Assembly (NCBI RefSeq): GCF_938028735.1
Contig: NZ_CALIMF010000005.1
Coordinates: 62,001 to 126,000, forward strand
DNA: 64,000 nucleotides
Direction: 5' to 3'
From: an uncultured Thermanaerothrix sp.
GTDB lineage: Bacteria > Chloroflexota > Anaerolineae > Anaerolineales > Anaerolineaceae
Below are positions 1 through 64,000 of the stretch, piece by piece. The translations under genes were made by a program, and so were the position numbers. The notes beneath the pieces were generated by a model. That model did no database searches and was not told the DNA's origin. It saw only the letters and a program-made list of their open reading frames with translations. Positions within the stretch are counted from its first letter, which is position 1. The number at the start of each line of letters is the position of its first letter.

Positions 1-276
1 CATGAAATCTAGATAGGAAAGATCCCCCGTAGGGATGGCCCGTACACGGGCAAACACCTGCCCAAAAATCAGCAGCCACAGCGCTGGTTGTACCGCTCGG
101 GTGAAAAGTTCAGTGGGATCATGGCGTAACTTGCGCGCCTCCAATTCGGCAATGACCCAGGTCTTGTACAGAAACTCCCAAAGGGCTGCCCAGGGGCGTA
201 AGGTCAGCGCAACCGGTGATGGGGAGGCAGTTTCACCCCAGACGACGGGCAACCCGTCGCGTTCGGACAGTTTCAC
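1..276 (-). CDS. ABC-2 type transporter permease, N-terminal part (cut by window edge)
   Basis: Reads in frame for 92 codons to the window edge without a stop. It begins with a GTG at 276 that has a GGAGG 6 nt upstream. After a polar N-terminus come 'WVIAELEARKLRHD' and a hydrophobic segment 'ALWLLIFGQVFARV', the usual start of an ABC-2 (DrrB-like) membrane subunit. The start lies 44 bp inside the end of the ATPase gene, so the two are translationally coupled. It would form the membrane channel of a drug or lipid exporter with that ATPase. The substrate cannot be read from this part. Confidence 0.85.
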   Translation of the reverse strand, partial: MKLSERDGLPVVWGETASPSPVALTLRPWAALWEFLYKTWVIAELEARKLRHDPTELFTRAVQPALWLLIFGQVFARVRAIPTGDLSYLDFM

Positions 277-1030
277 GGTAACCTCCAGTGGCGTTTTGAA
301 GTTGGTTTCCAGTAAAGTGGATGAAAACCTCATCCAACGTAGCGTCGGGCTTGCCAATAGTAACCTTTAGAGCCTGAGGAGTATCGCACGCTACCAGCCG
401 TCCCAGGTGCATAATACCAACCCGATCACATAACAGATCTGCCTCATCCATCAGATGGGTGGTCAATAGGATGGTGGTACCCAGATTCTGGCGGATTTGG
501 CGAATATAATCCCATACGAGATGCCGCGCCACCGGATCCAAGCCCACCGTGGGTTCGTCAAGAAAGAGCACCCGCGGGCGATGGAGAATGGCTTGGGCAA
601 TCTCCAGGCGGCGGATCATTCCCCCAGAGTATTCCCGCACCAAGCGATGAGCCACCTCGTGCAAACCCATAAATTCCAGCGCCTCGGTAATACGCCGCTC
701 GCGCTCTGCGCGGGGAATATTGTAGAGTTTGGCTGCAATCAGCAGGTTTTCATAGCCGCTCAACGCGCCATCGGCGGAGATCAATTGAGGCACATAACCG
801 ATGACCCGGCGCACCTGCGCCGCTTGATGCCGAATGTCAAAACCGGCGACCACGGCACTCCCCTCACTCGGCGGGAGCAGAGTCGTGAGCATCTTCAGGG
901 ACGTACTCTTACCTGCACCATTGGGCCCTAACAACCCAAACACCTCCCCTTCGTGCAAGTTGAGGTTGAGGTGATCCACAGCCACCAGATTTCCATAGCG
1001 CCGCGTGAGATTTTGGGTCTGTAAGATCAT
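233..1030 (-). CDS. ABC exporter ATP-binding protein (DrrA/CcmA-like)
   Basis: 265 aa nucleotide-binding subunit. Walker A GPNGAGKST is at residues 35-43, the signature is YSGGM, Walker B is VLFLDEPTVGLD, and the switch region is TTHLMDEAD. This belongs to the daunorubicin-resistance type ATPases that pair with ABC-2 permeases. The ATG overlaps the marR stop by 4 bp (ATGA at 1027-1030) and the 3' end overlaps the permease start, giving a tight three-gene operon. The unusually Arg-rich C-terminus lies in the region shared with the permease gene. Export of a toxic compound sensed by the MarR protein is inferred from context. Confidence 0.93.
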   Translation of the reverse strand: MILQTQNLTRRYGNLVAVDHLNLNLHEGEVFGLLGPNGAGKSTSLKMLTTLLPPSEGSAVVAGFDIRHQAAQVRRVIGYVPQLISADGALSGYENLLIAAKLYNIPRAERERRITEALEFMGLHEVAHRLVREYSGGMIRRLEIAQAILHRPRVLFLDEPTVGLDPVARHLVWDYIRQIRQNLGTTILLTTHLMDEADLLCDRVGIMHLGRLVACDTPQALKVTIGKPDATLDEVFIHFTGNQLQNATGGYRETVRTRRVARRLG

Positions 1031-1500
1031 GGTTGGCCTCTTTCACTGGGCAGCGGAGTCTCAGATGCTTCGGCGAGCACATGTCGGCGCAGAATCTGCA
1101 TGGCCTGAACCACACACTCCCGTTCGGCCGGGGATAAAGTGGTCAGCAAGCCGAGAAAATAGGCCTGGGTTTGCGCCTGGGCAGCCACCAGGATGGCCTC
1201 TCCCGCCTGGGTCAGGCGCAAACGCACACGGCGACGATCATGCGCATCACCGACCCGCTCTACCCAGCCCATGCGGACAAGTTTATCTACCAACGCGGTG
1301 GTGGTCGGGCGGGTCAGTCCCAGGTGCTCTGCCAAATCGGAAATCGAGGCCATCTGCCGACGGATGAAGATCAACGCCCGAAACTGCGGCACGCTCATGC
1401 GCGGATCACGGTGACGGCGCATCTGGCTGCGAATAACCCGGCTAACTCCCATCACCACTTCCAAAACTTCCTGTACACATTGCTCAAGATCGCTAGTCAT
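1027..1500 (-). CDS. MarR family transcriptional regulator
   Basis: 157 aa winged-helix repressor. The DNA-recognition part 'ISDLAEHLGLTRPTTTALVDKL' is followed by the wing 'DRRRVRLRLTQAG', the MarR hallmark. First gene of an operon with an ABC exporter, a common arrangement in which a toxic ligand relieves autorepression. The promoter and a palindromic operator candidate lie directly upstream (1501-1559), with the -10 box inside the palindrome, which supports autoregulation. The C-terminal tail beyond about residue 140 is not part of the conserved fold. The ligand is unknown. Confidence 0.93.
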   Translation of the reverse strand: MTSDLEQCVQEVLEVVMGVSRVIRSQMRRHRDPRMSVPQFRALIFIRRQMASISDLAEHLGLTRPTTTALVDKLVRMGWVERVGDAHDRRRVRLRLTQAGEAILVAAQAQTQAYFLGLLTTLSPAERECVVQAMQILRRHVLAEASETPLPSERGQP

Positions 1501-1559
1501 AGTTTGAATTCCTAATAATTAGATGTTCAAACTATAATCTTGAAAACGGCAACCGTCAA
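1501..1559 (-). promoter_or_regulatory. marR-ABC operon promoter with overlapping palindromic operator
   Basis: Reading the minus strand, -35 TTGACG (1559-1554), a 17-nt spacer and -10 TATAGT (1536-1531). An inverted repeat AGTTTGAA/TTCAAACT (1501-1508 and 1526-1533) spans the -10 box and +1. Nested in it is a second palindrome, CTAATAATTAG (1512-1522). AT-rich palindromes of this kind are typical MarR operators. Self-repression is an inference. Confidence 0.8.
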
Positions 1560-1560
1560 G

Positions 1561-1857
1561 AGCCCCGCTTCACCTATAGCCTTAAAAAAGGCTGTGGCGA
1601 CCAGATTCGCTCCATAAGTGTTTGAATCTCCACAACCCCCAGACAAAGAATCTAAGAATCTTTTGAATTTGGTGGATAAACCGATAAGTCAGGTCATTAC
1701 CCCCCACATATGGGGGCATACGATGGGGCACCAGGAAAGCGTGGCAAGAACAAATGTGCGAGTTAATCTCCTTATCAAGAACGTTTTGCCTGGCGCTCCT
1801 TAAGGTGACTCCACTTTAAAGATCCCCAATTTTTTAGGTCAGCGTAGGTTTCCCGAC
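1561..1857. other. Non-coding region upstream of dnaA
   Basis: No convincing gene. It contains a small hairpin AGCCTT-AAAA-AAGGCT (1578-1593), a near-consensus DnaA box (TTATCCACC on the minus strand, 1671-1679), a weaker TTATCAAGA site near 1772-1780, and a C/G hairpin with arms CCCCCA and TGGGGG around 1702-1718. One good DnaA box fits autoregulation of dnaA but is too little to call an origin. Confidence 0.4.
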
Positions 1858-1886
1858 TTGTGAGTCGGGGTGAGATTTGCTAGAAT
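1852..1886 (+). promoter_or_regulatory. dnaA promoter
   Basis: -35 TTGTGA (1858-1863), 17-nt spacer, -10 TAGAAT (1881-1886). The -35 lies in the loop of a perfect 7-bp hairpin, CCCGACT-TGTG-AGTCGGG (1852-1869). The predicted leader to the dnaA ATG is about 158 nt. Confidence 0.6.
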
Positions 1887-2050
1887 AATTCACGCACCGA
1901 TCATTCAGGGCGGACACCTGTCCCCCTTTCCCAGTAAACGCCCAAACGAGAACTGCTTTGGGGAAACCCTCTGCAAAGGCGCAGGGGGCATTGTTGGCTA
2001 TTGCGCCGTGCTGAATGCACAAATTCAATGCTGAGCGGAGGAGAAGCCAC

Positions 2051-3394
2051 ATGGAAGCCGAACAAGCCTGGCAAGTCGTTTTGGGTCAACTGCAAATGGA
2101 TATGTCCAAAGCCGCTTTCGACACTTGGGTGAGGAACGCCGAACTGGTAGAGTGGAAAGACAATTGCTTCATCATTGGCGTTCGCAATGCCTACGCACGA
2201 GATTGGCTGGAAAACCGTTTGACCAGCACCGTCACCCGCTTGCTCAGTGGGTTAATGGAAACACCTCAACGGGTGGAATTTATCGTCTGGCACAAAGAAG
2301 CGCCGCTTAAGACCTCCCCCGACGATCTGGCATTGGCGCCCTCCAACGGGCACAATGATCCTCCTCAGCCTCGCACCGTCATTTCTCGCTATCGTTTTGA
2401 GAACTTTGTCGTAGGGGCCAGCAACCGCCTGGCCCATGCGGCTTCCCTAGCCGTAGCCGAAAATCCTGCACGCGCTTACAATCCCCTCTTCATCTACGGT
2501 GGGGTGGGGCTGGGTAAAACCCACTTGCTTCATGCAATTGGCAATACCGCGCTCGAGCGCGGGTTGCATGTCCTTTATGTATCGGCTGAGGATTTCACCA
2601 ACGACTTGATCAATGCTATCCGCACACACACCACAACCGCCTTTCGGGAACGCTACCGCAACATTGATGTTTTGCTGATCGACGATATTCAATTTATTGC
2701 CAACAAAGAATCTACCCAGGAGGAGTTCTTCCACACCTTCAACACCCTCTACGGCCAGGAAAAGCAATTGGTCATCTCCTCAGATCGCCCCCCGAAAGCC
2801 ATGATGACTTTGGAAGAACGTCTGCGTTCACGCTTTGAGTGGGGGCTGATCGTGGATATTCAACCGCCCGATCTGGAAACACGGGTCGCCATCCTGCGTT
2901 CCAAAGCCGAGCGCGCCGGGCGGGAGGTGCCGGTGGAAATCCTGTACACCATTGCGCGCCAGATTCAATCCAATATCCGTGAACTAGAAGGAGCACTGAC
3001 GCGCGTACTAGCCTACGCGGATCTGAGCGGCCACCCGCTAAGCCCGGCGTTGGTAGAAATTGCCCTGGCCGACCTCATCCCCCAACGCAGCCAGATCGAT
3101 CCTGGGCAAGTCGTTAACGCCGTTGCACAAGTGTTTGGGATCTCACGGGAGCGTCTGCTCAGCCGCGAGCGCTCTCGCGAAGTTGCCCTACCGCGGCAGG
3201 TGGCCATGTACTTGCTGCGCGAAGAAGCCAATGTTTCCTTCCCTCAGATTGGCGAGGTGCTGGGCGGGCGAGATCACACCACGGTGCTCTACGCCTGCGA
3301 AAAAGTTGCCGATATGATCGAGCGTGACGATTACCTGCGACGCCGGATCTCCCAGGTACGCGAGACCCTTTACGGGCGCAGCGTGGCCGGCTAA
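2051..3394 (+). CDS. dnaA: Chromosomal replication initiator protein DnaA
   Basis: 447 aa. The ATG at 2051 is preceded by GGAGGAG at a good distance, and the N-terminus (MEAEQAWQVVLGQLQ) is the usual DnaA domain I start, so the upstream in-frame ATG at 2015 is not used. Domain III carries Walker A GGVGLGKTH (about residues 150-158) and Walker B VLLIDDIQFIA (about 205-215). Domain IV has the DnaA-box-binding signature DHTTVLYACEKV (about 407). It opens the replication origin in its ATP-bound form. Unlike the classical order, dnaN does not follow; a sigma factor gene does. Confidence 0.98.
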   Translation: MEAEQAWQVVLGQLQMDMSKAAFDTWVRNAELVEWKDNCFIIGVRNAYARDWLENRLTSTVTRLLSGLMETPQRVEFIVWHKEAPLKTSPDDLALAPSNGHNDPPQPRTVISRYRFENFVVGASNRLAHAASLAVAENPARAYNPLFIYGGVGLGKTHLLHAIGNTALERGLHVLYVSAEDFTNDLINAIRTHTTTAFRERYRNIDVLLIDDIQFIANKESTQEEFFHTFNTLYGQEKQLVISSDRPPKAMMTLEERLRSRFEWGLIVDIQPPDLETRVAILRSKAERAGREVPVEILYTIARQIQSNIRELEGALTRVLAYADLSGHPLSPALVEIALADLIPQRSQIDPGQVVNAVAQVFGISRERLLSRERSREVALPRQVAMYLLREEANVSFPQIGEVLGGRDHTTVLYACEKVADMIERDDYLRRRISQVRETLYGRSVAG

Positions 3395-3396
3395 GG

Positions 3397-3461
3397 ATTT
3401 GGGCAAAATCAAACGCCCAACTCGCTCTGGAAAATTGGAGTGGATTTTCTTTTGCCCAAAT
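3397..3461. repeat. Perfect 12-bp inverted repeat flanking the dnaA-sigma intergenic region
   Basis: ATTTGGGCAAAA at 3397-3408 and its exact reverse complement TTTTGCCCAAAT at 3450-3461, separated by 41 nt. The right arm covers the -35 box of the sigma-factor promoter. The left arm begins just after the dnaA stop. It could be a pair of operator half-sites or an RNA stem in dnaA read-through transcripts. No U-run follows, so a terminator is unlikely. Confidence 0.7.
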
Positions 3462-3480
3462 TCTGGCCTCATGGTATGAT
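3452..3480 (+). promoter_or_regulatory. Sigma-factor gene promoter, leaderless type
   Basis: -35 TTGCCC (3452-3457), 17-nt spacer, -10 TATGAT (3475-3480). The ATG at 3488 starts 8 nt after the -10, at the expected +1, and no Shine-Dalgarno sequence is present. Confidence 0.7.
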
Positions 3481-3487
3481 TTTAACC

Positions 3488-5125
3488 ATGCCACGGGCAA
3501 AAAAGATCTCTCCTGAAGTACGCCCTCAAACCTCCAGAGGGAAAGACAAACCCAAGGCCCAAGGTAGCGCAACCAGTCCTCGCCCGACGCCCCACTTTGA
3601 CGAAACTGAATTACCTGAGGCCTTAGGCGAGGCTGAAGATGAGGAGCTGGTTACCGAACTAGAAGAACCCATTGCAGCCCCTTCCAGCGAGGATTGGGCA
3701 GATCTGGCCCTGGAAGACCCGCTGGAAATTCTAGAGGATCCAGCACTGGCCGCCGAACTTTCGGAAGACCCGGTACGGCTCTATCTGCGCGAAATTGGCC
3801 AAATTGGCTTGTTGGATGCCGACAGCGAGTTCCGCCTGGCCACCTGCATTGAGGCCGATCGGCGCCTAGATGCTCTGCAGAAGCACATTGATGCACGCGG
3901 TAGCGGAAACGGGCGCTACAAAGCCCTCTTCCTGGCCGTTTGCGAGGATTTGCTCACTTCCTGGGAACGCGTCAAGCAAGATGCTGCCCGCTTGGAGAAC
4001 ACCCTTCCCCCCGACCCGCAATTGATGCTGGCCGAGGCACGCCTGCTGCGCCAGACCTGGCAGAGCAAATCCCCCTCCTACGTGCGCTCCTATATGGATA
4101 GCGGCCCCTGGGGACGCGACACATTCTGGGATGGGTTGGTACGCAATGTCTTCAATTTCTTCCTGGATCTCTACCTCCTGCCTGGAGAAGCGGCTGATGC
4201 CCTGACCCAGCACATGGAGAGCGAGAAAGAACTGCCCGATCTGGCCTTTTTCATCTCCTATTTGAACGATGAGGAAGCCCTGCGCGCACAACGCGAGGAG
4301 ATCCATCAGAACGCTGAAGAAGCTAACAACGTGCTGATCCGTGCCAACCTGCGCCTGGTTGTCAGCATTGCCAAGCGCTACCTGGGACGAGGGGTTTCAT
4401 TCCTCGATTTGATCCAAGAAGGCAACCTAGGGCTACTGCGCGCCGTGGCTAAATTTGATCCCACTCGCGGGTACAAGTTCAGCACTTACGCCACTTGGTG
4501 GATCCGCCAATCCATCAGCCGCTACATCGCTGAGCAGGCACGCACCATCCGCATCCCGGTGCACCTCTTTGAGGCCATCACCCGCCTGCTCCGTGTTCAG
4601 CGCTCGCTGATTCAACAACTGGGGCGTGAACCCACTTACGAGGAACTGGCTTTGGAATCGGGGCTACTCAGCGAAGAGGATGTGCAGGCCATCCTTCTGG
4701 CACGCTCACGCAATCAACCCCTCGATCCTGAACTCCAGCGACGGTGGGAAGCCGCAACCACCAAAGTCCAGCGCATCCTCCAATCTGCCGAAGAACCCGT
4801 CTCACTGGAGCGCCCCGTCGGAGATGAAGAAAGCAGTCAACTGGGCGATTTCATTGAGGACGAAGAAGCCCTGGAACCCATGGATGCCGCCGCGCGCGAG
4901 ATGCTACGCCAACAGGTGCAAAATGCACTGGGGGCGCTCACCGAACGCGAGCGTCAGGTGCTGGAATTGCGCTTCGGGTTGATTGACGGCAAAGACCACA
5001 CGCTCGAGGAAGTGAGCCGCTACTTCAACGTGACCCGTGAGCGCATCCGCCAAATTGAAGCCAAGGCTCTGCGTAAGTTGCGCCACCCCACTCGTAGCCG
5101 CCACCTGCGCGAATACCTGACCTGA
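3488..5125 (+). CDS. rpoD: RNA polymerase sigma factor, RpoD/SigA type
   Basis: 545 aa from the ATG at 3488, chosen because a promoter ends 7 nt before it; the open frame extends further upstream but lacks a ribosome site. An acidic N-terminus of about 90 residues precedes region 1.2 ([17 protein letters not shown], about 93). A long non-conserved insert (about 125-270) is typical of primary sigma factors. Region 2 ([38 protein letters not shown]) starts near 282. Region 4 with the helix-turn-helix [17 protein letters not shown] ends the protein. It directs RNA polymerase to the -35/-10 promoters seen throughout the window. Whether it is the only primary sigma factor cannot be told. Confidence 0.93.
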
Positions 5126-5149
5126 TCCCGCCTTCCACCGGAGAACGGC

Positions 5150-7372
5150 GTGCGTATCCTGCTGGTACAAAACGATCTCCGCGCTTGTGAGGGGCTGGTG
5201 CGTTATTTACGCAACCGCGGTCATCAGGTAGAGCTCAGCACCCAGCCAAACGATATTCGCACTCAGTGTGCCGCTCTTAACCCGGATCTAGTGTTTTTAG
5301 ATCTTCACTATCCAGGCGAAGTCTGGCTGGAATTACTGCGCTTTTTGCGTCAGGAACACCCTCAAGTGCGCCTTATCCTCACCAGCCGTCACCCTGACCT
5401 GCAACGTGAGATGCAGGCACGGGCCTACGGGGTAAACAACTTCCTGCGCCAACCCTTCACACCGCGCTGGATTGAGGCAGCACTGCGCCGCGCCGAAGGG
5501 GTCGGTGCGGCTACTCAGCCTTCGGCACGCCTCCCCCAGACGCAAGGCCAGGCCAGGGTACGCATTCCGGTTCGTCTCAAAATCATCTTCCCCTATCTCA
5601 TCCTGGGGGTTTTCTTTACCCTAGCAGCGGCTTATGTCGTTACTCGCGTGGTCTTTGAATCAGTCCAGGAACGCTTTCTGAATCAGTTGCTCGGCACCGC
5701 CCAACAGGCTCAGAACTGGCTGGCCAACGAGGAAGACCGGCTCCTTGCAACCCTGCGCCTGGTAGCCAATACGGAGGGGGTAGCCACCGCATTAGAAGTC
5801 AACGATGCCGAAACTCTACGCCTGCGCGTGCTACCCCTGGCCATAAACAGCAACGAAGAAATCGTGGCCCTGATTAACCCCCAAGGGCTTGCCACCTTGG
5901 TCCTGTACCGCTCCGCAGAAAGTCCGCCGGGCGTCTATCAAGCCGTGCGCGAAGATCCCGCTTTTCAGTCGGCCGATTTTGTTCAGAAAGTCTTAGCGGG
6001 GGTAGTGGATACCCAGGGAGATAAATTCGCTGGTCGTCTGCTCACCCCTTGGGGACATTATTTTTTTGTCAGTGGACCGGTCTTCAATACTGAGAATCAA
6101 CGGGTAGGAGTGGTTGTGGTGGGTAAGTCCATCGCCAGCCTGGCCCGCGAGATGCGCGAAGACTTGTTCGGTGAAGCAACGTTCTACGATTTCAACGGGC
6201 AACCCCTGAGTACCACGCTGTATAATGCAACCCCATCGCTTCTGCTTCCTACGGATCAGGTAGCCCAGGTGCTTGGTTACCAGGATCAACAGAGCCTGAG
6301 CCGCACCCTAACGCTGGGCAGTCTCACTTACGGAGAACTCCTCCGCCCATGGGAAGCCCGTGGCGGCGAGGATCTGGGCATCCTTGGAATTGCCCTGCCG
6401 CAAACTTTTGTCCTGCGCACCAGCCAGGCCACTCGTTTGCAGGTGTTCAGCCTGGTTGTGGCGGCCATCTTGCTAGTTGTCCTGATTGGCGTTTACCTGG
6501 CCAACCGCATCACCCGCCCACTGGCCCAGCTAGTACAGGCTTCCGCCCAAGTAGCCCAGGGGAATCTAGAGATCAAGGTCAACCTGCCCGGCAACGATGA
6601 ACTGACCGTACTGGGACATGCCTTCAACGCCATGATTGCCGGTTTACAAGAAGGCTCGATCTACCGCGACCTACTGGGGCGCACCGTCTCGCCGGAGGTG
6701 CGCGAACAGCTGCGTCAGACCTTTGCCTCGGGCAACTTGCGCCTGGAAGGTCAGGAAGCCATCGCCACAGTTTTGATGACTGACATTCGCGGGTTTACTA
6801 CCCTCTCCGAGCAGGTAGAACCGGCGCGCGTGTTGGCTTGGTTAAACGAATACTTTGACCGCTTGGTGCCGATCATCGTTGCAGAGGGAGGTGTGGTCAA
6901 TAAATTCGATGGGGATGCATTGCTGGCGTTTTTTGGCATTCTGCCGCGCATTCTCAGCCCCAAGAAGAGTGCGTTGGCTGCCTGTCGCGCTGCGGTGCGA
7001 ATGCTGGAAGCCCTAGAAGCCCTTAACCGGGAGCGCACTGAACGGGGTGATCCACCCCTGATTACTGGAATTGGAATTAATACCGGAATGGTGATCGCCG
7101 GCGGTCTGGGAGCCCGGGATCGCCTGCACTACACCATTATTGGCGACACGGTAAACACCACCCAGCGCATCGAGGCCCTGACCCGCTCTCTCATCCAGGG
7201 CAGTGGAGCGCTAATCAGCCATACCACCTATACCGCCCTGGGCGAACACGCTCAGGTCTTTAACCTGCAGCCCCTAGGCCTGCAACGGGTGCCTGGTAAG
7301 CAAGAGCCTTTGGAAGTCTACCGCTTGCTGCCCCGACCTTCCGCCGCAGAGGTTCCTGCACTGACACTGTAA
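5150..7372 (+). CDS. Class III adenylate cyclase with N-terminal receiver, membrane sensor and HAMP
   Basis: 740 aa, GTG start with GGAGA upstream. Order: response-regulator receiver (1-125), a transmembrane helix (about 144-166), an extracytoplasmic Cache-like sensor (about 167-428), a second helix (about 430-453), HAMP (about 454-502) and a cyclase domain (about 535-730). In the cyclase both metal aspartates (MTDIRGFT; NKFDGDALLAFFG), the substrate Lys and Thr typical of ATP use (VVNKFDGD; YTIIGDTVN) and the transition-state Asn/Arg (VNTTQRIE) are present, so it should make cAMP. The receiver keeps its acceptor Asp (VFLDLHYPG), but the usual Lys before Pro is Gln (LRQPF), so phosphorylation signalling may be altered. 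It lies close behind the sigma-factor gene on the same strand. Confidence 0.92.
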   Translation: MRILLVQNDLRACEGLVRYLRNRGHQVELSTQPNDIRTQCAALNPDLVFLDLHYPGEVWLELLRFLRQEHPQVRLILTSRHPDLQREMQARAYGVNNFLRQPFTPRWIEAALRRAEGVGAATQPSARLPQTQGQARVRIPVRLKIIFPYLILGVFFTLAAAYVVTRVVFESVQERFLNQLLGTAQQAQNWLANEEDRLLATLRLVANTEGVATALEVNDAETLRLRVLPLAINSNEEIVALINPQGLATLVLYRSAESPPGVYQAVREDPAFQSADFVQKVLAGVVDTQGDKFAGRLLTPWGHYFFVSGPVFNTENQRVGVVVVGKSIASLAREMREDLFGEATFYDFNGQPLSTTLYNATPSLLLPTDQVAQVLGYQDQQSLSRTLTLGSLTYGELLRPWEARGGEDLGILGIALPQTFVLRTSQATRLQVFSLVVAAILLVVLIGVYLANRITRPLAQLVQASAQVAQGNLEIKVNLPGNDELTVLGHAFNAMIAGLQEGSIYRDLLGRTVSPEVREQLRQTFASGNLRLEGQEAIATVLMTDIRGFTTLSEQVEPARVLAWLNEYFDRLVPIIVAEGGVVNKFDGDALLAFFGILPRILSPKKSALAACRAAVRMLEALEALNRERTERGDPPLITGIGINTGMVIAGGLGARDRLHYTIIGDTVNTTQRIEALTRSLIQGSGALISHTTYTALGEHAQVFNLQPLGLQRVPGKQEPLEVYRLLPRPSAAEVPALTL

Positions 7373-7408
7373 CTCACATCCCCTCTAGTAAAACCACCTT
7401 ACCACGCG

Positions 7409-7414
7409 TATAAT
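7409..7414 (+). promoter_or_regulatory. -10 box of the DMT permease gene, leaderless type
   Basis: Consensus TATAAT. An ATG (7422) follows after 7 nt, at the expected +1. The -35 is poor (TAGTAA at 17 nt). Confidence 0.5.
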
Positions 7415-7421
7415 CATGCCC

Positions 7422-8378
7422 ATGGCCTCGGCGCAACAGGCTGATGAGACAACTCAAATATCCTCCCATCGCCCTTGGCTGCCTTATCTGGCACTGCTGA
7501 GCGGTATTCTGGCCCTCAGCCTCTCCTCCCTTTTCGTCCGCTGGGCCAATGACGCCCCGGGGCCAGTGACTGCTTTCTACCGCATGGTCGTTGCCTCGGT
7601 AGTCTTTCTGCCCTTCTTCTTCCGCCGAGCCCAAGCCCACGGGCTGGGTGCCACCCGGCGCTGGCTCTTCCTGCCCATCCTGGGCGGTTGCTTCACCGCC
7701 TTGGATCATGCAACTTGGAGTATCGCGCTTCATGAAACACGCATTGCCACCGCCACCCTGATGAACAACTTAGCGCCATTATGGGTAGGTCTCTTCGCTG
7801 CCCTGATTTGGCGTGAACGCCTGCGTGAACGCTTCTGGTTGGGGCTGGCCCTGACCCTTAGCGGAGCCACCCTAGTGTTGGGAAGCGACTTCATTTACCG
7901 CCCACAACTCAACCGCGGAAACTTCTTGGCGCTGGGCTCTAGCCTCTTTTACGCGGCTTACTTTCTGACCACCCAGCGCGGTCGCGAGCGTTTCCCAGCC
8001 CTGGTTTATATCTTCCTGGTAACGGCTACGGCTTCGCTGGTGTTACTCGGGATCAATCTGGCCAGCGCTCAACCCCTGAGCGGCTTTGCGCCTAGCACCT
8101 ACCTGGCTTTCCTGGGCGCCGGCCTGATCTCACAGGTTATCGGTTACTTTTCGGTAGCTTATGCTCTCGGCCATCTACCTGCAGCGGTCGTGGCACCCAC
8201 GATGGTGGCTCAACCTGTCTTGACTGCGCTAATGGCCATCCCGTTGGCCGGCGAGCCACTCAATCTGACCCAAGTTGTGGGCGGGGTCGTGGTATTGGGC
8301 GGAATTTATCTGGTTAACCTAAGCACACCGCAAGCCAAAGGCAAAACAACAGCCCAGGAACTTCAACCTGAGATTTAG
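7422..8378 (+). CDS. EamA/DMT superfamily permease
   Basis: 318 aa from the ATG at 7422; a second ATG sits at 7416. Ten hydrophobic helices form two EamA repeats of about 150 residues each, as in RhaT/YdcZ-like drug/metabolite transporters. Typical motifs include FVRWANDAPGPVTAFYRM in the first repeat and GYFSVAYALGHLPAAVVAPT in the second. It acts in the cytoplasmic membrane and probably exports a small metabolite or amino acid, but the substrate is not predictable. It is convergent with the antiporter gene, with 13 bp between stops. The short N-terminus is polar, so no cleaved signal is expected. Confidence 0.9.
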   Translation: MASAQQADETTQISSHRPWLPYLALLSGILALSLSSLFVRWANDAPGPVTAFYRMVVASVVFLPFFFRRAQAHGLGATRRWLFLPILGGCFTALDHATWSIALHETRIATATLMNNLAPLWVGLFAALIWRERLRERFWLGLALTLSGATLVLGSDFIYRPQLNRGNFLALGSSLFYAAYFLTTQRGRERFPALVYIFLVTATASLVLLGINLASAQPLSGFAPSTYLAFLGAGLISQVIGYFSVAYALGHLPAAVVAPTMVAQPVLTALMAIPLAGEPLNLTQVVGGVVVLGGIYLVNLSTPQAKGKTTAQELQPEI

Positions 8379-8391
8379 AAGAGTAAAGTTA

Positions 8392-9873
8392 TCATTGAGA
8401 ATCTGTCTTTGGTCGTGCCTCCCCTTTGAGCCCCAAACGGGCACAGGCCTGATCGAGCGAAGGCTTGTCCGTCAGCACCAACAGGGTATCCCTTCCTTGC
8501 AATACCGTCCCTCCACTGGGAATAATAAATTCCTTGCCCCGCGCAATCAAGACGATCAAGAATTCTGCTGGCAAGCCAAGGTCAACAATGGCCTTCCCCA
8601 CTGCCGGAGAATCTGCAGGCAAGATCAACTCTTTTAGTTCCCCCTCAATGCCGCTCACGGGAGTGAACTCAATCGGATAGGTACGTCGAAAGTGAGCCGG
8701 CATATCCAGGTTCAACCAGCGTGCTACTATTGGGATCGAAGTGCCCTGCAACAGAACAGAGGTCAGGACTACGAAGAAGATAATGTTGAAAATCAAATCA
8801 GCGTGAGATACCCGTGCCAAAAGCGGAAACGTGGCCAGGATGATTGGCACTGCACCGCGTAGCCCTACCCAGGAGATAAATACCTTCTCACGCCAACCCA
8901 ACCGACTGGGTAACAGGCTGATAAATACCCCCAGCGGGCGAGCCAAAAACATCAGGATTAAGGCAATCATCATTCCAATCTTGGCAATAGGCACCAAACG
9001 CGAAGGGAAAACCAACAGTCCCAGCGTAAGGAACATAGTGATCTGCATCAACCAAGCCAATCCATCATGAAAACGCATCAAACTGCGCTTGTGGATAAAG
9101 TCCTGTTGGGCTAAAACGATGCCTGCAAGGTAAACAGCCAGAAAACCGCTCCCACCCAGCACCGCAGCCAGCCCAAAAGTGAGAAAAACCAAGGCTAGGG
9201 TCAGAACCGGGTACAGCCCCTCATAGCCCAATCGAATGCGGTTGATCAGAAAGACCATGATTTTGCCCATGCCATAGCCCAGTACCGCCCCAATTCCCAT
9301 CTGTTGCACGAAAAGCACGAGCAGGCCGCTCGGGGAAAACTCAGGCCGGGTTAGCCACTGAATTAATCCCAAGGTCAGAAAAATCGCCATAGGATCATTG
9401 CTGCCCGATTCAAGTTCGAGCAAAGGCTTTAACTTTCCCTTCAAACTCACCCCTCGTGACCGCAAAACACTAAAGACAGCGGCTGCATCGGTAGAAGACA
9501 CAATAGCCCCCAACAACAGACCTTCTAACCAAGTAAACCCAAGAAGTGGGGCCGCACATAATCCCAAAACCACCGCGGTTAGGAATACCCCAAGCGTAGC
9601 GAGAAGCAACCCCTCTTTCATAACAGAACGCACTTGAGACCATTCGGTATCCAATCCCCCCGAAAAGAGGATCAACACCAATGCTACCACCCCGATGGCC
9701 TGGGCTAAGGCTGGATCATCGAAATAGATCCCGCCCAGCCCATCTGAACCAGCCAACATCCCCAGAACCAAGAACAACAACAGGGCAGGCACACCAAAAC
9801 GATCTGAAATCTTGCTCGCCAAAACGCTGATGAGCAACAGTAGGGCTACCCCAATGATGATCCATTCATTCAT
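8392..9873 (-). CDS. K+/H+ (NhaP2/CvrA-type) antiporter with TrkA-C domain
   Basis: 493 aa. Residues 1 to about 390 form a CPA1-type exchanger with about 12 helices, including [14 protein letters not shown] with the transport-site Asp and the conserved [18 protein letters not shown]. Residues about 405-485 form a TrkA-C-like regulatory domain ([19 protein letters not shown]). This architecture matches the NhaP2/CvrA K+/H+ antiporters that remove potassium and help pH or osmotic balance. Single gene on its strand, with GGATAAGG upstream of the ATG. Confidence 0.92.
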
Positions 9874-10076
9874 GCCTTATCCATGCGCTCAGGGGCTTCT
9901 AGAATCAATGCCTTTGCCGCAACGCCACCTTGGATTATCTTTCATAAACATGCTTAAGCCGGGTTACTTATGCCAATTATAGGTGACACAAAAAGGAAAA
10001 AGCAACCTGTGCGAATAAAATCGGGGTAACATTCGTTAATAATGTGGACAAACCCCACAAGTCGAAAGGGCGAGGC

Positions 10077-10652
10077 GTGGAGAGCGCTTTGTTTACCACA
10101 TCCGAGGACGAATTGGTGCACCGCGCCCAACACGGCGACCGCAGTGCTTTTGCCGAACTGGTACGCCGTCATCACGCCCACGTGATCGGTGTGGTTTACC
10201 GCCTGTGTGGTGACCCCCATTTGGCCGAAGATGCGGCACAAGAGGCTTTTGTGCGTGCCTGGCTGAACCTTAACTCCTACCGTCCCCTTATGCCCTGGCG
10301 CAATTGGCTCTACCGTATTGCTGTCAATGTTGCTTTGGACACATTGCGCCGCGAGCGCCATACGTTAGCAATCAACCAGGTGCCAGAGGCACGCGACAGA
10401 CAACCTGACCCACAGGCACTTCTGGAACAGAAAGAGCGCGAGCACCTGGTGCGCCAGGCTATCCTGGCCTTGCCACCAACGACCCGCGCTGTGCTGGTGC
10501 TACGCGAATACGGCGGACTTTCTTACCGCGAGATCGCTGAGGCACTGGATATTCCCCTCGGCACGGTGATGTCACGTCTCAGTACTGCTCGCCAGCGCCT
10601 GCGGGAACACCTGGCGCCCTGGTTGGCCCCTCAGGAGGTACCTTATGAATGA
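10077..10652 (+). CDS. ECF-type RNA polymerase sigma factor
   Basis: 191 aa from the GTG at 10077, chosen for the AAAGGG-N6 ribosome site; an in-frame GTG at 10044 has none. Region 2 is DEAL-like (DPHLAEDAAQEAFVRAWLNL) and region 4 contains LSYREIAEALDIPLGTVMSRL. There is no region 3, as expected for ECF sigma factors. The stop overlaps the downstream zinc-finger anti-sigma gene by 8 bp, so the pair is coupled. It probably directs stress-type transcription of its own operon when released by the anti-sigma. A cognate promoter could not be read with confidence. Confidence 0.93.
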   Translation: MESALFTTSEDELVHRAQHGDRSAFAELVRRHHAHVIGVVYRLCGDPHLAEDAAQEAFVRAWLNLNSYRPLMPWRNWLYRIAVNVALDTLRRERHTLAINQVPEARDRQPDPQALLEQKEREHLVRQAILALPPTTRAVLVLREYGGLSYREIAEALDIPLGTVMSRLSTARQRLREHLAPWLAPQEVPYE

Positions 10653-11280
10653 GCATGTGACTGCTTGGCTAGATGCCTATCAGGACGGAGAACTGCGCCC
10701 CGCTGAACAACGGCGGGTGGAAGCCCACCTAACCGAGTGCTCGACCTGCCGGGAGGAACTTGCCGCCCGCCAGGTCCTGAGCGACTGGATTCGCGGTCTC
10801 CCTAAGGACCTGCCCTTTACCCCCACAGAGCGCTTCACCGCCCAAGTCATGCTCCGCCTCCCGCCTCGCCATACCGCCGCGCCCCAAACTCCCGCCGCCC
10901 TGCTCTGGGGTCTGCCTCTAGGGTTGCTGCTTATCTGCTCTATGCTACAAGCCCTATGGGGGCTGATCGCGTGGTTACGCTTCGGCGTTCAAAGCGGTCT
11001 GCTCGCAGAGGGGCTGCCCAACCCCTTCGTCGGTACAACCCAGAGCCTATGGGTGGCCTTACTCACGGTGCTGGGAGGTGTCTCCCCTTCACCGGTCTTG
11101 CAAACAGCAACACAATGGCTACAACAGACCGACCGCTGGTTTGGCGAGTGGTTGGGGTTACTGACCTGGCAGGCCCAAGTTACGTTGCTCTATTGGGTCT
11201 GGTTGCTGCTGTGGGGATGGCACCAGTATCGAATCCACCCACGGCACCCGGACAAAACGGAAGCCATAAAGTCAGCGTAA
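10645..11280 (+). CDS. Membrane-bound anti-sigma factor with zinc-binding zf-HC2 domain
   Basis: 211 aa. The N-terminal ASD/zf-HC2 signature DGELRPAEQRRVEAHLTECS is followed by CREEL, giving the HxxxCxxC zinc motif (HLTECSTC, about residues 28-35). Hydrophobic stretches follow at about 90-112, 128-145 and 172-195, so it probably sits in the membrane and holds the sigma factor in the cytoplasm. A cytosolic N-terminal zinc domain is usual for this family. The SD is the GGAGG at the end of the sigma gene. Confidence 0.9.
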   Translation: MNEHVTAWLDAYQDGELRPAEQRRVEAHLTECSTCREELAARQVLSDWIRGLPKDLPFTPTERFTAQVMLRLPPRHTAAPQTPAALLWGLPLGLLLICSMLQALWGLIAWLRFGVQSGLLAEGLPNPFVGTTQSLWVALLTVLGGVSPSPVLQTATQWLQQTDRWFGEWLGLLTWQAQVTLLYWVWLLLWGWHQYRIHPRHPDKTEAIKSA

Positions 11281-11307
11281 GATAATCCACCCAAGGAGAC
11301 TATAACC

Positions 11308-12390
11308 ATGATTGACCCAATCAAAATCCTTAAGCGTTCCTGGCACATCCTCTGGAATTACCGCACGCTCTGGCTCTTTGGCCTGATCCTGGCCCTGACG
11401 GCCTCCGGCGGGGGCGGCGCAGGCGGAAATCTTGACAACCTCTTCTCCTATCGTACAGGAGGGAATGGTGGGCCTCCAAGCGGTACATTTGAACGCTGGT
11501 TAGAGGAGTTCTTCCGCCCCCTGGCGCAGATGCCAGAAAGTCAATTGCTACCCACGCTGATCGCCTTGGTGATCACCCTGATCTGCATCTTTGGCGTGGT
11601 GGGGATTGCGTTGGCTGTCGCGCGTTACGTGAGCCAGGTCGCCCTCATCCGCCTGGTGGAGGATTACGAAGTGCAGGGGAGCCAAGTATCGTTCCGTCAG
11701 GGTTGGCGGTTGGGATGGTCGCGTAAGGCCTGGCAAGTCTTTCTGATTGACCTTTTGCTTGGCCTGCCCATCTTTGTCCTGGTACTCTTGATCCTCCCCA
11801 TCATTGGCTTACTGATCGCCGGTGCTTCGGCGCAGACGCCGGCAATCACTGTACCCGCTGTGATCATCGGCATTGGATTACTACTACTCTGGATACTGGT
11901 GCTCATCATCCTAGGGGTAGTGATCGGTGTCCTAGGTGAGATCGCTCGCCGCGCCTGCGTGTTACAGGATATGGGCGTCATTGACGCCTTGCGCCATACC
12001 GTGGGTTTACTGCGTCATCAATGGAAAAACGTCGGCTTGATGTGGTTGGTCATGCTGGGGCTGGGGATTGGCTGGGGCATCGCCACCCTGATCCTCTTCG
12101 TCCTGCTCATTCCCCTCTACCTCCTCCTCGCCTTCCCGGCTTTGGTCGCGGCCGGGCTACCTGGTTTATTAATTTACGGCCTGGCTTCGCTCTTCCTGGC
12201 CCAACCCCTGGCCGTGCTGACCGCCCTGATCCTGGTCTTGCCGCTATTCTTCCTGATCGTCTTCTCGCCCTTGATGCTTTTGGGGGCTTGGGAACAAGTC
12301 TTTCTCTCCAGCCTGTGGACATTAACTTACCGTGAAATAATGGCGCTTGAAAGCGCTAACTCTGTAAATACTTCAGCCCAAGTCGGTTAA
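11308..12390 (+). CDS. Polytopic membrane protein of unknown function in ECF-sigma operon
   Basis: 360 aa with about seven hydrophobic segments and a Gly-rich loop after the first (residues 30-60). '[19 protein letters not shown]' lies between helices. The general look is of the glycerophosphodiesterase-membrane-domain/DUF975-like proteins of Gram-positive and Chloroflexi genomes, but no catalytic motif is visible. It lies 27 bp after the anti-sigma gene with a proper SD (AAGGAG) and 43 bp before the exporter genes, so it is likely part of the same regulon. The function is not assigned. Confidence 0.75.
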
Positions 12391-12433
12391 TTGTGGTAAT
12401 AATAGAGAGGAACTTAATCAAGGGAGCATCTCG

Positions 12434-13840
12434 ATGAAACGGAAGTGGATTCTCTACCTGGTCATTGCCGGCGTTGTTGTCGCAGGGTTCTTGGGTTTCC
12501 GCGCCTGGCAAAACGCCCGCGCGGCTCTCAACACGACTTTTCAAACCGAACCCATCCAGCGCGGTAACTTAACCGCCTCAGTTGGCGCCACCGGTACCGT
12601 GCGGGCTAACCAAAGCGCATTACTGGCCTGGCAAACCAGCGGCCAGATCGGCAAAATCACCGTGGCCGTGGGTGATACCGTCACGGCTGGGCAAGTGCTG
12701 GCCGAACTGGAAAAATCCTCGCTGGCACAGAACATCATCCTGGCCGAGGCGGACCTGGTTACCGCCAGGCGCAACCTGGAGCAACTGCTCAATTCTGACC
12801 TAGCCCGCGCACAAGCCCAATTAACCTTGGTACAGGCCCAAAAGAACCTGGAAGATGCGCAGAAGCGCCGCCAGAGCAAAGATTACGCCCGCGCCAGCCA
12901 GGCTACGATTGACGAAGCACGGGCCAATTACATTCTGGCACAGAACGAGTACGAACGACAAAAAGAGATTTACGAGGGCGTGGCTAACCTGCCCGAAGAT
13001 GATCCACGCCGGGCGCTGGCGCTTTCCAACCTGGCCAACGCCCAACGCGCCCGCGATCGTGCCCTGGCCAATCTGAATTACCTGCTGGGCAAACCCAATG
13101 ATTTGGAGGTGGCCGAGGCCGATGCAAATGTTGCGCTGGCAGAAGCCAAACTCAAGGATGCCCAGCGCGAGTGGGAACGCCTCAAGAACGGGCCTGACCC
13201 ACTAGATATTCAGGCCGCCCAAGCCCGCATCGCTGCCCTTGAGGCCACCCTCAAACTGGCGCGCCTGGAAGCCCCCTTCAACGGCACGGTAACCGAGGTG
13301 CGCTCCAAGGTCGGGGATCAAGTAGCACCAGGCACCATCTCTTTTCGCATGGATGACCTCAGCCGCCTGCTGGTGGATGTACAAGTGCCCGAAGTAGACA
13401 TCAACCGCATCCAGATCAACCAACCTGCTCGGCTCACCTTCGATGCCATCCCCGGCAAAGAGTATTCCGCCAAAGTAGTCGAGGTGGGGCGTGTGGGTAA
13501 CCCGGTCGGCGGGGTCGTCAACTTCAATGTCACCCTCGAACTGAACAACCCCGATGAACAGGTCAAGCCAGGGATGACCGCTGCTGTGACCATCCTGGTT
13601 CAGGAACTGGAGAATGTCTTATTGGTGCCCAATCGGGCCGTGCGTCTGCGCGAGGGACAGCGGGTAGTCTATGTCCTGCGCAACGGCCTACCTGAAGCCG
13701 TCACCATTCGCCTGGGCGCCACTTCCGAGACCTACAGCCAAGTGCTAGAAGGAAACCTGCGCGAGGGCGACTTGGTCATCCTGAACCCGCCAACGACAAC
13801 AACTTTTGGCGGCCAACCCCCCTTCACTCGAGGGCAATAG
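12434..13840 (+). CDS. HlyD/MacA-like efflux adaptor (membrane fusion protein)
   Basis: 468 aa. An N-terminal membrane anchor (about 5-23) is followed by a split lipoyl/biotinyl domain ([11 protein letters not shown]... and [20 protein letters not shown]), a long Ala-rich coiled coil (about 95-265), a beta-barrel ([19 protein letters not shown]) and a membrane-proximal domain. The Thr/Pro-rich C-terminal tail is poorly conserved in the family. It is followed after 2 bp by the ATPase and then the FtsX-like permease, the MacAB order. In an apparently monoderm lineage the partner would be the cell wall rather than TolC. The substrate is unknown. Confidence 0.93.
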
Positions 13841-13842
13841 CC

Positions 13843-14535
13843 ATGACGGAAGCACAGGACTGGGTCATTGAGGCCTACGGTCTGACCAAAGTCTATAAGA
13901 TGGGGCAGGTCGAGGTACACGCCCTGCGCGGCGTGGATGTGCGTATCCGTCGCGGCGAAGTGGTCGCCATCATGGGCCCCTCGGGCTCGGGAAAGTCCAC
14001 GCTGATGAACATTCTAGGCTGCCTAGATAAACCCACCAGCGGCACCTATATCCTAGATGGCGAGGATGTCTCACGCCTCAAAGATGACGACCTGGCGCGC
14101 ATCCGCAACCGCAAAGTGGGTTTCGTATTTCAGAACTTCAACCTGTTGCCACGGGCAACTGCCCTGGCCAACGTGGAACTGCCCTTGCGCTATGCGGGCT
14201 ACAACGGCAACCGCCGCGAGCGCGCCCGCCAGGCCCTGGAAGCAGTGGGGCTAGGCGACCGTTTACATCACCGCCCAACCGAACTCTCCGGTGGTCAGCA
14301 ACAGCGGGTGGCCATTGCCCGCGCTCTAGTTAACGATCCGGCCATTATCCTGGCCGACGAGCCCACGGGCAACCTGGACTCCAAATCGGGCAAGGAGATT
14401 CTGGAACTAATCCTGCGCCTGAACCGCGATCTCGGCACCACTGTGATTATTGTCACTCACGATCCTACCGTGGCTCAACAAACACAGCGCATCATTCGCA
14501 TTCAGGACGGGTTAGTGGTGGAGGATGGTCTATGA
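13843..14535 (+). CDS. MacB/LolD-type ABC transporter ATP-binding protein
   Basis: 230 aa. Walker [10 protein letters not shown] (about 45-53), Q-loop [20 protein letters not shown], signature [15 protein letters not shown], Walker [12 protein letters not shown], and H-loop VTHD. These are hallmarks of the LolD/MacB/FtsE subgroup that couples to four-helix FtsX-like permeases. The stop overlaps the next ATG by 4 bp. It powers the mechanotransmission exporter made with the flanking adaptor and permease. Confidence 0.95.
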
Positions 14536-15758
14536 ACCTGGGACAGGCAATTCTGGAAGCCTTGGAAAGCCTGAGTGCCAATAAACTGCGCTCTGGGCTG
14601 ACGATCCTGGGCATCGTGATCGGCGTAGCGGCCGTAATCGCCATGCTGGCAGTGGGCACTGGCGCCCAGAACGTCATCACTGGCTCCATCAGCGGCTTGG
14701 GGAGCAATCTGCTCTTCATCTTCCCGGGTAATTTCAACGAACGCGTACGCAATCCTCAGCCCCTCACCTTGGCAGATGCTCAGGCGCTGGCGGATCCGTT
14801 CCAGGTACCTTCGGTCACTGCTGTGGCGCCGGTTTTGAGCGGCACGCGCGAAGTAACCTTTGGGAGCGAGCGTACCAGCGTGCAAATTTATGGCGTGACC
14901 TCGAACTATGCGGCCGTGCGCAATTACACCCTTCTGGAAGGGGAATTTATCAGCGAGGAACACATCTTGGGGCAGGCCTCGGTTGCTGTAATCGGCCCAG
15001 AGGTAGCGGATCGGCTCTTCGGTCATCGTGAAGGATTGATTGGTGAGGTGATTCGCATCGAGGGGCAACCCTTCCGTATTATCGGCGTTACTGCGCCAAA
15101 AGGCGGTAGTAGTTTTGGCAGTCAGGATGATATCGTCCTCATTCCCTTGACCACGGCCCAGACACGCATCCTGCGACGCGATCGCAACCGTGTAGACCTC
15201 ATCTACGCCCAGGTTAGCAGTCCGGAACTTGTCCCTCAAGCCATCGAGGAGATTGCGCAGGTGCTTCGCACTCGCCACCGCACCGAACTAGGCGTAGATG
15301 ATTTCACCATTTTCTCCCAACAAGACTTTGTCAGCACCGCCCAGACGATCACTGGCGTACTAACGATCTTCCTAGGAGGCATCGCAGCCATCTCCCTGCT
15401 AGTGGGAGGCATCGGGATCATGAACATCATGCTGGTTTCGGTGACCGAACGCACCCGTGAAATTGGCCTGCGTAAAGCCGTTGGAGCGCGTAAGCGCGAC
15501 ATTCTAATCCAATTTCTTACCGAATCCTCGTTGCTCAGCCTCTTCGGCGGGCTCATTGGGATTGCCTTTGGCTGGCTGATCGCCTTTGTGGTGGGGCAGA
15601 TTGCCGCCGCCAGCAATACCCCACTCAATCCCCAAGTGGGCGTTGATGCCATCCTGTTGGCAACCATGTTCTCCACCGCCGTGGGTTTGTTCTTCGGACT
15701 TTATCCCGCCAATCGCGCTGCCAATCTCGAGCCGGTAGAGGCGCTGCGTTACGAGTAA
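14532..15758 (+). CDS. MacB/FtsX-like ABC transporter permease
   Basis: 408 aa. One N-terminal helix (about 20-42, '[20 protein letters not shown]'), a large extracytoplasmic MacB_PCD domain (about 45-265), then three helices with the FtsX consensus '[20 protein letters not shown]' near 300. It ends '[15 protein letters not shown]', the standard C-terminus. With the preceding adaptor and ATPase it forms a MacAB-like complex exporting a peptide, lipid or drug. Last gene of the run that begins with the ECF sigma factor; the next gene is convergent, 14 bp away. Confidence 0.95.
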
Positions 15759-15772
15759 ACAATTTATTAATC

Positions 15773-16453
15773 CTAACCCTCTGCCCCCCGACGTGCCTCG
15801 CGCTGCCGGGGGGATGGGCTCCTTTTGCCGGGCCAGACAAGTGGGGGAATACCCCAAGCTGTGTAAGCCTCATCCGGCAAGTGAACGATAAACCGCCAAG
15901 GCATGGAACGCCAGGGTTCAGGAGCATAAGCAATGCCCACTCGCGGGCCCACCTGTACCCATGCTTCCGGAACGACAAACCCGGGCTCAATGCTTAACGG
16001 ACTGCCCGGCATGGTTAGATCACAGCCATTAAGTCGCCCGTCAATCTGCAACGCCTGACAAACCTTGGCTGGTCCATTGGTCCACACCTCTGGCGGTCGT
16101 CCGGCGCGATTACGGGCTATCTGCTCCACCCCCTCGCAAGGTACAATGGCGCGGATCAACACTGCCGCCGGCTGACCTTCCGGGCCCACCACAGCGTTCA
16201 AGCACCAATGCATGCCATAGGTAAAGTATACATAAGCCCGTCCTGGCGGCCCAAACATAACAGCATTACGGGGCGTGCGCCCGTGGCTGGCGTGACAGGC
16301 CTTATCTTCTTCGCCATCATAAGCCTCTGTTTCGACGATATAACCAGCCAGACGACCCCCGTTCTCCAAACGACGCACCAAGCGCTGACCCAACAGGGCC
16401 CTAGCCACACGAGTAACGTCCTCCAAATAGAATTTAGGCGGTAAAGGTCGCAT
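15773..16453 (-). CDS. DNA-3-methyladenine glycosylase (AAG/MPG family)
   Basis: 226 aa. The family core is clear: LLGQRLVRR, the catalytic Glu in IVETEAY, and the DNA-intercalating/product site GPPGRAYVYFTYGMHWCLN, plus VLIRAIVP and NGPAKVCQAL. It removes alkylated or deaminated purines (3-methyladenine, hypoxanthine) to start base-excision repair. The last 20 or so residues (SPSPRQREARRG) are a basic extension beyond the usual end. Divergent from guaB with overlapping -10 boxes. Confidence 0.95.
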   Translation of the reverse strand: MRPLPPKFYLEDVTRVARALLGQRLVRRLENGGRLAGYIVETEAYDGEEDKACHASHGRTPRNAVMFGPPGRAYVYFTYGMHWCLNAVVGPEGQPAAVLIRAIVPCEGVEQIARNRAGRPPEVWTNGPAKVCQALQIDGRLNGCDLTMPGSPLSIEPGFVVPEAWVQVGPRVGIAYAPEPWRSMPWRFIVHLPDEAYTAWGIPPLVWPGKRSPSPRQREARRGAEG

Positions 16454-16488
16454 TTCTTAGGCGTCTTCAGGGTTATATAGATGAACGT

Positions 16489-16496
16489 ATTATAAT
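16489..16496. promoter_or_regulatory. Overlapping divergent -10 boxes for guaB (+) and the glycosylase (-)
   Basis: The octamer ATTATAAT contains TATAAT on the plus strand (16491-16496) and TATAAT on the minus strand (16494-16489), offset by 2 bp. Neither has a good -35. RNA polymerase could load in only one direction at a time. Confidence 0.6.
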
Positions 16497-16527
16497 GAAA
16501 ACAGCCCAAATTGCTTGTGAGGATTCT

Positions 16528-17976
16528 ATGAATCTGCGACCTGACCCCGGGTTAACGTTCGATGATGTCTTGTTGGTGCCTAAGTACTCCGCTATTCGCA
16601 GTCGTAAAGACGTGGATACCAGCACCTGGTTGACAGCGGGTATTTGCCTGCACATCCCCATCCTTTCGGCCAACATGGATACCGTGACCGAAGCCAGCAT
16701 GGCCATCGCTATGGCGCAGCAGGGTGGACTGGGCGTGCTGCACCGCTTCATGAGCATCGAGCGCATGGTTGAAATGGTGCGCAAGGTTAAGCGTGCTGAG
16801 AGCATGGTGGTACTGACGCCCCTGACCGTTCTCCCGAATGCCAGCGTGGCCGAAGCGCGCCGCCTAATGGCCGAAGAGGGCATTGGTGGGCTGGTGGTTG
16901 TAGATGAAGATCGCCACCTGCTAGGCTTGGTGACCACACGGGATGTACTTCTGGCGCCTGATGCCAGCGCTTCGGTCACCACGGTCATGACCCCCCGTGA
17001 GCGTCTGATCGTGGCCCGCGAAAACGAGACCCTGGAAGCCGCACGCCACAAACTTTATACCCATCGCATCGAGAAACTCCCGCTAGTTGATGCTGAGGAT
17101 CGCCTGGCTGGCTTGATTACCGTCCAAGATATTGTCAAAATCCAGGAACATCCCTACGCCACTAAAGACAGCCTGGGGCGCTTACGCGTGGGGGTAGCCG
17201 TGGGGGTGAAGCCGGAAGAGGTCGAACGCGCCCAGGCCTGTATAGAAGCCGGTGCTGACCTACTGGTACTGGATATTGCCCATGGGCACTCTGAGCACGC
17301 CCTACGCATGGTGCGAACGCTAAAGCAGAAATTTCCTAGCGTGCCACTCGTCGCCGGGAATGTGGCTACTGCTGAAGGCGTGCGCGATTTGGTTAAGGCG
17401 GGTGCAGACGCGGTAAAGGTAGGGGTGGGGGCCGGCTCGATCTGCACAACCCGCATTGTGACCGGATGCGGCGTGCCTCAACTCACCGCCATTGCCGAAT
17501 GTGCTACCGAAGGACACCGCTTAAACGTGCCCATCATTGCCGATGGCGGGATGCGCACCTCGGGTGATGTTACCAAAGCCCTTGCTGCCGGTGCTAGTGC
17601 CGTGATGCTGGGCAACATGCTGGCCGGCACTGAAGAGAGCCCCGGACCCGAGGTCGTTCGCCAAGGGCGTCGCTACAAAGTCGTGCGCGGCATGGCCTCC
17701 TTAACCGCCAATGTCGAGCGCCGTCGGCTCGAACGCAATCAGGAGGACGTGGAGGAAGAAGAGTGGAGCGAGGTAGTCCCCGAGGGCGTAGAGGCGCTGG
17801 TGCCTTACCGAGGCAAGGTCAAAGATATTCTCCATCAGATCGTTGGCGGGTTGCGTTCTGGGATGAGTTATGTGGGCGCCCGTAATTTGCCCGAGTTATG
17901 GGAAAAAGCCGAGTTTATTCGCATTACGCCGGCCGGCAAAGTCGAATCCGGCGCCCACGATGTGGAACTGATATAA
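16528..17976 (+). CDS. guaB: Inosine-5'-monophosphate dehydrogenase
   Basis: 482 aa from the ATG at 16528 (GAGG 9 nt upstream); an in-frame ATG at 16495 overlaps the -10 box and is not used. N-terminal [13 protein letters not shown], two CBS domains inserted at about 95-205, then the catalytic barrel with the Cys loop [15 protein letters not shown] (Cys about 306) and the flap with [17 protein letters not shown]. It oxidises IMP to XMP with NAD+, the committed step of GMP synthesis. The stop codon lies inside the -10 box of the next gene. Confidence 0.97.
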
Positions 17977-17977
17977 T
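17969..17977 (+). promoter_or_regulatory. Extended -10 promoter overlapping the guaB stop
   Basis: TGATATAAT, an extended -10 whose last bases form the guaB stop codon. It gives the downstream lipoprotein a short leader with AGGAG before the ATG. Confidence 0.55.
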
Positions 17978-17993
17978 CATTTAGGAGATAAAG

Positions 17994-18917
17994 ATGCACT
18001 TGCGCTCTTTGGTGGTTTGGCTCGTTCTTTGGCTACCCCTGGTGGCTTGCCAACCAGCCCTTATGACCCCTTCTCCCACACCGCCTCCTCCCACCCCTAC
18101 TTCTACCGCCACCCCTGCCTTTGCGCCGCTTACCGCGTTAGACCTGCTCAATGCCGAGTACACCTTGTTGGATCCCGGCGGCAACCCACGAATTATCCGC
18201 CTGAGCGACGGAACCTACCAAATGGGGAATGACCCGGCTGGACCCGATTTTTGGACAGTGCGACTGAGTGAAATTATGGCCTTCGGCGACCTTAACGGCG
18301 ATGGGCTGGGAGATGCCGTCGCTGCCATTGCCGAGAACTATGGGGGAACCGGGGTCTTTGTGTTTTTGGTCGCCCTTATCAACCAAAATGGCCTATCCCA
18401 TCATGTCGCCTCTTATTTCATTGATGATCGCCCCATCCTTGACTCGCTGGACATTCGCGAGGGGCTTATCCACCTGGCCGCCACGATTCACGGCCCGGAT
18501 GATCCCGGTTGCTGCCCAACTCTGCCAATGACGTACACCTTGCGCTTGGTGGGAAATAACTTAATGCTCATTCGCGCCACCTCGCAGACGCCTAACGGCC
18601 AGGAGCGCCGTATTGACCTGGACGAACCCACTGACAATGCGGTAATCAGCGGGGAAACCCTGCGCGTGCGCGGTCGGGTGACTATCGCCCCTTTTGAGAA
18701 CACCCTGCGCTATCGCCTCAGCACTATGCAAGGTAGCACCTGGTTGGTAGGCCCGCTGAGGGTAAATGCCCCTGACCTCGGTGCACCGGGAACCTTTGAC
18801 GAGATGATCCCAATTGGCAACTTGCCCGCTGATGTGTACGTGCTTGAAATCGCTGACCTGAGCGCGGCGGATGGACGCATCTTGGCGCTGGCAACGGCAC
18901 GCCTTAACATACCCTGA
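17994..18917 (+). CDS. Lipoprotein with FG-GAP-like Ca2+ motif and Gmad2-type domain
   Basis: 307 aa. Signal peptide with lipobox LVAC, lipidated Cys at 19, then a Pro/Thr linker (22-43). The middle carries FGDLNGDGLGDAV (about 97-109), a calcium-binding repeat like those in FG-GAP/dockerin folds, and a CC pair (CCPTLP, about 170). The C-terminal ~90 residues (from DEPTDNAVISGETLRVRG) fit the Gmad2 immunoglobulin-like domain known from spore-germination and surface proteins. It should be anchored on the outer face of the membrane; its role is unknown. It has its own promoter at the guaB stop. Confidence 0.8.
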   Translation: MHLRSLVVWLVLWLPLVACQPALMTPSPTPPPPTPTSTATPAFAPLTALDLLNAEYTLLDPGGNPRIIRLSDGTYQMGNDPAGPDFWTVRLSEIMAFGDLNGDGLGDAVAAIAENYGGTGVFVFLVALINQNGLSHHVASYFIDDRPILDSLDIREGLIHLAATIHGPDDPGCCPTLPMTYTLRLVGNNLMLIRATSQTPNGQERRIDLDEPTDNAVISGETLRVRGRVTIAPFENTLRYRLSTMQGSTWLVGPLRVNAPDLGAPGTFDEMIPIGNLPADVYVLEIADLSAADGRILALATARLNIP

Positions 18918-18953
18918 TTCGCTCCATCTTCTTTCTCTCCCGGAGGATCCGCT

Positions 18954-20171
18954 ATGCCAACCCCTGTCATTGTCGATGCTATTCGTACCCCCATTGGCAA
19001 TCTGGGGGGCATTCTGGCCACTGTGCGCCCAGACGATCTGGCCGCGCTCGTCATCCGCACCCTCGTGGAACGCAATCGGCTTGACCCCGCCCTAATTGAG
19101 GAGGTCTATCTTGGCTGTGCTAACCAGGCCGGGGAAGATAACCGCAATGTCGCCCGCATGGCGGCGTTGCTGGCTGGCCTGCCGGTAGAAGTGGCCGGGG
19201 TGACCTTCAACCGCTTATGCGCCTCTGGTCTGACCGCCGTTAACATGGCCGCGCGCGCCATTCGCGTGGGTGAGGGCGAGGTGTTTATTGCGGGGGGAGT
19301 TGAAAGCATGTCTCGTGCTCCTTACTCCATCCCCAAGGCCGAAAAACCTTTTCCTTATGGCAACCTGACCGCCTGGGATACCGCGCTGGGGTGGCGTTAT
19401 CCTCATCCGCGGATGATTGAAATGTACGGCATCGAATCAATGGGCGAAACTGCGGAAAATATTGCCGAGATGACTGGCATCACCCGCGAAGAGCAGGATC
19501 GGTTTGCCCTGCGCAGCCATCAGCGCGCCATTGCAGCGATTGACTCGGGGCGCTTTGCCGAAGAAATTGTGCCGGTACCCATCCCCCAACCTAAAGGTGA
19601 GCCCGTGTTGGCAACCACCGATGAGCGCCCCCGCCGCGACACCTCACTGGAAGCTCTGGCGCGCCTCAAACCGGCCTTCCGCCCCGGTGGGACGGTGACA
19701 GCGGGTAATGCTTCGGGGATGAACGACGGAGCAGCAGCCCTGCTGATCATGGGTGAAGAGCGCGCCCGCACTCTGGGGTTGCGCCCGCTGGTGCGTATTC
19801 TTGCCAGCGCTGCTGCCGGGGTTGTGCCGCGCTTGATGGGTTTGGGACCGGTGCCGGCCACACGCAAGGTCCTCGCCCGCGCCGGCTTGCACTTGGATCA
19901 AATTGGCCTGGTCGAGATCAACGAGGCGTTTGCCGTCCAGACACTGGCCGTCATCCGTGAACTGGGCTTAAATGAAGAAATAGTCAATGTCAACGGAGGT
20001 GCTGTTGCGTTGGGTCATCCGTTGGGTTGTTCTGGTGCGCGCATTTTGACCACCCTGGTTCACGAAATGCGCCGCCGCGCCCCCGAGATGCCGCGCCCCT
20101 TCTACGGCCTGGCTACCCTCTGCGTAGGTGTGGGGCAGGGCGAAGCCACCCTAGTGGAGTGGGTGGATTAA
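18954..20171 (+). CDS. Acetyl-CoA acyltransferase (thiolase family)
   Basis: 405 aa. N-terminal VDAIRTPIG, the nucleophile Cys89 in [14 protein letters not shown], the second active-site region [20 protein letters not shown], and the C-terminal Cys in [11 protein letters not shown]. It resembles beta-ketoadipyl-CoA/acetyl-CoA thiolases (PcaF/FadA/AtoB). It cleaves or forms 3-ketoacyl-CoA; beta-oxidation is the likely setting but no other beta-oxidation gene is nearby. GGAGG precedes the ATG. The epimerase gene begins 5 bp after its stop. Confidence 0.93.
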
Positions 20172-20176
20172 GGGTT

Positions 20177-21172
20177 ATGCGTGTCCTGGTAACCGGCGCC
20201 AGCGGATTCATCGGTGGTCACCTGTGCCGCGAATTAATCGCGCGTGGTCACGCCGTGCGCGCCTTCCATCGCCCCACCAGTTCATTGCGCTTGCTGATGG
20301 ATCTGCCGGTGGAACATGCCCTAGGCGATCTGACCCGGCCCGAGAGTGTGGAGGCGGCGCTAGAAGGTGTGGAAGTGGTCTTTCATACTGCAGCCCTGCT
20401 GGGCGATCGCGCTAACCCAGCGCAACATTACGCCGTGACCGTAGAGGGTACCCGCACCCTCCTCATGGCAGCTCTGCGCGCTGGGGTGCAACGCGTGGTG
20501 CACACCAGTTCCGCTGTGGCGCTGGGAATTCCCATCGGTCCGCTACAGGCAAACGAGGATCCCCACCTGTACCTGATAGACGAAACCCATACCTGGAATT
20601 ACCCCCCTGAGCGCTGGCCCTATGCCTATGCCAAATACCTGGCCGAGATGGAAGTGCAGCGCGCGGTGGCGTTAGGTCTGGACGCGGTTGTTGTCAATCC
20701 TACCCTGGTGCTTGGTCCGGGGGATCACTACCGTCGCACCCGCTCCATCGTCGTTCAGGTGGCACGGCGACGGCTACCCTTTCTTACCTCCGGCGGGCTG
20801 AATGCCGTTCACGTTGCAGACGTGATTCAAGGCCACCTACTGGCATTGGAGCGCGGACGACGCGGAGAACGTTATCTGCTTGGAGGCGAGAACCTGACCC
20901 TGCGTGCTCTGGTCACTGCCATTGCCGCAGTTTGTGGCGTGCCGATGCCAACCCTGGAATGGCCGGCCAGGCTAATCCGCGCCCTCAGCCTCCCATTGAG
21001 CATGCTAGAAGCCTATGTGAACCTGCCCATCGAAGCACGCACGTTGGCACTGGCCGGATATTATTTCTACTACAGCCATGCCAAAGCCCAAACTGAACTC
21101 GGCTACACGCCACAGCATACCGTAGAAGCGGCAATCCGTGACACTTGGGCATGGCTTCAGGGGGAAATATAA
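20177..21172 (+). CDS. NAD(P)-dependent epimerase/dehydratase (extended SDR)
   Basis: 331 aa from the ATG at 20177 (AAGGG just upstream); the open frame continues upstream inside the thiolase gene but there is no site for an earlier start. N-terminal VLVTGASGFIGGHL (TGxxGxxG nucleotide-binding), HTSSAVALG with the Ser, and active site YAYAKYLAE (YxxxK). Overall like HpnA or dihydroflavonol reductase-type NAD-dependent epimerases. It may act on a sugar nucleotide or a sterol/hopanoid-type substrate, which the sequence does not settle. The stop abuts the convergent lipoprotein gene with no intergenic base. Confidence 0.9.
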   Translation: MRVLVTGASGFIGGHLCRELIARGHAVRAFHRPTSSLRLLMDLPVEHALGDLTRPESVEAALEGVEVVFHTAALLGDRANPAQHYAVTVEGTRTLLMAALRAGVQRVVHTSSAVALGIPIGPLQANEDPHLYLIDETHTWNYPPERWPYAYAKYLAEMEVQRAVALGLDAVVVNPTLVLGPGDHYRRTRSIVVQVARRRLPFLTSGGLNAVHVADVIQGHLLALERGRRGERYLLGGENLTLRALVTAIAAVCGVPMPTLEWPARLIRALSLPLSMLEAYVNLPIEARTLALAGYYFYYSHAKAQTELGYTPQHTVEAAIRDTWAWLQGEI

Positions 21173-22585
21173 TCAGAATCCCTGCGCCACTTCTGCCAAA
21201 GTAGCATCTAGTTCGGCCAGCACATCCGGCAAGGCGCCGCGCGGGGTCGTGCCTTGAAGCACTTGAGCGAAAGCATCCTGCACCACCCATTGCGCCTGCC
21301 GCCAGGCGGGGGTGTTGGGTGGGATCTGTGCAATTGGAATCAACGCCAGAGTCCCTCCCCACTGGGGATTCTCCGCGCGATAGTCCTCCAGCCAGGCTAC
21401 CGCTGATGGCCCCATTGGGTAGCCCCCACCGGCCCGCACCAGCGTGGCGTGTTGCTCCGGCTCGTCCAGCCAACGGATGAACAACCAGGTAGCCAGTTCT
21501 TGGGCTGGGGTGCTACGCAGGACACCGTACGAGAGCCCGCTGACAATCACCAGGGGTTTATCCCGTCCCGGGTAGGGACGCACCGTCCACACATCTGCGC
21601 TGTCTCGGCGCGCCATTGCCTGCTGTTGGGAGGGCAAATCCAACACGTCCCCGCTGTAGAAAAGCGCCCGCCGTTGGGCAAAATAAGCGTAAGGGGAAGG
21701 ATCACGCCCCACCCAGGCACACCCATCCTCGATCAAATCGCGCAAAAAACCCCAGGCTTCCAGAGCTTCCGGCTGATTGAAGCGCCACGCTCTATTGGTG
21801 GCGTCAAATTCATTGCGCAAGCCGAACGCCCGTAGCCAAGCCAGCGCGGTGAGGGGGTCGGTGTTGACCAGCCACCCCCCCGTGCCATCGTTGGTGCGGT
21901 CAGCATCACGACGATTGGCAGCCGCCGCAGCACACGCCTGATCGCGCCATTCCTCTGGGGTCTGGGGTGGAGCGTGGAACCCCAATTCCGCCGCCCAAGT
22001 CAGGTTATAGAACAGCACTGTCGCACTGCGCTGAGCAGGCAGGCCAATCTGCCAGCCATCCACTTGATCGCTCTGCCAAAAGACGAGCGGAATCTCTGCG
22101 CGGCGCGCCTCGCTCAACCCCCATTCACCATCGTTGAGCCAATCGTTGAGCGGACGCATGCGCTTATCCCGTACGTACCATGTCAGCAGGGTGGCTGGAG
22201 GTGCCACCACTCCATGCGCGATTTCACCTTCCGGATGCCCGCTCTCCACCCAATCAGCCAATACCATGCTGCTCCCCGCCGAGTCCACCTTAACCTCAAT
22301 CCCCCACGGATTCTCGTGATTGAACCGCAGGGCCAAATCACTCAGGGCGATCTCTAATGCTCCTACCCAGGGATGCCAGAAGTTAACTCTTACCCCCTGC
22401 AAAGCCACGGCGGGCAAGGCCGGGGTCTCAGTTGCAGCCATTAGCGCCTGGGTTGAGCGCGGCGTTGGCCCGGAATGTGGAGTTAAGGTAGGAGATGTTT
22501 CGGGCTGTGGTCTAACCTGACAAGCCACCAGCAACCAGACCAACCCCACAAGCATCCCTCGTCTCAGAAGGTCAAATGGGGGCAT
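21173..22585 (-). CDS. Extracellular solute-binding lipoprotein (ABC sugar-binding type)
   Basis: 470 aa. Signal peptide with lipobox LLVAC (Cys22), a Thr/Pro linker to about residue 60, then a family-1 solute-binding fold: VNFWHPW near the start, GLPAQRSATVLFYNLTWA and TPEEWRDQACAAAAA in the middle, and FYSGDVLDLPSQQQAM. It should bind an oligosaccharide or polyol outside the cell. No cognate permease or ATPase is adjacent, so it must share one from elsewhere or act alone. It may be co-transcribed with the upstream Nudix gene (3-bp gap). Confidence 0.88.
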   Translation of the reverse strand: MPPFDLLRRGMLVGLVWLLVACQVRPQPETSPTLTPHSGPTPRSTQALMAATETPALPAVALQGVRVNFWHPWVGALEIALSDLALRFNHENPWGIEVKVDSAGSSMVLADWVESGHPEGEIAHGVVAPPATLLTWYVRDKRMRPLNDWLNDGEWGLSEARRAEIPLVFWQSDQVDGWQIGLPAQRSATVLFYNLTWAAELGFHAPPQTPEEWRDQACAAAAANRRDADRTNDGTGGWLVNTDPLTALAWLRAFGLRNEFDATNRAWRFNQPEALEAWGFLRDLIEDGCAWVGRDPSPYAYFAQRRALFYSGDVLDLPSQQQAMARRDSADVWTVRPYPGRDKPLVIVSGLSYGVLRSTPAQELATWLFIRWLDEPEQHATLVRAGGGYPMGPSAVAWLEDYRAENPQWGGTLALIPIAQIPPNTPAWRQAQWVVQDAFAQVLQGTTPRGALPDVLAELDATLAEVAQGF

Positions 22586-22588
22586 GGC

Positions 22589-23212
22589 TCAATCAAAATC
22601 GGCCGGCCACTCAGGATGTTGGTAATGCTCAAACATACGCTGAATCTCATCCGGGGTGGTGCGTGCCAGCGAGAGCGGCGGGATGGTCTCTGCGGCAAAA
22701 AAGCCCACCCCATCCGTCTCCAGGCTAGTTTGGGGTTCACCTCCCAGTAACTCACAGCGCATGAAGATTTTGTAGAGGTGAAAGAGGTAAGGCGGGTGAC
22801 CGTGGTAATTGCGGTCATAGAGGGCCAATAATTTGACCGCGCGCACGCGATAACCCGATTCCTCCCATACTTCACGCTCCACGGCGCGGCTGGGAGACTC
22901 GCCTACGTCCACCCACCCACCAGGAAGTGTCCACGCCCCGTCCGCGCGCTCCTTGACCATCAGCAGCCGCCCTTGATCATCAAAAACCACCCCGCGGATA
23001 TCCACTTTGGGCGTGGCATAGCCCGCCTCACGCATTAGCACGTCTGCAACCACATCGGTGCCTACATCGCTATGGGCAGCGATGATTTCAGCCGCTATCT
23101 TCTGTAGCGCACGATAGCGCTCGGCATCATAGGGATTCGGGGTATAGGCTAGGCCGGATTGAGCCAGCGCTTGGATACGCTGTGCCCAATCCAGCCATCG
23201 GGGTTGTGCCAT
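22589..23212 (-). CDS. Nudix hydrolase with N-terminal NUDIX_N domain
   Basis: 207 aa. Residues 1-60 resemble the helical NUDIX_N domain (LAQSGLAYTPNPYDAERYRAL) of Gram-positive ADP-ribose pyrophosphatases. The Nudix box runs from GGWVDVGESPSRAVEREVWE into ESGY (about residues 97-119), with all metal-binding Glu residues present. It hydrolyses a nucleoside diphosphate linked to another moiety; ADP-ribose is most likely by family. It lies just after pheT on the same strand (9-bp gap), so it may be the third gene of the pheST operon. Confidence 0.9.
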   Translation of the reverse strand: MAQPRWLDWAQRIQALAQSGLAYTPNPYDAERYRALQKIAAEIIAAHSDVGTDVVADVLMREAGYATPKVDIRGVVFDDQGRLLMVKERADGAWTLPGGWVDVGESPSRAVEREVWEESGYRVRAVKLLALYDRNYHGHPPYLFHLYKIFMRCELLGGEPQTSLETDGVGFFAAETIPPLSLARTTPDEIQRMFEHYQHPEWPADFD

Positions 23213-23221
23213 AAACCTCCA

Positions 23222-25753
23222 TTAACTGCGCAAACGCGCTCCCAGAGTTTGCTCCAGGCGACGGATGATTTTCTGGCGAATCTGCGCGGCTTCGGCATCG
23301 GTGAGGGTATGGTCCGGCGCCTGATAGGTCAAATTATACGCCAGACTCTTCTTCCCAGCCCCAATTTGCTCTCCGCGGAAGACATCGAACAGGTGCACAC
23401 GCGTTAGCATCTTACCCCCCGCCTGACGGATGATTGACTCAACCTGGGCTGCCGGCACGCTCTCGTCCACCACCACCGCAATATCTTCAATCACCGGCGG
23501 GTAAACCGGCACCCCCTGAACTTCAAATCGCTCTGGGACCAGGGAAAGTAAAGCTGTGGCATCCAGTTCAGCCACCAGCACCGGCGCCGGGCCAAAATCA
23601 TAGCGCGCCTTGACCAGTGGATGTACCTCACCCAGGTAACCCAACTCACGCTCACCACTGTAAAGCACGGCACTCTTGCCGGGGTGGAGGCTGGGATACG
23701 AAGCGGGCTCAATGCGCCAATGGGGCACATGCAAGGCCTCCGCCATCTCCTCTAAAATACCCTTGAGATCGAAGAAATCAGCCAAGGGGGGCTCTGCACG
23801 ATCCCAAGCCGGCAGGTGGCGTACCCCGCTCAGCACCAAGGCCAAGCGCAAGGGTTCTTCGGGCAGATCCTGCCCCGGCAACGGCAGGAATACCGGCCCG
23901 ATCTCAAAGAACGCCAACCGCTCGCTCAAGCGGGCGTTGCGCTCGGCTACTTCTAGCACCGCTGCCAGTAGACTGCGGCGCATGACACTCCGTTCAGGTG
24001 CAATGGGGTTAGCCAGACGTACATAATCCGGCGGCGTGTAATCTCCCTCGGCAGGTGCCAGCCAGCGCGCCTCACGCTCCGGCGAGGTCAGGCGGTAGGT
24101 AACCACCTCCTGCAACCCCAGCCCTACCAACACATCCCGCAGGGCTTCTTCAGCCTGTAGCAGGGGCTGGTTGCGCTGCTGGGGTAGGGGATCGGCAGGT
24201 AGGGTCTCCGGCAAGCGGTCGTAACCGTAAAGGCGCGCAATCTCCTCGATCAAGTCCGCCTTACCAATGACCCCCTCACCGATGTCCAAACGATGTGGAG
24301 GGACACGTGCAATCACCGTTTCACCCTGAACCTGGCAAGCGAATTCCAGACGCCGTAACAGGTCCGCCACTTCCTCTCCCCGAAGCGAAACACCTAGCCA
24401 GCGCCGCACTTCAGCCTCGCTCAAGTGAACCTCCGGATCCACGGGGGGCTTCGGGTAGGCGTCCACCAACCCTTCAGCCACTCGGCCACCGCTCCAGGCC
24501 GCCATATAAGCCAAACACACACGCACCGCCTCTGGGGCCAGTGCAGGGTGCACGCCGCGCGCAAAGCGGTAGGCTGCCTCAGAACTCAAGCGCAACGCTG
24601 AAGCCGCCCGCCGGACGTTGATTGGATTCCAGGTCGCTCCCTCCAGCAATACATTACGTGTGGCTTCGGTCACCTCGCTCTCCAGGCCGCCCATAATCCC
24701 CGCCAGCGAAAGGGGGCCAGCCGTATCGGTGACCAGGATCATGTAAGGCTCTAGCGTGCGCTCCACACCATCCAGCGTGGTGAGGCGTTCGCCCTCCCGA
24801 GCCGGCCGGGTGATGATCGTGGGGGGCTTGCCTCCGGCGCGCGTTAGAAGCACATCGTAATCAAAAGCGTGCAAGGGTTCACCCAACATCAGCATGACGT
24901 AGTTGGTCGCGTCTACCACGCTGTTGATGGGACGCATACCTGCCAGGCGCAAACGTCGTTGCACCCAGTAGGGACTAGGGCGCGGCGTCACCCCCTCGAT
25001 CAGGCCCAACACAAACCGCGGGTTGAGATCTGGGTCGGTAATCTGGATCGCCGCTCGGCCCTCAATGGAAGCGCCACGTTCAAAGGGCGGCAAAGGAGGC
25101 TGACGCAGAGGTTTGCCCGTCAAAGCTGCCAATTCGCGCGCCACGCCCAGGATGCTGGCTGCACGAATCATATTGGGCAGGATAGCGATCTCCAGCACCG
25201 CATCACCCATATAATCCACCAGCGGCATTCCTACTGGAGCGTCGTCATCCAAAATGATGATCCCTTCATGCTCTTCAGAGATACCCAATTCTTTTTCCGA
25301 GCACACCATCGAGAACGATTCAACGCCACGGATCTTGGTGCGCTTGAGCGTGGTTAGAACAAACCCTGGCTGATGCCCATCGTACAGGCGCGCCCCCTCG
25401 CGGGCATAAGCCACCTTAAGGGGCTTGGGAAGCGGACCCTGCCCTTTATAAGGGAACAAATTAGGCGCACCGGTGAGCACAGTGAGCGTCTCACGCCCAT
25501 CATAGAGACGACATAGCACCAGCCGATCCGCATTCGGATGAGGCATCACCTCTTCAATCTGCGCAACCACAATCTTATCGGGATCCCAGGAGAGACCCTC
25601 GATTTTGAATTCGTGCGCCTCGGCGGGCATGGGTAATCCCACCAGACGAATTTCTTCCACCTCCAGCCCGGCCATAGTTAGGCGATAGGCCAGTTCCGGC
25701 AGAGAAAGGTCAATCTCCACAAATTCCTTCAACCATGAGAGCGGTACTTTCAT
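23222..25753 (-). CDS. pheT: Phenylalanyl-tRNA synthetase beta subunit
   Basis: 843 aa, full length. Starts MKVPLSWLKEFVEIDLSL, then a tRNA-binding OB domain (about 45-160, VVAQIEEVMPHPNADRLVLC), B3/B4 editing domain, B5, catalytic-like core (RLANPIAPERSVMRRSLL) and a C-terminal ferredoxin-fold anticodon-binding domain (YPPVIEDIAVVVDESVPA). It forms the alpha2-beta2 synthetase with PheS; editing of mischarged Tyr takes place in B3/B4. Lies 32 bp after pheS. Confidence 0.97.
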   Translation of the reverse strand: MKVPLSWLKEFVEIDLSLPELAYRLTMAGLEVEEIRLVGLPMPAEAHEFKIEGLSWDPDKIVVAQIEEVMPHPNADRLVLCRLYDGRETLTVLTGAPNLFPYKGQGPLPKPLKVAYAREGARLYDGHQPGFVLTTLKRTKIRGVESFSMVCSEKELGISEEHEGIIILDDDAPVGMPLVDYMGDAVLEIAILPNMIRAASILGVARELAALTGKPLRQPPLPPFERGASIEGRAAIQITDPDLNPRFVLGLIEGVTPRPSPYWVQRRLRLAGMRPINSVVDATNYVMLMLGEPLHAFDYDVLLTRAGGKPPTIITRPAREGERLTTLDGVERTLEPYMILVTDTAGPLSLAGIMGGLESEVTEATRNVLLEGATWNPINVRRAASALRLSSEAAYRFARGVHPALAPEAVRVCLAYMAAWSGGRVAEGLVDAYPKPPVDPEVHLSEAEVRRWLGVSLRGEEVADLLRRLEFACQVQGETVIARVPPHRLDIGEGVIGKADLIEEIARLYGYDRLPETLPADPLPQQRNQPLLQAEEALRDVLVGLGLQEVVTYRLTSPEREARWLAPAEGDYTPPDYVRLANPIAPERSVMRRSLLAAVLEVAERNARLSERLAFFEIGPVFLPLPGQDLPEEPLRLALVLSGVRHLPAWDRAEPPLADFFDLKGILEEMAEALHVPHWRIEPASYPSLHPGKSAVLYSGERELGYLGEVHPLVKARYDFGPAPVLVAELDATALLSLVPERFEVQGVPVYPPVIEDIAVVVDESVPAAQVESIIRQAGGKMLTRVHLFDVFRGEQIGAGKKSLAYNLTYQAPDHTLTDAEAAQIRQKIIRRLEQTLGARLRS

Positions 25754-25785
25754 CTCACCTCCATGCGTCCAATAGATCTTACTAG

Positions 25786-26826
25786 CTAGAATTGACTCAG
25801 GAAACGAACGTCATTCGCCCAGAAGTAGCGGATATCTTCAATGCGATGGAGCAGCATGGTGATGCGCTCTACACCCATGCCGGCGGCAAAGCCGCCGAAT
25901 TCCTCCGGATCATACCCCCCGTTTTGAAGCACCGTGGGGTGTACCATCCCACAACCCAAGATTTCCAACCAGCCAGAACCCTTGCACACGGTGCACCCTT
26001 TACCACCGCACACAAAACACTCTACATCCATCTCAGCGCTGGGCTCTGTGAAAGGAAAGTAGGACGGGCGCAGGCGGGTGCGGGCCTGTTCGCCGAAGAG
26101 ACGGCGGGCAAAGGTATTTAGCGTCCCCTTCAAATCACTGAAGGTGATGTTCCGCCCAACCGCCAGCACTTCCACCTGGTTGAATTGGATCTCGGAGCGG
26201 GCGCTAATTTGCTCATAGCGGTAGCACATCCCTGGCAAGATCACCCGAATGGGCTGCGGTGCGCGCTCGCGCATCACGTGAATCTGCCCCGGTGACGTAT
26301 GGGTGCGTAGCAGCACGCCGGAAGTGGTGGTGTAAAAGGTATCCCACAAGTCGCGCGCCGGATGATGGGCTGGCATGTTCAGCAATTCGAAGTTATACGC
26401 ATCGCTCTCAACCTCGCGACTGCGGTAGACCTGGAAACCCATCTCGGCAAAGATATGCACAATGCGGCGCAGGGTACGGGTGGTGGGATGTAGCCTTCCC
26501 AGTTCTGGGCGCCGCCCAGGCAAGGTTACGTCCAGGCGCTCGCTCTCCAACGCACGGCGCAGGGCAGCGGCGCGCAGGGCGGCAGCCCGCTCCTCCAACG
26601 CTGCCTCCAGCGCTTGCTTAACTTGGTTGGCGCGCTGCCCAACCTGGGGGCGCACTTCTTTGGGCAATTGCCCCAGGCGCGAAAAAATTTGCATCAGAGG
26701 TGCATTGCGCCCCAGATGCGCCACGCGCCAGGCTTGTAAAGCCGCTTCGTCATTAACCGCCTCCAGTTCCTGCAAGGCGCGTGCCTGTAAAGCATCCAAT
26801 TCATTAATCTCGAGAACATCGTCCAT
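25786..26826 (-). CDS. pheS: Phenylalanyl-tRNA synthetase alpha subunit
   Basis: 346 aa class II synthetase subunit. An N-terminal coiled coil (about 5-95) binds the tRNA; motif 2/3 regions include HTSPGQIHVM, MCYRYEQISARSEIQFNQVE and GFAAGMGVERITMLLH. The usual four-Cys stretch CFVCGGKGCTVCKGSGW is present. It charges tRNA-Phe together with PheT. The ATG has GGAGG at 7 nt. Expression should be governed by the T-box leader upstream. Confidence 0.97.
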   Translation of the reverse strand: MDDVLEINELDALQARALQELEAVNDEAALQAWRVAHLGRNAPLMQIFSRLGQLPKEVRPQVGQRANQVKQALEAALEERAAALRAAALRRALESERLDVTLPGRRPELGRLHPTTRTLRRIVHIFAEMGFQVYRSREVESDAYNFELLNMPAHHPARDLWDTFYTTTSGVLLRTHTSPGQIHVMRERAPQPIRVILPGMCYRYEQISARSEIQFNQVEVLAVGRNITFSDLKGTLNTFARRLFGEQARTRLRPSYFPFTEPSAEMDVECFVCGGKGCTVCKGSGWLEILGCGMVHPTVLQNGGYDPEEFGGFAAGMGVERITMLLHRIEDIRYFWANDVRFLSQF

Positions 26827-26840
26827 CGTGCAACCTCCAC

Positions 26841-26873
26841 AAAATAAAAATCCCGTCCCAGCCAGGGACGGGG
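26841..26873 (-). terminator. T-box regulated terminator hairpin
   Basis: 8-bp stem CCCGTCCC/GGGACGGG with a 5-nt loop followed by ATTTTTATTTT. The left arm competes with the T-box antiterminator. It lies 15 nt before the pheS ATG. Confidence 0.9.
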
Positions 26874-27168
26874 TTGTGTGCCCGCGGTACCACCCTGATT
26901 GGCTGTGTGGTCACACAGCCCACTCACCCAACGGCCACCCAACGGGTGACGATTGGCGTGCCCGCTAACGGGGGCCAGACGGCTCAGACTACTTACCTGC
27001 GCATGGTAACGCTAGCACGTGGCAGGTTTCACCCGAGCGGCTCGGGAGGGAACTTCGGTCGGTTTCCGGCGAGCTGGGGTCGCAGCCTATGCCCCAGCCT
27101 CTCTGGCGCGTTCTGCCGACTTACTTTCCTCCGTCAGCGCCATTCACTTTTAAGGGTGTCAGAAAATC
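26841..27168 (-). ncRNA. T-box riboswitch, tRNA-Phe specific (pheST leader)
   Basis: The antiterminator signature AGGGTGGTACCGCGG (26896-26882) is exact, and its UGGU bulge would pair with the ACCA end of the tRNA. In stem I the 5' AGTA and 3' GAAG of the loop-E motif flank the specifier codon TTC (27052-27050), a Phe codon, which matches the genes controlled. A terminator hairpin follows. Uncharged tRNA-Phe should stabilise the antiterminator and switch on pheST. Confidence 0.95.
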
Positions 27169-27174
27169 TGGCTT

Positions 27175-27203
27175 TATTATCGGCAAAAGCCAGGGGTTGT
27201 CAA
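27175..27203 (-). promoter_or_regulatory. pheST T-box promoter
   Basis: Consensus -35 TTGACA (27203-27198), 17-nt spacer and -10 ATAATA (or TAATAA at 18 nt). It lies back to back with the holB promoter, the two -35 boxes being 10 bp apart. Confidence 0.8.
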
Positions 27204-27213
27204 GGGAAACACG

Positions 27214-27242
27214 TTGCCAGAACCCACCCCTTGGGCTAGAAT
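27214..27242 (+). promoter_or_regulatory. holB promoter, near-leaderless
   Basis: -35 TTGCCA (27214-27219), 17-nt spacer, -10 TAGAAT (27237-27242). The ATG is 9 nt after the -10 and has no ribosome-binding site, so the mRNA has at most a few leader bases. Confidence 0.75.
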
Positions 27243-27251
27243 CGTAACGCT

Positions 27252-28259
27252 ATGAGTTGGGAGATTTGGGGCCACACTTGGGCCGTTGATCTACTCCAGG
27301 GGCATCTACGCCAGCAACGCCTGCGCCATGCCTATCTTTTTTGCGGGCCAGCGGGGGTGGGCCGGCGCACCTTGGCTCTGCGCTTTGCTCAGGCGCTCAA
27401 TTGTCCAACTCCTCCCGGAGCCGGGCAATCCTGCGGCACCTGCCGTACCTGTCGCCAAATTGCCCAGATGGCTCACCCAGATTTGTTTCCCGTCCAGGCA
27501 GAAAGCGGTAGCATAAAAGTTGAACAGGTGCGCGCTTTGCAGCACGACCTGCAATTGGCCCCCTATGAGAGCCCCTATCGTGTCGCTCTACTCCTCAACC
27601 TGGAACGCGCTACCCCCAGTGCGCAAAATGCCCTGCTGAAAACTCTGGAAGAGCCGCCGGCACATGCAGTTCTCTTGCTCACAGCTGAGGCCCCCGAAGC
27701 ACTATTACCCACCCTCGTCTCGCGCTGTGAAGTCCTACGCCTGCGCCCACTGCCAATTACCGAACTTGAAACCCTGCTTCGTGATCACCAGGGTCTGCCC
27801 TATGAACAAGCCCGCGAACTGGCTCATCTCTCAGGGGGGCGTCCCGGGCTGGCACTCCGCTTTCACAACGAGCCAGAATACTATCAAGAGCATCAGCGTT
27901 GGATTCAGGACGGGCTTTACTTGTTGGGTCAAAAACGGGTGGAACGTTTTCAATATGTCGAAAGTCTAAGCCGAGATCGGGAAAAAATGCGCGCTGCCTT
28001 ACAAGCCTGGGTTACTCTCTGGCGGGATCTCTGGCTGTGTACCACCAACGCTCCAGTGCCCCTGACCAACTTGGCCTTCGAGACCCCTATCCGCACATTA
28101 GCACGCCAGTTGGAGGAGGGGCAAGCCGCACGATGTTTGGCCATGCTGGAACAAGGAATTACCCATCTGGACGCTAATCTCAACGCGCGTTTGTTGGGAG
28201 AATTTCTACTTCTCGGCTGGCCCTACCTCACCGCGGTTGAAGACGAAATCCGGGCATAA
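27252..28259 (+). CDS. holB: DNA polymerase III delta' subunit
   Basis: 335 aa clamp-loader subunit. The AAA+ P-loop is degenerate (GPAGVGRRTLA, Lys replaced by Arg), as expected for delta', which need not bind ATP. A zinc module with Cys residues CGTCRTC lies near residue 65. LLNLERATPSAQNALLKTLE with the sensor region and the SRC arginine-finger motif (LVSRCEVLRL) follow. It assembles with delta and tau/gamma to load the beta clamp. Divergent from pheS. Confidence 0.93.
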   Translation: MSWEIWGHTWAVDLLQGHLRQQRLRHAYLFCGPAGVGRRTLALRFAQALNCPTPPGAGQSCGTCRTCRQIAQMAHPDLFPVQAESGSIKVEQVRALQHDLQLAPYESPYRVALLLNLERATPSAQNALLKTLEEPPAHAVLLLTAEAPEALLPTLVSRCEVLRLRPLPITELETLLRDHQGLPYEQARELAHLSGGRPGLALRFHNEPEYYQEHQRWIQDGLYLLGQKRVERFQYVESLSRDREKMRAALQAWVTLWRDLWLCTTNAPVPLTNLAFETPIRTLARQLEEGQAARCLAMLEQGITHLDANLNARLLGEFLLLGWPYLTAVEDEIRA

Positions 28260-28266
28260 TATCATC

Positions 28267-28314
28267 CTGGCAGGGTCAGTGGGATATGATATAATTACGA
28301 CAAACACAGTCGTA
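28267..28314 (+). promoter_or_regulatory. Promoter and palindromic operator of the Cys-rich miniprotein gene
   Basis: -35 CTGGCA (28267-28272), 17-nt spacer, extended -10 TGATATAAT (TATAAT 28290-28295). Immediately downstream, over the expected +1, is an inverted repeat TACGAC-N7-GTCGTA (28296-28301 and 28309-28314), well placed for a repressor. Confidence 0.6.
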
Positions 28315-28342
28315 TTATCCTGGTCATTAAAGGAGTCCGCTC

Positions 28343-28531
28343 ATGTACCCAGAAGCTGAGTTCGATGCCTGTGGTTGTGGTGGTCAGTGTGGTTGCAGTG
28401 GTGAACATGGAGCGATGATTGCCCTCACCCGTGAGGAGTACATTCAACGCCTGGAAGCCTACTTGCGCGAACTACGTGCTGAGATTGAAGCCGTGGAACG
28501 GGAACTGACCGAACTGCGTCAGATTGCCTAA
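28343..28531 (+). CDS. Cys-rich miniprotein with C-terminal coiled coil
   Basis: 62 aa, AAGGAG before the ATG. Residues 10-18 read CGCGGQCGC, a CxC-x3-CxC cluster followed by His22; residues 29-60 are a strongly charged heptad helix (LTREEYIQRLEAYLREL onwards). I do not recognise a named family with certainty. The cysteines could hold a metal ion or Fe-S cluster and the helix could dimerise. It has its own promoter and operator candidate, and lies 105 bp upstream of the arsR operon on the same strand, which suggests a link with metal or thiol stress. Function not assigned. Confidence 0.75.
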   Translation: MYPEAEFDACGCGGQCGCSGEHGAMIALTREEYIQRLEAYLRELRAEIEAVERELTELRQIA

Positions 28532-28572
28532 CGTAACCGCCCACTTGCTAACCGAGAATAGGGGGTTAGAAA

Positions 28573-28626
28573 TCACCCCAATCGGGTGACAAACAGCCTT
28601 GACAGGAGGCTGTTTGGGCTTAAAAT
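28573..28626 (+). promoter_or_regulatory. arsR-operon promoter with two abutting inverted repeats
   Basis: -35 TTGACA (28599-28604), 16-nt spacer, -10 TAAAAT (28621-28626). A perfect 10-bp inverted repeat CAAACAGCCT-N7-AGGCTGTTTG (28590-28616) encloses the -35. Directly upstream and touching it is TCACCC-N5-GGGTGA (28573-28589). The larger repeat is the probable ArsR operator. Confidence 0.8.
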
Positions 28627-28636
28627 AGCATTCGTT

Positions 28637-29026
28637 ATGTTGAATATAGACAATACAGACAAAGGAACAACATTTACCGACCAATTCGACTCGGCGGCGG
28701 ATTTTTTCCGTGCTCTGGCCCACCCGGTGCGCTTGGCGCTATTAGAATTGCTGCGGGACGACGAAGCCTGCGTGTGCCACCTTCAGGCCGTGCTCGGCTT
28801 GCGGCAGGCTTACATCTCGCAGCAATTGATGTTTTTGCGTCAAAGCGGCTTGGTCAGCGCACGACGTCAGGGCTGGAATGTGTACTACCGGGTTAACGAC
28901 CCCCGCATTTTCGAGGTGATAGACCGGGTAAAAGAGCTACTCCCTACCCCCCAGCAACTTTCGCTGATCCCTGAAGCGGTCAACTGCACCTGTCCCCGCT
29001 GTCGTGTCACCTCTCGACCCGCCTAG
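28637..29026 (+). CDS. ArsR family metalloregulator with CVC motif
   Basis: 129 aa from the ATG at 28637. An upstream in-frame GTG would lie before the -35 and cannot be in the transcript. The winged helix contains ALAHPVRLALLELL, then EACVCHL, equivalent to the As(III)-binding ELCVCDL of ArsR, and recognition helix QAYISQQLMFLRQSGLV. A second thiol group, CTCPRC, lies near the C-terminus, which is unusual. It is expected to repress its own operon and to release DNA on binding a thiophilic metal or metalloid. The ATG lies 10 nt after the -10 with no ribosome site (near-leaderless). Confidence 0.92.
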   Translation: MLNIDNTDKGTTFTDQFDSAADFFRALAHPVRLALLELLRDDEACVCHLQAVLGLRQAYISQQLMFLRQSGLVSARRQGWNVYYRVNDPRIFEVIDRVKELLPTPQQLSLIPEAVNCTCPRCRVTSRPA

Positions 29027-29064
29027 TTCGGGTCTACGCTCATCTCAAACCATGGAGGATATCA

Positions 29065-29313
29065 ATGCTTACCATCAAAGTCTTAGGACCCGGCTGTGCC
29101 GCCTGTCAACGGCTGGAAGCCCTCACGCGCAAGGTAATTACCGAACTTGGCCTCGAAGCGCGGATTGAAAAAGTGGAAGACCTAGATGCCATCCTGGCCT
29201 ATCCCATTTTAGCCACGCCCGCCCTAGTCATTAATGAGCGTGTCGTATGCGCGGGGCGCATCCCCTCACGCGCAGAAATCGCCCAATGGTTGAACGTTCC
29301 TGAGAAGGTGTAA
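29065..29313 (+). CDS. Small thioredoxin-like protein (redox-active disulfide protein 2 type)
   Basis: 82 aa. It begins MLTIKVLGPGCAACQRLE, with the redox motif CAAC at residues 11-14, and later TPALVINERVVCAGRIPS with the cis-Pro loop. The size and order match the archaeal/bacterial TIGR00412 family often found beside ArsR and COG0701 permeases. It probably reduces or carries a thiol-bound metal or arsenical for the permease. GGAGG precedes the ATG. Confidence 0.9.
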   Translation: MLTIKVLGPGCAACQRLEALTRKVITELGLEARIEKVEDLDAILAYPILATPALVINERVVCAGRIPSRAEIAQWLNVPEKV

Positions 29314-29325
29314 GCCTAACGCATG

Positions 29326-29350
29326 GACGGGCTAGTCTGCCCGTCACTTT
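29326..29350 (+). terminator. Intra-operon hairpin before the permease gene
   Basis: Perfect 7-bp stem GACGGGC-TAGTCT-GCCCGTC (29326-29345) followed by ACTTTTT. It looks like a partial terminator or attenuator between the thioredoxin-like and permease genes, which would lower permease output relative to the first two genes. Confidence 0.65.
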
Positions 29351-29391
29351 TTACTAACGTTATATTCTTTTTTACGAATAAGGTGGTGCTG

Positions 29392-30708
29392 ATGAACTGG
29401 ATAACAACGCTACAATCACTCCTCTGGTCAGGCTGGACCAGCCTATTAGACTATCTTGCTGCCCACGTACTTTTATGCCTCTTACCGGCATTCATCATCG
29501 CCGGCTATATGAGCGCGATGATCCCTAAGGAAGCGATTACCCGTTTCCTGGGCCCACGCGCTTCCAAATGGGTGAGTTACCCTGCTGCTGCCTTTGGGGG
29601 CTTCATCCTGGCTGTATGCTCATGCACCATTCTCCCCCTCTTCGCCGGCATTTGGAAGCGCGGTGCTGGGCTGGGACCAGCGGTGACCTTCCTCTTCGTT
29701 GGCCCGGCCATCAATATCCTTGCCCTCACCTATACCGGGGCTGCCATCGGCTTTGATATCGCCCTTGCCCGCCTAATCCTGTCCATTTTCTTTGGCATCG
29801 CCATCGGTCTGCTTATGGGCTGGATCTTCCGCAAGGAAGAAACCCAAAGCAAAGCTGAGGCCAATCTTTTCGCGGCTGGGGCAACGGTACGACCCGCAAT
29901 TTGGGCTGTGTTTGGCTTGCTCGTTGCCATCCTGATCGCCGGAACGCTCCAAATTCCGGCGTTAACTCAAACTTATCTCACCCTTCACTTGCCCTGGAAT
30001 TTGCCCCCGGCGATTCTCGCCGCACTTGAAAGTGTCAACCTGAGTGTGCAAGGGGCCACATTGATTGGTCTTTTGATTGTGATCGCCTTCCTGGCTTGGA
30101 AGGGGTTTGAAAACATCTATGAGGGTTTCTCCGGTTGGACCATGGCCACCCTTGTGGTCATTGCCCTAACAATTTTGCTGGCCGCACCGATCACCCAAAG
30201 CGGAAGCCTTGTTATAGGTTTGACCGGACGATTCTTTGCTATTCTTATCCTCTTGGCTACCACGGCCTGGGTGGCGGCGCGCGCCTTCGATCAAGACGAC
30301 CTAAGCAACTGGATCGCCGAAACCTGGAAGTTCGTGAAACAAATCTTTCCTCTCCTAATTGTGGGGGTATTTTTGGCGGGCGTGGCTAAAGGCCTGATCC
30401 CGGAAGCCTGGGTGCGCGCCGTGGCGGGTCAAAATACCCTGTGGGCCAATCTGGCCGGCGTGCTCTTCGGCGTTTTCATGTACTTCCCTACCTTGGTCGA
30501 AGTGCCCGTAGCGCGCATGTTCCTTGATCTAGGCATGGCGCGTGGGCCGCTATTGGCTTACCTGCTAGCTGACCCTGAACTTTCGCTCCAATCCATTCTC
30601 GTGCTCAACGGCATCATGGGGCGCAAGAAAACCAGCGTTTATGTTAGTCTGGTCGCCCTTCTGAGCACTTTGGCGGGTTATCTTTTTGGCGCCTTTCTGG
30701 CGCGCTAA
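29392..30708 (+). CDS. COG0701/DUF318 permease (ArsP-like)
   Basis: 438 aa from the ATG at 29392 (AAGGTGG 5 nt upstream); the open frame upstream spans the terminator hairpin. About 8-10 helices in two halves. The first half carries CSCTILPLFAGIWKRGAG, with the CSC pair characteristic of this family, then FLFVGPAINILAL; the second half has a matching 'PTLVEVPVARMFLD'. Members include ArsP (methylarsenite efflux) and copper-related permeases, so export of an organoarsenical or metal is possible. The operon context supports a metalloid/thiol role, but the exact substrate is open. Confidence 0.88.
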   Translation: MNWITTLQSLLWSGWTSLLDYLAAHVLLCLLPAFIIAGYMSAMIPKEAITRFLGPRASKWVSYPAAAFGGFILAVCSCTILPLFAGIWKRGAGLGPAVTFLFVGPAINILALTYTGAAIGFDIALARLILSIFFGIAIGLLMGWIFRKEETQSKAEANLFAAGATVRPAIWAVFGLLVAILIAGTLQIPALTQTYLTLHLPWNLPPAILAALESVNLSVQGATLIGLLIVIAFLAWKGFENIYEGFSGWTMATLVVIALTILLAAPITQSGSLVIGLTGRFFAILILLATTAWVAARAFDQDDLSNWIAETWKFVKQIFPLLIVGVFLAGVAKGLIPEAWVRAVAGQNTLWANLAGVLFGVFMYFPTLVEVPVARMFLDLGMARGPLLAYLLADPELSLQSILVLNGIMGRKKTSVYVSLVALLSTLAGYLFGAFLAR

Positions 30709-30735
30709 AACACAAACATCACTGGAGGGTGAATC

Positions 30736-31470
30736 ATGAACAATCTCGTCATTGTTCTCGGTATGCTATTGCTTTCTTTCATCTCAGGAATGCTGGGGTT
30801 GGGTGTGGCTTTTGCGGCCATCCCCTTCTTAGGGCTGTTCTTCAACGACTTAGTCAATCAAATTCAACCTCTGAGTTTGTTGCTCAACGGGGCAACAGCC
30901 TCTTTTTCTGCCGCAGGTTTCGCGCGCAGCAAACTCATTGACTGGCCTACAGCACTGACCTTGAGTCTGATCACCACAGTTTCGGCACCGATTGGGAGTT
31001 ATCTCGCCCACTTTGTTCCCCAATTCTACCTCTGGGCCATTTACGTCGGAGCGGTTTCTTTCCTTGCCTATCGGTTGTTCCGGCCCATACAGAGTAACCG
31101 CGCCACCCCCAACATGACCTTGGCCTACATCCTTGCCGTCCCCATCTCGATCCTTAGTGGGTTGCTAGGAGTGGGCCCGGGGTTTCTCCTCATGCCCACC
31201 CTGATTCTGGTGGGATTAGACAGCAAACGCGCCGCCGCTGTTAACTCCATTGCAGTGGTCCCGCCTTCGTTCTCGGCGCTTGTCCCACGTCTATCGAGCG
31301 CCCAATGGTCGCTCGAACTAGCCATCCCGCTTCTGATCGTCGGTGCTTTAGGCTCGTTTCTCGGCGCTCGGATCACCAGCCTGTATGTTCCCAGTCATCG
31401 TCTGCGCCAGATCTTTGCCGTGATGATCGTTTTAGTCACCCTTTATAAGGTCTACACCCTGCTGGGATAA
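30736..31470 (+). CDS. TSUP (TauE/SafE) family membrane protein
   Basis: 244 aa with about eight hydrophobic helices and the paired family repeats: SGMLGLGVAFAAIPFLGLFF near the start and SGLLGVGPGFLLMPTLIL in the second half. TSUP proteins export sulfite, sulfoacetate or related sulfur anions. It is the last gene of the ArsR operon (27-bp gap, GGAGGG before ATG). A sulfur-anion exporter beside a thiol-redox protein could link the operon to thiol or sulfite detoxification. Confidence 0.88.
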   Translation: MNNLVIVLGMLLLSFISGMLGLGVAFAAIPFLGLFFNDLVNQIQPLSLLLNGATASFSAAGFARSKLIDWPTALTLSLITTVSAPIGSYLAHFVPQFYLWAIYVGAVSFLAYRLFRPIQSNRATPNMTLAYILAVPISILSGLLGVGPGFLLMPTLILVGLDSKRAAAVNSIAVVPPSFSALVPRLSSAQWSLELAIPLLIVGALGSFLGARITSLYVPSHRLRQIFAVMIVLVTLYKVYTLLG

Positions 31471-31485
31471 ATCCGGCCACATCAT

Positions 31486-32064
31486 TTAGTCCACCTGACT
31501 ACGCAAGGCACGATAAGTCGCATCCCCGAGCAAAAAGCGCAACTCCTCGGCAAAGAGATCCAAGAGGAGTTGCGCCTTTTCACCCCAGCGCAAGCAACTC
31601 GCCGGCTCTTCGGCCAAGGCCACCGCCTCGTCGAGGGTAATGCGTCCTTGCTCATCCAGGTCAAGCGGATGCAGGATGCAGTAAAACGGCTTGAAGCGCC
31701 AGGGATGGTATCCAGCCACCTCTCCCGCCACTTGCAAGGCGCACTTATAATCTGGGCGCAGAAAAACACACGCACTTCCGGCATAGTGCTTGGGATCTGG
31801 ACAGACCCGAGTATGTACCACGCGCCCACTGGGGACAAAAGGATCCTCTTCGCAGCGCCCATCCACCCAGCGCGCGGGATCGCGCCTGTCAAGTGGCAAA
31901 TGAGGTATGATTAAGGAGGCATGAGCCAGCAAATCACGCCATTCTTCCTCATCTAGCCACACCCCATACGCACAACACGCTGCCCCACATTGCGGCCACC
32001 CACAGCGCTGCAACGGCTCACGGGCCAAAAGACGTGGATTGATCTGCTTAATCACGCCCCCCAT
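31486..32064 (-). CDS. DUF3109-like Cys-rich protein
   Basis: 192 aa from the ATG at 32064, which follows a -10 box by 8 nt; a longer reading would run antisense through the whole next gene and is rejected. Many Cys residues in zinc- or cluster-like arrangements: CGWPQCGAACCAYGVW near residue 20, then CEEDPF, RVCPDPKHYAGSACVFL, and FKPFYCILHPLDL. This pattern matches DUF3109 (YkgJ-like metal-binding) proteins, which are uncharacterised. Convergent with the TSUP gene (15-bp gap). Confidence 0.75.
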   Translation of the reverse strand: MGGVIKQINPRLLAREPLQRCGWPQCGAACCAYGVWLDEEEWRDLLAHASLIIPHLPLDRRDPARWVDGRCEEDPFVPSGRVVHTRVCPDPKHYAGSACVFLRPDYKCALQVAGEVAGYHPWRFKPFYCILHPLDLDEQGRITLDEAVALAEEPASCLRWGEKAQLLLDLFAEELRFLLGDATYRALRSQVD

Positions 32065-32071
32065 TTTATCG

Positions 32072-32078
32072 TATTCTA
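32072..32078. promoter_or_regulatory. Overlapping divergent -10 boxes (DUF3109 and RpiB-like genes)
   Basis: Minus strand TAGAAT (32078-32073) is followed after 8 nt by the DUF3109 ATG, so that message is probably leaderless. Plus strand TATTCT (32072-32077) overlaps it and would serve the RpiB-like gene, which has GGAGG before its ATG. Confidence 0.5.
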
Positions 32079-32100
32079 TGAGTTGAGCAGGAGGTGAAAA

Positions 32101-32556
32101 ATGAAACTGGCTGTCGGTGCGGATGAACGCACATACGTTGTTGAGGAAGTGCTTAAGTATTTGGAAGCCGAAGGGCATCAGTTCACCTATTATGGCCCAC
32201 CTCCGGGCGAAAGTTACACCACCCCCGATACCTACTGGCCAAGCGTGGCGCGCCGTGTGGCCGAGGCTGTGGTTAGGGGCGAAGCTGACGAAGGTATCCT
32301 GTTCTGCTGGACCGGCACTGGGGTTAGCATCGCTGCCAACAAAGTCCGTGGCATCCGTGCGGCCCTGTGTGTGGATGCCGAAACTGCCCGCGGTGCCCGT
32401 CTGTGGAATAACGCCAACGTGCTCTGTCTTTCGTTGCGCCTCACATCCTGGCCGGTGGCTAAAGAGATCCTTGCCGCCTGGTTTCAGACACGTTACCAGC
32501 CTAACCCCACCGATGACGCCTGCTTGGCACAGGTTGCTGAACTGGAAACGCGCTAG
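32101..32556 (+). CDS. RpiB/LacA/LacB family sugar-phosphate isomerase
   Basis: 151 aa. MKLAVGADERTYVVEEVLKY is the family start, and SIAANKVRGIRAALCVDAET the conserved centre. The active-site segment reads FCWTGTGVS where canonical RpiB has CGTGIG: the base Cys is kept, but the next residue is Trp. The Asn after RLW (NNANVLCLSLR) matches the usual substrate-site loop. It may isomerise a pentose or other sugar phosphate; the Trp change argues for a subfamily with a different substrate. It lies next to glgC. Confidence 0.88.
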   Translation: MKLAVGADERTYVVEEVLKYLEAEGHQFTYYGPPPGESYTTPDTYWPSVARRVAEAVVRGEADEGILFCWTGTGVSIAANKVRGIRAALCVDAETARGARLWNNANVLCLSLRLTSWPVAKEILAAWFQTRYQPNPTDDACLAQVAELETR

Positions 32557-32621
32557 AGCCTGGCTTCGCCTCCGACCATAAGCCATCCAGTCCAATAAAT
32601 CAAAATCATCTTCACATTCGG

Positions 32622-32651
32622 TTGCGCCGAGGGAATAAAAGTCTGTAAAAT
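32622..32651 (+). promoter_or_regulatory. glgC promoter
   Basis: -35 TTGCGC (32622-32627), 18-nt spacer, -10 TAAAAT (32646-32651). GGAGG lies before the ATG. Confidence 0.55.
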
Positions 32652-32681
32652 ATGTAAAAGAGAAGCGCAAAAGGAGGCCTT

Positions 32682-34004
32682 ATGCCTACGCTAGATGAGG
32701 TTTTAGCTGTGATTCTGGGAGGTGGTCGGGGAACCCGTCTTTTCCCGCTCACCCTGCTGCGCTCCAAACCGGCCGTGCCTATCGCCGGTAAATACCGCCT
32801 GATTGATATCCCCATCAGCAACTGCATTAACTCCGGAATTTTCCGCATCGCCGTGCTCACCCAGTACAACTCGGTCTCCTTGCATCGTCATATCACCAAC
32901 ACCTATCAATTCGATAATTTCCATCGCGGCTGGGTGCAGATTTGGGCGGCTGAGCAGACTCTTTCCAGCAGTGACTGGTATCAGGGTACAGCGGATGCAG
33001 TGCGCAAACAACTTTTCGAGATTCGCGCCACCCGGGCCCGCTATGTGCTCATCCTAGCGGGCGATCATCTTTACCGCATGAACTATGCGCCGATGTTCCG
33101 CCAACACTTAGAAAGCGGGGCTGAAATCACCGTAGCCGTCAAACCCGTGCCCACCTCTGAAGCTCCCCGTTTTGGCATCCTCAAACGAGATCTTACTGGG
33201 CGCATTGTCCGTTTTGCCGAAAAGCCCAAAGCCCCCGACCTGCTGGCCGAGATGGTGAGCCGCGACGATCCTGAGCGCCCCTATATTGGCTCAATGGGCA
33301 TTTACCTGTTCAACACTGAAGTGCTGGTAAAACTTCTGGAGGAACACCCCGAATTCGATGATTTCGGCGGGGAGGTCATCCCGTATGCCATTCATTACCA
33401 CCATGTTTACTCCTTCGACTTCGACGGCTATTGGGAAGATATTGGAACGATCCGCTCGTTTTACGAGACCAACCTTGCCCTGACTGACCCCAACCCGCCC
33501 TTCAACTTCTTTGACCCCGAGTTTCCTATTTACTCCCACCCCCGCTTCCTCCCTGGCTCTACCATTGAGCGCAGCGTGCTCGAAAACGTGCTCCTGGCCG
33601 AAGGGTGCTGCATTCGCAACGCTGAGATTCGCCGTTCGGTGATTGGCCTGCGCAGTCGCATCCGCAATGGGGCGCGCATCGAGAACACGGTATTGATGGG
33701 TGCCGATTATTACGAGAAAGTGGGCTGTGAGGATTACGATGAGACGATGCTGGGCACCGTACCCATCGGAATCGGGCCGGGATGCGAGATCTCAGGCGCT
33801 ATTATTGACAAAAACGCCCGCATCGGTCGCGGTGTCATCATCCGCCCCTTCCCCCGCGGTACTGACCTGGATGGTGATGGTTGGGTGGTACGGGATGGCA
33901 TTGTGGTGATCCCCAAGGACGGGATCATCAAGCCCGGCACTTACATCGGCCCAGAGCTAAAACCTTCAGAGCCCAAAGGGCAAATGGCAGAAGAGAAGGT
34001 CTGA
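32682..34004 (+). CDS. glgC: Glucose-1-phosphate adenylyltransferase (ADP-glucose pyrophosphorylase)
   Basis: 440 aa. Nucleotide loop ILGGGRGTRLFPLT, KPAVPIAGKYRLIDIPISN with the conserved fructose-bisphosphate-site-like Lys, WYQGTADAVRK, the metal Asp in LAGDHLYRM, FAEKP, and the C-terminal left-handed beta-helix (hexapeptide) from about 300. It makes ADP-glucose for glycogen synthesis, usually the regulated step. No glycogen synthase is in the window. A short IR GCAAACA/TGTTTGC lies just after its stop. Confidence 0.94.
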   Translation: MPTLDEVLAVILGGGRGTRLFPLTLLRSKPAVPIAGKYRLIDIPISNCINSGIFRIAVLTQYNSVSLHRHITNTYQFDNFHRGWVQIWAAEQTLSSSDWYQGTADAVRKQLFEIRATRARYVLILAGDHLYRMNYAPMFRQHLESGAEITVAVKPVPTSEAPRFGILKRDLTGRIVRFAEKPKAPDLLAEMVSRDDPERPYIGSMGIYLFNTEVLVKLLEEHPEFDDFGGEVIPYAIHYHHVYSFDFDGYWEDIGTIRSFYETNLALTDPNPPFNFFDPEFPIYSHPRFLPGSTIERSVLENVLLAEGCCIRNAEIRRSVIGLRSRIRNGARIENTVLMGADYYEKVGCEDYDETMLGTVPIGIGPGCEISGAIIDKNARIGRGVIIRPFPRGTDLDGDGWVVRDGIVVIPKDGIIKPGTYIGPELKPSEPKGQMAEEKV

Positions 34005-34178
34005 GCGTTGCAAACAGCCGAAGACGCTTGTTTGCAGAAGCCCCAACTGGTGCAGGCAGGAGGAGGGATATTCATTCCTGGCAGATGAGGGTAGAATTAA
34101 CCGTTGGTGCACCCCGGCTTCGCCCCGGAGTACATCCATCTACGCCTTAGGTATGGGCGGTTCTAACGGAGACTATCT
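34005..34178 (+). other. Intergenic region before the P-type ATPase gene
   Basis: Contains an inverted repeat GCAAACA-N12-TGTTTGC near 34011-34036 (no U-run), a possible -10 TAGAAT near 34091 with a weak -35, and a GC hairpin around CCCCGGCTTCGCCCCGG. No gene is seen. Confidence 0.35.
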
Positions 34179-37019
34179 ATGACAGTTGCCTTACCAACCC
34201 CTCCTCCATCTTCGCCACTTACAGACCTAGATATTGCTTGGCATGCCCTCAACGCGCATGAGACGGTTCGGCGCTTACGCACCCCCTTAGCAAGCGGGCT
34301 CACCACCGAAGAGGCAACGCGCCGTTTGGCACAGTTTGGTCCCAATCAGCTTATTGAAGCCAAACGCCGCACCTTCTTGCAAATGGTCATTGGCCAACTA
34401 AAGAGTTTCGTGGTCATCCTGCTCATCGTAGCAGCGGTGATCTCGGGTATCATCAGCATTTCGCAACGTGAGCCGCTGGTGGATTCAGCCGCCATTATCG
34501 CCATTGTGATCCTCAACGCTGTGCTTGGCGTGATCCAAGAGAGCCGCGCCGAGCAAGCCCTGGCCGCTTTGCGCCAACTGGCCGCACCAGAAGCCCAAGT
34601 GCTACGGGATGGGCGACGCCAGACCATCCCCGCGCGTGATCTGGTACCCGGCGATATCGTCTTCCTAGAAGCCGGCAACTACGTCCCGGCCGATCTGCGC
34701 CTGCTGGAAGCCGTTAACCTGCGCATTGAAGAGGCCGCCCTAACAGGCGAGTCCATTGCAGTGGAGAAGGACGCAACCAGCCTACTCCAGGAGAACGCCC
34801 CCCTTGGCGACCGCAAGAACACCGCTTTCATGGGCACGCTGGTGGTTTATGGACGCGGGCGTGGAGTCGTAGTTAACACCGGCATGCGCACCCAATTGGG
34901 CATGATTGCGACCCTGCTTCAGAGCATGGAAGAGGAAGAAACGCCTCTGCAGCGCAAACTTGATCAATTGGGCCGCACCCTGGGCATTGCTGCCCTAATC
35001 ATTTGTGGATTGGTTTTTCTCACCGGCATCCTGCAGGGAGGCAATATTCTAGAGATGTTCATGGTGTCGGTCAGCCTGGCCATTGCCGCCGTGCCGGAGG
35101 GCCTGCCGGCTATTGTGACGATCAGCCTAGCCCTGGGTATGCGGGAAATGATCCGGCGTCATGCACTGATCCGCCGCCTCTCCTCAGTAGAGACACTAGG
35201 CTCGGCCACGGTCATCTGTTCCGATAAAACCGGTACGCTCACGCAAAACGCCATGACCGTTACCCGCCTTTGGGTGGATGGAACCTTCATCGAGGTCAGC
35301 GGACGGGGGTATGTGCCCGAAGGAGAATTCAAAATCAACGGACAACCTCTTGACTTCAGCCACTACCCCGCCGTGCTCACCGCGCTGTGGATTGGCGCGC
35401 TCAACAACGATGCGGTGCTTGAGGTCAATACCCACAACGGCGAAAATGCCTACCGTGTGGTGGGTGATCCCACTGAAGGGGCTCTGCTGGTGGCAGCGGC
35501 TAAAGCCGGTGCTTTGCCGGAGCAGTTGCAAATGGCCTATCCGCGGGAGGACGAGATTCCTTTCGATTCAGTGCGTAAACGCATGGTGACCGTCCACGCC
35601 ATACAAGCCCCCCGTCCTGAAGATGCCTCGCCTTTTAGTACAGAGGTCTCACCCGATTTGCATGTGGTCACTGTCAAAGGAGCCCCCGACGAGGTCCTGC
35701 GCCTGTGCCGCTACTATCAAGATCGCTACGACCGCCCCCAGCCGCTGGATGAGGCAAGTCGTCAGCGCATCTTGCAAGCCAATGACGCAATGACCCGCGA
35801 GGCCTTACGAGTCTTGGGCGTGGCTTATCGGGTGGTTCCCAGTCTGCCCGATCATGCCGAGCCGGAGGCACTCGAGCAGGATCTAGTCTTTGTGGGTCTG
35901 ATCGGAATGATTGACCCGCCGCGCCCCGAGGTGATCCCAGCCTTGCAAAAAGCCACTCGGGCGGGTATCCGGACCCTCATGATCACGGGGGACTATCCCA
36001 ACACTGCCCGCGCCATTGCCGAAGCCATTGGTTTGTTACGCCCGCACCATCAAGTGCTGACCGGTGCTCAGCTGGATGCCATGGACGATGCTACCCTGCA
36101 ACGCGAAGTACAGCGCACAGACGTCTTCGCGCGCGTCTCACCCCAGCATAAGTTGCGTATCGTGGAGGCCCTCAAGGCCAATAATGAAATCGTGGCAATG
36201 ACCGGCGATGGGGTCAACGACGCCCCCGCGATCAAACGCGCCGATATCGGCATTGCCATGGGCATCACGGGCACGGATGTGACGAAAGAGACGGCCGACA
36301 TGGTGCTGATGGATGATAATTATGCCAGTATTGTCGCGGCCGTGGAGCAGGGACGCATCATTTATAGCAACATTCGCAAGTTTGTTTATTATCTTATCTC
36401 GTGCAACCTCGCCGAAATTTTTATCATCTTCCTTCCTACGGCTTTTGGGCGCTGGCTCTTTCCCGCAGCCGGACGGGTGCTTTCCCCGCTTTTGCCCATT
36501 CAATTGCTCTGGCTTAACCTGATCACCGACGGGGCGCCAGCGTTGGCATTGGGCACTGAGAAAGGCGATCCCGACATCATGGATCAGCCACCCCGCCCTC
36601 CGAGGGAACCCATCATCAACCGTTTCATGCAAATCGGCGTAGCCGTGCAGACGATTGCCATTACGACTGCCACCTTGCTTGCTTTTAGCCTAGGCCTGCG
36701 TCAGAATGCGACCCTCGCAGGAACACTAGCGTTTGTTACCCTCTCTAGTTCGGAATTACTACGCGCCTACACCGCTCGCTCCGAACGCTACCCCTTGCTC
36801 AAAATTGGGCTCTTCAGCAACCGCTGGATGAACCTGGCGGTGTTGAGTTCGTTAGCCCTGTTGTTGATGGTGGTGTATGTGCCTTTCTTCAACCCCATCT
36901 TCGCTACCGTTCCCCTCACCTGGGAGCATTGGAAAATCATCTTACCGCTGATTTTCCTGCCCGCTATCGTGGCAGAGATCACAAAAGTGGTGTTAGGCAT
37001 GCGTAAGGCACGGCATTGA
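34179..37019 (+). CDS. P2-type cation-transporting ATPase (Ca2+-ATPase like)
   Basis: 946 aa, full length. Actuator TGES, helix-4 motif VPEGLP, phosphorylated Asp349 in ICSDKTGTLTQN, nucleotide-domain KGAPDEVL, hinge MTGDGVNDAPA, and helix 6 NLITDGAPALALG. The PEGLP/NxxTDG combination is that of SERCA/PMR1-like Ca2+ pumps rather than heavy-metal P1B or K+ pumps. Ten helices fit, including the C-terminal four. It exports Ca2+ (or Mn2+) from the cytoplasm. There is no ribosome site of note before the ATG. Confidence 0.94.
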   Translation: MTVALPTPPPSSPLTDLDIAWHALNAHETVRRLRTPLASGLTTEEATRRLAQFGPNQLIEAKRRTFLQMVIGQLKSFVVILLIVAAVISGIISISQREPLVDSAAIIAIVILNAVLGVIQESRAEQALAALRQLAAPEAQVLRDGRRQTIPARDLVPGDIVFLEAGNYVPADLRLLEAVNLRIEEAALTGESIAVEKDATSLLQENAPLGDRKNTAFMGTLVVYGRGRGVVVNTGMRTQLGMIATLLQSMEEEETPLQRKLDQLGRTLGIAALIICGLVFLTGILQGGNILEMFMVSVSLAIAAVPEGLPAIVTISLALGMREMIRRHALIRRLSSVETLGSATVICSDKTGTLTQNAMTVTRLWVDGTFIEVSGRGYVPEGEFKINGQPLDFSHYPAVLTALWIGALNNDAVLEVNTHNGENAYRVVGDPTEGALLVAAAKAGALPEQLQMAYPREDEIPFDSVRKRMVTVHAIQAPRPEDASPFSTEVSPDLHVVTVKGAPDEVLRLCRYYQDRYDRPQPLDEASRQRILQANDAMTREALRVLGVAYRVVPSLPDHAEPEALEQDLVFVGLIGMIDPPRPEVIPALQKATRAGIRTLMITGDYPNTARAIAEAIGLLRPHHQVLTGAQLDAMDDATLQREVQRTDVFARVSPQHKLRIVEALKANNEIVAMTGDGVNDAPAIKRADIGIAMGITGTDVTKETADMVLMDDNYASIVAAVEQGRIIYSNIRKFVYYLISCNLAEIFIIFLPTAFGRWLFPAAGRVLSPLLPIQLLWLNLITDGAPALALGTEKGDPDIMDQPPRPPREPIINRFMQIGVAVQTIAITTATLLAFSLGLRQNATLAGTLAFVTLSSSELLRAYTARSERYPLLKIGLFSNRWMNLAVLSSLALLLMVVYVPFFNPIFATVPLTWEHWKIILPLIFLPAIVAEITKVVLGMRKARH

Positions 37020-37026
37020 CCGGCAA

Positions 37027-37035
37027 TGATACAAT
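37027..37035 (+). promoter_or_regulatory. Extended -10 of the nucleotidyltransferase gene
   Basis: TGATACAAT lies 44 nt before the TTG start, which has GGAGG at 5 nt. No clear -35. Confidence 0.45.
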
Positions 37036-37078
37036 TATTTATGCATGACCCACCCCATTTCCACCCTTGGAGGCAGGC

Positions 37079-38089
37079 TTGACCCAAACGCTCACCATTG
37101 CGATCCCTATGGCCGGCTGGGGAACGCGCATGCGCCCCCACACCTGGAGCAAACCTAAACCCCTGCTCCCCTTGGCAGGAAAAACGGTTTTAGATTACGT
37201 CTTGGCCCAGTTTAAGAGTATCCCCACCTCTTTTGATGTAAATTACGTTTTCATCGTCGGACCGGGACAACAAACCGCCATTGAAGCCCATATGCACCAG
37301 CACCACCCCAACCTGAAAGTGCACTACGTGGTGCAGGAAGTCATGCGCGGGCAGTCCGATGCCCTCTACCTGGCGCGGGACTACCTGCGTGGCCCGGTGC
37401 TCATGGCCTTTTCCGATACCCTGATCGAAACAGACCTATCCTTCCTCTCCCAAACCGATTTAGACGGGATTGCCTGGGTTAAGCCCGTGCCGGATCCGCG
37501 CCGTTTTGGGGTCGCTGAGGTCAACGCCGAAGGCTGGGTGACTCGCCTGATTGAAAAGCCGCAAGACTTATCTAATAATCTAGTAGTGGTGGGTTTCTAC
37601 TATTTCCGCAGCGGCGAGGCCCTGGTTGAGGCCATCCAAGAGCAAATGCGGCGTGGGTTGGCGCTACGCGGCGAGTACTTCCTGGCAGAGGCCATTAATA
37701 TCTTGCTGGAGCGTGGTGCGCGTTTCCGCACCCAAACCGTGGAAGTCTGGCTGGATGCCGGAATTCCGGATGCCCTGCTGGAAACTAATCGCTACTTACT
37801 TGAGCATGGGCACGATAACAGCACCGCGGCCGCACAACGCTCTGGCGTGGTCGTGATTCCTCCGGTTTTTGTTCATCCCGAAGCCCACTTATACAATGTG
37901 GTTATTGGGCCTTATGTCTCGGTAGGACGCGGCTGTGTCTTGGAAGCATGTGTGATCAGCGACAGCATCCTGGACCAGGAAGCCCAAGTGCGCGAAGCCG
38001 TGCTAAAGGCCTCCTTATTAGGACGGCGCACGCGCATTGAGGGATCGGCCCAGCGCGCGAATCTAGGAGATGATGCATGGATCACATGA
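37079..38089 (+). CDS. Sugar-phosphate nucleotidyltransferase
   Basis: 336 aa from the TTG at 37079, chosen because GGAGG sits 5 nt upstream; an in-frame TTG at 37067 overlaps that GGAGG. IAIPMAGWGTRMRPHT is the NTP-binding loop, then KPKPLLPLAGKTVLDYVL, a metal Asp in AFSDTLIE, EKPQ and GEYFLAEAIN. The C-terminal ~90 residues look like a short beta-helix. It is of the RfbA/GlmU/GalU type and activates a sugar 1-phosphate with UTP or dTTP. Its base specificity is not readable. It overlaps the next small gene by 13 bp. Confidence 0.88.
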   Translation: MTQTLTIAIPMAGWGTRMRPHTWSKPKPLLPLAGKTVLDYVLAQFKSIPTSFDVNYVFIVGPGQQTAIEAHMHQHHPNLKVHYVVQEVMRGQSDALYLARDYLRGPVLMAFSDTLIETDLSFLSQTDLDGIAWVKPVPDPRRFGVAEVNAEGWVTRLIEKPQDLSNNLVVVGFYYFRSGEALVEAIQEQMRRGLALRGEYFLAEAINILLERGARFRTQTVEVWLDAGIPDALLETNRYLLEHGHDNSTAAAQRSGVVVIPPVFVHPEAHLYNVVIGPYVSVGRGCVLEACVISDSILDQEAQVREAVLKASLLGRRTRIEGSAQRANLGDDAWIT

Positions 38090-38301
38090 ACCCCGACCCG
38101 GTGGAATGCCACTCCGGCTATGAATACGCCGAACGCCCGCTCGCTATTCATTGGGAGGGAGAACGCCTAGAAATTGAGGCCATTGAAGAGCACTGGCGCA
38201 TCCCCGGTGGAAAGTGTTTTCGTGTGCGGGTTCGCGATGGACGGCGTTTTGAGTTGTTTTACGGCGAACTTTATGATGAATGGCGGGTTAATCTGTTATA
38301 A
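38077..38301 (+). CDS. Small conserved protein (DUF6504-like)
   Basis: 74 aa; the ATG at 38077 has GGAG 7 nt upstream inside the preceding gene. Sequence features: RPLAIHWEGERLEIEAIEEH then WRIPGGKCFRVRVRDGRRFE, ending FYGELYDEWRVNLL. The order of aromatic and charged residues resembles DUF6504 proteins, which have a beta-strand fold and no known role. Translationally coupled to the nucleotidyltransferase. Confidence 0.65.
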   Translation: MDHMNPDPVECHSGYEYAERPLAIHWEGERLEIEAIEEHWRIPGGKCFRVRVRDGRRFELFYGELYDEWRVNLL

Positions 38302-38331
38302 GATCTTATTGTAAGAAGGAGCTAGAGCCCT

Positions 38332-39531
38332 ATGTCTTCCACCTCTTCCACCCTCTCCACCGCCTCTACCCGTACCACCTACCTCTCACAACGTGTAGCC
38401 AGCCTGAAGCCCTCCGGCATTCGACGTTTCTTTGACATCGCCGCCACCATGAAGGATGTTATCTCTCTGGGCATCGGTGAACCCGACTTTGATACACCCC
38501 CCGCAGTGATTGAGGCAGGCGTTCAAGCCTTACGCAATGGTCAGACTCATTACACCTCCAACGCGGGTATCTTGGAATTACGCCAGGCTCTAGCCGCCCA
38601 CCTAGAACGGCTGTATGGCGTGAGTTACGACCCTCAAACCGAAATCATTATTACCGTGGGTGGATCCGAGGCCCTTTACTTAGCCGCCACTGCGCTGCTG
38701 GATCCCGGCGACGAGGTCATTATTCCCACACCCTGCTTTGTCTCCTACCAGGCTCAGGTGCATCTAGCAGGGGGCGTGCCCATTGAAATTCCCTGCCATA
38801 TGGAAGACAACTTTGATGTGAACCCCCAGGCCATTGAGGCCGCTATTACCCCGCGCACGAAAGCCATCCTAATTGGCTTTCCCAATAATCCCACTGGGGC
38901 CGTGGCCACCCGTGAACGCTTGCTGGAGATTGCCCGCTTGGCCGAGAAATATGACTTAATTGTTATTTCGGATGAGATCTATGACCGTCTGGTATATGCA
39001 GGACATCAGCATGTCTGTTTCCCCTCCTTGCCAAGGATGAAAGGACGTTCTCTGCTCCTGGGCGGGTTCTCAAAAGATTACGCAATGACCGGTTGGCGCA
39101 TTGGCTATGCCTGCGGCCCCCAACACCTGATGCAAGGCTTGCTCCGTGTGCACCAGTACACTGTGATGTCCGCCCCCACCATGTCCCAGATCGCCGCCCT
39201 CACTGCGCTATATGACCGCGATGAAGCCGTTCAGATGATGGTCGAAGAATATGACCGCCGTCGGCGCCTAATCGTTAGGGAGCTAAATCGCATGGGATTG
39301 CCTACATTTGAACCCAAGGGAGCCTTCTATGCCTTCCCCAAAGTGAGTGTCACCGGCCTGGATGACGAGACCTTTGCCCAGCGTCTGCTTCAAGAAGAGC
39401 ATGTAGCTGTAGTGCCCGGCTCGGCGTTTGGAGCCGGTGGCGAGGGCTTTGTGCGTTGCTCGTATGCTACCGCCTACGAAAAGATTGAGGAAGCTCTGCG
39501 CCGTATTGAGCGCTTCTTGAGGCGATTGTAA
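38332..39531 (+). CDS. Class I aminotransferase (aspartate/aromatic type)
   Basis: 399 aa. Fold-type I PLP enzyme: ISLGIGEPDFDTP, FPNNPTGAV with the substrate Asn, SDEIYDRLVYAG with the ring-binding Asp/Tyr, Lys248 in GGFSKDYAMTGWRIGY, and Arg in FVRCSYA. It resembles Thermus-type AspC and related alanine/aromatic transaminases. The first 20 residues are a Ser/Thr-rich tail not found in relatives. It has no operon partner except possible read-through to icd. Confidence 0.93.
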   Translation: MSSTSSTLSTASTRTTYLSQRVASLKPSGIRRFFDIAATMKDVISLGIGEPDFDTPPAVIEAGVQALRNGQTHYTSNAGILELRQALAAHLERLYGVSYDPQTEIIITVGGSEALYLAATALLDPGDEVIIPTPCFVSYQAQVHLAGGVPIEIPCHMEDNFDVNPQAIEAAITPRTKAILIGFPNNPTGAVATRERLLEIARLAEKYDLIVISDEIYDRLVYAGHQHVCFPSLPRMKGRSLLLGGFSKDYAMTGWRIGYACGPQHLMQGLLRVHQYTVMSAPTMSQIAALTALYDRDEAVQMMVEEYDRRRRLIVRELNRMGLPTFEPKGAFYAFPKVSVTGLDDETFAQRLLQEEHVAVVPGSAFGAGGEGFVRCSYATAYEKIEEALRRIERFLRRL

Positions 39532-39575
39532 ACCCGGCCTGCAGCCAATGCCCCTAATCTGACCCCCAACAGGCA

Positions 39576-39584
39576 TGATATAAT
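39576..39584 (+). promoter_or_regulatory. icd promoter, extended -10
   Basis: TGATATAAT, identical to the elements before the genes at 17994 and 28343. Poor -35. GGAGG precedes the icd ATG. Confidence 0.55.
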
Positions 39585-39616
39585 CCGCCGATAATCACGG
39601 CCGTGGAGGAGACCTC

Positions 39617-41026
39617 ATGACTTACCAACTGATTCAAATTCCCCAAGGCGGAGAAGCCATTCACCTTGCCGAGGGGCGGCTACAAGTGCCCGATAACCCG
39701 ATTATCCCGTATGTTGAGGGAGATGGCACCGGACGAGATATTTGGCGTGCCGCCGTGCGGGTCTTCGACGCTGCAGTCGCCCGTGCCTATGGGGGCCGCC
39801 GCAAGATTTACTGGATGGAAGTCTATGCGGGCGAGAAGTCCTTCCGCCAATTCAACACTTGGCTACCCGATGAGACCCTGCGGGCTTTTGAAGAATTCAG
39901 GGTAGGGATCAAGGGCCCACTTACCACACCCATCGGGGGCGGCATTCGTTCTCTCAACGTGGCGTTACGCAAAGCTCTGGATCTTTACGTCTGTCTCCGT
40001 CCGGTGCGCTACTTCAAAGGCGTTCCCTCGCCAGTGCGCCAGCCCGAACTGGTGGATATGGTCATTTTCCGCGAAAACACCGAAGATATCTACACCGGGA
40101 TCGAATTTCAGCACGGCACTGCTGAGGCTGAGCGTTTCAAGGCCCTCTTGCGAGAACACTTCCCAGATCAGTTTGCCAAGCTGCGCTTCCCAGAAACGGC
40201 CGGCTTTAGCCTTAAACCCATCTCGGTTCAAGGCACCGAGCGCCTGGTGCGCGCTGCCATCCGTTGGGCATTGGAAAACCACCGTCGTAGCGTGACCCTG
40301 GTGCATAAGGGCAATATCATGAAGTTTACCGAAGGTGCTTTTCGTGACTGGGGCTATGCCTTGGCCAAGCGAGAGTTTCGCCACCAAATTGTCACTGAAC
40401 GCGAAGCCTGGATTCTTTCCAACCGCGAGCAGAACCCCAACCTGAGTATTGAGGAAAACGCCCGCCTAATTGAACCGGGCTACGATATGTTGCCTCCCGA
40501 GCAGCAAGCAGCGGTACACGCAGAGGTCGAGAACACACTAACCACCCTCTGGCCCACCCACGGGGACGGCAAATGGAAGCGCCTTCTCCTGATCAAGGAT
40601 ACCATTGCCGATGTGACCTTCCAACATGTGTTGACCCGCCCGCGTGACTTTGACGTGTTGGCAACCCCTAACCTGAATGGGGATTACCTCTCGGATGCCC
40701 TGGCTGCCCAAGTCGGCGGCATTGGTATTGCCCCCGGCGCAAATATTAATTTTGAGAGCGGTCATGCTATCTTTGAGGCTACCCACGGCACAGCCCCCAA
40801 ATATGCGGACCTAGACAAGGTCAACCCGGGTTCGGTCATTCTTTCGGGCGAGATGATGTTGCGCTACCTGGGCTGGCATGAGGCCGCGGATCTCATTATT
40901 AAGGGGGTAGAGGGAGCTATCTCAGCGCGCACGGTGACCTACGATTTCGCTCGTCTGATGCCCGATGCCACGGAAGTGCGTTGCTCCGAATTTGGTGATG
41001 CCATCATCCGCCACATGGCCGACTAA
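39617..41026 (+). CDS. icd: NADP-dependent isocitrate dehydrogenase
   Basis: 469 aa, about 50 longer than E. coli Icd. Substrate loop [20 protein letters not shown] with the regulatory Ser, [39 protein letters not shown], and metal Asp in NLNGDYLSD. Lys-Tyr in [10 protein letters not shown] and the Tyr in [10 protein letters not shown] support NADP use. The extra length is an insert from about residue 255 ([15 protein letters not shown] to GDGKWK) resembling the longer cyanobacterial-type enzymes. It oxidises isocitrate to 2-oxoglutarate in the TCA cycle. Confidence 0.95.
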
Positions 41027-41080
41027 GGCAAAGACATCCCCCTGACTGGCGCAATAAGAAGCGGCCCACGAAAATTCCTG

Positions 41081-41120
41081 TGCATTTTGACTTGAATGCA
41101 CAATTTATTTTCGCTACAAT
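41081..41120 (+). promoter_or_regulatory. spoVS-like gene promoter with inverted repeat at -35
   Basis: -35 TTGAAT (41092-41097), 17-nt spacer, -10 TACAAT (41115-41120). An inverted repeat TGCATT-N8-AATGCA (41081-41086 and 41095-41100) overlaps the -35. The leader is about 66 nt with AAGGAG before the ATG. Confidence 0.65.
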
Positions 41121-41192
41121 GAAATACACATTAAATTTGCATGCCAAGAGCATGTTGCACGTGGGCTAAACACCGAAGAAAAGGAGCACGCA

Positions 41193-41453
41193 ATGGACGT
41201 CATCAAAGTCAAGGCAAATTCCCGCACCGCAGCCGTAGCAGGAGCCATCGCCGGCGTAGTCCGCGAGCACAAACGTGCCGAGGTGCAGGCCATCGGCGCC
41301 GGTGCCGTCAACCAGGCCATCAAAGCATTGGTGCTGGCCAGGGGGTATCTGATGGAGGATGGAATCTCCATCGTGTGCATCCCCGAGTTTGTGGATGTGG
41401 ACATCGAAGGCAAAATCCGCACCGCGATCAAATTAATTGTCGAACCCCGCTGA
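41193..41453 (+). CDS. SpoVS family protein
   Basis: 86 aa, Alba-like fold. It begins MDVIKVKANSRTAAVAGAIA and continues AEVQAIGAGAVNQAIKALVL; these are almost invariant in SpoVS. In Bacillus it affects asymmetric septation and coat assembly, but it is also present in many bacteria that do not sporulate. No other sporulation gene is in the window, so a nucleic-acid-binding or cell-cycle role is more likely. Single gene with its own promoter. Confidence 0.92.
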   Translation: MDVIKVKANSRTAAVAGAIAGVVREHKRAEVQAIGAGAVNQAIKALVLARGYLMEDGISIVCIPEFVDVDIEGKIRTAIKLIVEPR

Positions 41454-41491
41454 ACCCCGTCCCACCTGAGCGCGTAGGATAAAGGCGAGGT

Positions 41492-42142
41492 TCAGGTAAC
41501 TTCCGCCGGATCAAAGCGCACTTCTTCTTTACCGGTTAGTTTTTCCTGAACCTTCTGTAGCACCAGTTCAAAATGGCGGGGGCGCGCAACATAGTCCAGG
41601 TCATCAGCAGGCACTGTGAGGACCGGACAAAGGGTAAAACCTGCCACCCACGCCTCATAGAGATCATTGAGCCGCTCTAAGTAATCCAGCGGGATTTCCC
41701 GTTCATAGGGACGACGGCGCTGAGCAATGCGCTGTTGCAAGGTCGCAGTGGAAGCACGCAGATAGATCATCAGGTCGGGTGGGGTCAGGCAATCGCACGC
41801 CGCCTGATAGAGGGCTTGGTAAGTGGCGTAGTCGCGCTCGCTCAGCGCTCCTTGCAAGAAGAGCCCACGGGCAAATATCTCAGCGTCCTCATACAGGCTG
41901 CGATCTTGTACCGCTGAAAAAGGGCTGCGTTGAATTTGGAGGTGAATACGCAGGCGGTGGGCTAGGAAAAACACTTGAGAATGAAACGCCCACGCCTGCA
42001 TATTGCGGTAGAAATCGCTGAGGTAAGGGTTTTCCACCTCCGGCTCGTAATAGGGTTGCCATGCCATGCGCTCGCACAGCAAGCGTACCAAGGTGGATTT
42101 CCCCACGCCAATATTACCTGCCACGATAATGTACTTTTTCAT
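41492..42142 (-). CDS. Deoxynucleoside kinase
   Basis: 216 aa. P-loop GNIGVGKST at residues 9-17, the DRS motif in QDRSLYEDAEIFA, and a lid with Arg residues (QRIAQRRRPYEREIP). It belongs to the dCK/dGK-type family and phosphorylates deoxynucleosides for salvage; which base is not clear. It overlaps the DsbA-like gene by 4 bp (ATGA) as the last gene of a three-gene run with the response regulator. Confidence 0.92.
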   Translation of the reverse strand: MKKYIIVAGNIGVGKSTLVRLLCERMAWQPYYEPEVENPYLSDFYRNMQAWAFHSQVFFLAHRLRIHLQIQRSPFSAVQDRSLYEDAEIFARGLFLQGALSERDYATYQALYQAACDCLTPPDLMIYLRASTATLQQRIAQRRRPYEREIPLDYLERLNDLYEAWVAGFTLCPVLTVPADDLDYVARPRHFELVLQKVQEKLTGKEEVRFDPAEVT

Positions 42143-42897
42143 TGGCTGAGTTTCCCCGCCAATTCCAGTTCAATCACTCGCTGGAAAACCTCAAACGGCT
42201 GTGCACCCAGCAGGGCAATCCCGTTGATAAAGAAGGTGGGGGTGGAATTGATGCCCAGATCAACCGCGTATGCGTAATCGCCCTCCACCTCAGCCTGGTA
42301 ACGCCGTTCATCCAGGCAGGTGGTGAATTGGTCCATCTTCAAGCCCAGGCGCTCGGCATAGGCCAAGTAGGCCTCCCGTCCCAATGAAAGTCCGCCCCTG
42401 AAAAGCAGATCGTGAAATTCCCAAAATTTGCCCTGTTCGTTGGCACAGTTAGCCGCTTCAGCCGCCGGTGCGGCTTCCGGGTGAATGCTATATAGCGGGA
42501 AGTCGCGATACACCAGACGCACTTTATCCCCATATGCAGCCTGGATCTTCGGCCAAACCTGAACATGCCAGCGCTGACAGTAGGGGCATTGGAAATCGCT
42601 AAATTCAATGATCGTGATAGGTGCGTTGGCTGGACCCAATGCTGGGTCATCGTCCACCGGCACATCATAACGGGTTACCTGGCGTGGGACATCCGCCTCG
42701 GCTTGTTGAGCAGACAGTTGAGCCCTTAGGTTGGCAACCTCGCGCCCCCAGATTCCATAACCTGCTGCTACACCTAACAAGAAGGCAGCTAGGCCAAACC
42801 CCACCATCCCCCAATGCCAAGCAGGTCTGCGTCGTATCGTAGGCGCAGGGGGACGAGATAAGTCGGGAGAGGCAGGAATAGGCGGGGATTCACGCAT
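42139..42897 (-). CDS. Membrane-anchored DsbA-family thiol oxidoreductase
   Basis: 252 aa from the ATG at 42897, chosen because GAGGAGA lies 9 nt upstream; two earlier ATGs lack that spacing. One membrane helix (about 30-52), a short coiled region, then a thioredoxin fold with active site CPYC in FSDFQCPYCQRWH and cis-Pro in STPTFFING. It is of the DsbA/BdbD-like group that forms or isomerises disulfides outside the cell. Its start overlaps the regulator stop by 8 bp. Confidence 0.9.
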   Translation of the reverse strand: MRESPPIPASPDLSRPPAPTIRRRPAWHWGMVGFGLAAFLLGVAAGYGIWGREVANLRAQLSAQQAEADVPRQVTRYDVPVDDDPALGPANAPITIIEFSDFQCPYCQRWHVQVWPKIQAAYGDKVRLVYRDFPLYSIHPEAAPAAEAANCANEQGKFWEFHDLLFRGGLSLGREAYLAYAERLGLKMDQFTTCLDERRYQAEVEGDYAYAVDLGINSTPTFFINGIALLGAQPFEVFQRVIELELAGKLSQ

Positions 42898-44005
42898 GAG
42901 AGTCATTCTCCTCAGTTTCAGATTCACCCTCAGGAGCCAGGCCCAAGCGACGTGCCTGCTCGTAGGTCAGGGCTTCTGACGTGAGCGGGGGCACTGCTTC
43001 CCCCTCCACAGCGGCCTCCCAAAAAGCATCAATTGCCTGCGGATCGCTCGGCAGAGGGGGTTGTTGCAAACTTTCCATCAGGGGCTCGAGTTCGGGCGCT
43101 TCAATAGGTAGAACCTCTTGTGGAATGACCTCGGTTTCTACGCCGGGGGGCAACGTCAGAGGTGGCTCCGGGGGTGGGGGCGCGGTAGTCACCGTGAGAT
43201 AGGGCACCCCCATCTCATCCAGAATCTGCGCCACCTCCTGTGCGGCCTGGAACACCGCCTCAAAAGCCAGCGGAAGGCGTACCGCGCTCTCAACCGCTGG
43301 GGTCACCAACACCAGGCCAAAGACACCCACAGGCGCAAAAGTCAGGTCTACTTCAGCTCCTTTGAAGGCCATCACCCCCTGGGGCGGGCCGGGGCGGAGG
43401 AGGCGCGCGACTTTAATGCCAGCACTAAGGACTGCCATCAACGGCGGAATCCATTCACTTTCAAAGTAAGATGGCAACCAATCTCCCGCCTGAGCCACAA
43501 TATGGCCCCGATCATCCAGCAAATACACCGCCCGCGCGTTCAAGGTCTGGCGCAAGCGCCCTAATCGCATGGAGAGGCGAGGTCCCGCTACTTCCTCCTC
43601 TGCCCCAATCCCGGCAGGAGGCGGGGCAGAAGAAGGCATTCCCAGCACCTCAGCCACTGCATCTAGAAATGTGCTCATGCTCAGCGGCTTGCGCAAGAAG
43701 CGCACCGCGCCCACTTCCTGGGCGCGCTGGGCTAGCCCCTCCTCCGTCAGCGCTGTGATCAGAATGCAGGGGGTGTGAGGAAACCGCTGGTGCAACTTAT
43801 TCACCAGATCCAACCCCGACATACCCGGCAAGCGGATATCAGCGATCAACAAATCGGCTTGCTGGCGCGAGACCTCCAGCAGCGCCTCTTCGGCTGAGGG
43901 CACCACTTGGATATCCAGAGCAGGGTCGAGGGTCAGCAGGGCGCTCCGCAACATGCGCCCCAGTTCCAGCGTATCTTCAACTATCAATACCCGGCGCACA
44001 GCCAT
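42890..44005 (-). CDS. Response regulator with roadblock-like second domain
   Basis: 371 aa. A complete receiver (1 to about 125) has the acidic pair VEDT, phosphorylated Asp in LLIADIRLPGMSG, and Lys in FLRKPLS. Residues about 140-260 (ARAVYLLDDRGHIVAQAGDW) resemble a roadblock/LC7 or GAF-like module. The rest (about 265-371) is Pro/Glu-rich and low in complexity. No DNA-binding domain is visible, so it is likely to act through protein contacts, perhaps on a small GTPase system. No histidine kinase is adjacent. Confidence 0.82.
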   Translation of the reverse strand: MAVRRVLIVEDTLELGRMLRSALLTLDPALDIQVVPSAEEALLEVSRQQADLLIADIRLPGMSGLDLVNKLHQRFPHTPCILITALTEEGLAQRAQEVGAVRFLRKPLSMSTFLDAVAEVLGMPSSAPPPAGIGAEEEVAGPRLSMRLGRLRQTLNARAVYLLDDRGHIVAQAGDWLPSYFESEWIPPLMAVLSAGIKVARLLRPGPPQGVMAFKGAEVDLTFAPVGVFGLVLVTPAVESAVRLPLAFEAVFQAAQEVAQILDEMGVPYLTVTTAPPPPEPPLTLPPGVETEVIPQEVLPIEAPELEPLMESLQQPPLPSDPQAIDAFWEAAVEGEAVPPLTSEALTYEQARRLGLAPEGESETEENDSHA

Positions 44006-44037
44006 AGGCTCTCCCCTGGCAAGGTTGAGTTGAGCCT

Positions 44038-44043
44038 ATTATA
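44038..44043 (-). promoter_or_regulatory. -10 box of the response-regulator operon
   Basis: Consensus TATAAT, 32 nt before the ATG, with GGGGAG as ribosome site. The -35 is poor. Confidence 0.45.
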
Positions 44044-44127
44044 CAGGATTTTGCCGCCGCCGATTGCTAATCAGGGGGAAGGTTGGCGGCTGTTGGCCTA
44101 CAACTCTTAAGCCTGGGAGGGTTCTCA

Positions 44128-45054
44128 TCAGAACGCCTTCCTATGCAGGTGGGGCAACTCAGCCAAGGTCGGAACTCCATCCGCCACTGGCTTGGCGGGC
44201 AGGCTCATGCGAGCCCGCGTCTGGGTGAGGGGTACAAATAACGGGTAACCATCGGGGGAAGCCTCGGTCATCGAAATTGTCAACCCAAAGGCACGGCTTA
44301 GCAAATCCGGCTGGAGCACCTCACGGGTCGTACCCCAAGCCCACAGGCGTCCTCCCACCAATAGTGCTACCTGGTCGGCATAACGAACGGCGAGATTCAG
44401 GTCATGCAGCACCATCAGCACCCCTCGGCGAGGAAGATCCGCGGTCGTACCGTTATCTGCCAAACGGCGCAGGTGGGTCAGCAAGGCAACTTGATACTGC
44501 CAATCCAGATGCGTAGTCGGCTCATCCAGGAGCAAGAAGGGCGTCTGTTGGGCCAGTGCACGCGCCAGCAAAACCCGCTGCAACTCCCCGCCGGAGAGTT
44601 CAGCCAAGCCACGCTCGGCCAAAGGCAGGGCCTCTACCTGCTCCAACGCTTGGCGGGCCACAGCCTCATCACGCGGGGAAACCTGCCCGAGGAGATTCAG
44701 ATAAGGCGTCCGCCCTAGAAGGACTGTCTGCCAGACGGTAAAAGCGGGCGGTAACTGATGAATCTGAGGAACCACCGCCAGATACCGAGCGCGTTGCCAG
44801 GGAGACGCGCGAACCAGATCCAAATCGCCCACTTGGATGCTCCCTGCCTGGGGGGTGATCACGCCGCTGATAGCGCGGATTAAAGTAGACTTGCCCGCGC
44901 CGTTGGGGCCAATCAGAGCCACCACTTGCCCGCGCTCAAGGCTTAGCGAAACATTTTCCAGAATACGTTGCCCCTGCAAGACGACCGTCACCCGCTCCAG
45001 GTATAGCCGACTTGCCTCGACTATGGAACCCTTTAAGTCTAATCGGGTGTTCAT
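44128..45054 (-). CDS. Cobalamin/Fe-siderophore type ABC transporter ATPase
   Basis: 308 aa. Walker A ALIGPNGAGKST, signature LSGGELQRVLLARALAQ, Walker B FLLLDEPTTHLDW, H-loop HDLNLAVRYAD. It is a BtuD/FecE-type importer ATPase. The first 15 residues precede the usual start (RLYLERVTVVLQG), and the last 45 extend beyond the common end. It overlaps the preceding binding-protein-like gene by 4 bp and is the last gene of the riboswitch-controlled operon, so vitamin B12 is the likely substrate. Confidence 0.93.
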   Translation of the reverse strand: MNTRLDLKGSIVEASRLYLERVTVVLQGQRILENVSLSLERGQVVALIGPNGAGKSTLIRAISGVITPQAGSIQVGDLDLVRASPWQRARYLAVVPQIHQLPPAFTVWQTVLLGRTPYLNLLGQVSPRDEAVARQALEQVEALPLAERGLAELSGGELQRVLLARALAQQTPFLLLDEPTTHLDWQYQVALLTHLRRLADNGTTADLPRRGVLMVLHDLNLAVRYADQVALLVGGRLWAWGTTREVLQPDLLSRAFGLTISMTEASPDGYPLFVPLTQTRARMSLPAKPVADGVPTLAELPHLHRKAF

Positions 45055-45884
45055 GCTACAACCTCCGCCAAACGAGCCTGCAACCAGACGGCCGTCTCCA
45101 TCATTGAGGGGCCATCATGGATCAAATTCTCTCCTCGTTGCACCGTTGAGATCACAATCCGCATGTCCGGCAAGAGAACATCCCATCCACGTGCCCGGAG
45201 AAGCACTGCCGGGTCTATCGGATATTCTGGTTCCGAGAAAAGCAGCCACACCTGCGGCTTTTGCTGCACGACAGCCGCCAAATCTAGAGAGAGGTAGCCG
45301 GCCGGCCGGGCGCCAAAAAGGTTTTGACCTCCTGCTACTTCAATCAAATCGTGGATGAAAGTCAGCGCGCCCGGCGTGCGTGGGTGAGGACCGAACCAGA
45401 GTTCAGCATAGACTCGCGGACGCGGTTGGAATGCTCGCGCCGCCAGATCGGCGAAACAAGCCTGCCAACGTGCCACCAGATCACGAGCGGGTTGTACTGC
45501 CCCAACCAATCCACCCAACATCACAATGTTCTCCCATATCCCATACACGCTGTTAGGCAGCGGTAGTACAAACACAGGCCACCCTTGGCGCAATAAACGC
45601 TGCGCCAGTTGTCGCTGCACGCCAGTGGTGAGCAAAATGAGGTCCGGACGTACCTCCTGCAAGCGTTCCAGATCCACCCTTAGATAGTCACCTACTACCT
45701 CGGCTTGAAGGTCGGAAACATAACGCCGGCAATACGTCGAAACCCCCACTACGCGCTCTCCACATCCCAGCGCGAAGAGGGTTTCGGTCAAGCCAGATAC
45801 CAGACTTACAATCCGTTGCGGTGGATAGGCCAGTTCCACCTTTTGACCCAGCGGGTCACAAAATAGGCGCAACGTCGCAGTCAT
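45051..45884 (-). CDS. Second BtuF-like binding protein without a signal peptide
   Basis: 277 aa from the ATG at 45884, with GGAG 8 nt upstream; the longer open frame enters the permease gene. From residue 20 it reads PPQRIVSLVSGLTETLFALG, the family start, followed by LILLTTGVQRQLAQRLLRQG and an ending like BtuF/cobalamin-binding proteins (WLLFSEPEYPIDP). Neither a signal peptide nor a lipobox is present, so as read it should stay in the cytoplasm. It is placed between permease and ATPase genes. It may store or pass on cobalamin; alternatively it is misannotated at its start. Confidence 0.8.
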   Translation of the reverse strand: MTATLRLFCDPLGQKVELAYPPQRIVSLVSGLTETLFALGCGERVVGVSTYCRRYVSDLQAEVVGDYLRVDLERLQEVRPDLILLTTGVQRQLAQRLLRQGWPVFVLPLPNSVYGIWENIVMLGGLVGAVQPARDLVARWQACFADLAARAFQPRPRVYAELWFGPHPRTPGALTFIHDLIEVAGGQNLFGARPAGYLSLDLAAVVQQKPQVWLLFSEPEYPIDPAVLLRARGWDVLLPDMRIVISTVQRGENLIHDGPSMMETAVWLQARLAEVVA

Positions 45885-45885
45885 T

Positions 45886-46887
45886 TTACTCCACCCCCTG
45901 TACTTTACTACGGCGCAAAAGCCAGAGAAAGAACGGCGCACCTGCCAGTGCTGTAATGATCCCCACCGGCAATTCCTGCGGTGCCAAAAGCACCCGTGCC
46001 AGCACATCCGCCAGCAGTAGGGCCGTTGATCCACCTAGAATGCTCAAAGGGATCAGGTAGCGATAATCTGATGTGAAAATCAGGCGCACCACATGCGGCA
46101 CAATCAGGCCGAGAAAGCCAATGATGCCCGCAAACGAGACCGCCGCCGCCGTGCTGAGCGCCGCAGCCAGGAGGATCCAGGTACGCACCCGAGACACATT
46201 CAGCCCTAACTGTTGAGCCTGCTCATCGCCAAACTGGAGCACGTTGAGTGCATGCCCGCTGATGATCAGCCCACCTAATCCTAGAATCAGATAGGGCAGC
46301 ATGACCCCCACCGCCGGCCACCCCCCCAGGGCGGCTCCCCCCAGCAGCCAGGCTAAGGCCCGCCGCAACTCACCGGTTGAACGCAGCATCAAAAAGGAGG
46401 TTAACGCCGACGCAAAAGAGGAAACGGCTACACCTGCCAGGATCAAATTTGCCGTGGGTAGAGCCCGCCCACTGCGCGCCAGCGCCATTACCACCAGCAC
46501 AGTCAACATGGCCGCCACAAAGGCCATAGCAGGCACAGCCATCAGTCCCCAAAATGAGTACGGCCAGCGCAGACTCATTGCCACTACCGCACCTAACCCG
46601 GCCCCCGAGGCCACCCCGATCAAGTAAGGATCGGCCAATGGATTACGAAAAAGCCCTTGATAAGCCGCCCCACTCCCACCCAGGGCTGCACCGGTGAGCG
46701 CAATCAGTAACGTACGGGGCAAACGGATCTCCCACAAGATGGTATGATGGGCGGCGTGAGAGGCCTGTCCAACAAGCGCACGCCAGATTTCCGACAGAGG
46801 AATGCTCACCGAGCCCAGCGCGATACTAAGCCCAAGCGCTAGTCCCAACCCAAGGAGAAGAACAGACCAGGAAAACGTCTTTTTCAT
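45886..46887 (-). CDS. FecCD/BtuC-type ABC transporter permease
   Basis: 333 aa with about ten helices. Conserved blocks: 'LIALTGAALGGSGAAYQGLF', 'NPLADPYLIGVASGAGLGA', the coupling loop near 'AQQLGLNVSRVR', and FAGIIGFLGLIVPHVVRLI. It forms the membrane pore of the B12 importer with the flanking ATPase and lipoprotein. Its ATG follows the btuF stop by 54 nt with a hairpin in between. Confidence 0.93.
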   Translation of the reverse strand: MKKTFSWSVLLLGLGLALGLSIALGSVSIPLSEIWRALVGQASHAAHHTILWEIRLPRTLLIALTGAALGGSGAAYQGLFRNPLADPYLIGVASGAGLGAVVAMSLRWPYSFWGLMAVPAMAFVAAMLTVLVVMALARSGRALPTANLILAGVAVSSFASALTSFLMLRSTGELRRALAWLLGGAALGGWPAVGVMLPYLILGLGGLIISGHALNVLQFGDEQAQQLGLNVSRVRTWILLAAALSTAAAVSFAGIIGFLGLIVPHVVRLIFTSDYRYLIPLSILGGSTALLLADVLARVLLAPQELPVGIITALAGAPFFLWLLRRSKVQGVE

Positions 46888-46899
46888 CGCTATTCAGAT

Positions 46900-46934
46900 G
46901 CCCCCATCCCAAACCGCGGGGTCAGGATGGGGGC
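46900..46934 (-). terminator. Intercistronic hairpin between btuF and the permease gene
   Basis: Perfect 10-bp stem GCCCCCATCC/GGATGGGGGC with a 15-nt loop. No U-run follows, so it more likely protects the 3' end of the btuF message, favouring excess binding protein, than terminates. Confidence 0.6.
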
Positions 46935-46941
46935 TAACGTA

Positions 46942-47943
46942 TTACTTAAACAATTCGGGGTGGAAAATTTTGGCCAGGTTTTCCAAGGCATCTACCAAAC
47001 GCGGGCCCGGACGGCTGATAAGGTCATCATCAAATGGGATCACCCGCTCGTTTTTCACTGCGCGCAAGTTACTCCACCCAGGACGTTGGGCAACACTCTC
47101 CGGGGTGGTGCCCCATTTGGCATCGCCAAGGAGGATGATCTCAGGATCAGCCGCCACAATTTGCTCCAGGCTCATCTGTGCCCAGGGACTGTCGAGCACG
47201 GCGGCAATATTGACCCCACCGGCACGAGCGATCAAGGCATCATGGAATGAACCAGGCCCTGCCGTCCAAGGTTTGGCCGGATCTTGGGAGGCATCTAGCT
47301 CATAGAAAACACTGGGTTTCTGGCTCACCATTGCAATTTTCTTATCCACCGCCGCCACCCGCGCTTTGAGGCTCTCGATCAGCGCCGCGGCTTCCGGCTC
47401 ATGTCCGATCAATCGTCCCACCACCTCTAGATTGGCATACAGGTCCTCCAGCGTGACCGGATTGGGCACCCAGAAAACCACCAATCCAGCGTTTTCCATA
47501 GCCTTCACCTGTTCCGGGGACTGAATTCCCGCCGCCAGCACCAGATCGGGTTGCAGGGCAACCAACTGCTCTAGGTTGAGCGTCTCCCAGGTGGAGCCAA
47601 TATCGGTGACCGAGGCCGCCTCAGGAGGGTAATCCGAAAACGAATCGCGGGCAATCACCTGTTTGCCTGCCCCCAACGCAAACAGAATCTCGGTATTAGA
47701 GGGTGCTAAAGAGATAATACGTTGGGCCGGCGCTTTCAACGTTACTTTTCGCCCCAGCCCATCAGTGGCTTCAATCTGCGCTACTGGCGTAGCGGTTGGT
47801 GCCAGGCTCGCTGTTGGCAGAAAAGCCGCCGTCTCAGTAACCACCGGGCTCGGTGAGGTTGCCACAGGCGTCGCCGGAACACACGCGCCAAGGATCAACC
47901 CAAGTAATAACATGAAAATCAGAGCATGAGATAGTCGTTTCAT
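46942..47943 (-). CDS. btuF: Cobalamin-binding lipoprotein BtuF
   Basis: 333 aa. Signal peptide with lipobox LGAC (Cys21), a Thr/Pro linker (about 22-58), then the class III binding-protein fold: RIISLAPSNTEILFALGAG, IGSTWETLNLEQLVALQPDL, and the Trp/Asp-rich second lobe. It captures B12 outside the cell and hands it to the BtuCD-like importer. The 5' leader carries a cobalamin riboswitch, which supports the substrate. First gene of the operon. Confidence 0.93.
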   Translation of the reverse strand: MKRLSHALIFMLLLGLILGACVPATPVATSPSPVVTETAAFLPTASLAPTATPVAQIEATDGLGRKVTLKAPAQRIISLAPSNTEILFALGAGKQVIARDSFSDYPPEAASVTDIGSTWETLNLEQLVALQPDLVLAAGIQSPEQVKAMENAGLVVFWVPNPVTLEDLYANLEVVGRLIGHEPEAAALIESLKARVAAVDKKIAMVSQKPSVFYELDASQDPAKPWTAGPGSFHDALIARAGGVNIAAVLDSPWAQMSLEQIVAADPEIILLGDAKWGTTPESVAQRPGWSNLRAVKNERVIPFDDDLISRPGPRLVDALENLAKIFHPELFK

Positions 47944-48019
47944 GGTTCACTTCTCCGTTTACGTTTACTAAGGCAATCGTGTCAGTTTGAAGGATGAGCC
48001 CACACGTGAGGCGTACACT

Positions 48020-48046
48020 CCCGGCTGGTGGGCCCACCTGGCCGGG
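48020..48046 (-). other. Extra hairpin in the btuF leader
   Basis: Stem CCCGGC/GCCGGG enclosing the palindrome GGTGGGCCCACC. It lies between the riboswitch terminator and the btuF ATG, in a further 150 nt of leader not explained by the aptamer. Confidence 0.5.
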
Positions 48047-48094
48047 TGGGGAATTACATAGGCGTGTGCATGATCCTGGCCGTGGCTCCGGCAT

Positions 48095-48130
48095 TCAAAA
48101 TAGTACCTCCCTGTCGTGGTGACAGGGAGG
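48095..48130 (-). terminator. Riboswitch-controlled terminator
   Basis: Perfect 10-bp stem CCTCCCTGTC/GACAGGGAGG (48106-48130) with a 5-nt loop, followed on the minus strand by TACTATTTTG. Its left arm shares sequence with the region after the aptamer, as expected of an expression platform. Confidence 0.75.
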
Positions 48131-48196
48131 TGAGAAACCAAGGCTGCCAGAGCATCGGTTCCCACCTCCTTTCCGCGAGAGGCTGGTGAACCCCTA

Positions 48197-48310
48197 CCGG
48201 GCGGGCGACCTGGCTTAGAGGGCCTTGACCCTCCTCACAGTTGCGGGACAGCACCGGACTTGCACCGGTTTCGCCTTTAAGCCGCTCCATCCGGGGAGAC
48301 AGGCACCCGG
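48197..48310 (-). ncRNA. Cobalamin (AdoCbl) riboswitch
   Basis: On the minus strand the core reads AAAGGCGAAACCGGTGCAAG, then CCCGCAACTGTGA, then the B12 box AAGCCAGGTCGCCCGCC. Flanking CCGGG and CCCGG form P1 (48310-48306 and 48201-48197). These are the conserved elements of the class I cobalamin riboswitch. Bound B12 should favour the terminator downstream and shut off the importer operon. Confidence 0.93.
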
Positions 48311-48340
48311 CAGGTGTTATGAGGTTGTCAAACTGGCATG

Positions 48341-48369
48341 ATTGTAAGCGTAGCGAGAGGTATTGTCAA
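48341..48369 (-). promoter_or_regulatory. B12 import operon promoter
   Basis: Consensus -35 TTGACA (48369-48364), 17-nt spacer, -10 TACAAT (48346-48341). The +1 is near 48334, so the leader to btuF is about 390 nt. Confidence 0.8.
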
Positions 48370-48377
48370 GAAAAGGA

Positions 48378-48406
48378 TTGCCAAATCCGGGCTTCGCGAC
48401 TATAAT
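48378..48406 (+). promoter_or_regulatory. tRNA-Pro promoter
   Basis: -35 TTGCCA (48378-48383), 17-nt spacer, -10 TATAAT (48401-48406), with +1 about 5 nt before the tRNA. It is divergent from the B12 operon promoter, with 8 bp between the -35 boxes. Confidence 0.8.
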
Positions 48407-48417
48407 AAAAGCCGCCA

Positions 48418-48492
48418 CGGGGCGTGGCGCAGCCCGGCTAGCGCGCTTGCATGGGGTGCAAGAGGTCCTGGGTTCAAATCCCAGCGCCCCGA
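48418..48492 (+). tRNA. tRNA-Pro (anticodon GGG)
   Basis: Acceptor stem CGGGGCG/CGCCCCG with discriminator A, D stem GCGC/GCGC, anticodon stem CTTGC/GCAAG with loop ATGGGGT giving anticodon GGG, and T arm CTGGG-TTCAAAT-CCCAG. The 3' CCA is not fully encoded (ACCT follows), so the terminal A is added after transcription. It decodes CCC and CCU. Confidence 0.95.
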
Positions 48493-48529
48493 CCTAGGGC
48501 AACTTACATAGCCACAACAATGGGACAAA

Positions 48530-48578
48530 GAGGTCTGAGGTAGGCCAATGGACGCGAGCCATGTCTACCTCAGACCTC
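48530..48578 (+). terminator. 14-bp perfect hairpin downstream of tRNA-Pro
   Basis: GAGGTCTGAGGTAG (48530-48543) and CTACCTCAGACCTC (48565-48578) with a 21-nt loop that itself contains ATGG/CCAT. CTGCTTTTC follows. It is a likely terminator for the tRNA gene, though unusually long for one. Confidence 0.6.
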
Positions 48579-48872
48579 CTGCTTTTCAAAATCGTCGGTG
48601 CTTTCTTGATGACTCGTCGTTCTATTCTTCTCTTCCTAATTCCCTTTCTTCCACCCCGGGGCTATTTCTGCTCGCCCTTCCGCCGTTTGCTTTGCTATAA
48701 TCTTGTTAGCGGGGACAACGTCGCTCACATCTTCTCTGTTTTCTAGAATCGCACCCCAAACCCCGAAATCCTGGATGGAACTACTGGTGGGATCTTAACG
48801 TCTTATTAGACGAAGGTCCTGCGTTAATACTCAAAAAGAAGCCCATAGTTGGAAGATAAGGAGGAGAAGCGT
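48579..48872 (+). other. Intergenic region before the NBR1-Ig lipoprotein gene
   Basis: No gene with a ribosome site. It contains a TATAAT at 48696-48701 with a poor -35, a TAGAAT near 48748, and ends with the ribosome site AAGGAGGAGA before the ATG at 48873. A long leader of 100 nt or more is likely. Confidence 0.4.
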
Positions 48873-50045
48873 ATGAAGAAGAGATTTCCCTGGCTCACTC
48901 TGAGCATCCTGATCCTGGTCATATTGGTTGGCGGGTGTTTCCCGCTGGGGCCGCGTCCTAGCACCAACCAAGCGGCAACCTACGCTGCGCAAACTGTTGA
49001 AGCTCGCCTGACCGAGATGGCGCTGCAAACCCTGATCGCCCAATTAACGGTGACCCCGGCCATTCCCAGTCCCTTCCCAACCGCCACCCCCGGCCCGCAG
49101 GAAGCCACTGCAACGCCTGTGCCCCCAACGGCTGTGCCCACGGCCCAGCCCACCCTGGTGCAACCTACGCCCACAGCTACCCCCCTCCCCTGCAATTGGG
49201 CTAAATTTGTCAAGGACATCACTGTTCCCGACGGCACCCGGTTCCGCCCAGGAGAAGCCTTCACCAAGACCTGGCGCCTTCAGAACATTGGCTCCTGCAC
49301 CTGGACGGCAGATTATGCCCTCGTTTTCGCCAGCGGCAATGCCATGGACGGCCCAGCCTCACAGAAATTGGGCACCACCGTGCGCCCGGGTGAGACCGTT
49401 GATATCTCCGTCAATCTCAAGGCCCCGACAAAACCTGGTGATTATACTGGCAACTGGAAACTCCGCAGCGCAGATGGGGTCGTCTTCGGCTTGGGCCGTG
49501 ATGCCAGTCAGCCCTTCTGGGTGAAGATCAAAGTATTAGAACCCTCGCAGGTCGCCTTCGACCTGGCAGCAAACTACTGTACAGCCGAATGGCGTACTTC
49601 CGCCGGCGTGCTCACCTGCCCTTCCAGCGGTATTGACACCACCAACGGCTCCATCACCATCAACAATGCTCCTAAACTTGAGGGCGGCCGCCAGGAAGAT
49701 GAACCAGCCCTCATCACCGTGCCTTCCGCTGGAGATGGCGGATTCATTAGTGGCAAATTCCCCGTTTTCAAAGTGGCCAAAGGGGATCGCTTCAAAGCCA
49801 TCATTGGCTGTCTGGATGGCGCCTCCAATTGTAACGTGATGTTCCAACTGAACTACATCGCCGATGGTGGCTCCGAACAGAACCTGGGCTCGTGGACACA
49901 GACCTACGATGGGAAATGGGAAAGCCTGGATGTGGACTTGAGCAGCCTAGATGGTAAGTCAGTGCAGTTCATCCTCAAGGTGCTCAACAATGGCAACTCC
50001 CAAGATGACTTGGCTTTCTGGTTAGCGCCACGCGTGGTACGCTAG
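48873..50045 (+). CDS. Lipoprotein with NBR1-Ig-like domain
   Basis: 390 aa from the ATG at 48873 (strong AAGGAGG); an upstream in-frame ATG lacks one. Signal peptide and lipobox VGGC (Cys22), a helical stretch to about 55, a Thr/Pro linker to about 105, then an NBR1-Ig-like domain (FVKDITVPDGTRFRPGEAFT, TWRLQNIGSCTWT, VRPGETVDISVNLKAP). A C-terminal beta-rich domain (about 225-390) has paired Cys residues and may be carbohydrate-binding-like. It is a surface protein of unknown role; this domain order is frequent in Chloroflexi. It ends in a terminator. Confidence 0.85.
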   Translation: MKKRFPWLTLSILILVILVGGCFPLGPRPSTNQAATYAAQTVEARLTEMALQTLIAQLTVTPAIPSPFPTATPGPQEATATPVPPTAVPTAQPTLVQPTPTATPLPCNWAKFVKDITVPDGTRFRPGEAFTKTWRLQNIGSCTWTADYALVFASGNAMDGPASQKLGTTVRPGETVDISVNLKAPTKPGDYTGNWKLRSADGVVFGLGRDASQPFWVKIKVLEPSQVAFDLAANYCTAEWRTSAGVLTCPSSGIDTTNGSITINNAPKLEGGRQEDEPALITVPSAGDGGFISGKFPVFKVAKGDRFKAIIGCLDGASNCNVMFQLNYIADGGSEQNLGSWTQTYDGKWESLDVDLSSLDGKSVQFILKVLNNGNSQDDLAFWLAPRVVR

Positions 50046-50055
50046 CCTCTTTTCA

Positions 50056-50087
50056 CCCAGCCCGCTGCGCTGTGGCAGCGGGCTGGG
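50056..50087 (+). terminator. Terminator after the lipoprotein gene
   Basis: Perfect 13-bp stem CCCAGCCCGCTGC/GCAGCGGGCTGGG with a 6-nt loop, followed by ATGTTTAC. Confidence 0.75.
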
Positions 50088-50124
50088 ATGTTTACATCGG
50101 GCCGGAGTGCCCAGGAGCAAACCC

Positions 50125-50895
50125 ATGAAATGCGTTTCTTTCTCCTGTTTGCGCCTTAACCGGCGCCTTTGGCTTGGTTGGGGGCTTATCTTTGCCCTGG
50201 TGCTCCCCCTGACCCAGCCTACCTGGTCGGTGCAGGCCTACACTGGCTACCCGACCTTCGATATCATCTCGGTCAAGCCGGATGAATCCGTAACCATCAA
50301 GATTCACAATCTGCCCCCTAATCAGACCTTTACCGTGCGCATGGGCAAAATTGGCACCCGTGCCATTGGCGGCATCGAGATCGGCCAGTTTGCCTCGGGA
50401 AGCGGGGGTACCCAAACCCTGACCTTCAACATCCCCGCTGCGCTTAAGGGACTGCGCCAGATCTCCATCCGCATGGATAGTAAACCCGGGGGTTACTATG
50501 CGTATAACTGGTTCTATAACCTGGGCGTCGCTACCACCGTGACCCCCAGACCAACCGCTACCCCTGGGCCCACGTCTACACCCAAACCCACTAGCAGCGG
50601 TTATAGCGGAATCCCTACGTTTACTATTTTGAGCGTTGTGCGGGACGATAAGGTCACGATCCGCACCCACAACTTCCCCGCCAATCAAACCTTCACTGTG
50701 CGCATGGGCAAATATGGCACCCAGGGCATCGGCGGCATTGTGATCGGCACCAGCCACTCGGGCACAGGCGGAAAGTTGGAATTCACCTACACCCTACCGG
50801 CTGAATTGAAAGGGCAAACCCGCATTGCTATTCGCCTGGAAAGCCCTGCTGGCTACTATGCCTTCAACTGGTTCTGGAACAACACAACACCCTAA
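50125..50895 (+). CDS. Secreted protein with two tandem ~95-residue repeats
   Basis: 256 aa from the ATG at 50125 (AGGAG 7 nt upstream). A signal peptide (about 1-38, cleaved after VQA) is followed by two homologous domains. Each begins GYPTF/GIPTF, contains QTFTVRMGK-GT--IGGI-IG and ends GGYYAYNWF / AGYYAFNWF, with a Thr/Pro linker of about 20 residues between them. No catalytic motif is visible, and the domain is not one I can name. It probably folds as two beta-sandwiches on the cell surface. It sits between two strong terminators, behind the NBR1-Ig lipoprotein. Confidence 0.8.
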   Translation: MKCVSFSCLRLNRRLWLGWGLIFALVLPLTQPTWSVQAYTGYPTFDIISVKPDESVTIKIHNLPPNQTFTVRMGKIGTRAIGGIEIGQFASGSGGTQTLTFNIPAALKGLRQISIRMDSKPGGYYAYNWFYNLGVATTVTPRPTATPGPTSTPKPTSSGYSGIPTFTILSVVRDDKVTIRTHNFPANQTFTVRMGKYGTQGIGGIVIGTSHSGTGGKLEFTYTLPAELKGQTRIAIRLESPAGYYAFNWFWNNTTP

Positions 50896-50911
50896 TCGCC
50901 CCTACAAGCTT

Positions 50912-50939
50912 TGAGGGGCGGCTATTGCACCGCCCCTCA
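50912..50939. terminator. Bidirectional terminator between convergent genes
   Basis: Perfect 10-bp stem TGAGGGGCGG/CCGCCCCTCA with an 8-nt loop. It serves the repeat-protein gene and the convergent folP operon. Confidence 0.7.
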
Positions 50940-50969
50940 ATCATCTTCCTCCGCTTCGGATTTTGCCGA

Positions 50970-51833
50970 TCACGCACGCAGGATGGCTTCAGCCATGCGC
51001 ACGGCCCGCACCACTGCTTCCACATCATGTACACGCAGGATATCTGCGCCACGCTCCACCCCCAGCACTGCCGCCGCCAGCGTCCCTTCTAGACGCTGGT
51101 CCGGTGGGAGGTTCAGCGTATAGCCGATAAACGATTTGCGCGAGGGTCCCAGCAACAAGGGAAATCCCAGGGCTTTAAAAGCATCCAGATGGCGGATCAA
51201 ATGCAAATTTTGTTCCACCGTCTTGCCAAACCCAATGCCCGGATCAAGGATAATACGCTCGCGAGGCACCCCCGCTGCAAGCGCCAAATCTACACTCGCC
51301 AGCAATTCCGTCTTGATATCCTCAATCAAATTGGCATAAGCAATATTCACATAACGCCCACCCAGCCGTTCGCGGAGTTCTGCATTTTCAGGCTGACTGC
51401 GGTTGTGCATCAGAATCACCACCGCCCCATAACGCGCCACGACCTCGGCCATGTGCTCATCGGCCCGTAAGGCCCACACATCATTCACCCAATGGGCCCC
51501 GATGCGCAGGGCAGCCTCAGCCACCGCGGCTTTATAAGTGTCCACCGAGAGGATCACTCCCCAATCTTGTCTAGCCAGAACCTCAACGACCGGGAGAACT
51601 CGCGCCATCTCCTCCTCAACGCCAACCGGTTTTGAGCCTGGACGCGTGCTCTCACCACCGATATCTAGAATATCAGCCCCGGCCTGAACAAAGCGCCGGG
51701 CCTGCTCAAGCGCCCTTTCCACTACCTGACCCTCGGTCAACAACCCATCTCCAGAGAAACTATCCGGCGTCACATTGATGATTCCCATGATGTAAGTGCG
51801 CTCCCCCCAGCGCGGCAGAGGAATAGCAGACAT
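50970..51833 (-). CDS. folP: Dihydropteroate synthase
   Basis: 287 aa from the ATG at 51833 (GGAGGTG 8 nt upstream). TIM barrel with GIINVTPDSFSGDG, DIGGESTRPGS, SVDTYKAAVAEAAL, ILDPGIGFGKT and the C-terminal VHDVEAVVRAVRM. It condenses p-aminobenzoate with the pterin pyrophosphate made by the adjacent FolK product and is the sulfonamide target. Last gene of the hom-x-folK-folP operon. Confidence 0.96.
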   Translation of the reverse strand: MSAIPLPRWGERTYIMGIINVTPDSFSGDGLLTEGQVVERALEQARRFVQAGADILDIGGESTRPGSKPVGVEEEMARVLPVVEVLARQDWGVILSVDTYKAAVAEAALRIGAHWVNDVWALRADEHMAEVVARYGAVVILMHNRSQPENAELRERLGGRYVNIAYANLIEDIKTELLASVDLALAAGVPRERIILDPGIGFGKTVEQNLHLIRHLDAFKALGFPLLLGPSRKSFIGYTLNLPPDQRLEGTLAAAVLGVERGADILRVHDVEAVVRAVRMAEAILRA

Positions 51834-51835
51834 GC

Positions 51836-52375
51836 TCACTTCACCTCCTGCTCGGGATAATGCGCAAACGGCCACACGGCCTCCGGCCCTGCCCAGAACG
51901 TCACCCCGCTACAATCCAGACGCGCGCGTAATGCTGCAAATGTCTCTCCTAATCGTGGATGACGTCCGTGTGGGTAGAGATCACACAACGGCACCAGCAC
52001 AAAAGCACGCTCTGCCATGCGTGGATGCGGGATACTGAGATCGGGCAGGTCAATCACCATTTCATCATACAGCAAAATATCCAGATCAATCAAACGGGGG
52101 CCATATCGTACCCCTTCTTCCCGTCCTAGGCGTCGCTCCAGCGCCTTGAGTTCGCGCAGCAAAGCCTGTGGCGCTAGATACGTTCCGGCTTCAATCACCA
52201 TGTTAAGGAAAAGGGGCTGATCTACAATGCCCCAAGGTAGAGTCTCATAAACTGCCGAGGCGCGACGCGGTTGCGCCACCGGTGACAACGCTGCCAGCGC
52301 TCGACGCAGGTTTTGGGGCCGATCCCCCAAATTCGTCCCCAAGGCCAGATAAACGGTAGTCGGATGCGTTTCCAT
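51836..52375 (-). CDS. folK: 2-amino-4-hydroxy-6-hydroxymethyldihydropteridine pyrophosphokinase
   Basis: 179 aa from the ATG at 52375; the longer frame upstream overlaps the neighbouring gene and has no homology. VYLALGTNLGDRPQNLRRAL, ALERRLGREEGVRYGPRLID with the metal Asp pair in LIDLDILLYD, and IPHPRMAERAFVLVPL are all diagnostic. It transfers pyrophosphate from ATP to the pterin, the step before FolP. It ends 2 bp before the folP ATG. Confidence 0.95.
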   Translation of the reverse strand: METHPTTVYLALGTNLGDRPQNLRRALAALSPVAQPRRASAVYETLPWGIVDQPLFLNMVIEAGTYLAPQALLRELKALERRLGREEGVRYGPRLIDLDILLYDEMVIDLPDLSIPHPRMAERAFVLVPLCDLYPHGRHPRLGETFAALRARLDCSGVTFWAGPEAVWPFAHYPEQEVK

Positions 52376-52395
52376 CGTTCGTTTAACCACCTTGG

Positions 52396-53028
52396 CTAAA
52401 TGCTCTCTAAACTCACTGCGATCATGCCATTGCCAACCTGGCTTGCAACCAGAGCAATGGCCGGCACTTCGCGCTCCAATCGCTCGCTCCAAATCGTCAA
52501 TACGGCCGGCAGGGGTTCTTCTGGCCAGGGCACGGATAGAACGGTCAGACTTCCATGTTCCTCGCGGAGCAGAGCGGGGGGCCCACCTAGGGCTACCAAG
52601 TAGCGAAGGTGCGCCACTTCCACCTCCTCCTGTGCGAGCCACGCCTGCCAACTCTGCAAAGTAGTTTGCGGGCGCCAGGGCAAAAGATTCCGCAAACGGG
52701 CACGTGGAAGTATGTTATAACGGCCAACTCCGCTTGCACTGGCTAGGGCGCTCCAGGCAAGCGCCTGACCCTTTCCCGAATGCACCAGAAGGCACCATTC
52801 CCGTCCGCCATGACGCAGGGCAGCCACTTGGTTTTGCAACCACCACAACGCACTAGGAGCAGGTGGGATCGGCCAGACATACGCCAGGCCGGGCAGGGCC
52901 TGGGCGAGTGGAACCCCCCAGAGGTGAGTTTCCTCCATCCAGGTGATCCGCAAACCGGCCTCTTCGAGCGCGTGGGCCAACCCCTCTGCCGTGGTAACCC
53001 CGCCTGCAACCCAGTAAGCCTCACCCAT
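52396..53028 (-). CDS. Uncharacterised protein in the folate/homoserine operon
   Basis: 210 aa. I do not recognise it. It starts GEAYWVAGGVTTAEGLAHAL, has an Ala/Trp-rich middle (LWWLQNQVAALRHGGREWC) and ends with a beta-rich part. The order of 'AAL-GGREW-LLVHSGKG' faintly recalls the thiolase-fold region 'AA-I--GE-DVVLVGG', but no nucleophile Cys is in the right place, so a degenerate thiolase fold is only a guess. It lies 6 bp after hom and 20 bp before folK on the same strand, so it is co-transcribed. Confidence 0.7.
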   Translation of the reverse strand: MGEAYWVAGGVTTAEGLAHALEEAGLRITWMEETHLWGVPLAQALPGLAYVWPIPPAPSALWWLQNQVAALRHGGREWCLLVHSGKGQALAWSALASASGVGRYNILPRARLRNLLPWRPQTTLQSWQAWLAQEEVEVAHLRYLVALGGPPALLREEHGSLTVLSVPWPEEPLPAVLTIWSERLEREVPAIALVASQVGNGMIAVSLESI

Positions 53029-53034
53029 ATTTGA

Positions 53035-54072
53035 TTATTGATTGCGTAACACGTTGATCAAATCAGCGAGCAGCCCGTAGGCGGTGGTTTCAGGGCCGGG
53101 GTTGCTCTCCACAATCCCTAAACCCGGCAACACATCCAGTTGAAACTCTACGTAGGAACTGGTCCCACCAATGGCGTAAAGCGGCGAATCTGCTGAAACC
53201 CGCTCCGGGCGCACACGCGCTTCCAGCAATAAATCGCCTTGGCGACGCGCCGTGCAGACCAGTTTCCAGCGTTCGCCTGCTGCACGGGCTTCGGCAATTT
53301 GTTCTGGAGTCAGATCACGAATTCCCTGGCGCTCCACCTCTTGGGGTTTGAGCGGAATGCCCATGAGCACCGTGACCAGCGCCGCCACCTTGATCGCTGC
53401 ATCCCAACCATCCACGTCCGCGCTGGGATCAGTTTCGGCAATGCCAATGGCTTGAGCCTGGCGTACGGCGTCCTCAAATGTGCGCCCCTGTTCCATCTCC
53501 CCTAAAATGAAGTTAGTGGTGGAGTTGAGAATGCCGCGAAAACCTAGTAAGTTCACTGCCGGCAACGGCCCGCGAAAGAGCGAGAAAATCGGCGCTCCAT
53601 CCATGACAGCGGCTTCAAAGAGGAAGCGCTTGCCTCGTGTTGCCGCCATTTCGGTCAATTCTTTGTAAGCATGCACTACCGGGCCTTTGTTAGCAGTAAT
53701 GGCGTGCATGCCTTTCTGTAACGCTGCCTTGATGTGATCAATAGCGGGTTGACCAGTCAAGTGATTGACAGGCGAGGTCTCAATCATCACCTCAGCCGAA
53801 CTCGCATATAGAAAATCCAGCGTGCTCTGCGGCACCGGTTGTGCTGAAAGTACATTCAGCGATTGACCGCGCTCGCTCAACTCCAGCGCATGGTTAAGGT
53901 TAATCCCCCCGGGATTGATGGCCGCCCCATGCCGCCCGGTCACAATCCCCGTCACGATCACCTGCCAGCCGAATTGCTTGAGCAGTTCGGGTTGCTTGCG
54001 CAAGAGCAGACGCGCAAACGCCCGTCCTACATTGCCAAAACCGACCATTGCCAGAGTTACCTGTCGCGCCAT
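53035..54072 (-). CDS. hom: Homoserine dehydrogenase
   Basis: 345 aa. NAD(P) fold MVGFGNVGRAFARLL, then EVMIETSPVNHLTG, ITANKGPVV, EAAVMDGAPIF, LNSTTNFILGEMEQG, and the catalytic Lys region DVDGWDAAIKVAAL. It lacks the C-terminal ACT domain of the longer enzymes, so feedback by Thr through ACT is not expected. It reduces aspartate semialdehyde to homoserine for Thr/Met synthesis. First gene of the operon leading to folK and folP. Confidence 0.95.
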   Translation of the reverse strand: MARQVTLAMVGFGNVGRAFARLLLRKQPELLKQFGWQVIVTGIVTGRHGAAINPGGINLNHALELSERGQSLNVLSAQPVPQSTLDFLYASSAEVMIETSPVNHLTGQPAIDHIKAALQKGMHAITANKGPVVHAYKELTEMAATRGKRFLFEAAVMDGAPIFSLFRGPLPAVNLLGFRGILNSTTNFILGEMEQGRTFEDAVRQAQAIGIAETDPSADVDGWDAAIKVAALVTVLMGIPLKPQEVERQGIRDLTPEQIAEARAAGERWKLVCTARRQGDLLLEARVRPERVSADSPLYAIGGTSSYVEFQLDVLPGLGIVESNPGPETTAYGLLADLINVLRNQ

Positions 54073-54119
54073 CGTATTTTGCCCTCCACATCATCGAAAT
54101 TGAAGCCAATGTCATACAT

Positions 54120-54147
54120 GTTGTACCACAAACCCTCAGAATGTCAA
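54120..54147 (-). promoter_or_regulatory. hom-folKP operon promoter
   Basis: -35 TTGACA (54147-54142), 16-nt spacer, -10 TACAAC (54125-54120), with GGAGGG before the ATG. Confidence 0.65.
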
Positions 54148-54149
54148 AT

Positions 54150-54884
54150 TCAGATCGGCGGCCATGGGTAGTAGCGCCGCCCCGCTGGGGGAAGCGGAAA
54201 ATGTCCGCTCTCTAGAAGGCGCTGGGCGCGCCGAGCCAGAGCGTGTATCTCTGCCGGGCTGAGCAGCGTTCCCAGGGCACTCACCAGCGGATGCGAGGCG
54301 GTCTTCAGACTCGTGCTCAAGCCTTCAATGGCCTTTAGGTACTCCGGCGGGATCGGTTCACCCGCAAAATCCCATACTACTGTACGCAGTTTGTCCTCCA
54401 CATGGAAACAAATGCCATGGTCAATCAGCCAAAGGTGATGCTCGGCGTCAAAGAGAATGTGCCCTCCTTTGCGATCCGCATTATTGACTAGGGCATCAAA
54501 TAGTGCTACCGGGCGCAAACGCTGGCGATCCTCAGGGGTAAAGGTGAAGTAGTGATATTCCGGGTCATGCTCGATGAAGCGTTGAAGTGAGCCCTTACCC
54601 AGCGGTCCACGTCGCCGATACACGGTTGGCGGCACCAAATCCCAGCCCAGGGCCTGGCTCACTACATAAGCGGCCACCTCACGCATGGCTAAGGTGCCGG
54701 GGGGAAAATCCCACAAGGGTTGCTCGCCCCGTGTGGGTTTATAAACAGCCAGAATTTCCTCTCCTTGATAACGCACCTGCACCAAAAACGTATAATTGGA
54801 GCCCAATAGCATCTCCCCCCGCAATGTGATCTCGCCCTGCTCCAGCACCTGGATAATGGGCGTTGCTTCCTGAACTTCGTTCAT
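54150..54884 (-). CDS. TIGR03843/SCO1664-family protein, PI-kinase-like
   Basis: 244 aa. The fold has a glycine-rich start (GEITLRGEMLLGSNYTFLVQ), a Lys in AVYKPTRGEQPLWDFP, ALFDALVNNADRKGGHILFD (catalytic-loop-like, with Asp and Asn) and LWLIDHGICFH, the likely metal-binding Asp. This matches the SCO1664 family, distantly related to phosphatidylinositol 3/4-kinases. The substrate is unknown. It lies 27 bp after the TIGR03847 gene, a pairing conserved in Actinobacteria. Confidence 0.87.
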   Translation of the reverse strand: MNEVQEATPIIQVLEQGEITLRGEMLLGSNYTFLVQVRYQGEEILAVYKPTRGEQPLWDFPPGTLAMREVAAYVVSQALGWDLVPPTVYRRRGPLGKGSLQRFIEHDPEYHYFTFTPEDRQRLRPVALFDALVNNADRKGGHILFDAEHHLWLIDHGICFHVEDKLRTVVWDFAGEPIPPEYLKAIEGLSTSLKTASHPLVSALGTLLSPAEIHALARRAQRLLESGHFPLPPAGRRYYPWPPI

Positions 54885-54911
54885 TCCTGAATACGGTCAA
54901 CTACCTTGGCT

Positions 54912-55439
54912 CTAATGCTTATGCCCATTACGGCGGGGGCAAAAATGACCTTCTGGATCCATCGGTTCCCCACACTGCGGGCAAATGGGTCGTCCGCGAT
55001 TAACCACTTCAAGCCCCCATGCCGCGAGCGCCAGCAACTGTGAACGCGTGCACCACAACCGCACCACAGAGATCTCTTCCTCACTGCGTTCATCGGTCAC
55101 CAGTTCATACGCCTCCAGGCGCGCCAAATCACGCTCAGGATCGTAAGCCAGGCTCATCTCACCCACGCGAAAGAGCGGCTCCACCGGGGGCTGGATGTGC
55201 ATCGCTACCTCCTCATAAAGCGGGGAGGCGGGGGGCAAACCGGGGTAACGGCGGCTCAATTCTTCCAGAAATTGGGTCACACCCAGCGCCAGGGTCTGCA
55301 ACTGCACCTTTTCAATCAGCAGGGTCACCGATTGCGCCCCCTGCCAGGCTTGCAAATAAAAGACGCGCTGCCCGGGCTGGCCAATTGCATCCGCGGTGAT
55401 GTGAGTTACCGGATTCAAATCTATCTTAATGCGTGGCAT
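54912..55439 (-). CDS. TIGR03847/DUF3090 family protein
   Basis: 175 aa from the ATG at 55439; the TTG at 55451 is too close to GGAGG. Family features: AIGQPGQRVFYLQAWQGAQ, then FRVGEMSLAYDPERD, and at the end CPQCGEPMDPEGHFCP followed by RRNGH, a zinc-ribbon-like tail. The family has no known function, but it occurs with the SCO1664-type kinase-like protein. The order here, DUF3090 then SCO1664, suggests a two-gene operon. The third member of the actinobacterial trio, a phosphoglycerate-mutase-like protein, is absent. Confidence 0.87.
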   Translation of the reverse strand: MPRIKIDLNPVTHITADAIGQPGQRVFYLQAWQGAQSVTLLIEKVQLQTLALGVTQFLEELSRRYPGLPPASPLYEEVAMHIQPPVEPLFRVGEMSLAYDPERDLARLEAYELVTDERSEEEISVVRLWCTRSQLLALAAWGLEVVNRGRPICPQCGEPMDPEGHFCPRRNGHKH

Positions 55440-55563
55440 GGAACGGGTCAAACCTCCTTATCCTGCTTATAGTATACCTGACCCTAGGGCCTTAAGCGGG
55501 CGCTTTGTCTAGAGTCCGTCCTATCCTATTCCTATAGGTAGGTTGCCTGCTTTTTGTTATGGG

Positions 55564-56403
55564 TTACCGAAGCCCGCGCCTTAATTCCCCCTGCTCCCAG
55601 ATCACGGATTCAACCTCACCCCCCTCGCTCCCCAGCAAACGTTGTACTTGCACTTGAAATCGCCCCACCTCACCACTGGTAAAGAAGCGCACGTCTGCAC
55701 GGCATCCTTCAGGCGCCAGCCAACCTCGTATCTCCAGCACGCGCTGCGTCTGGCGGGCCACTGCCGGCGCCGGGTCAATCACACGCACCCCCGGCCCTAC
55801 AATTTCCTGAATGAGCGGGATTACAAAGGGATAGTGCGTACAGCCCAACACCACTGTATCAATCCCCTCGGCCAGCATGGGTTTCAGAGTCCGCTCCAGA
55901 ATGCTACGCGGCGTTTCCCCATCCAGATCACCGGCTTCAATGGACTCCACCAAGCCTGGGCAGGTATCCTGATAAAGGCGCACATGGCGGGCAAAACGCT
56001 CCACCACTGAGGCGTACAGCGCTCCCTGAAAGGTGGCCCGGGTAGCCAACACGCCCACACGACCACTATGCGTCTGTTCGGCGGCAGGCTTGACTGCCGG
56101 CTCCATCCCCACGAACGGCACATCGGGGAAAGTCCCTCGCAGATAATGCAAGGCTGCGGCTGAAGCTGTATTACACGCCACTACGATAACTCGCGCCCCT
56201 TCGGCCAATAGAAAGCGGGTGATTGCTTCGGCAAACCCGCGCACTTCTTCAAGGGAGCGGGGGCCATAAGGCACGTGAGCCTGATCGGCCATGTAGAGCA
56301 CTGGATGTTGGGGTAAGAGGGCGCGGATGGCGCGCAGGACTGAAAGGCCGCCTACCCCTGAATCAAATACACCAATGCAAGCCGGTTCAACCTTGCCACC
56401 CAT
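55564..56403 (-). CDS. murI: Glutamate racemase
   Basis: 279 aa. FDSGVGGLSVLRAI, VPYGPRS, first catalytic Cys in VVACNTASAAAL, second in VVLGCTHYPFVIP. It supplies D-glutamate for peptidoglycan, so the cell has at least a murein-type wall. Its start overlaps the upstream hydrolase gene by 17 bp, so the two are coupled. Confidence 0.96.
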   Translation of the reverse strand: MGGKVEPACIGVFDSGVGGLSVLRAIRALLPQHPVLYMADQAHVPYGPRSLEEVRGFAEAITRFLLAEGARVIVVACNTASAAALHYLRGTFPDVPFVGMEPAVKPAAEQTHSGRVGVLATRATFQGALYASVVERFARHVRLYQDTCPGLVESIEAGDLDGETPRSILERTLKPMLAEGIDTVVLGCTHYPFVIPLIQEIVGPGVRVIDPAPAVARQTQRVLEIRGWLAPEGCRADVRFFTSGEVGRFQVQVQRLLGSEGGEVESVIWEQGELRRGLR

Positions 56404-57097
56404 CCCGCGCCGCCTGGATCAGGGCCTCGAACAGCACAAGGTGCTGGGAAGAGTCCAATCGCCGCTCCGGATGCCACTGCACTCCCAACCCAAAGGGATG
56501 CCCAGGCACTTCCACGGCCTCAATGAGCCCATCCGGTGACCACCCGACCGCTCTCAGACCCGGTGCCAGGCGTTCGATCCCTTGGTGATGATAGGAATTA
56601 ACCTGAATCTCACTTGCCTTCACTAGGTTGGCTAGCCGACTGTCGGGCTCGATCTGCACAAGATGCCCCATTTCCTCCGACCAATGTGCTACCCGGCTTC
56701 CTAATTGCTCGGGCAGGTCGGCATAGAGCGTCCCTCCTAACGCCACGTTGATCACCTGGATTCCGCGGCAGATTCCCAGGAAGGGCCAACCCGTCTGGGC
56801 AGCCAGACGTACCAAGGCAATTTCGGTCGCATCACGGCGTGCATCCACACCATACACCTTGGGGTGCCATCCCCCTCCATAAAGGGCCGGATCCACATCT
56901 GCGCCCCCGGTTAACAACAAACCATTTAGGCGTTGACGGGCCCCCTGCAATGCCTCATCGTCAAGAAGGGCGGGAAGTAGTACGGCAACCCCTCCCGCCC
57001 GTTCCACTGCGGCGACATAAGTCTCGCTGATCGCGAACCAGCGATCCTGATCTTTGAATTTGCACCCTAACGTGATACCAATAAGAGGCTTAGGCAC
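56387..57097 (-). CDS. PuuD-like gamma-glutamyl hydrolase (class I glutamine amidotransferase fold)
   Basis: 236 aa. PKPLIGIT, LLLTGGADVDPALYG, nucleophile Cys in GICRGIQVINVALGG, HQGIERLAPG, and the His-Glu pair in GVQWHPE. This set defines the PuuD/peptidase C26 group, which cleaves gamma-glutamyl amides. It overlaps murI, so a link between glutamate products and wall synthesis is possible. Confidence 0.92.
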   Translation of the reverse strand: MPKPLIGITLGCKFKDQDRWFAISETYVAAVERAGGVAVLLPALLDDEALQGARQRLNGLLLTGGADVDPALYGGGWHPKVYGVDARRDATEIALVRLAAQTGWPFLGICRGIQVINVALGGTLYADLPEQLGSRVAHWSEEMGHLVQIEPDSRLANLVKASEIQVNSYHHQGIERLAPGLRAVGWSPDGLIEAVEVPGHPFGLGVQWHPERRLDSSQHLVLFEALIQAARDGWQG

Positions 57098-57127
57098 TGC
57101 ACATCACTTCAATGAAAATGAGGCGAA

Positions 57128-57595
57128 TTAGTCGGCCTGCTCGACCAGGTAGTTCTGCAAGCCCATCTGGCTAATTTGATCTAACTGGGCTTCAATCCAG
57201 TCGGCGTGTTCCTCTTCATCTTGTAAGATGCTTTCCAACAAGGCCCGCGTACCGTGGTCGGCCTCTTCAACCGCCAAACGGATCGCTGCGTTGTAGGCCC
57301 TGATGGCATCATATTCGGCTTGCAAGTCGCTTTTGAGTTGAACTTCCACATCCTCGCCAATATGCATCGGGTTTAACTGGCTGACAATCGGTTTACCCTC
57401 TAGGAAGATAATACGCCCAATCAGTTTCTCGGCATGGTGCATCTCGGTGATGGCGCGCTTCTCGATGGCTTCGTGCAATTTCTCGTATCCCCAGTTCGCA
57501 CACATCTCCGAGTGTACCATATACTGATTGATGGCAGTCAATTCATCCGCCAGCAGGTGATTAAGGACTTCAATAACCTTCGGGCTTCCTTTCAT
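57128..57595 (-). CDS. bfr: Bacterioferritin
   Basis: 155 aa four-helix ferritin. VIEVLNHLLADELTAINQY, ferroxidase Glu/His in ITEMHHAEKLIGR, with the haem-ligand Met retained (Met in TEMHHAE), and the C-terminal EEEHADWIE. It stores iron as a 24-mer. AAGGAG is before the ATG, and a TATAAT-bearing leader lies upstream. Confidence 0.95.
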   Translation of the reverse strand: MKGSPKVIEVLNHLLADELTAINQYMVHSEMCANWGYEKLHEAIEKRAITEMHHAEKLIGRIIFLEGKPIVSQLNPMHIGEDVEVQLKSDLQAEYDAIRAYNAAIRLAVEEADHGTRALLESILQDEEEHADWIEAQLDQISQMGLQNYLVEQAD

Positions 57596-57666
57596 GGCTG
57601 ACTCCTTTCCCTGAGAAGAACGATGAACTTATGGGTATGTTGAGACGGCAATCCTATTCTCTATTT

Positions 57667-57697
57667 ATTATAGTCTTAGAGGCGCTCCTCACGCCTT
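57667..57697 (-). promoter_or_regulatory. bfr promoter region
   Basis: Consensus -10 TATAAT (57672-57667), leader about 65 nt, no clear -35. A small hairpin AGGCG/CGCCT lies just upstream. Confidence 0.45.
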
Positions 57698-57709
57698 TTT
57701 TCAAGCCCT

Positions 57710-58666
57710 CTAATCCTCCACTTCGTGGTATGGGATCGGAGCAACCTCACGACGTTGCTCTCGGCGGCCAGTGGTTCCGAGCGGCGCTGATGGTGGGTAA
57801 TAAAACGTCTGGCGTAATGCCCAGGTGAGTGGACCACTTTGGCGGTACCCTTGATAGGTGCCCCAGAATTGGGCCCAGCGGAAACGCACTATGTTCCACC
57901 ACTCGCGCCGCCATACGCCTTCGCTGCGCGCTACCTGCCAGTCACTCCATACATTACTTATCCATAGGCGCACCAGATCACGCCAACTGAAGCGCTCATG
58001 GGGATAAATCTGCTTGAATGCCATGCCCTCGCGCCGATAGCGGTTATAGATCCCACGCCAGGTCTCACGATGAACGTGAATCACCTCGGCTTCCGCCACG
58101 TAACTAATGGCATAGCCCTGCACCTGTGCCCAGCGTGCCCAGGCCAGATCTTCTAGCGCCGGTAACGCCTCGTCATAAGGATGCTGCTCCCATAGGGCAC
58201 GCCGAATGGCTGCGTTGGCGTTATTGCAAAAGGGGTGCGGTTGGCGAGGTATGGAATGATCGGGATACCAGCGCCGGAAAATTTGGTGTTCTGAGAACTT
58301 GGTCACCGGATGCCCGCGCTGCTTACCATAGGTCAACGCCACCTGCGGATCTGCAAACGGTTCTAGCAGACGCTCCAGCCAATCCGGGTAAACCGGGTAT
58401 ACATGCGCACTAGCAATTACGATGAAGGGTGCCGTTGCCTCACGAATGCCGTGATTGAGCGAACGACCAAACGTAAATTCCTGCGGGCTAATATGAGTGA
58501 TCTTGACACCGTGGCGGCTTGCAATTGCCACCGTGGAGTCCGTTGACCCCGAATCGACCAAAATCACCTCAACATCGCGCAGGGTCTGATGGCGGATCCC
58601 CTCCAGTAGCCGCCCAATGTGCTGGGCTTCATTATAGGCGCGGATCACCACCGAACATAATGGCAT
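57710..58666 (-). CDS. Family 2 glycosyltransferase
   Basis: 318 aa GT-A enzyme. CSVVIRAYNEAQHIGRLLEG, VILVDSGSTDSTVAIA (metal/nucleotide Asp), FGRSLNHGIREATAPFIV, and EDLAWARWAQVQGY with the catalytic acid. It probably adds a sugar to a surface polysaccharide. It lies 24 bp after the neuB-linked polysaccharide gene on the same strand, so it belongs to the same cluster. Confidence 0.92.
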   Translation of the reverse strand: MPLCSVVIRAYNEAQHIGRLLEGIRHQTLRDVEVILVDSGSTDSTVAIASRHGVKITHISPQEFTFGRSLNHGIREATAPFIVIASAHVYPVYPDWLERLLEPFADPQVALTYGKQRGHPVTKFSEHQIFRRWYPDHSIPRQPHPFCNNANAAIRRALWEQHPYDEALPALEDLAWARWAQVQGYAISYVAEAEVIHVHRETWRGIYNRYRREGMAFKQIYPHERFSWRDLVRLWISNVWSDWQVARSEGVWRREWWNIVRFRWAQFWGTYQGYRQSGPLTWALRQTFYYPPSAPLGTTGRREQRREVAPIPYHEVED

Positions 58667-58690
58667 GACTAACCCCTTGTTCCCTTCAAT

Positions 58691-60337
58691 TTACTCCGAG
58701 GATGATAGAGGTGCTGGCATCTCTTCAAGGATGAAGGGCCTTCCCTCGCGGATACCTTCCACGATCACCTTGAGTGTGGGTGAATTTTCGGGCTGTAGTG
58801 CCGACCAAGCAAACGGTTTGAGGCGTACGAACCCCGGCCAGATCCCATCTTCTTCCAGGAAGGGGTCAAATGACAGCGATGTCACAAATAATTGATAGTA
58901 TAAGAAGCGTCGCGCTTCCCGAGCGAATTCAGGGGGTACTTCAATGCGCTCAGCATTCAGAAAAGCCTCTGCTTGGCGCAAATAAGCCTCTGCTGTGGGC
59001 GGAAAGAACACCGTTGGATATTGAGTATAGCGCGCCCGCCCAGCACACAGTACCGGCACCCCCATAATAGACGCCTCTAAACCAATCGAAGAGTTGTACA
59101 CCATAACAAATTTCGAACATTGAATCAACGCGTAAGAACTGAGATACTCGCGTGGCCCAACAAAAACCACATTGGGCAGGTTCTCTACCCCGCGGCGCAC
59201 CACCCAGTCTTCCACTGTTTCGCGGCTTTCCTTACCTGGACGCAACTCATCCGGGTGGGCACGGATGACAAAAAGGGTTTCGGGGTGGGCGCGCATGACC
59301 TCTAGCACTGCATCCAACCAAGCAAACATGTCTGGGAAAAGGGTGTTGGCATGCGGTTGGCTGGTGTCAAAAATCACATTGGTAAAGATGGGCACAACCT
59401 GACGGAAGGCGCTCAGCCGCTGCTGCCAGGTCGCATCCAAATCGCGCATCTCGGGCCAGAAACGAATGCCGGCCATAGTAAACTGCCCCTGAAAGCGCTG
59501 GGAGAGATACACATCTAAACGGCGCTCCCGTTCAGGCGTAAGGGTAAAATCGTCAGGGATATGAATAGGGTAGGCCGTGGCCTCACCCTCGGTGAAAAAA
59601 GCCGAAAAAGGTCGTAGCCCCACCTCGTGGGTGATCACACGAATGCCATGTTGCCGGGCCACCCAACGCGCTGTGGCCTCTGGGTAAAACTGGCCGTTAA
59701 AGACCACCACTGCCATGGGGCGAATACGTTCCAAGAGGGCCGCAAATTGCTGGCCTAAACTCCACGCCGAGAGCATGTAACGACGATAAAGCAACCGAGT
59801 GGGCTCATCGTCTTCCAGGGTATGACGACGCAGAATCCAGCGAATGGCTGGTAAAACCAGTGCCCCCAAAGGCATCTCGCGGTAGGTAAAGTCCATTAAC
59901 GCCGAAAGAGGCAGGTCGCAGATAGTCTGCTTTAATTCCGCATCCTCTTGATAGCCAAACGGTGCCTGATCGGTGTGGGCATAAATGGCACGCGATTGGG
60001 CCAGGCAGGCCGCACAAGGTGGGGGTTGGGTGGGGTCGTCACGCTGCGTGCCCAACACACATGGCTGTAATCCACGCCGGCAGACAAAGTGGACCACCGG
60101 CGTCCCGCTCAGACGCAACGCCCAACCGGTGAGCAACGCAAAAGCGGCATTAAGGCTGATCCCCACCAAACGGGTCGAGGCATTGAACAGGATCACAGGT
60201 GGCGTGCGCGCTTCGGCGGGGGCTTGCCCTTCCACCTGGCGCGCCAACAGGCGCAGGCGCAGGTTATTGTGCCAACGGAGCGCCCGTGTGCGCAGAGCCT
60301 GTGGTAACCGATTCAACATTCCGGACACAAGGGGCAA
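58691..60337 (-). CDS. Surface polysaccharide biosynthesis protein (CDP-glycerol/Kdo transferase-like fold)
   Basis: 548 aa; the TTG at 60337 has GGAG 8 nt upstream, but the ATG at 60319 is possible. The C-terminal half (TLFVIRAHPDELRPGKESRE, NVVFVGPREYLSSYALIQC, NSSIGLEASIMGVPVLCAG) is typical of GT-B enzymes that build capsule or teichoic-acid-like polymers. The N-terminal half has a CxxC cluster (PPCAACLAQ). It is placed directly after neuB, so it may transfer a nonulosonic-acid-type sugar. Exact donor not known. Confidence 0.8.
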   Translation of the reverse strand: MPLVSGMLNRLPQALRTRALRWHNNLRLRLLARQVEGQAPAEARTPPVILFNASTRLVGISLNAAFALLTGWALRLSGTPVVHFVCRRGLQPCVLGTQRDDPTQPPPCAACLAQSRAIYAHTDQAPFGYQEDAELKQTICDLPLSALMDFTYREMPLGALVLPAIRWILRRHTLEDDEPTRLLYRRYMLSAWSLGQQFAALLERIRPMAVVVFNGQFYPEATARWVARQHGIRVITHEVGLRPFSAFFTEGEATAYPIHIPDDFTLTPERERRLDVYLSQRFQGQFTMAGIRFWPEMRDLDATWQQRLSAFRQVVPIFTNVIFDTSQPHANTLFPDMFAWLDAVLEVMRAHPETLFVIRAHPDELRPGKESRETVEDWVVRRGVENLPNVVFVGPREYLSSYALIQCSKFVMVYNSSIGLEASIMGVPVLCAGRARYTQYPTVFFPPTAEAYLRQAEAFLNAERIEVPPEFAREARRFLYYQLFVTSLSFDPFLEEDGIWPGFVRLKPFAWSALQPENSPTLKVIVEGIREGRPFILEEMPAPLSSSE

Positions 60338-60340
60338 AGA

Positions 60341-61219
60341 CTACACTCCGAAGCGGCGCAGTTTGCGCAGGGAGGGTAATTCGCTCTCGTACACACGTTT
60401 GACGCCATCTCCCAACGCCTGCTCGGTCACCCGAATATACTTGACCAGACGCTCAAACCCGCCCGGCTCCACCGAAGCGGCCTGATCGCTTCCCCACATC
60501 GCCCGATCCAAGGTGATATGCCGTTCAATCAGGCAGGCCCCAAGGGCCACGGCCACTACCGAGGGGATCAATCCCACCTCGTGCCCGGAATAACCGATTG
60601 GGATATCGGGATACTCACGCTTCAAGGTCTGGATCATGCGCAGGTTGAGTTCTTCCGGCGGGCAAGGGTAGGTACTGGTAGTATGGCAGATCAGCAAGTT
60701 ATCCGGATCCAACAACTTGACGGCCTCACGGATTTGATCAAAGGTGGACATTCCGGTAGAGAGAATAATCGGGCGTCCAGTCGAACGCACCTTGCGCAGC
60801 AATCCATGATCGGTGAGTGCCGCCGACGGAATCTTATAGGCCACTGGGTTAAACGCCTCCAGAAAGTCCACTGAGGGTTCATCCCAGACGGATGCAAACC
60901 AGGTCATCCCTAATTCGCGCGCATGGGCATCAATCTCGCGGTATTCCGCTTCGCCGAACTCCATTTTGCGGCGATATTCCAGGTAGGTGATATACCCCCA
61001 GGGAGTCTCCCGCATCACATTTTGTTGATCAGGTGGCACACATAATTCGGGGGTACGCTTCTGAAACTTGACGGCATCCACTCCCGCCCGGTAAGCAGCG
61101 TTCATCAATCGCTTTGCAATCTCAATATCGCCATTATGATTGATTCCAATTTCGGCCACGATGTAGGTCGGGTAACCTTCTCCCACCCACTGCTCGCCGA
61201 TCTTAATCGCTCTGGTCAT
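60341..61219 (-). CDS. neuB: N-acetylneuraminate synthase-like protein (NeuB)
   Basis: 292 aa. PTYIVAEIGINHNGDIEIAK, VDAVKFQKRTPE, the metal ligand HTTSTYPCPPEELNL, IGYSGHEVGL and LIERHITLDRAMWGSDQAAS define the barrel. It condenses phosphoenolpyruvate with a hexosamine to give a sialic-acid-type sugar. It ends near residue 292, so the C-terminal SAF domain of typical NeuB is missing. Without NeuA or NeuC in the window the final sugar cannot be named. Confidence 0.88.
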   Translation of the reverse strand: MTRAIKIGEQWVGEGYPTYIVAEIGINHNGDIEIAKRLMNAAYRAGVDAVKFQKRTPELCVPPDQQNVMRETPWGYITYLEYRRKMEFGEAEYREIDAHARELGMTWFASVWDEPSVDFLEAFNPVAYKIPSAALTDHGLLRKVRSTGRPIILSTGMSTFDQIREAVKLLDPDNLLICHTTSTYPCPPEELNLRMIQTLKREYPDIPIGYSGHEVGLIPSVVAVALGACLIERHITLDRAMWGSDQAASVEPGGFERLVKYIRVTEQALGDGVKRVYESELPSLRKLRRFGV

Positions 61220-61260
61220 GATCTCTCCTCAAGATTAGTATCAAATTCAAGCCGGGCAGA

Positions 61261-61289
61261 ATCATACCGTCCCCACGGGTAATCGTCAA
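61261..61289 (-). promoter_or_regulatory. neuB operon promoter
   Basis: -35 TTGACG (61289-61284), 17-nt spacer, -10 TATGAT (61266-61261). The leader is about 35 nt with GAGGAGA before the ATG. Confidence 0.75.
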
Positions 61290-61320
61290 TGCCCAGCAGA
61301 ATTTGCCCAGCCAAGCCAGG

Positions 61321-61357
61321 ATAAAAAGCGCCCGCCGTAAATTTGAAGGCGGGCGCT
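61321..61357 (-). terminator. fhs terminator
   Basis: Perfect 10-bp stem AGCGCCCGCC/GGCGGGCGCT with an 11-nt loop followed on the minus strand by TTTTTAT. Confidence 0.85.
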
Positions 61358-61375
61358 GCGCAAAGCCTCCAACCA

Positions 61376-63304
61376 TCAAGAGAGTCCCACTACACGCCCG
61401 GTTTGGGGGTCAATATCAATATCGAAAAATGCGGGCCGCGTCGGCAAACCGGGCATGGTGCTAATGGTTCCCAGCAACGGGTAAAGGAAGCCGGCCCCCA
61501 CTGAAGCGCGGATATCCCGTACCGGGATACGGAAGCCCTTGGGCACGCCCTTCAAATTGGGGTCGTGGCTCAGGCTCAGATGGGTCTTAGCCATGCAGAT
61601 GGGCAGTTTATCAAACCCCATACGGGTGTACTCGGCAATTTTGGCTTCGGCTTCGGGCAAGTAATCCACCCCGTCCGCACCATAGACCTCACGAGCAATG
61701 ATCTCAATCTTGTCCTTGATCGGCAAATCCAGCGGGTAGAGGAAGCGGAATTGTGAAGGCTTTTCAGCCGCTTTGACCACCGCCTCTGCCAGTTCCACCG
61801 CGCCTTCGCCGCCCAATTCCCAATGCCGGCAGACCACCGCCGCTTCGGCGCCACCTTCTTCAACCGCAACCTTGCGGATGAGTTCCAACTCCGCTGGGGT
61901 ATCGGTGGCAAACGCGTTGATCGCCACCACTACCGGCACACCGAATTTACGGGCAATGCCGATGTGCGCCAGCAAGTTGCCCAGGCCGGCGCGCAACAGG
62001 TCCAGATTTTCTTCCGTATAGGCGTGATCGAGGGGTTTACCGGCTACCACTTTCGGGCCACCGCCGTGCATCTTGAGTGCTCGCACGGTCGCTACCATGA
62101 CCACAACGTTTGGCACCAGGCCGGAATAGCGGCACTTGATATTAAAGAATTTCTCCATGCCCATGTCGGAACCAAAGCCCGACTCGGTGACCACGTAATC
62201 GGCCAACTTAAGCGCAATCATGTCCGCGATAATACTGCTATTACCATGGGCAATGTTGGCAAAGGGGCCGGCATGGACAAAGACCGGGGTGCCTTCTAGC
62301 GTTTGCATCAGGGTGGGCTTGATCGCATCTTTCATCAGGACGGTCATGGCCCCCGCCACGCCCAAGTCGTCAGCATCAATGGGCTCGCCTTGGCGGTTGG
62401 TGCCGATGACCACCCGCCCAATGCGCCGGCGCATGTCGGCCAGGTCGGTCGTCAAGGCCAGAATCGCCATTAACTCACTGGCCACAGTGATATCGAAGCC
62501 GGTTTTGCGTTCCAGGCCTTTCTCTTCCGGCCCCTGACCAATGGTAATAGCGCGCAGGAAGCGATCACTGGTATCAATAACGCGCCGCCAGGTGATGGAG
62601 TCGGGATCAATATCTAGGCGCACAAAGCGACTGCGCTCCTCGGGGGTCATCTCATCTGGATCGGTTTTATCAATCCCCAGTTTGCGCAGACGGTTCCACA
62701 TGTTACGCGCAAAATGGCGCTTGCCGTTCTTATCTTTGGGGAAAAGACGCTCAAACAGTTGTTCGTCCGTGGCACTGGCTTCATGCAGAATGCGGGCATC
62801 AATAGCCGCTGCCAGCAAGTTGTTAGCCGCCGTAATGGCGTGAATGTCGCCGGTCAGGTGCAGATTGAATTCTTCCATGGGGATGACCTGGCTGTAGCCA
62901 CCCCCTGCCGCCCCGCCCTTGATTCCAAACGTCGGCCCCTGGCTGGGCTGGCGCAGACAGGTCATGACGCTATAGCCCAAGTGAGCGCCCAGCGCCTGGC
63001 TTAACCCCACTGTGGTTGTGGTTTTCCCCTCTCCCAAAGGGGTGGGAGTAATCGCCGTCACGTCAATGTATTTGCCGTTGGGCACGTCTTTCAAGCGTTC
63101 CAACACCTCCAAGCGCACCTTGGCCTTATAAGGGCCGTAAAGCTCGATCTCCTCGGGCAAAAGGCCGAGTTCTTCGGCCACCTGGGTAATGGGCTTAAGT
63201 TCGGCTTCTTGGGCAATTTCAAAATCAGGCGGAACAGGGTTGCGCCGCTTCAGAGGCGTAGGCTGAAACGGGCGGCGCTGGATAAGGCCGGCTTTCTGTG
63301 ACAT
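61376..63304 (-). CDS. fhs: Formate-tetrahydrofolate ligase
   Basis: 642 aa, about 85 longer than the common bacterial enzyme (about 557). [18 protein letters not shown] is the P-loop, then [20 protein letters not shown] and [13 protein letters not shown] segment at about 195-260 ([15 protein letters not shown] onwards) resembles the corresponding part of the eukaryotic C1-THF-synthase-type ligase. It charges formate onto tetrahydrofolate with ATP. It can serve purine synthesis, and also a Wood-Ljungdahl methyl branch if the rest of that pathway exists. Confidence 0.95.
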
Positions 63305-63421
63305 GACTGCTTTCTCCTGGGGTGGAATTTTGGCTTTATGGCTTCAATTTATATTATCTCCCAGGACAGGAAGAAAATCAAGAAAACCAGGTAATTTGTC
63401 TGACATATTTATGAGGAATGT

Positions 63422-64000
63422 CTACTTACCCGCAGCCGAAATGTAAGGCAACGGGCTACGCACAAAGGACTCCACCGGTAACACATCTACCAGTTCGTAC
63501 TGGCGAGTGCCCACCCCCAGGGCTTCCGCATATTGGGTGACCAAATAAGGATCCTTATAAGGCCCATGGAGCCAGCGCAGGGGGTGTCCCTCGCGTGTGT
63601 GAACTTCCATAGAGGTGGGGATATTCTCTTCAATGAGGGGAGTGCGCGACGTTACGTCCAGCACGGCCTGATCCACAGCGACTAGATCATCTGAACCGAA
63701 GATACCGGCATCTGGCAGAATCGGCATGCCAGTAAAACCGAAACAATCGCACACTGGCGTCATGTGGGTGGCTAAAACAATGTGTACGGCCTTACCAGGC
63801 GCAAAGGTGGACATCACAATCGAAGCACTAATGGCACAGGCTTCTTGAAACGAAGCAAAGTTAACCGGGTCAATCTTCAGGCTACCGGGGGGCGCCACCT
63901 GCAGACAGCGCCCACATTGGTTGCAATTGTCCACATGGAGGTGAAGATGGTCCGGGCGATCCTTATCCTGCACCAATGCCCCATGCGGACAGGACGCTAT
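63422..64000 (-). CDS. DUF362 / 4Fe-4S protein, C-terminal part (cut by window edge)
   Basis: 193 codons without a stop to the window edge on the 5' side. It contains SCPHG and then CNQCGRCLQVAPPGSL, cysteine pairs of a 4Fe-4S ferredoxin-like module, followed by a C-terminal part 'CDCFGFTGMPILPDAGIFG' and DDLVAVDQAVLDV typical of DUF362 proteins. In other organisms these are iron-sulfur proteins of unknown redox role. It lies about 120 bp upstream of fhs on the same strand, so it could be co-transcribed. Confidence 0.8.
   Translation of the reverse strand: MASCPHGALVQDKDRPDHLHLHVDNCNQCGRCLQVAPPGSLKIDPVNFASFQEACAISASIVMSTFAPGKAVHIVLATHMTPVCDCFGFTGMPILPDAGIFGSDDLVAVDQAVLDVTSRTPLIEENIPTSMEVHTREGHPLRWLHGPYKDPYLVTQYAEALGVGTRQYELVDVLPVESFVRSPLPYISAAGK

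Follow-up and report, generated by a model that had tools for sequence, protein, structure and literature searches.

A pseudo-receiver at the N-terminus of a predicted dCache_3 receptor adenylate cyclase in Anaerolineaceae

What does a receiver domain do when it precedes the first membrane helix of a receptor cyclase, and does it still relay phosphate? This question is raised by a gene in a 64,000-nucleotide stretch of DNA from an uncultured Thermanaerothrix sp. (contig NZ_CALIMF010000005.1), hereafter the window (Table 1). A first-pass annotation, made from the letters alone, had proposed that cAMP output could integrate an external ligand with a phospho-signal and had offered a pseudo-receiver as the alternative. 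It had treated the fusion as a single gene, and the conserved neighbours lie outside the coordinates that it covered.

Table 1. Features of the receptor cyclase gene and of its upstream neighbour in the window.
Feature	Position	Strand	Basis or remark
RpoD-like sigma-70 gene, no Pfam region 1.1 match	3440..5125	+	24 nt upstream of cyclase
Receptor adenylate cyclase gene (predicted)	5150..7372	+	ORF, 740 aa, GTG start; orthologues
Pseudo-receiver, N-terminal, predicted cytoplasmic (aa 1-116)	5150..5497	+	Pfam PF00072, alignments, structure model
TM helix 1 (hydrophobic stretch aa 139-172)	5564..5665	+	hydropathy; helix 139-206 in model
dCache_3 sensor, predicted extracytoplasmic (aa 173-421)	5666..6412	+	Pfam PF14827; model; dCache structure matches
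TM helix 2 (hydrophobic stretch aa 425-456, continues into HAMP)	6422..6517	+	hydropathy
HAMP domain (aa 450-501)	6497..6652	+	Pfam PF00672
Class III cyclase domain (aa 539-724)	6764..7321	+	Pfam PF00211, catalytic residues

Pfam matches and hydropathy together gave the protein order REC - TM - dCache_3 - TM - HAMP - class III cyclase, with Response_reg at residues 3-112 (44.9 bits, cut-off 30.2) followed by dCache_3 (80.1 bits, cut-off 25.7), HAMP (53.8 bits, cut-off 25) and Guanylate_cyc (64.9 bits, cut-off 21.9), the last being the only such match in the genome from which the window comes (2.62 Mb in 38 contigs, 88% complete). By sequence count, residues 117-146 hold five Lys/Arg and no Asp/Glu; because of this charge and of the two hydrophobic stretches, the receiver is predicted to lie in the cytoplasm and the dCache domain outside the membrane. 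The full-length AlphaFold2 model (mean pLDDT 79.7, pTM 0.42) showed the folds of a receiver and of a cyclase as well as a long helix that enters the sensor, and given the pTM of 0.42 the mutual packing of the domains in it is unreliable. A chance ORF or a frame artefact was ruled out by 16 relatives at 33-87% identity and by low dN/dS values. The first-pass annotation was right on the ORF coordinates and the domain order, as judged by the ORF list and Pfam; its receiver was borne out by Pfam, and the predicted placement in the cytoplasm ahead of the first membrane helix agrees with hydropathy and the charge pattern; its external Cache-like sensor, HAMP domain and cyclase were borne out by Pfam, hydropathy and AlphaFold2.

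With regard to the receiver, the accessible part of a 2025 review describes a working active site as two metal-binding acids, an Asp, a Thr/Ser and a Lys (PMC12632262). The window protein has the receiver fold, with a PF00072 match and with five strands and five helices alternating in the model, but in alignments it reads Q-N, D, T, Q in place of the phosphorylatable quintet DD, D, T, K. In particular, Gln7-Asn8 stand for the acidic pair and Gln101 for the Lys, while Asp51 and Thr78 are kept, so that three of the five active-site residues are lost. The retained phospho-Asp and the Gln at the Lys position had been correctly read in the first-pass annotation, which overlooked the loss of the acidic pair; the receiver is therefore more degenerate than it saw. 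A computationally detected receiver without key phosphotransfer residues is what the available text of the review calls a pseudo-receiver (PMC12632262), and by this sequence-based definition the window receiver is one. As a control, the best-scoring 30 of the 43 receiver matches in the same genome, one of them shortened, had D/E-D, D and K in 30/30, a choice that favours canonical receivers.

We collected orthologues. The closest full-length relative, at 87% identity, belongs to Thermanaerothrix daxensis GNS-1, and others are found in Longilinea; both genera belong to the Anaerolineaceae (Anaerolineae, Chloroflexota). A search of 147 genomes of the family (genome group f1, taken as Anaerolineaceae) with the receiver alignment matched 27 at E < 2e-36, and since the next match of any kind came at 9e-18, the orthologue set is sharply bounded. 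Each of these 27 genomes has one pseudo-receiver, in a fixed place. With G056, from a search for relatives, and seven found in a sample of 396 genomes of the class, the set comprised 35 orthologues including that of the window; receiver-bearing orthologues, for which the first-pass annotation had suggested a search by domain order, occur in 27/147 family genomes and in outgroups. In the scan for relatives, which finds close relatives only, the sole locus outside the Chloroflexota matched by its cyclase part alone.

Across the 35 orthologues, the first acid position is Gln in 33 and Glu in two, the second is non-acidic in all 35, and the active-site Lys is absent in 34/34 with data. The phospho-Asp is kept in 33/35 (Glu in G013, Ser in G216) and the Thr/Ser position in 35/35. 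Because the loss of the second acid and of the Lys is fixed across all orthologues with data, the pseudo-receiver is not a local accident, and the alternative that the first-pass annotation had offered gains support. A tree built from 54 sensor-HAMP stretches grouped the cyclases that carry a receiver into a single cluster (89/97, below the star); the long-branched G003 fell outside it, and one cyclase without a receiver, from G466, was nested within it (93/89). Three changes of the receiver label suffice on this tree, compared to a mean of 17.8 for shuffled labels; on the simplest reading, the receiver would have been gained once.

We also compared the constraint on the individual domains in three pairs, a fourth pair (G165/G166) being saturated. 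Values of dN/dS for the receiver were 0.12 between the window and T. daxensis, 0.10 for G109/G110 and 0.14 for G063/G064. The corresponding values were 0.11, 0.09 and 0.17 for the sensor and 0.05 (HAMP alike), 0.07 and 0.09 for the cyclase domain. A receiver dN/dS of about 0.12 indicates purifying selection and argues that the domain is not decaying. In 24 Anaerolineaceae rows, L4, L16, W59, T78, D83, R86, E87, R100, P102, F103 and W107 do not vary, and those from D83 onwards lie on or near alpha4-beta5-alpha5. When all orthologues were considered, R100 was kept in 31/34 and W107 in 29/34, some outgroup members deviating; the segments of lowest entropy were beta5 and the beta5-alpha5 loop. Conservation of alpha4-beta5-alpha5 would fit dimerisation, protein docking and small-molecule binding alike, and a phosphate-free role (docking, dimerisation or ligand binding) is likelier for this receiver than a phospho-signal.

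As the first-pass annotation had held, all catalytic residues of the cyclase are in place in the window protein (Asp545, Lys585, Asp589, Thr662, Asn669 and Arg673). We take their roles to be those of two metal Asp, base-selecting Lys and Asp/Thr, and transition-state Asn and Arg, and the predicted product is cAMP. Among the structure matches listed by VIA-align for the full-length protein, all of which fell on the cyclase part, the closest were CyaB of P. aeruginosa (3r5g; Z 27.5, rmsd 1.6 over 191 residues, 35% identity), CyaC of Arthrospira (1wc1; Z 27.0 over 189 residues, 30% identity) and Cya2 (2w01, titled guanylyl cyclase; Z 26.6 over 193 residues, 34% identity). At the base-selecting positions, CyaB and the window protein share Lys and Thr, whereas Cya2 has Glu where the window protein has Lys. 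CyaC carries cytoplasmic receivers; compared with all three, the window protein differs in its predicted extracytoplasmic dCache_3 and HAMP input and in its N-terminal pseudo-receiver. The six positions were readable in 30 orthologues, being intact in 19 and changed in 11; the base-selecting Lys is altered in 8 of these 11, and both Asn and Arg are changed in G003 and G027. As for cAMP receptors, a crude pattern for the usual cAMP phosphate-binding cassette found it in neither of the two cNMP-binding matches of the window's genome (88% complete), and thus in 0/7 when the five of T. daxensis are included; the same pattern matched 7/25 loci from five other Anaerolineaceae genomes. A T. daxensis protein of 570 aa, with cNMP_binding and a weak bacterial PH match, comes near the cassette pattern.

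The dCache_3 domain sits between the two TM helices according to Pfam, hydropathy and the model. Structure prediction, at which the first-pass annotation had said its reading could fail, yielded a two-lobed sensor at this place (sensor-alone AlphaFold2 model, pLDDT 90.5, pTM 0.86). Among its best matches were double-Cache sensors: Foldseek gave Tlp3 of Campylobacter jejuni (E 4e-10, TM 0.6), and VIA-align a methyl-accepting chemotaxis protein (Z 17.7, rmsd 3.9, 230 aligned) and LuxQ of Vibrio, a Cache-clan sensor resembling that of the window (3c38; Z 15.2, rmsd 3.6, 197 aligned). Two orthologues with complete frames, G028 (483 aa) and G088 (488 aa), keep the receiver, HAMP and cyclase and miss dCache; therefore, receiver and cyclase can outlive the sensor.

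Directly downstream of the cyclase gene, a single-TM surface protein is encoded in 22/30 testable loci, often with overlapping ends; a locus was testable when 500 nt or more of sequence followed the cyclase gene, and the protein was recognised by pattern in 20 of them and by reading in G027 and G216. Its layout comprises an N-terminal TM, an 'LPVxLHSxLxADYSADxR'-like segment, 'TPVPTVTP' and then usually a Pro/Thr-rich tail. The short forms tested gave no Pfam match, and partners in outgroup families can be far longer (of two tested, one with CBM96, the other with Calx-beta and DUF11). No such gene adjoins the cyclase in eight loci, namely that of the window (G000) and those of G001, G003, G004, G005, G028, G032 and G088, and a profile search of the window's genome (88% complete) found none at E 0.01. 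For the gene that flanks the partner in T. daxensis, the window's genome offers only a match of 37%, a finding compatible with an assembly gap or with loss. The two orthologues without dCache, G028 and G088, are also without the partner, which is suggestive with n=2.

A partner-model search of 23 chosen genomes returned 22 rows in 12 genomes and none in 11. Eighteen rows were counted, since G170:C12 was dropped (E 0.007, no motif) and three rows already in the model were set aside. Of these, 13 lie directly downstream, on the same strand, of another dCache_3-HAMP receptor, in 9 genomes and 5 genera; six belong to a single genus (g8) and closely resemble one another, so that fewer than 13 count as independent. 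The outputs of the 13 receptors were ten HD-type (five confirmed by Pfam, five by reading), one cyclase without a receiver and two histidine kinases. Of the remaining five, two are copies that follow the G005 cyclase at 2.7 and 3.7 kb; for the other three, the T. daxensis partner among them, the fetched stretch contained no receptor. When 12 dCache_3 receptors resembling the window protein were examined, with flanks of up to 1.5 kb, five had the partner directly downstream (one of these loci is already among the 13), two had weak opposite-strand adjoining matches and five had none at the threshold used, including L017, where a longer model gave a weak match. None of the 12 carries a receiver (0/12); therefore, the partner goes with the sensor rather than with the receiver or the cyclase.

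On these sequence comparisons, a dCache_3-HAMP receptor and its surface protein can be read as a putative module with swappable outputs. A wider proposal is tentative and, in our estimate, falls somewhat short of an even chance: in the Anaerolineae, dCache_3-HAMP receptors and a dedicated, membrane-anchored surface protein, with a conserved '..ADYS..' juxtamembrane segment and a Pro/Thr-rich stalk or large surface domains, would form a general outside-in module with interchangeable outputs, namely adenylate cyclase with or without the pseudo-receiver, an HD-type enzyme resembling c-di-GMP phosphodiesterases, and histidine kinase. What such a receptor would detect is whether its own surface protein is present, attached or under strain; in the branch of the window gene, the cAMP output would in addition respond to an inside input that the pseudo-receiver provides without phosphate. 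LuxQ works with LuxP, a separate protein outside the membrane; by comparison, the partner of the present receptors is anchored in the membrane and in most cases rich in Pro/Thr.

Parts of this picture have precedents. That dCache_3 with a cyclase is rare is already on record, the accessible part of a 2016 census counting 883 dCache_3 proteins, of which 4 had a cyclase output (PMC4822843), and pseudo-receivers are common according to the available text of the 2025 review (PMC12632262). No N-terminal receiver on a dCache_3 protein is described in that part of the census (PMC4822843), and no ligand for dCache_3 in the accessible parts of the literature searched. Likewise, the literature searched, with subscription papers mostly outside it, contained no description of the REC-dCache_3-HAMP-cyclase order or of its surface partner. 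In about 80% of pseudo-receivers the second acid position is non-acidic, as far as the review is accessible (PMC12632262). ShkA REC1 and PleD provide known pseudo-receivers that, like the window domain, have a receiver fold without key residues (accessible parts of PMC7010744 and PMC12632262). According to these sources, that of ShkA lies in a hybrid kinase and that of PleD between a receiver and a diguanylate cyclase, whereas the window domain precedes TM1 of a receptor cyclase; unlike both, it has an R/W motif of its own. The same review, in its accessible part, calls the switching mechanisms of pseudo-receivers a mystery (PMC12632262). In the present family the pseudo-receiver has a constant position and is joined to an enzyme whose activity is simple to read out, which makes its role directly testable, and natural variants help here, the sensor being absent in two genomes and the cyclase changed in eleven. 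Furthermore, the surface-protein neighbour is a concrete protein candidate for the input of these dCache_3 receptors.

Taken as a whole, we consider it probable that the window gene encodes a class III adenylate cyclase receptor that spans the membrane as a homodimer, with a dCache_3 input and a phosphate-free N-terminal pseudo-receiver. An outside signal would be received by the double-Cache domain, and in many relatives the product of the adjoining surface-protein gene probably contributes to this sensor input. Movement through TM2 and HAMP would then bring the cyclase domains of the dimer into the relative position in which their shared active sites form and yield cAMP. On the N-terminal side of TM1, the pseudo-receiver would tune or place the receptor independently of phosphate, by dimerisation, by docking or by binding a small molecule. 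In this scheme the homodimer, the HAMP coupling, the cAMP product, the pseudo-receiver role and the contact between sensor and partner are predicted.

The integration of a phospho-signal, as first envisaged, would require that an orphan kinase or a small phosphodonor still phosphorylate Asp51 and that the receiver gate the cyclase. Retention of Asp51 and of Thr/Ser in nearly all or all orthologues speaks for this reading, as do the receiver genes found directly upstream of the cyclase in 4/5 loci of an outgroup family (f59); since Asp51 and Thr78 are conserved and not obviously needed for pure docking, there is room for residual acyl-phosphate chemistry. However, both metal-binding acids and the Lys are lost in the window, and all orthologues with data share the loss of the second acid and of the Lys, whereas the sampled receivers of the same genome keep acids and Lys throughout (30/30). 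With the acidic pair the metal site of the usual kind is gone, and the phospho-signal is thus very unlikely. A small-molecule sensor, for instance for c-di-GMP on alpha4-beta5-alpha5 as in ShkA of Caulobacter, by which inside and outside signals would be combined, is rather unlikely but ranks highest among the rivals. The low entropy of the pseudo-receiver at beta5 and the beta5-alpha5 loop agrees with such a role, and the sister receptors have HD-domain outputs, which are presumably of the c-di-GMP phosphodiesterase kind. In the accessible parts of the sources, c-di-GMP binds the ShkA pseudo-receiver at this very face (PMC7010744, PMC12632262), but the latter also describes alpha4-beta5-alpha5 as a common dimer or partner interface; moreover, R100 and W107 are lost in some outgroup members.

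It could also be argued that the cyclase is a scaffold in this family that makes no cyclic nucleotide, with receptor and receiver as the conserved part. The 11/30 orthologues with changed catalytic positions, among them G003 and G027 at both Asn and Arg, and the lack of a canonical cAMP receptor in the window's genome by the crude cassette pattern would agree with this, yet all six positions are intact in the window and in 19/30 orthologues, and the window cyclase domain is as strongly constrained as HAMP (dN/dS 0.05). We hold the scaffold to be improbable. Even less credit is due to the idea that the protein is a membrane-bound regulator of the adjoining RpoD-like sigma factor, which the cytoplasmic pseudo-receiver would bind. 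Anti-sigma genes often follow their sigma genes, and the sigma gene stands directly upstream, on the same strand, in 26/26 testable Anaerolineaceae loci (25 from the neighbourhood comparison plus G063; the 27th locus, G103, is at a contig end). The neighbouring sigma lacks a region 1.1 match, and the other large sigma of the window's genome has one. Against this, 0/8 orthologue loci outside the Anaerolineaceae have the sigma gene within the stretch fetched, and it occurs in 128 of the 147 Anaerolineaceae genomes while the cyclase occurs in 27. No known anti-sigma domain was found among the Pfam matches of the cyclase protein. Furthermore, one protein cluster precedes the sigma gene in 19 genomes, and in the one tested Pfam identified it as DnaG; since a dnaG-like gene precedes sigma, the gene order would be explained if the cyclase gene had settled into an old dnaG-rpoD operon. 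Because of this gene and of the outgroup loci without sigma, we downgraded sigma binding as the main reading, and the link between sigma and cyclase is confined to one family and may be positional. In the window itself, what reads as dnaA lies before the sigma gene. A stop-codon read-through fusion of sigma and cyclase was rejected as a general feature, as the gaps in relatives are often, though not always, no multiple of three. In the window, both genes are in the same frame with one stop between them.

Several of the orthologous cyclases deviated from the window protein. The pseudo-receiver motif was retained while the cyclase catalytic residues were altered in, for example, L013 and L015 (genomes G027 and G003), and also L012 (G032) and L009 (G056). 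In the G056 cyclase, the base-selecting positions are occupied by Glu and Ala, and therefore, judging from these residues, this enzyme may act on a different nucleotide. Natural versions of the protein missing the dCache sensor were found at L088 (G028) and L080 (G088), and in both of these genomes the gene for the surface partner, the single-TM surface protein encoded directly downstream of the cyclase in many relatives, was absent too. With regard to this partner, a C-terminal '...YP' (e.g., TPGYP, TPYP, TAYP) was common as its last residues in Anaerolineaceae.

In f59, an outgroup family outside Anaerolineaceae, ordinary receiver genes were located directly upstream of the pseudo-receiver cyclase in four of the five loci (L177, L178, L179 and L180), and the receiver now fused to the cyclase may have originated from such genes.

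A cNMP-binding protein of 555–570 aa, read in four examined genomes (G001, G004, G028 and G031), is a candidate cAMP effector; its cNMP-binding domain is followed by hydrophobic stretches and, in L231, the one copy checked for it, by a weak bacterial PH match.

Within the window, an ECF-type sigma/zf-HC2 gene pair was located near the cyclase gene.

Coordinates of features in the window and in relatives' loci
Feature	Location	Strand	Remarks
ECF-type sigma gene and overlapping zf-HC2 zinc-finger gene	window 10044-11280	+	zinc finger of anti-sigma kind
T-box leader	window 26861-27146	-	Rfam
Cobalamin riboswitch	window 48183-48325	-	Rfam
Surface partner	L085:2847-3530	-	'...YP' end, among others
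Surface partner	L070:7238-7972	-	'...YP' end, among others
Surface partner	L086:2199-2882	-	'...YP' end, among others
cNMP-binding protein	L231:169-1878	-	similar ORFs: L234, L228, L235
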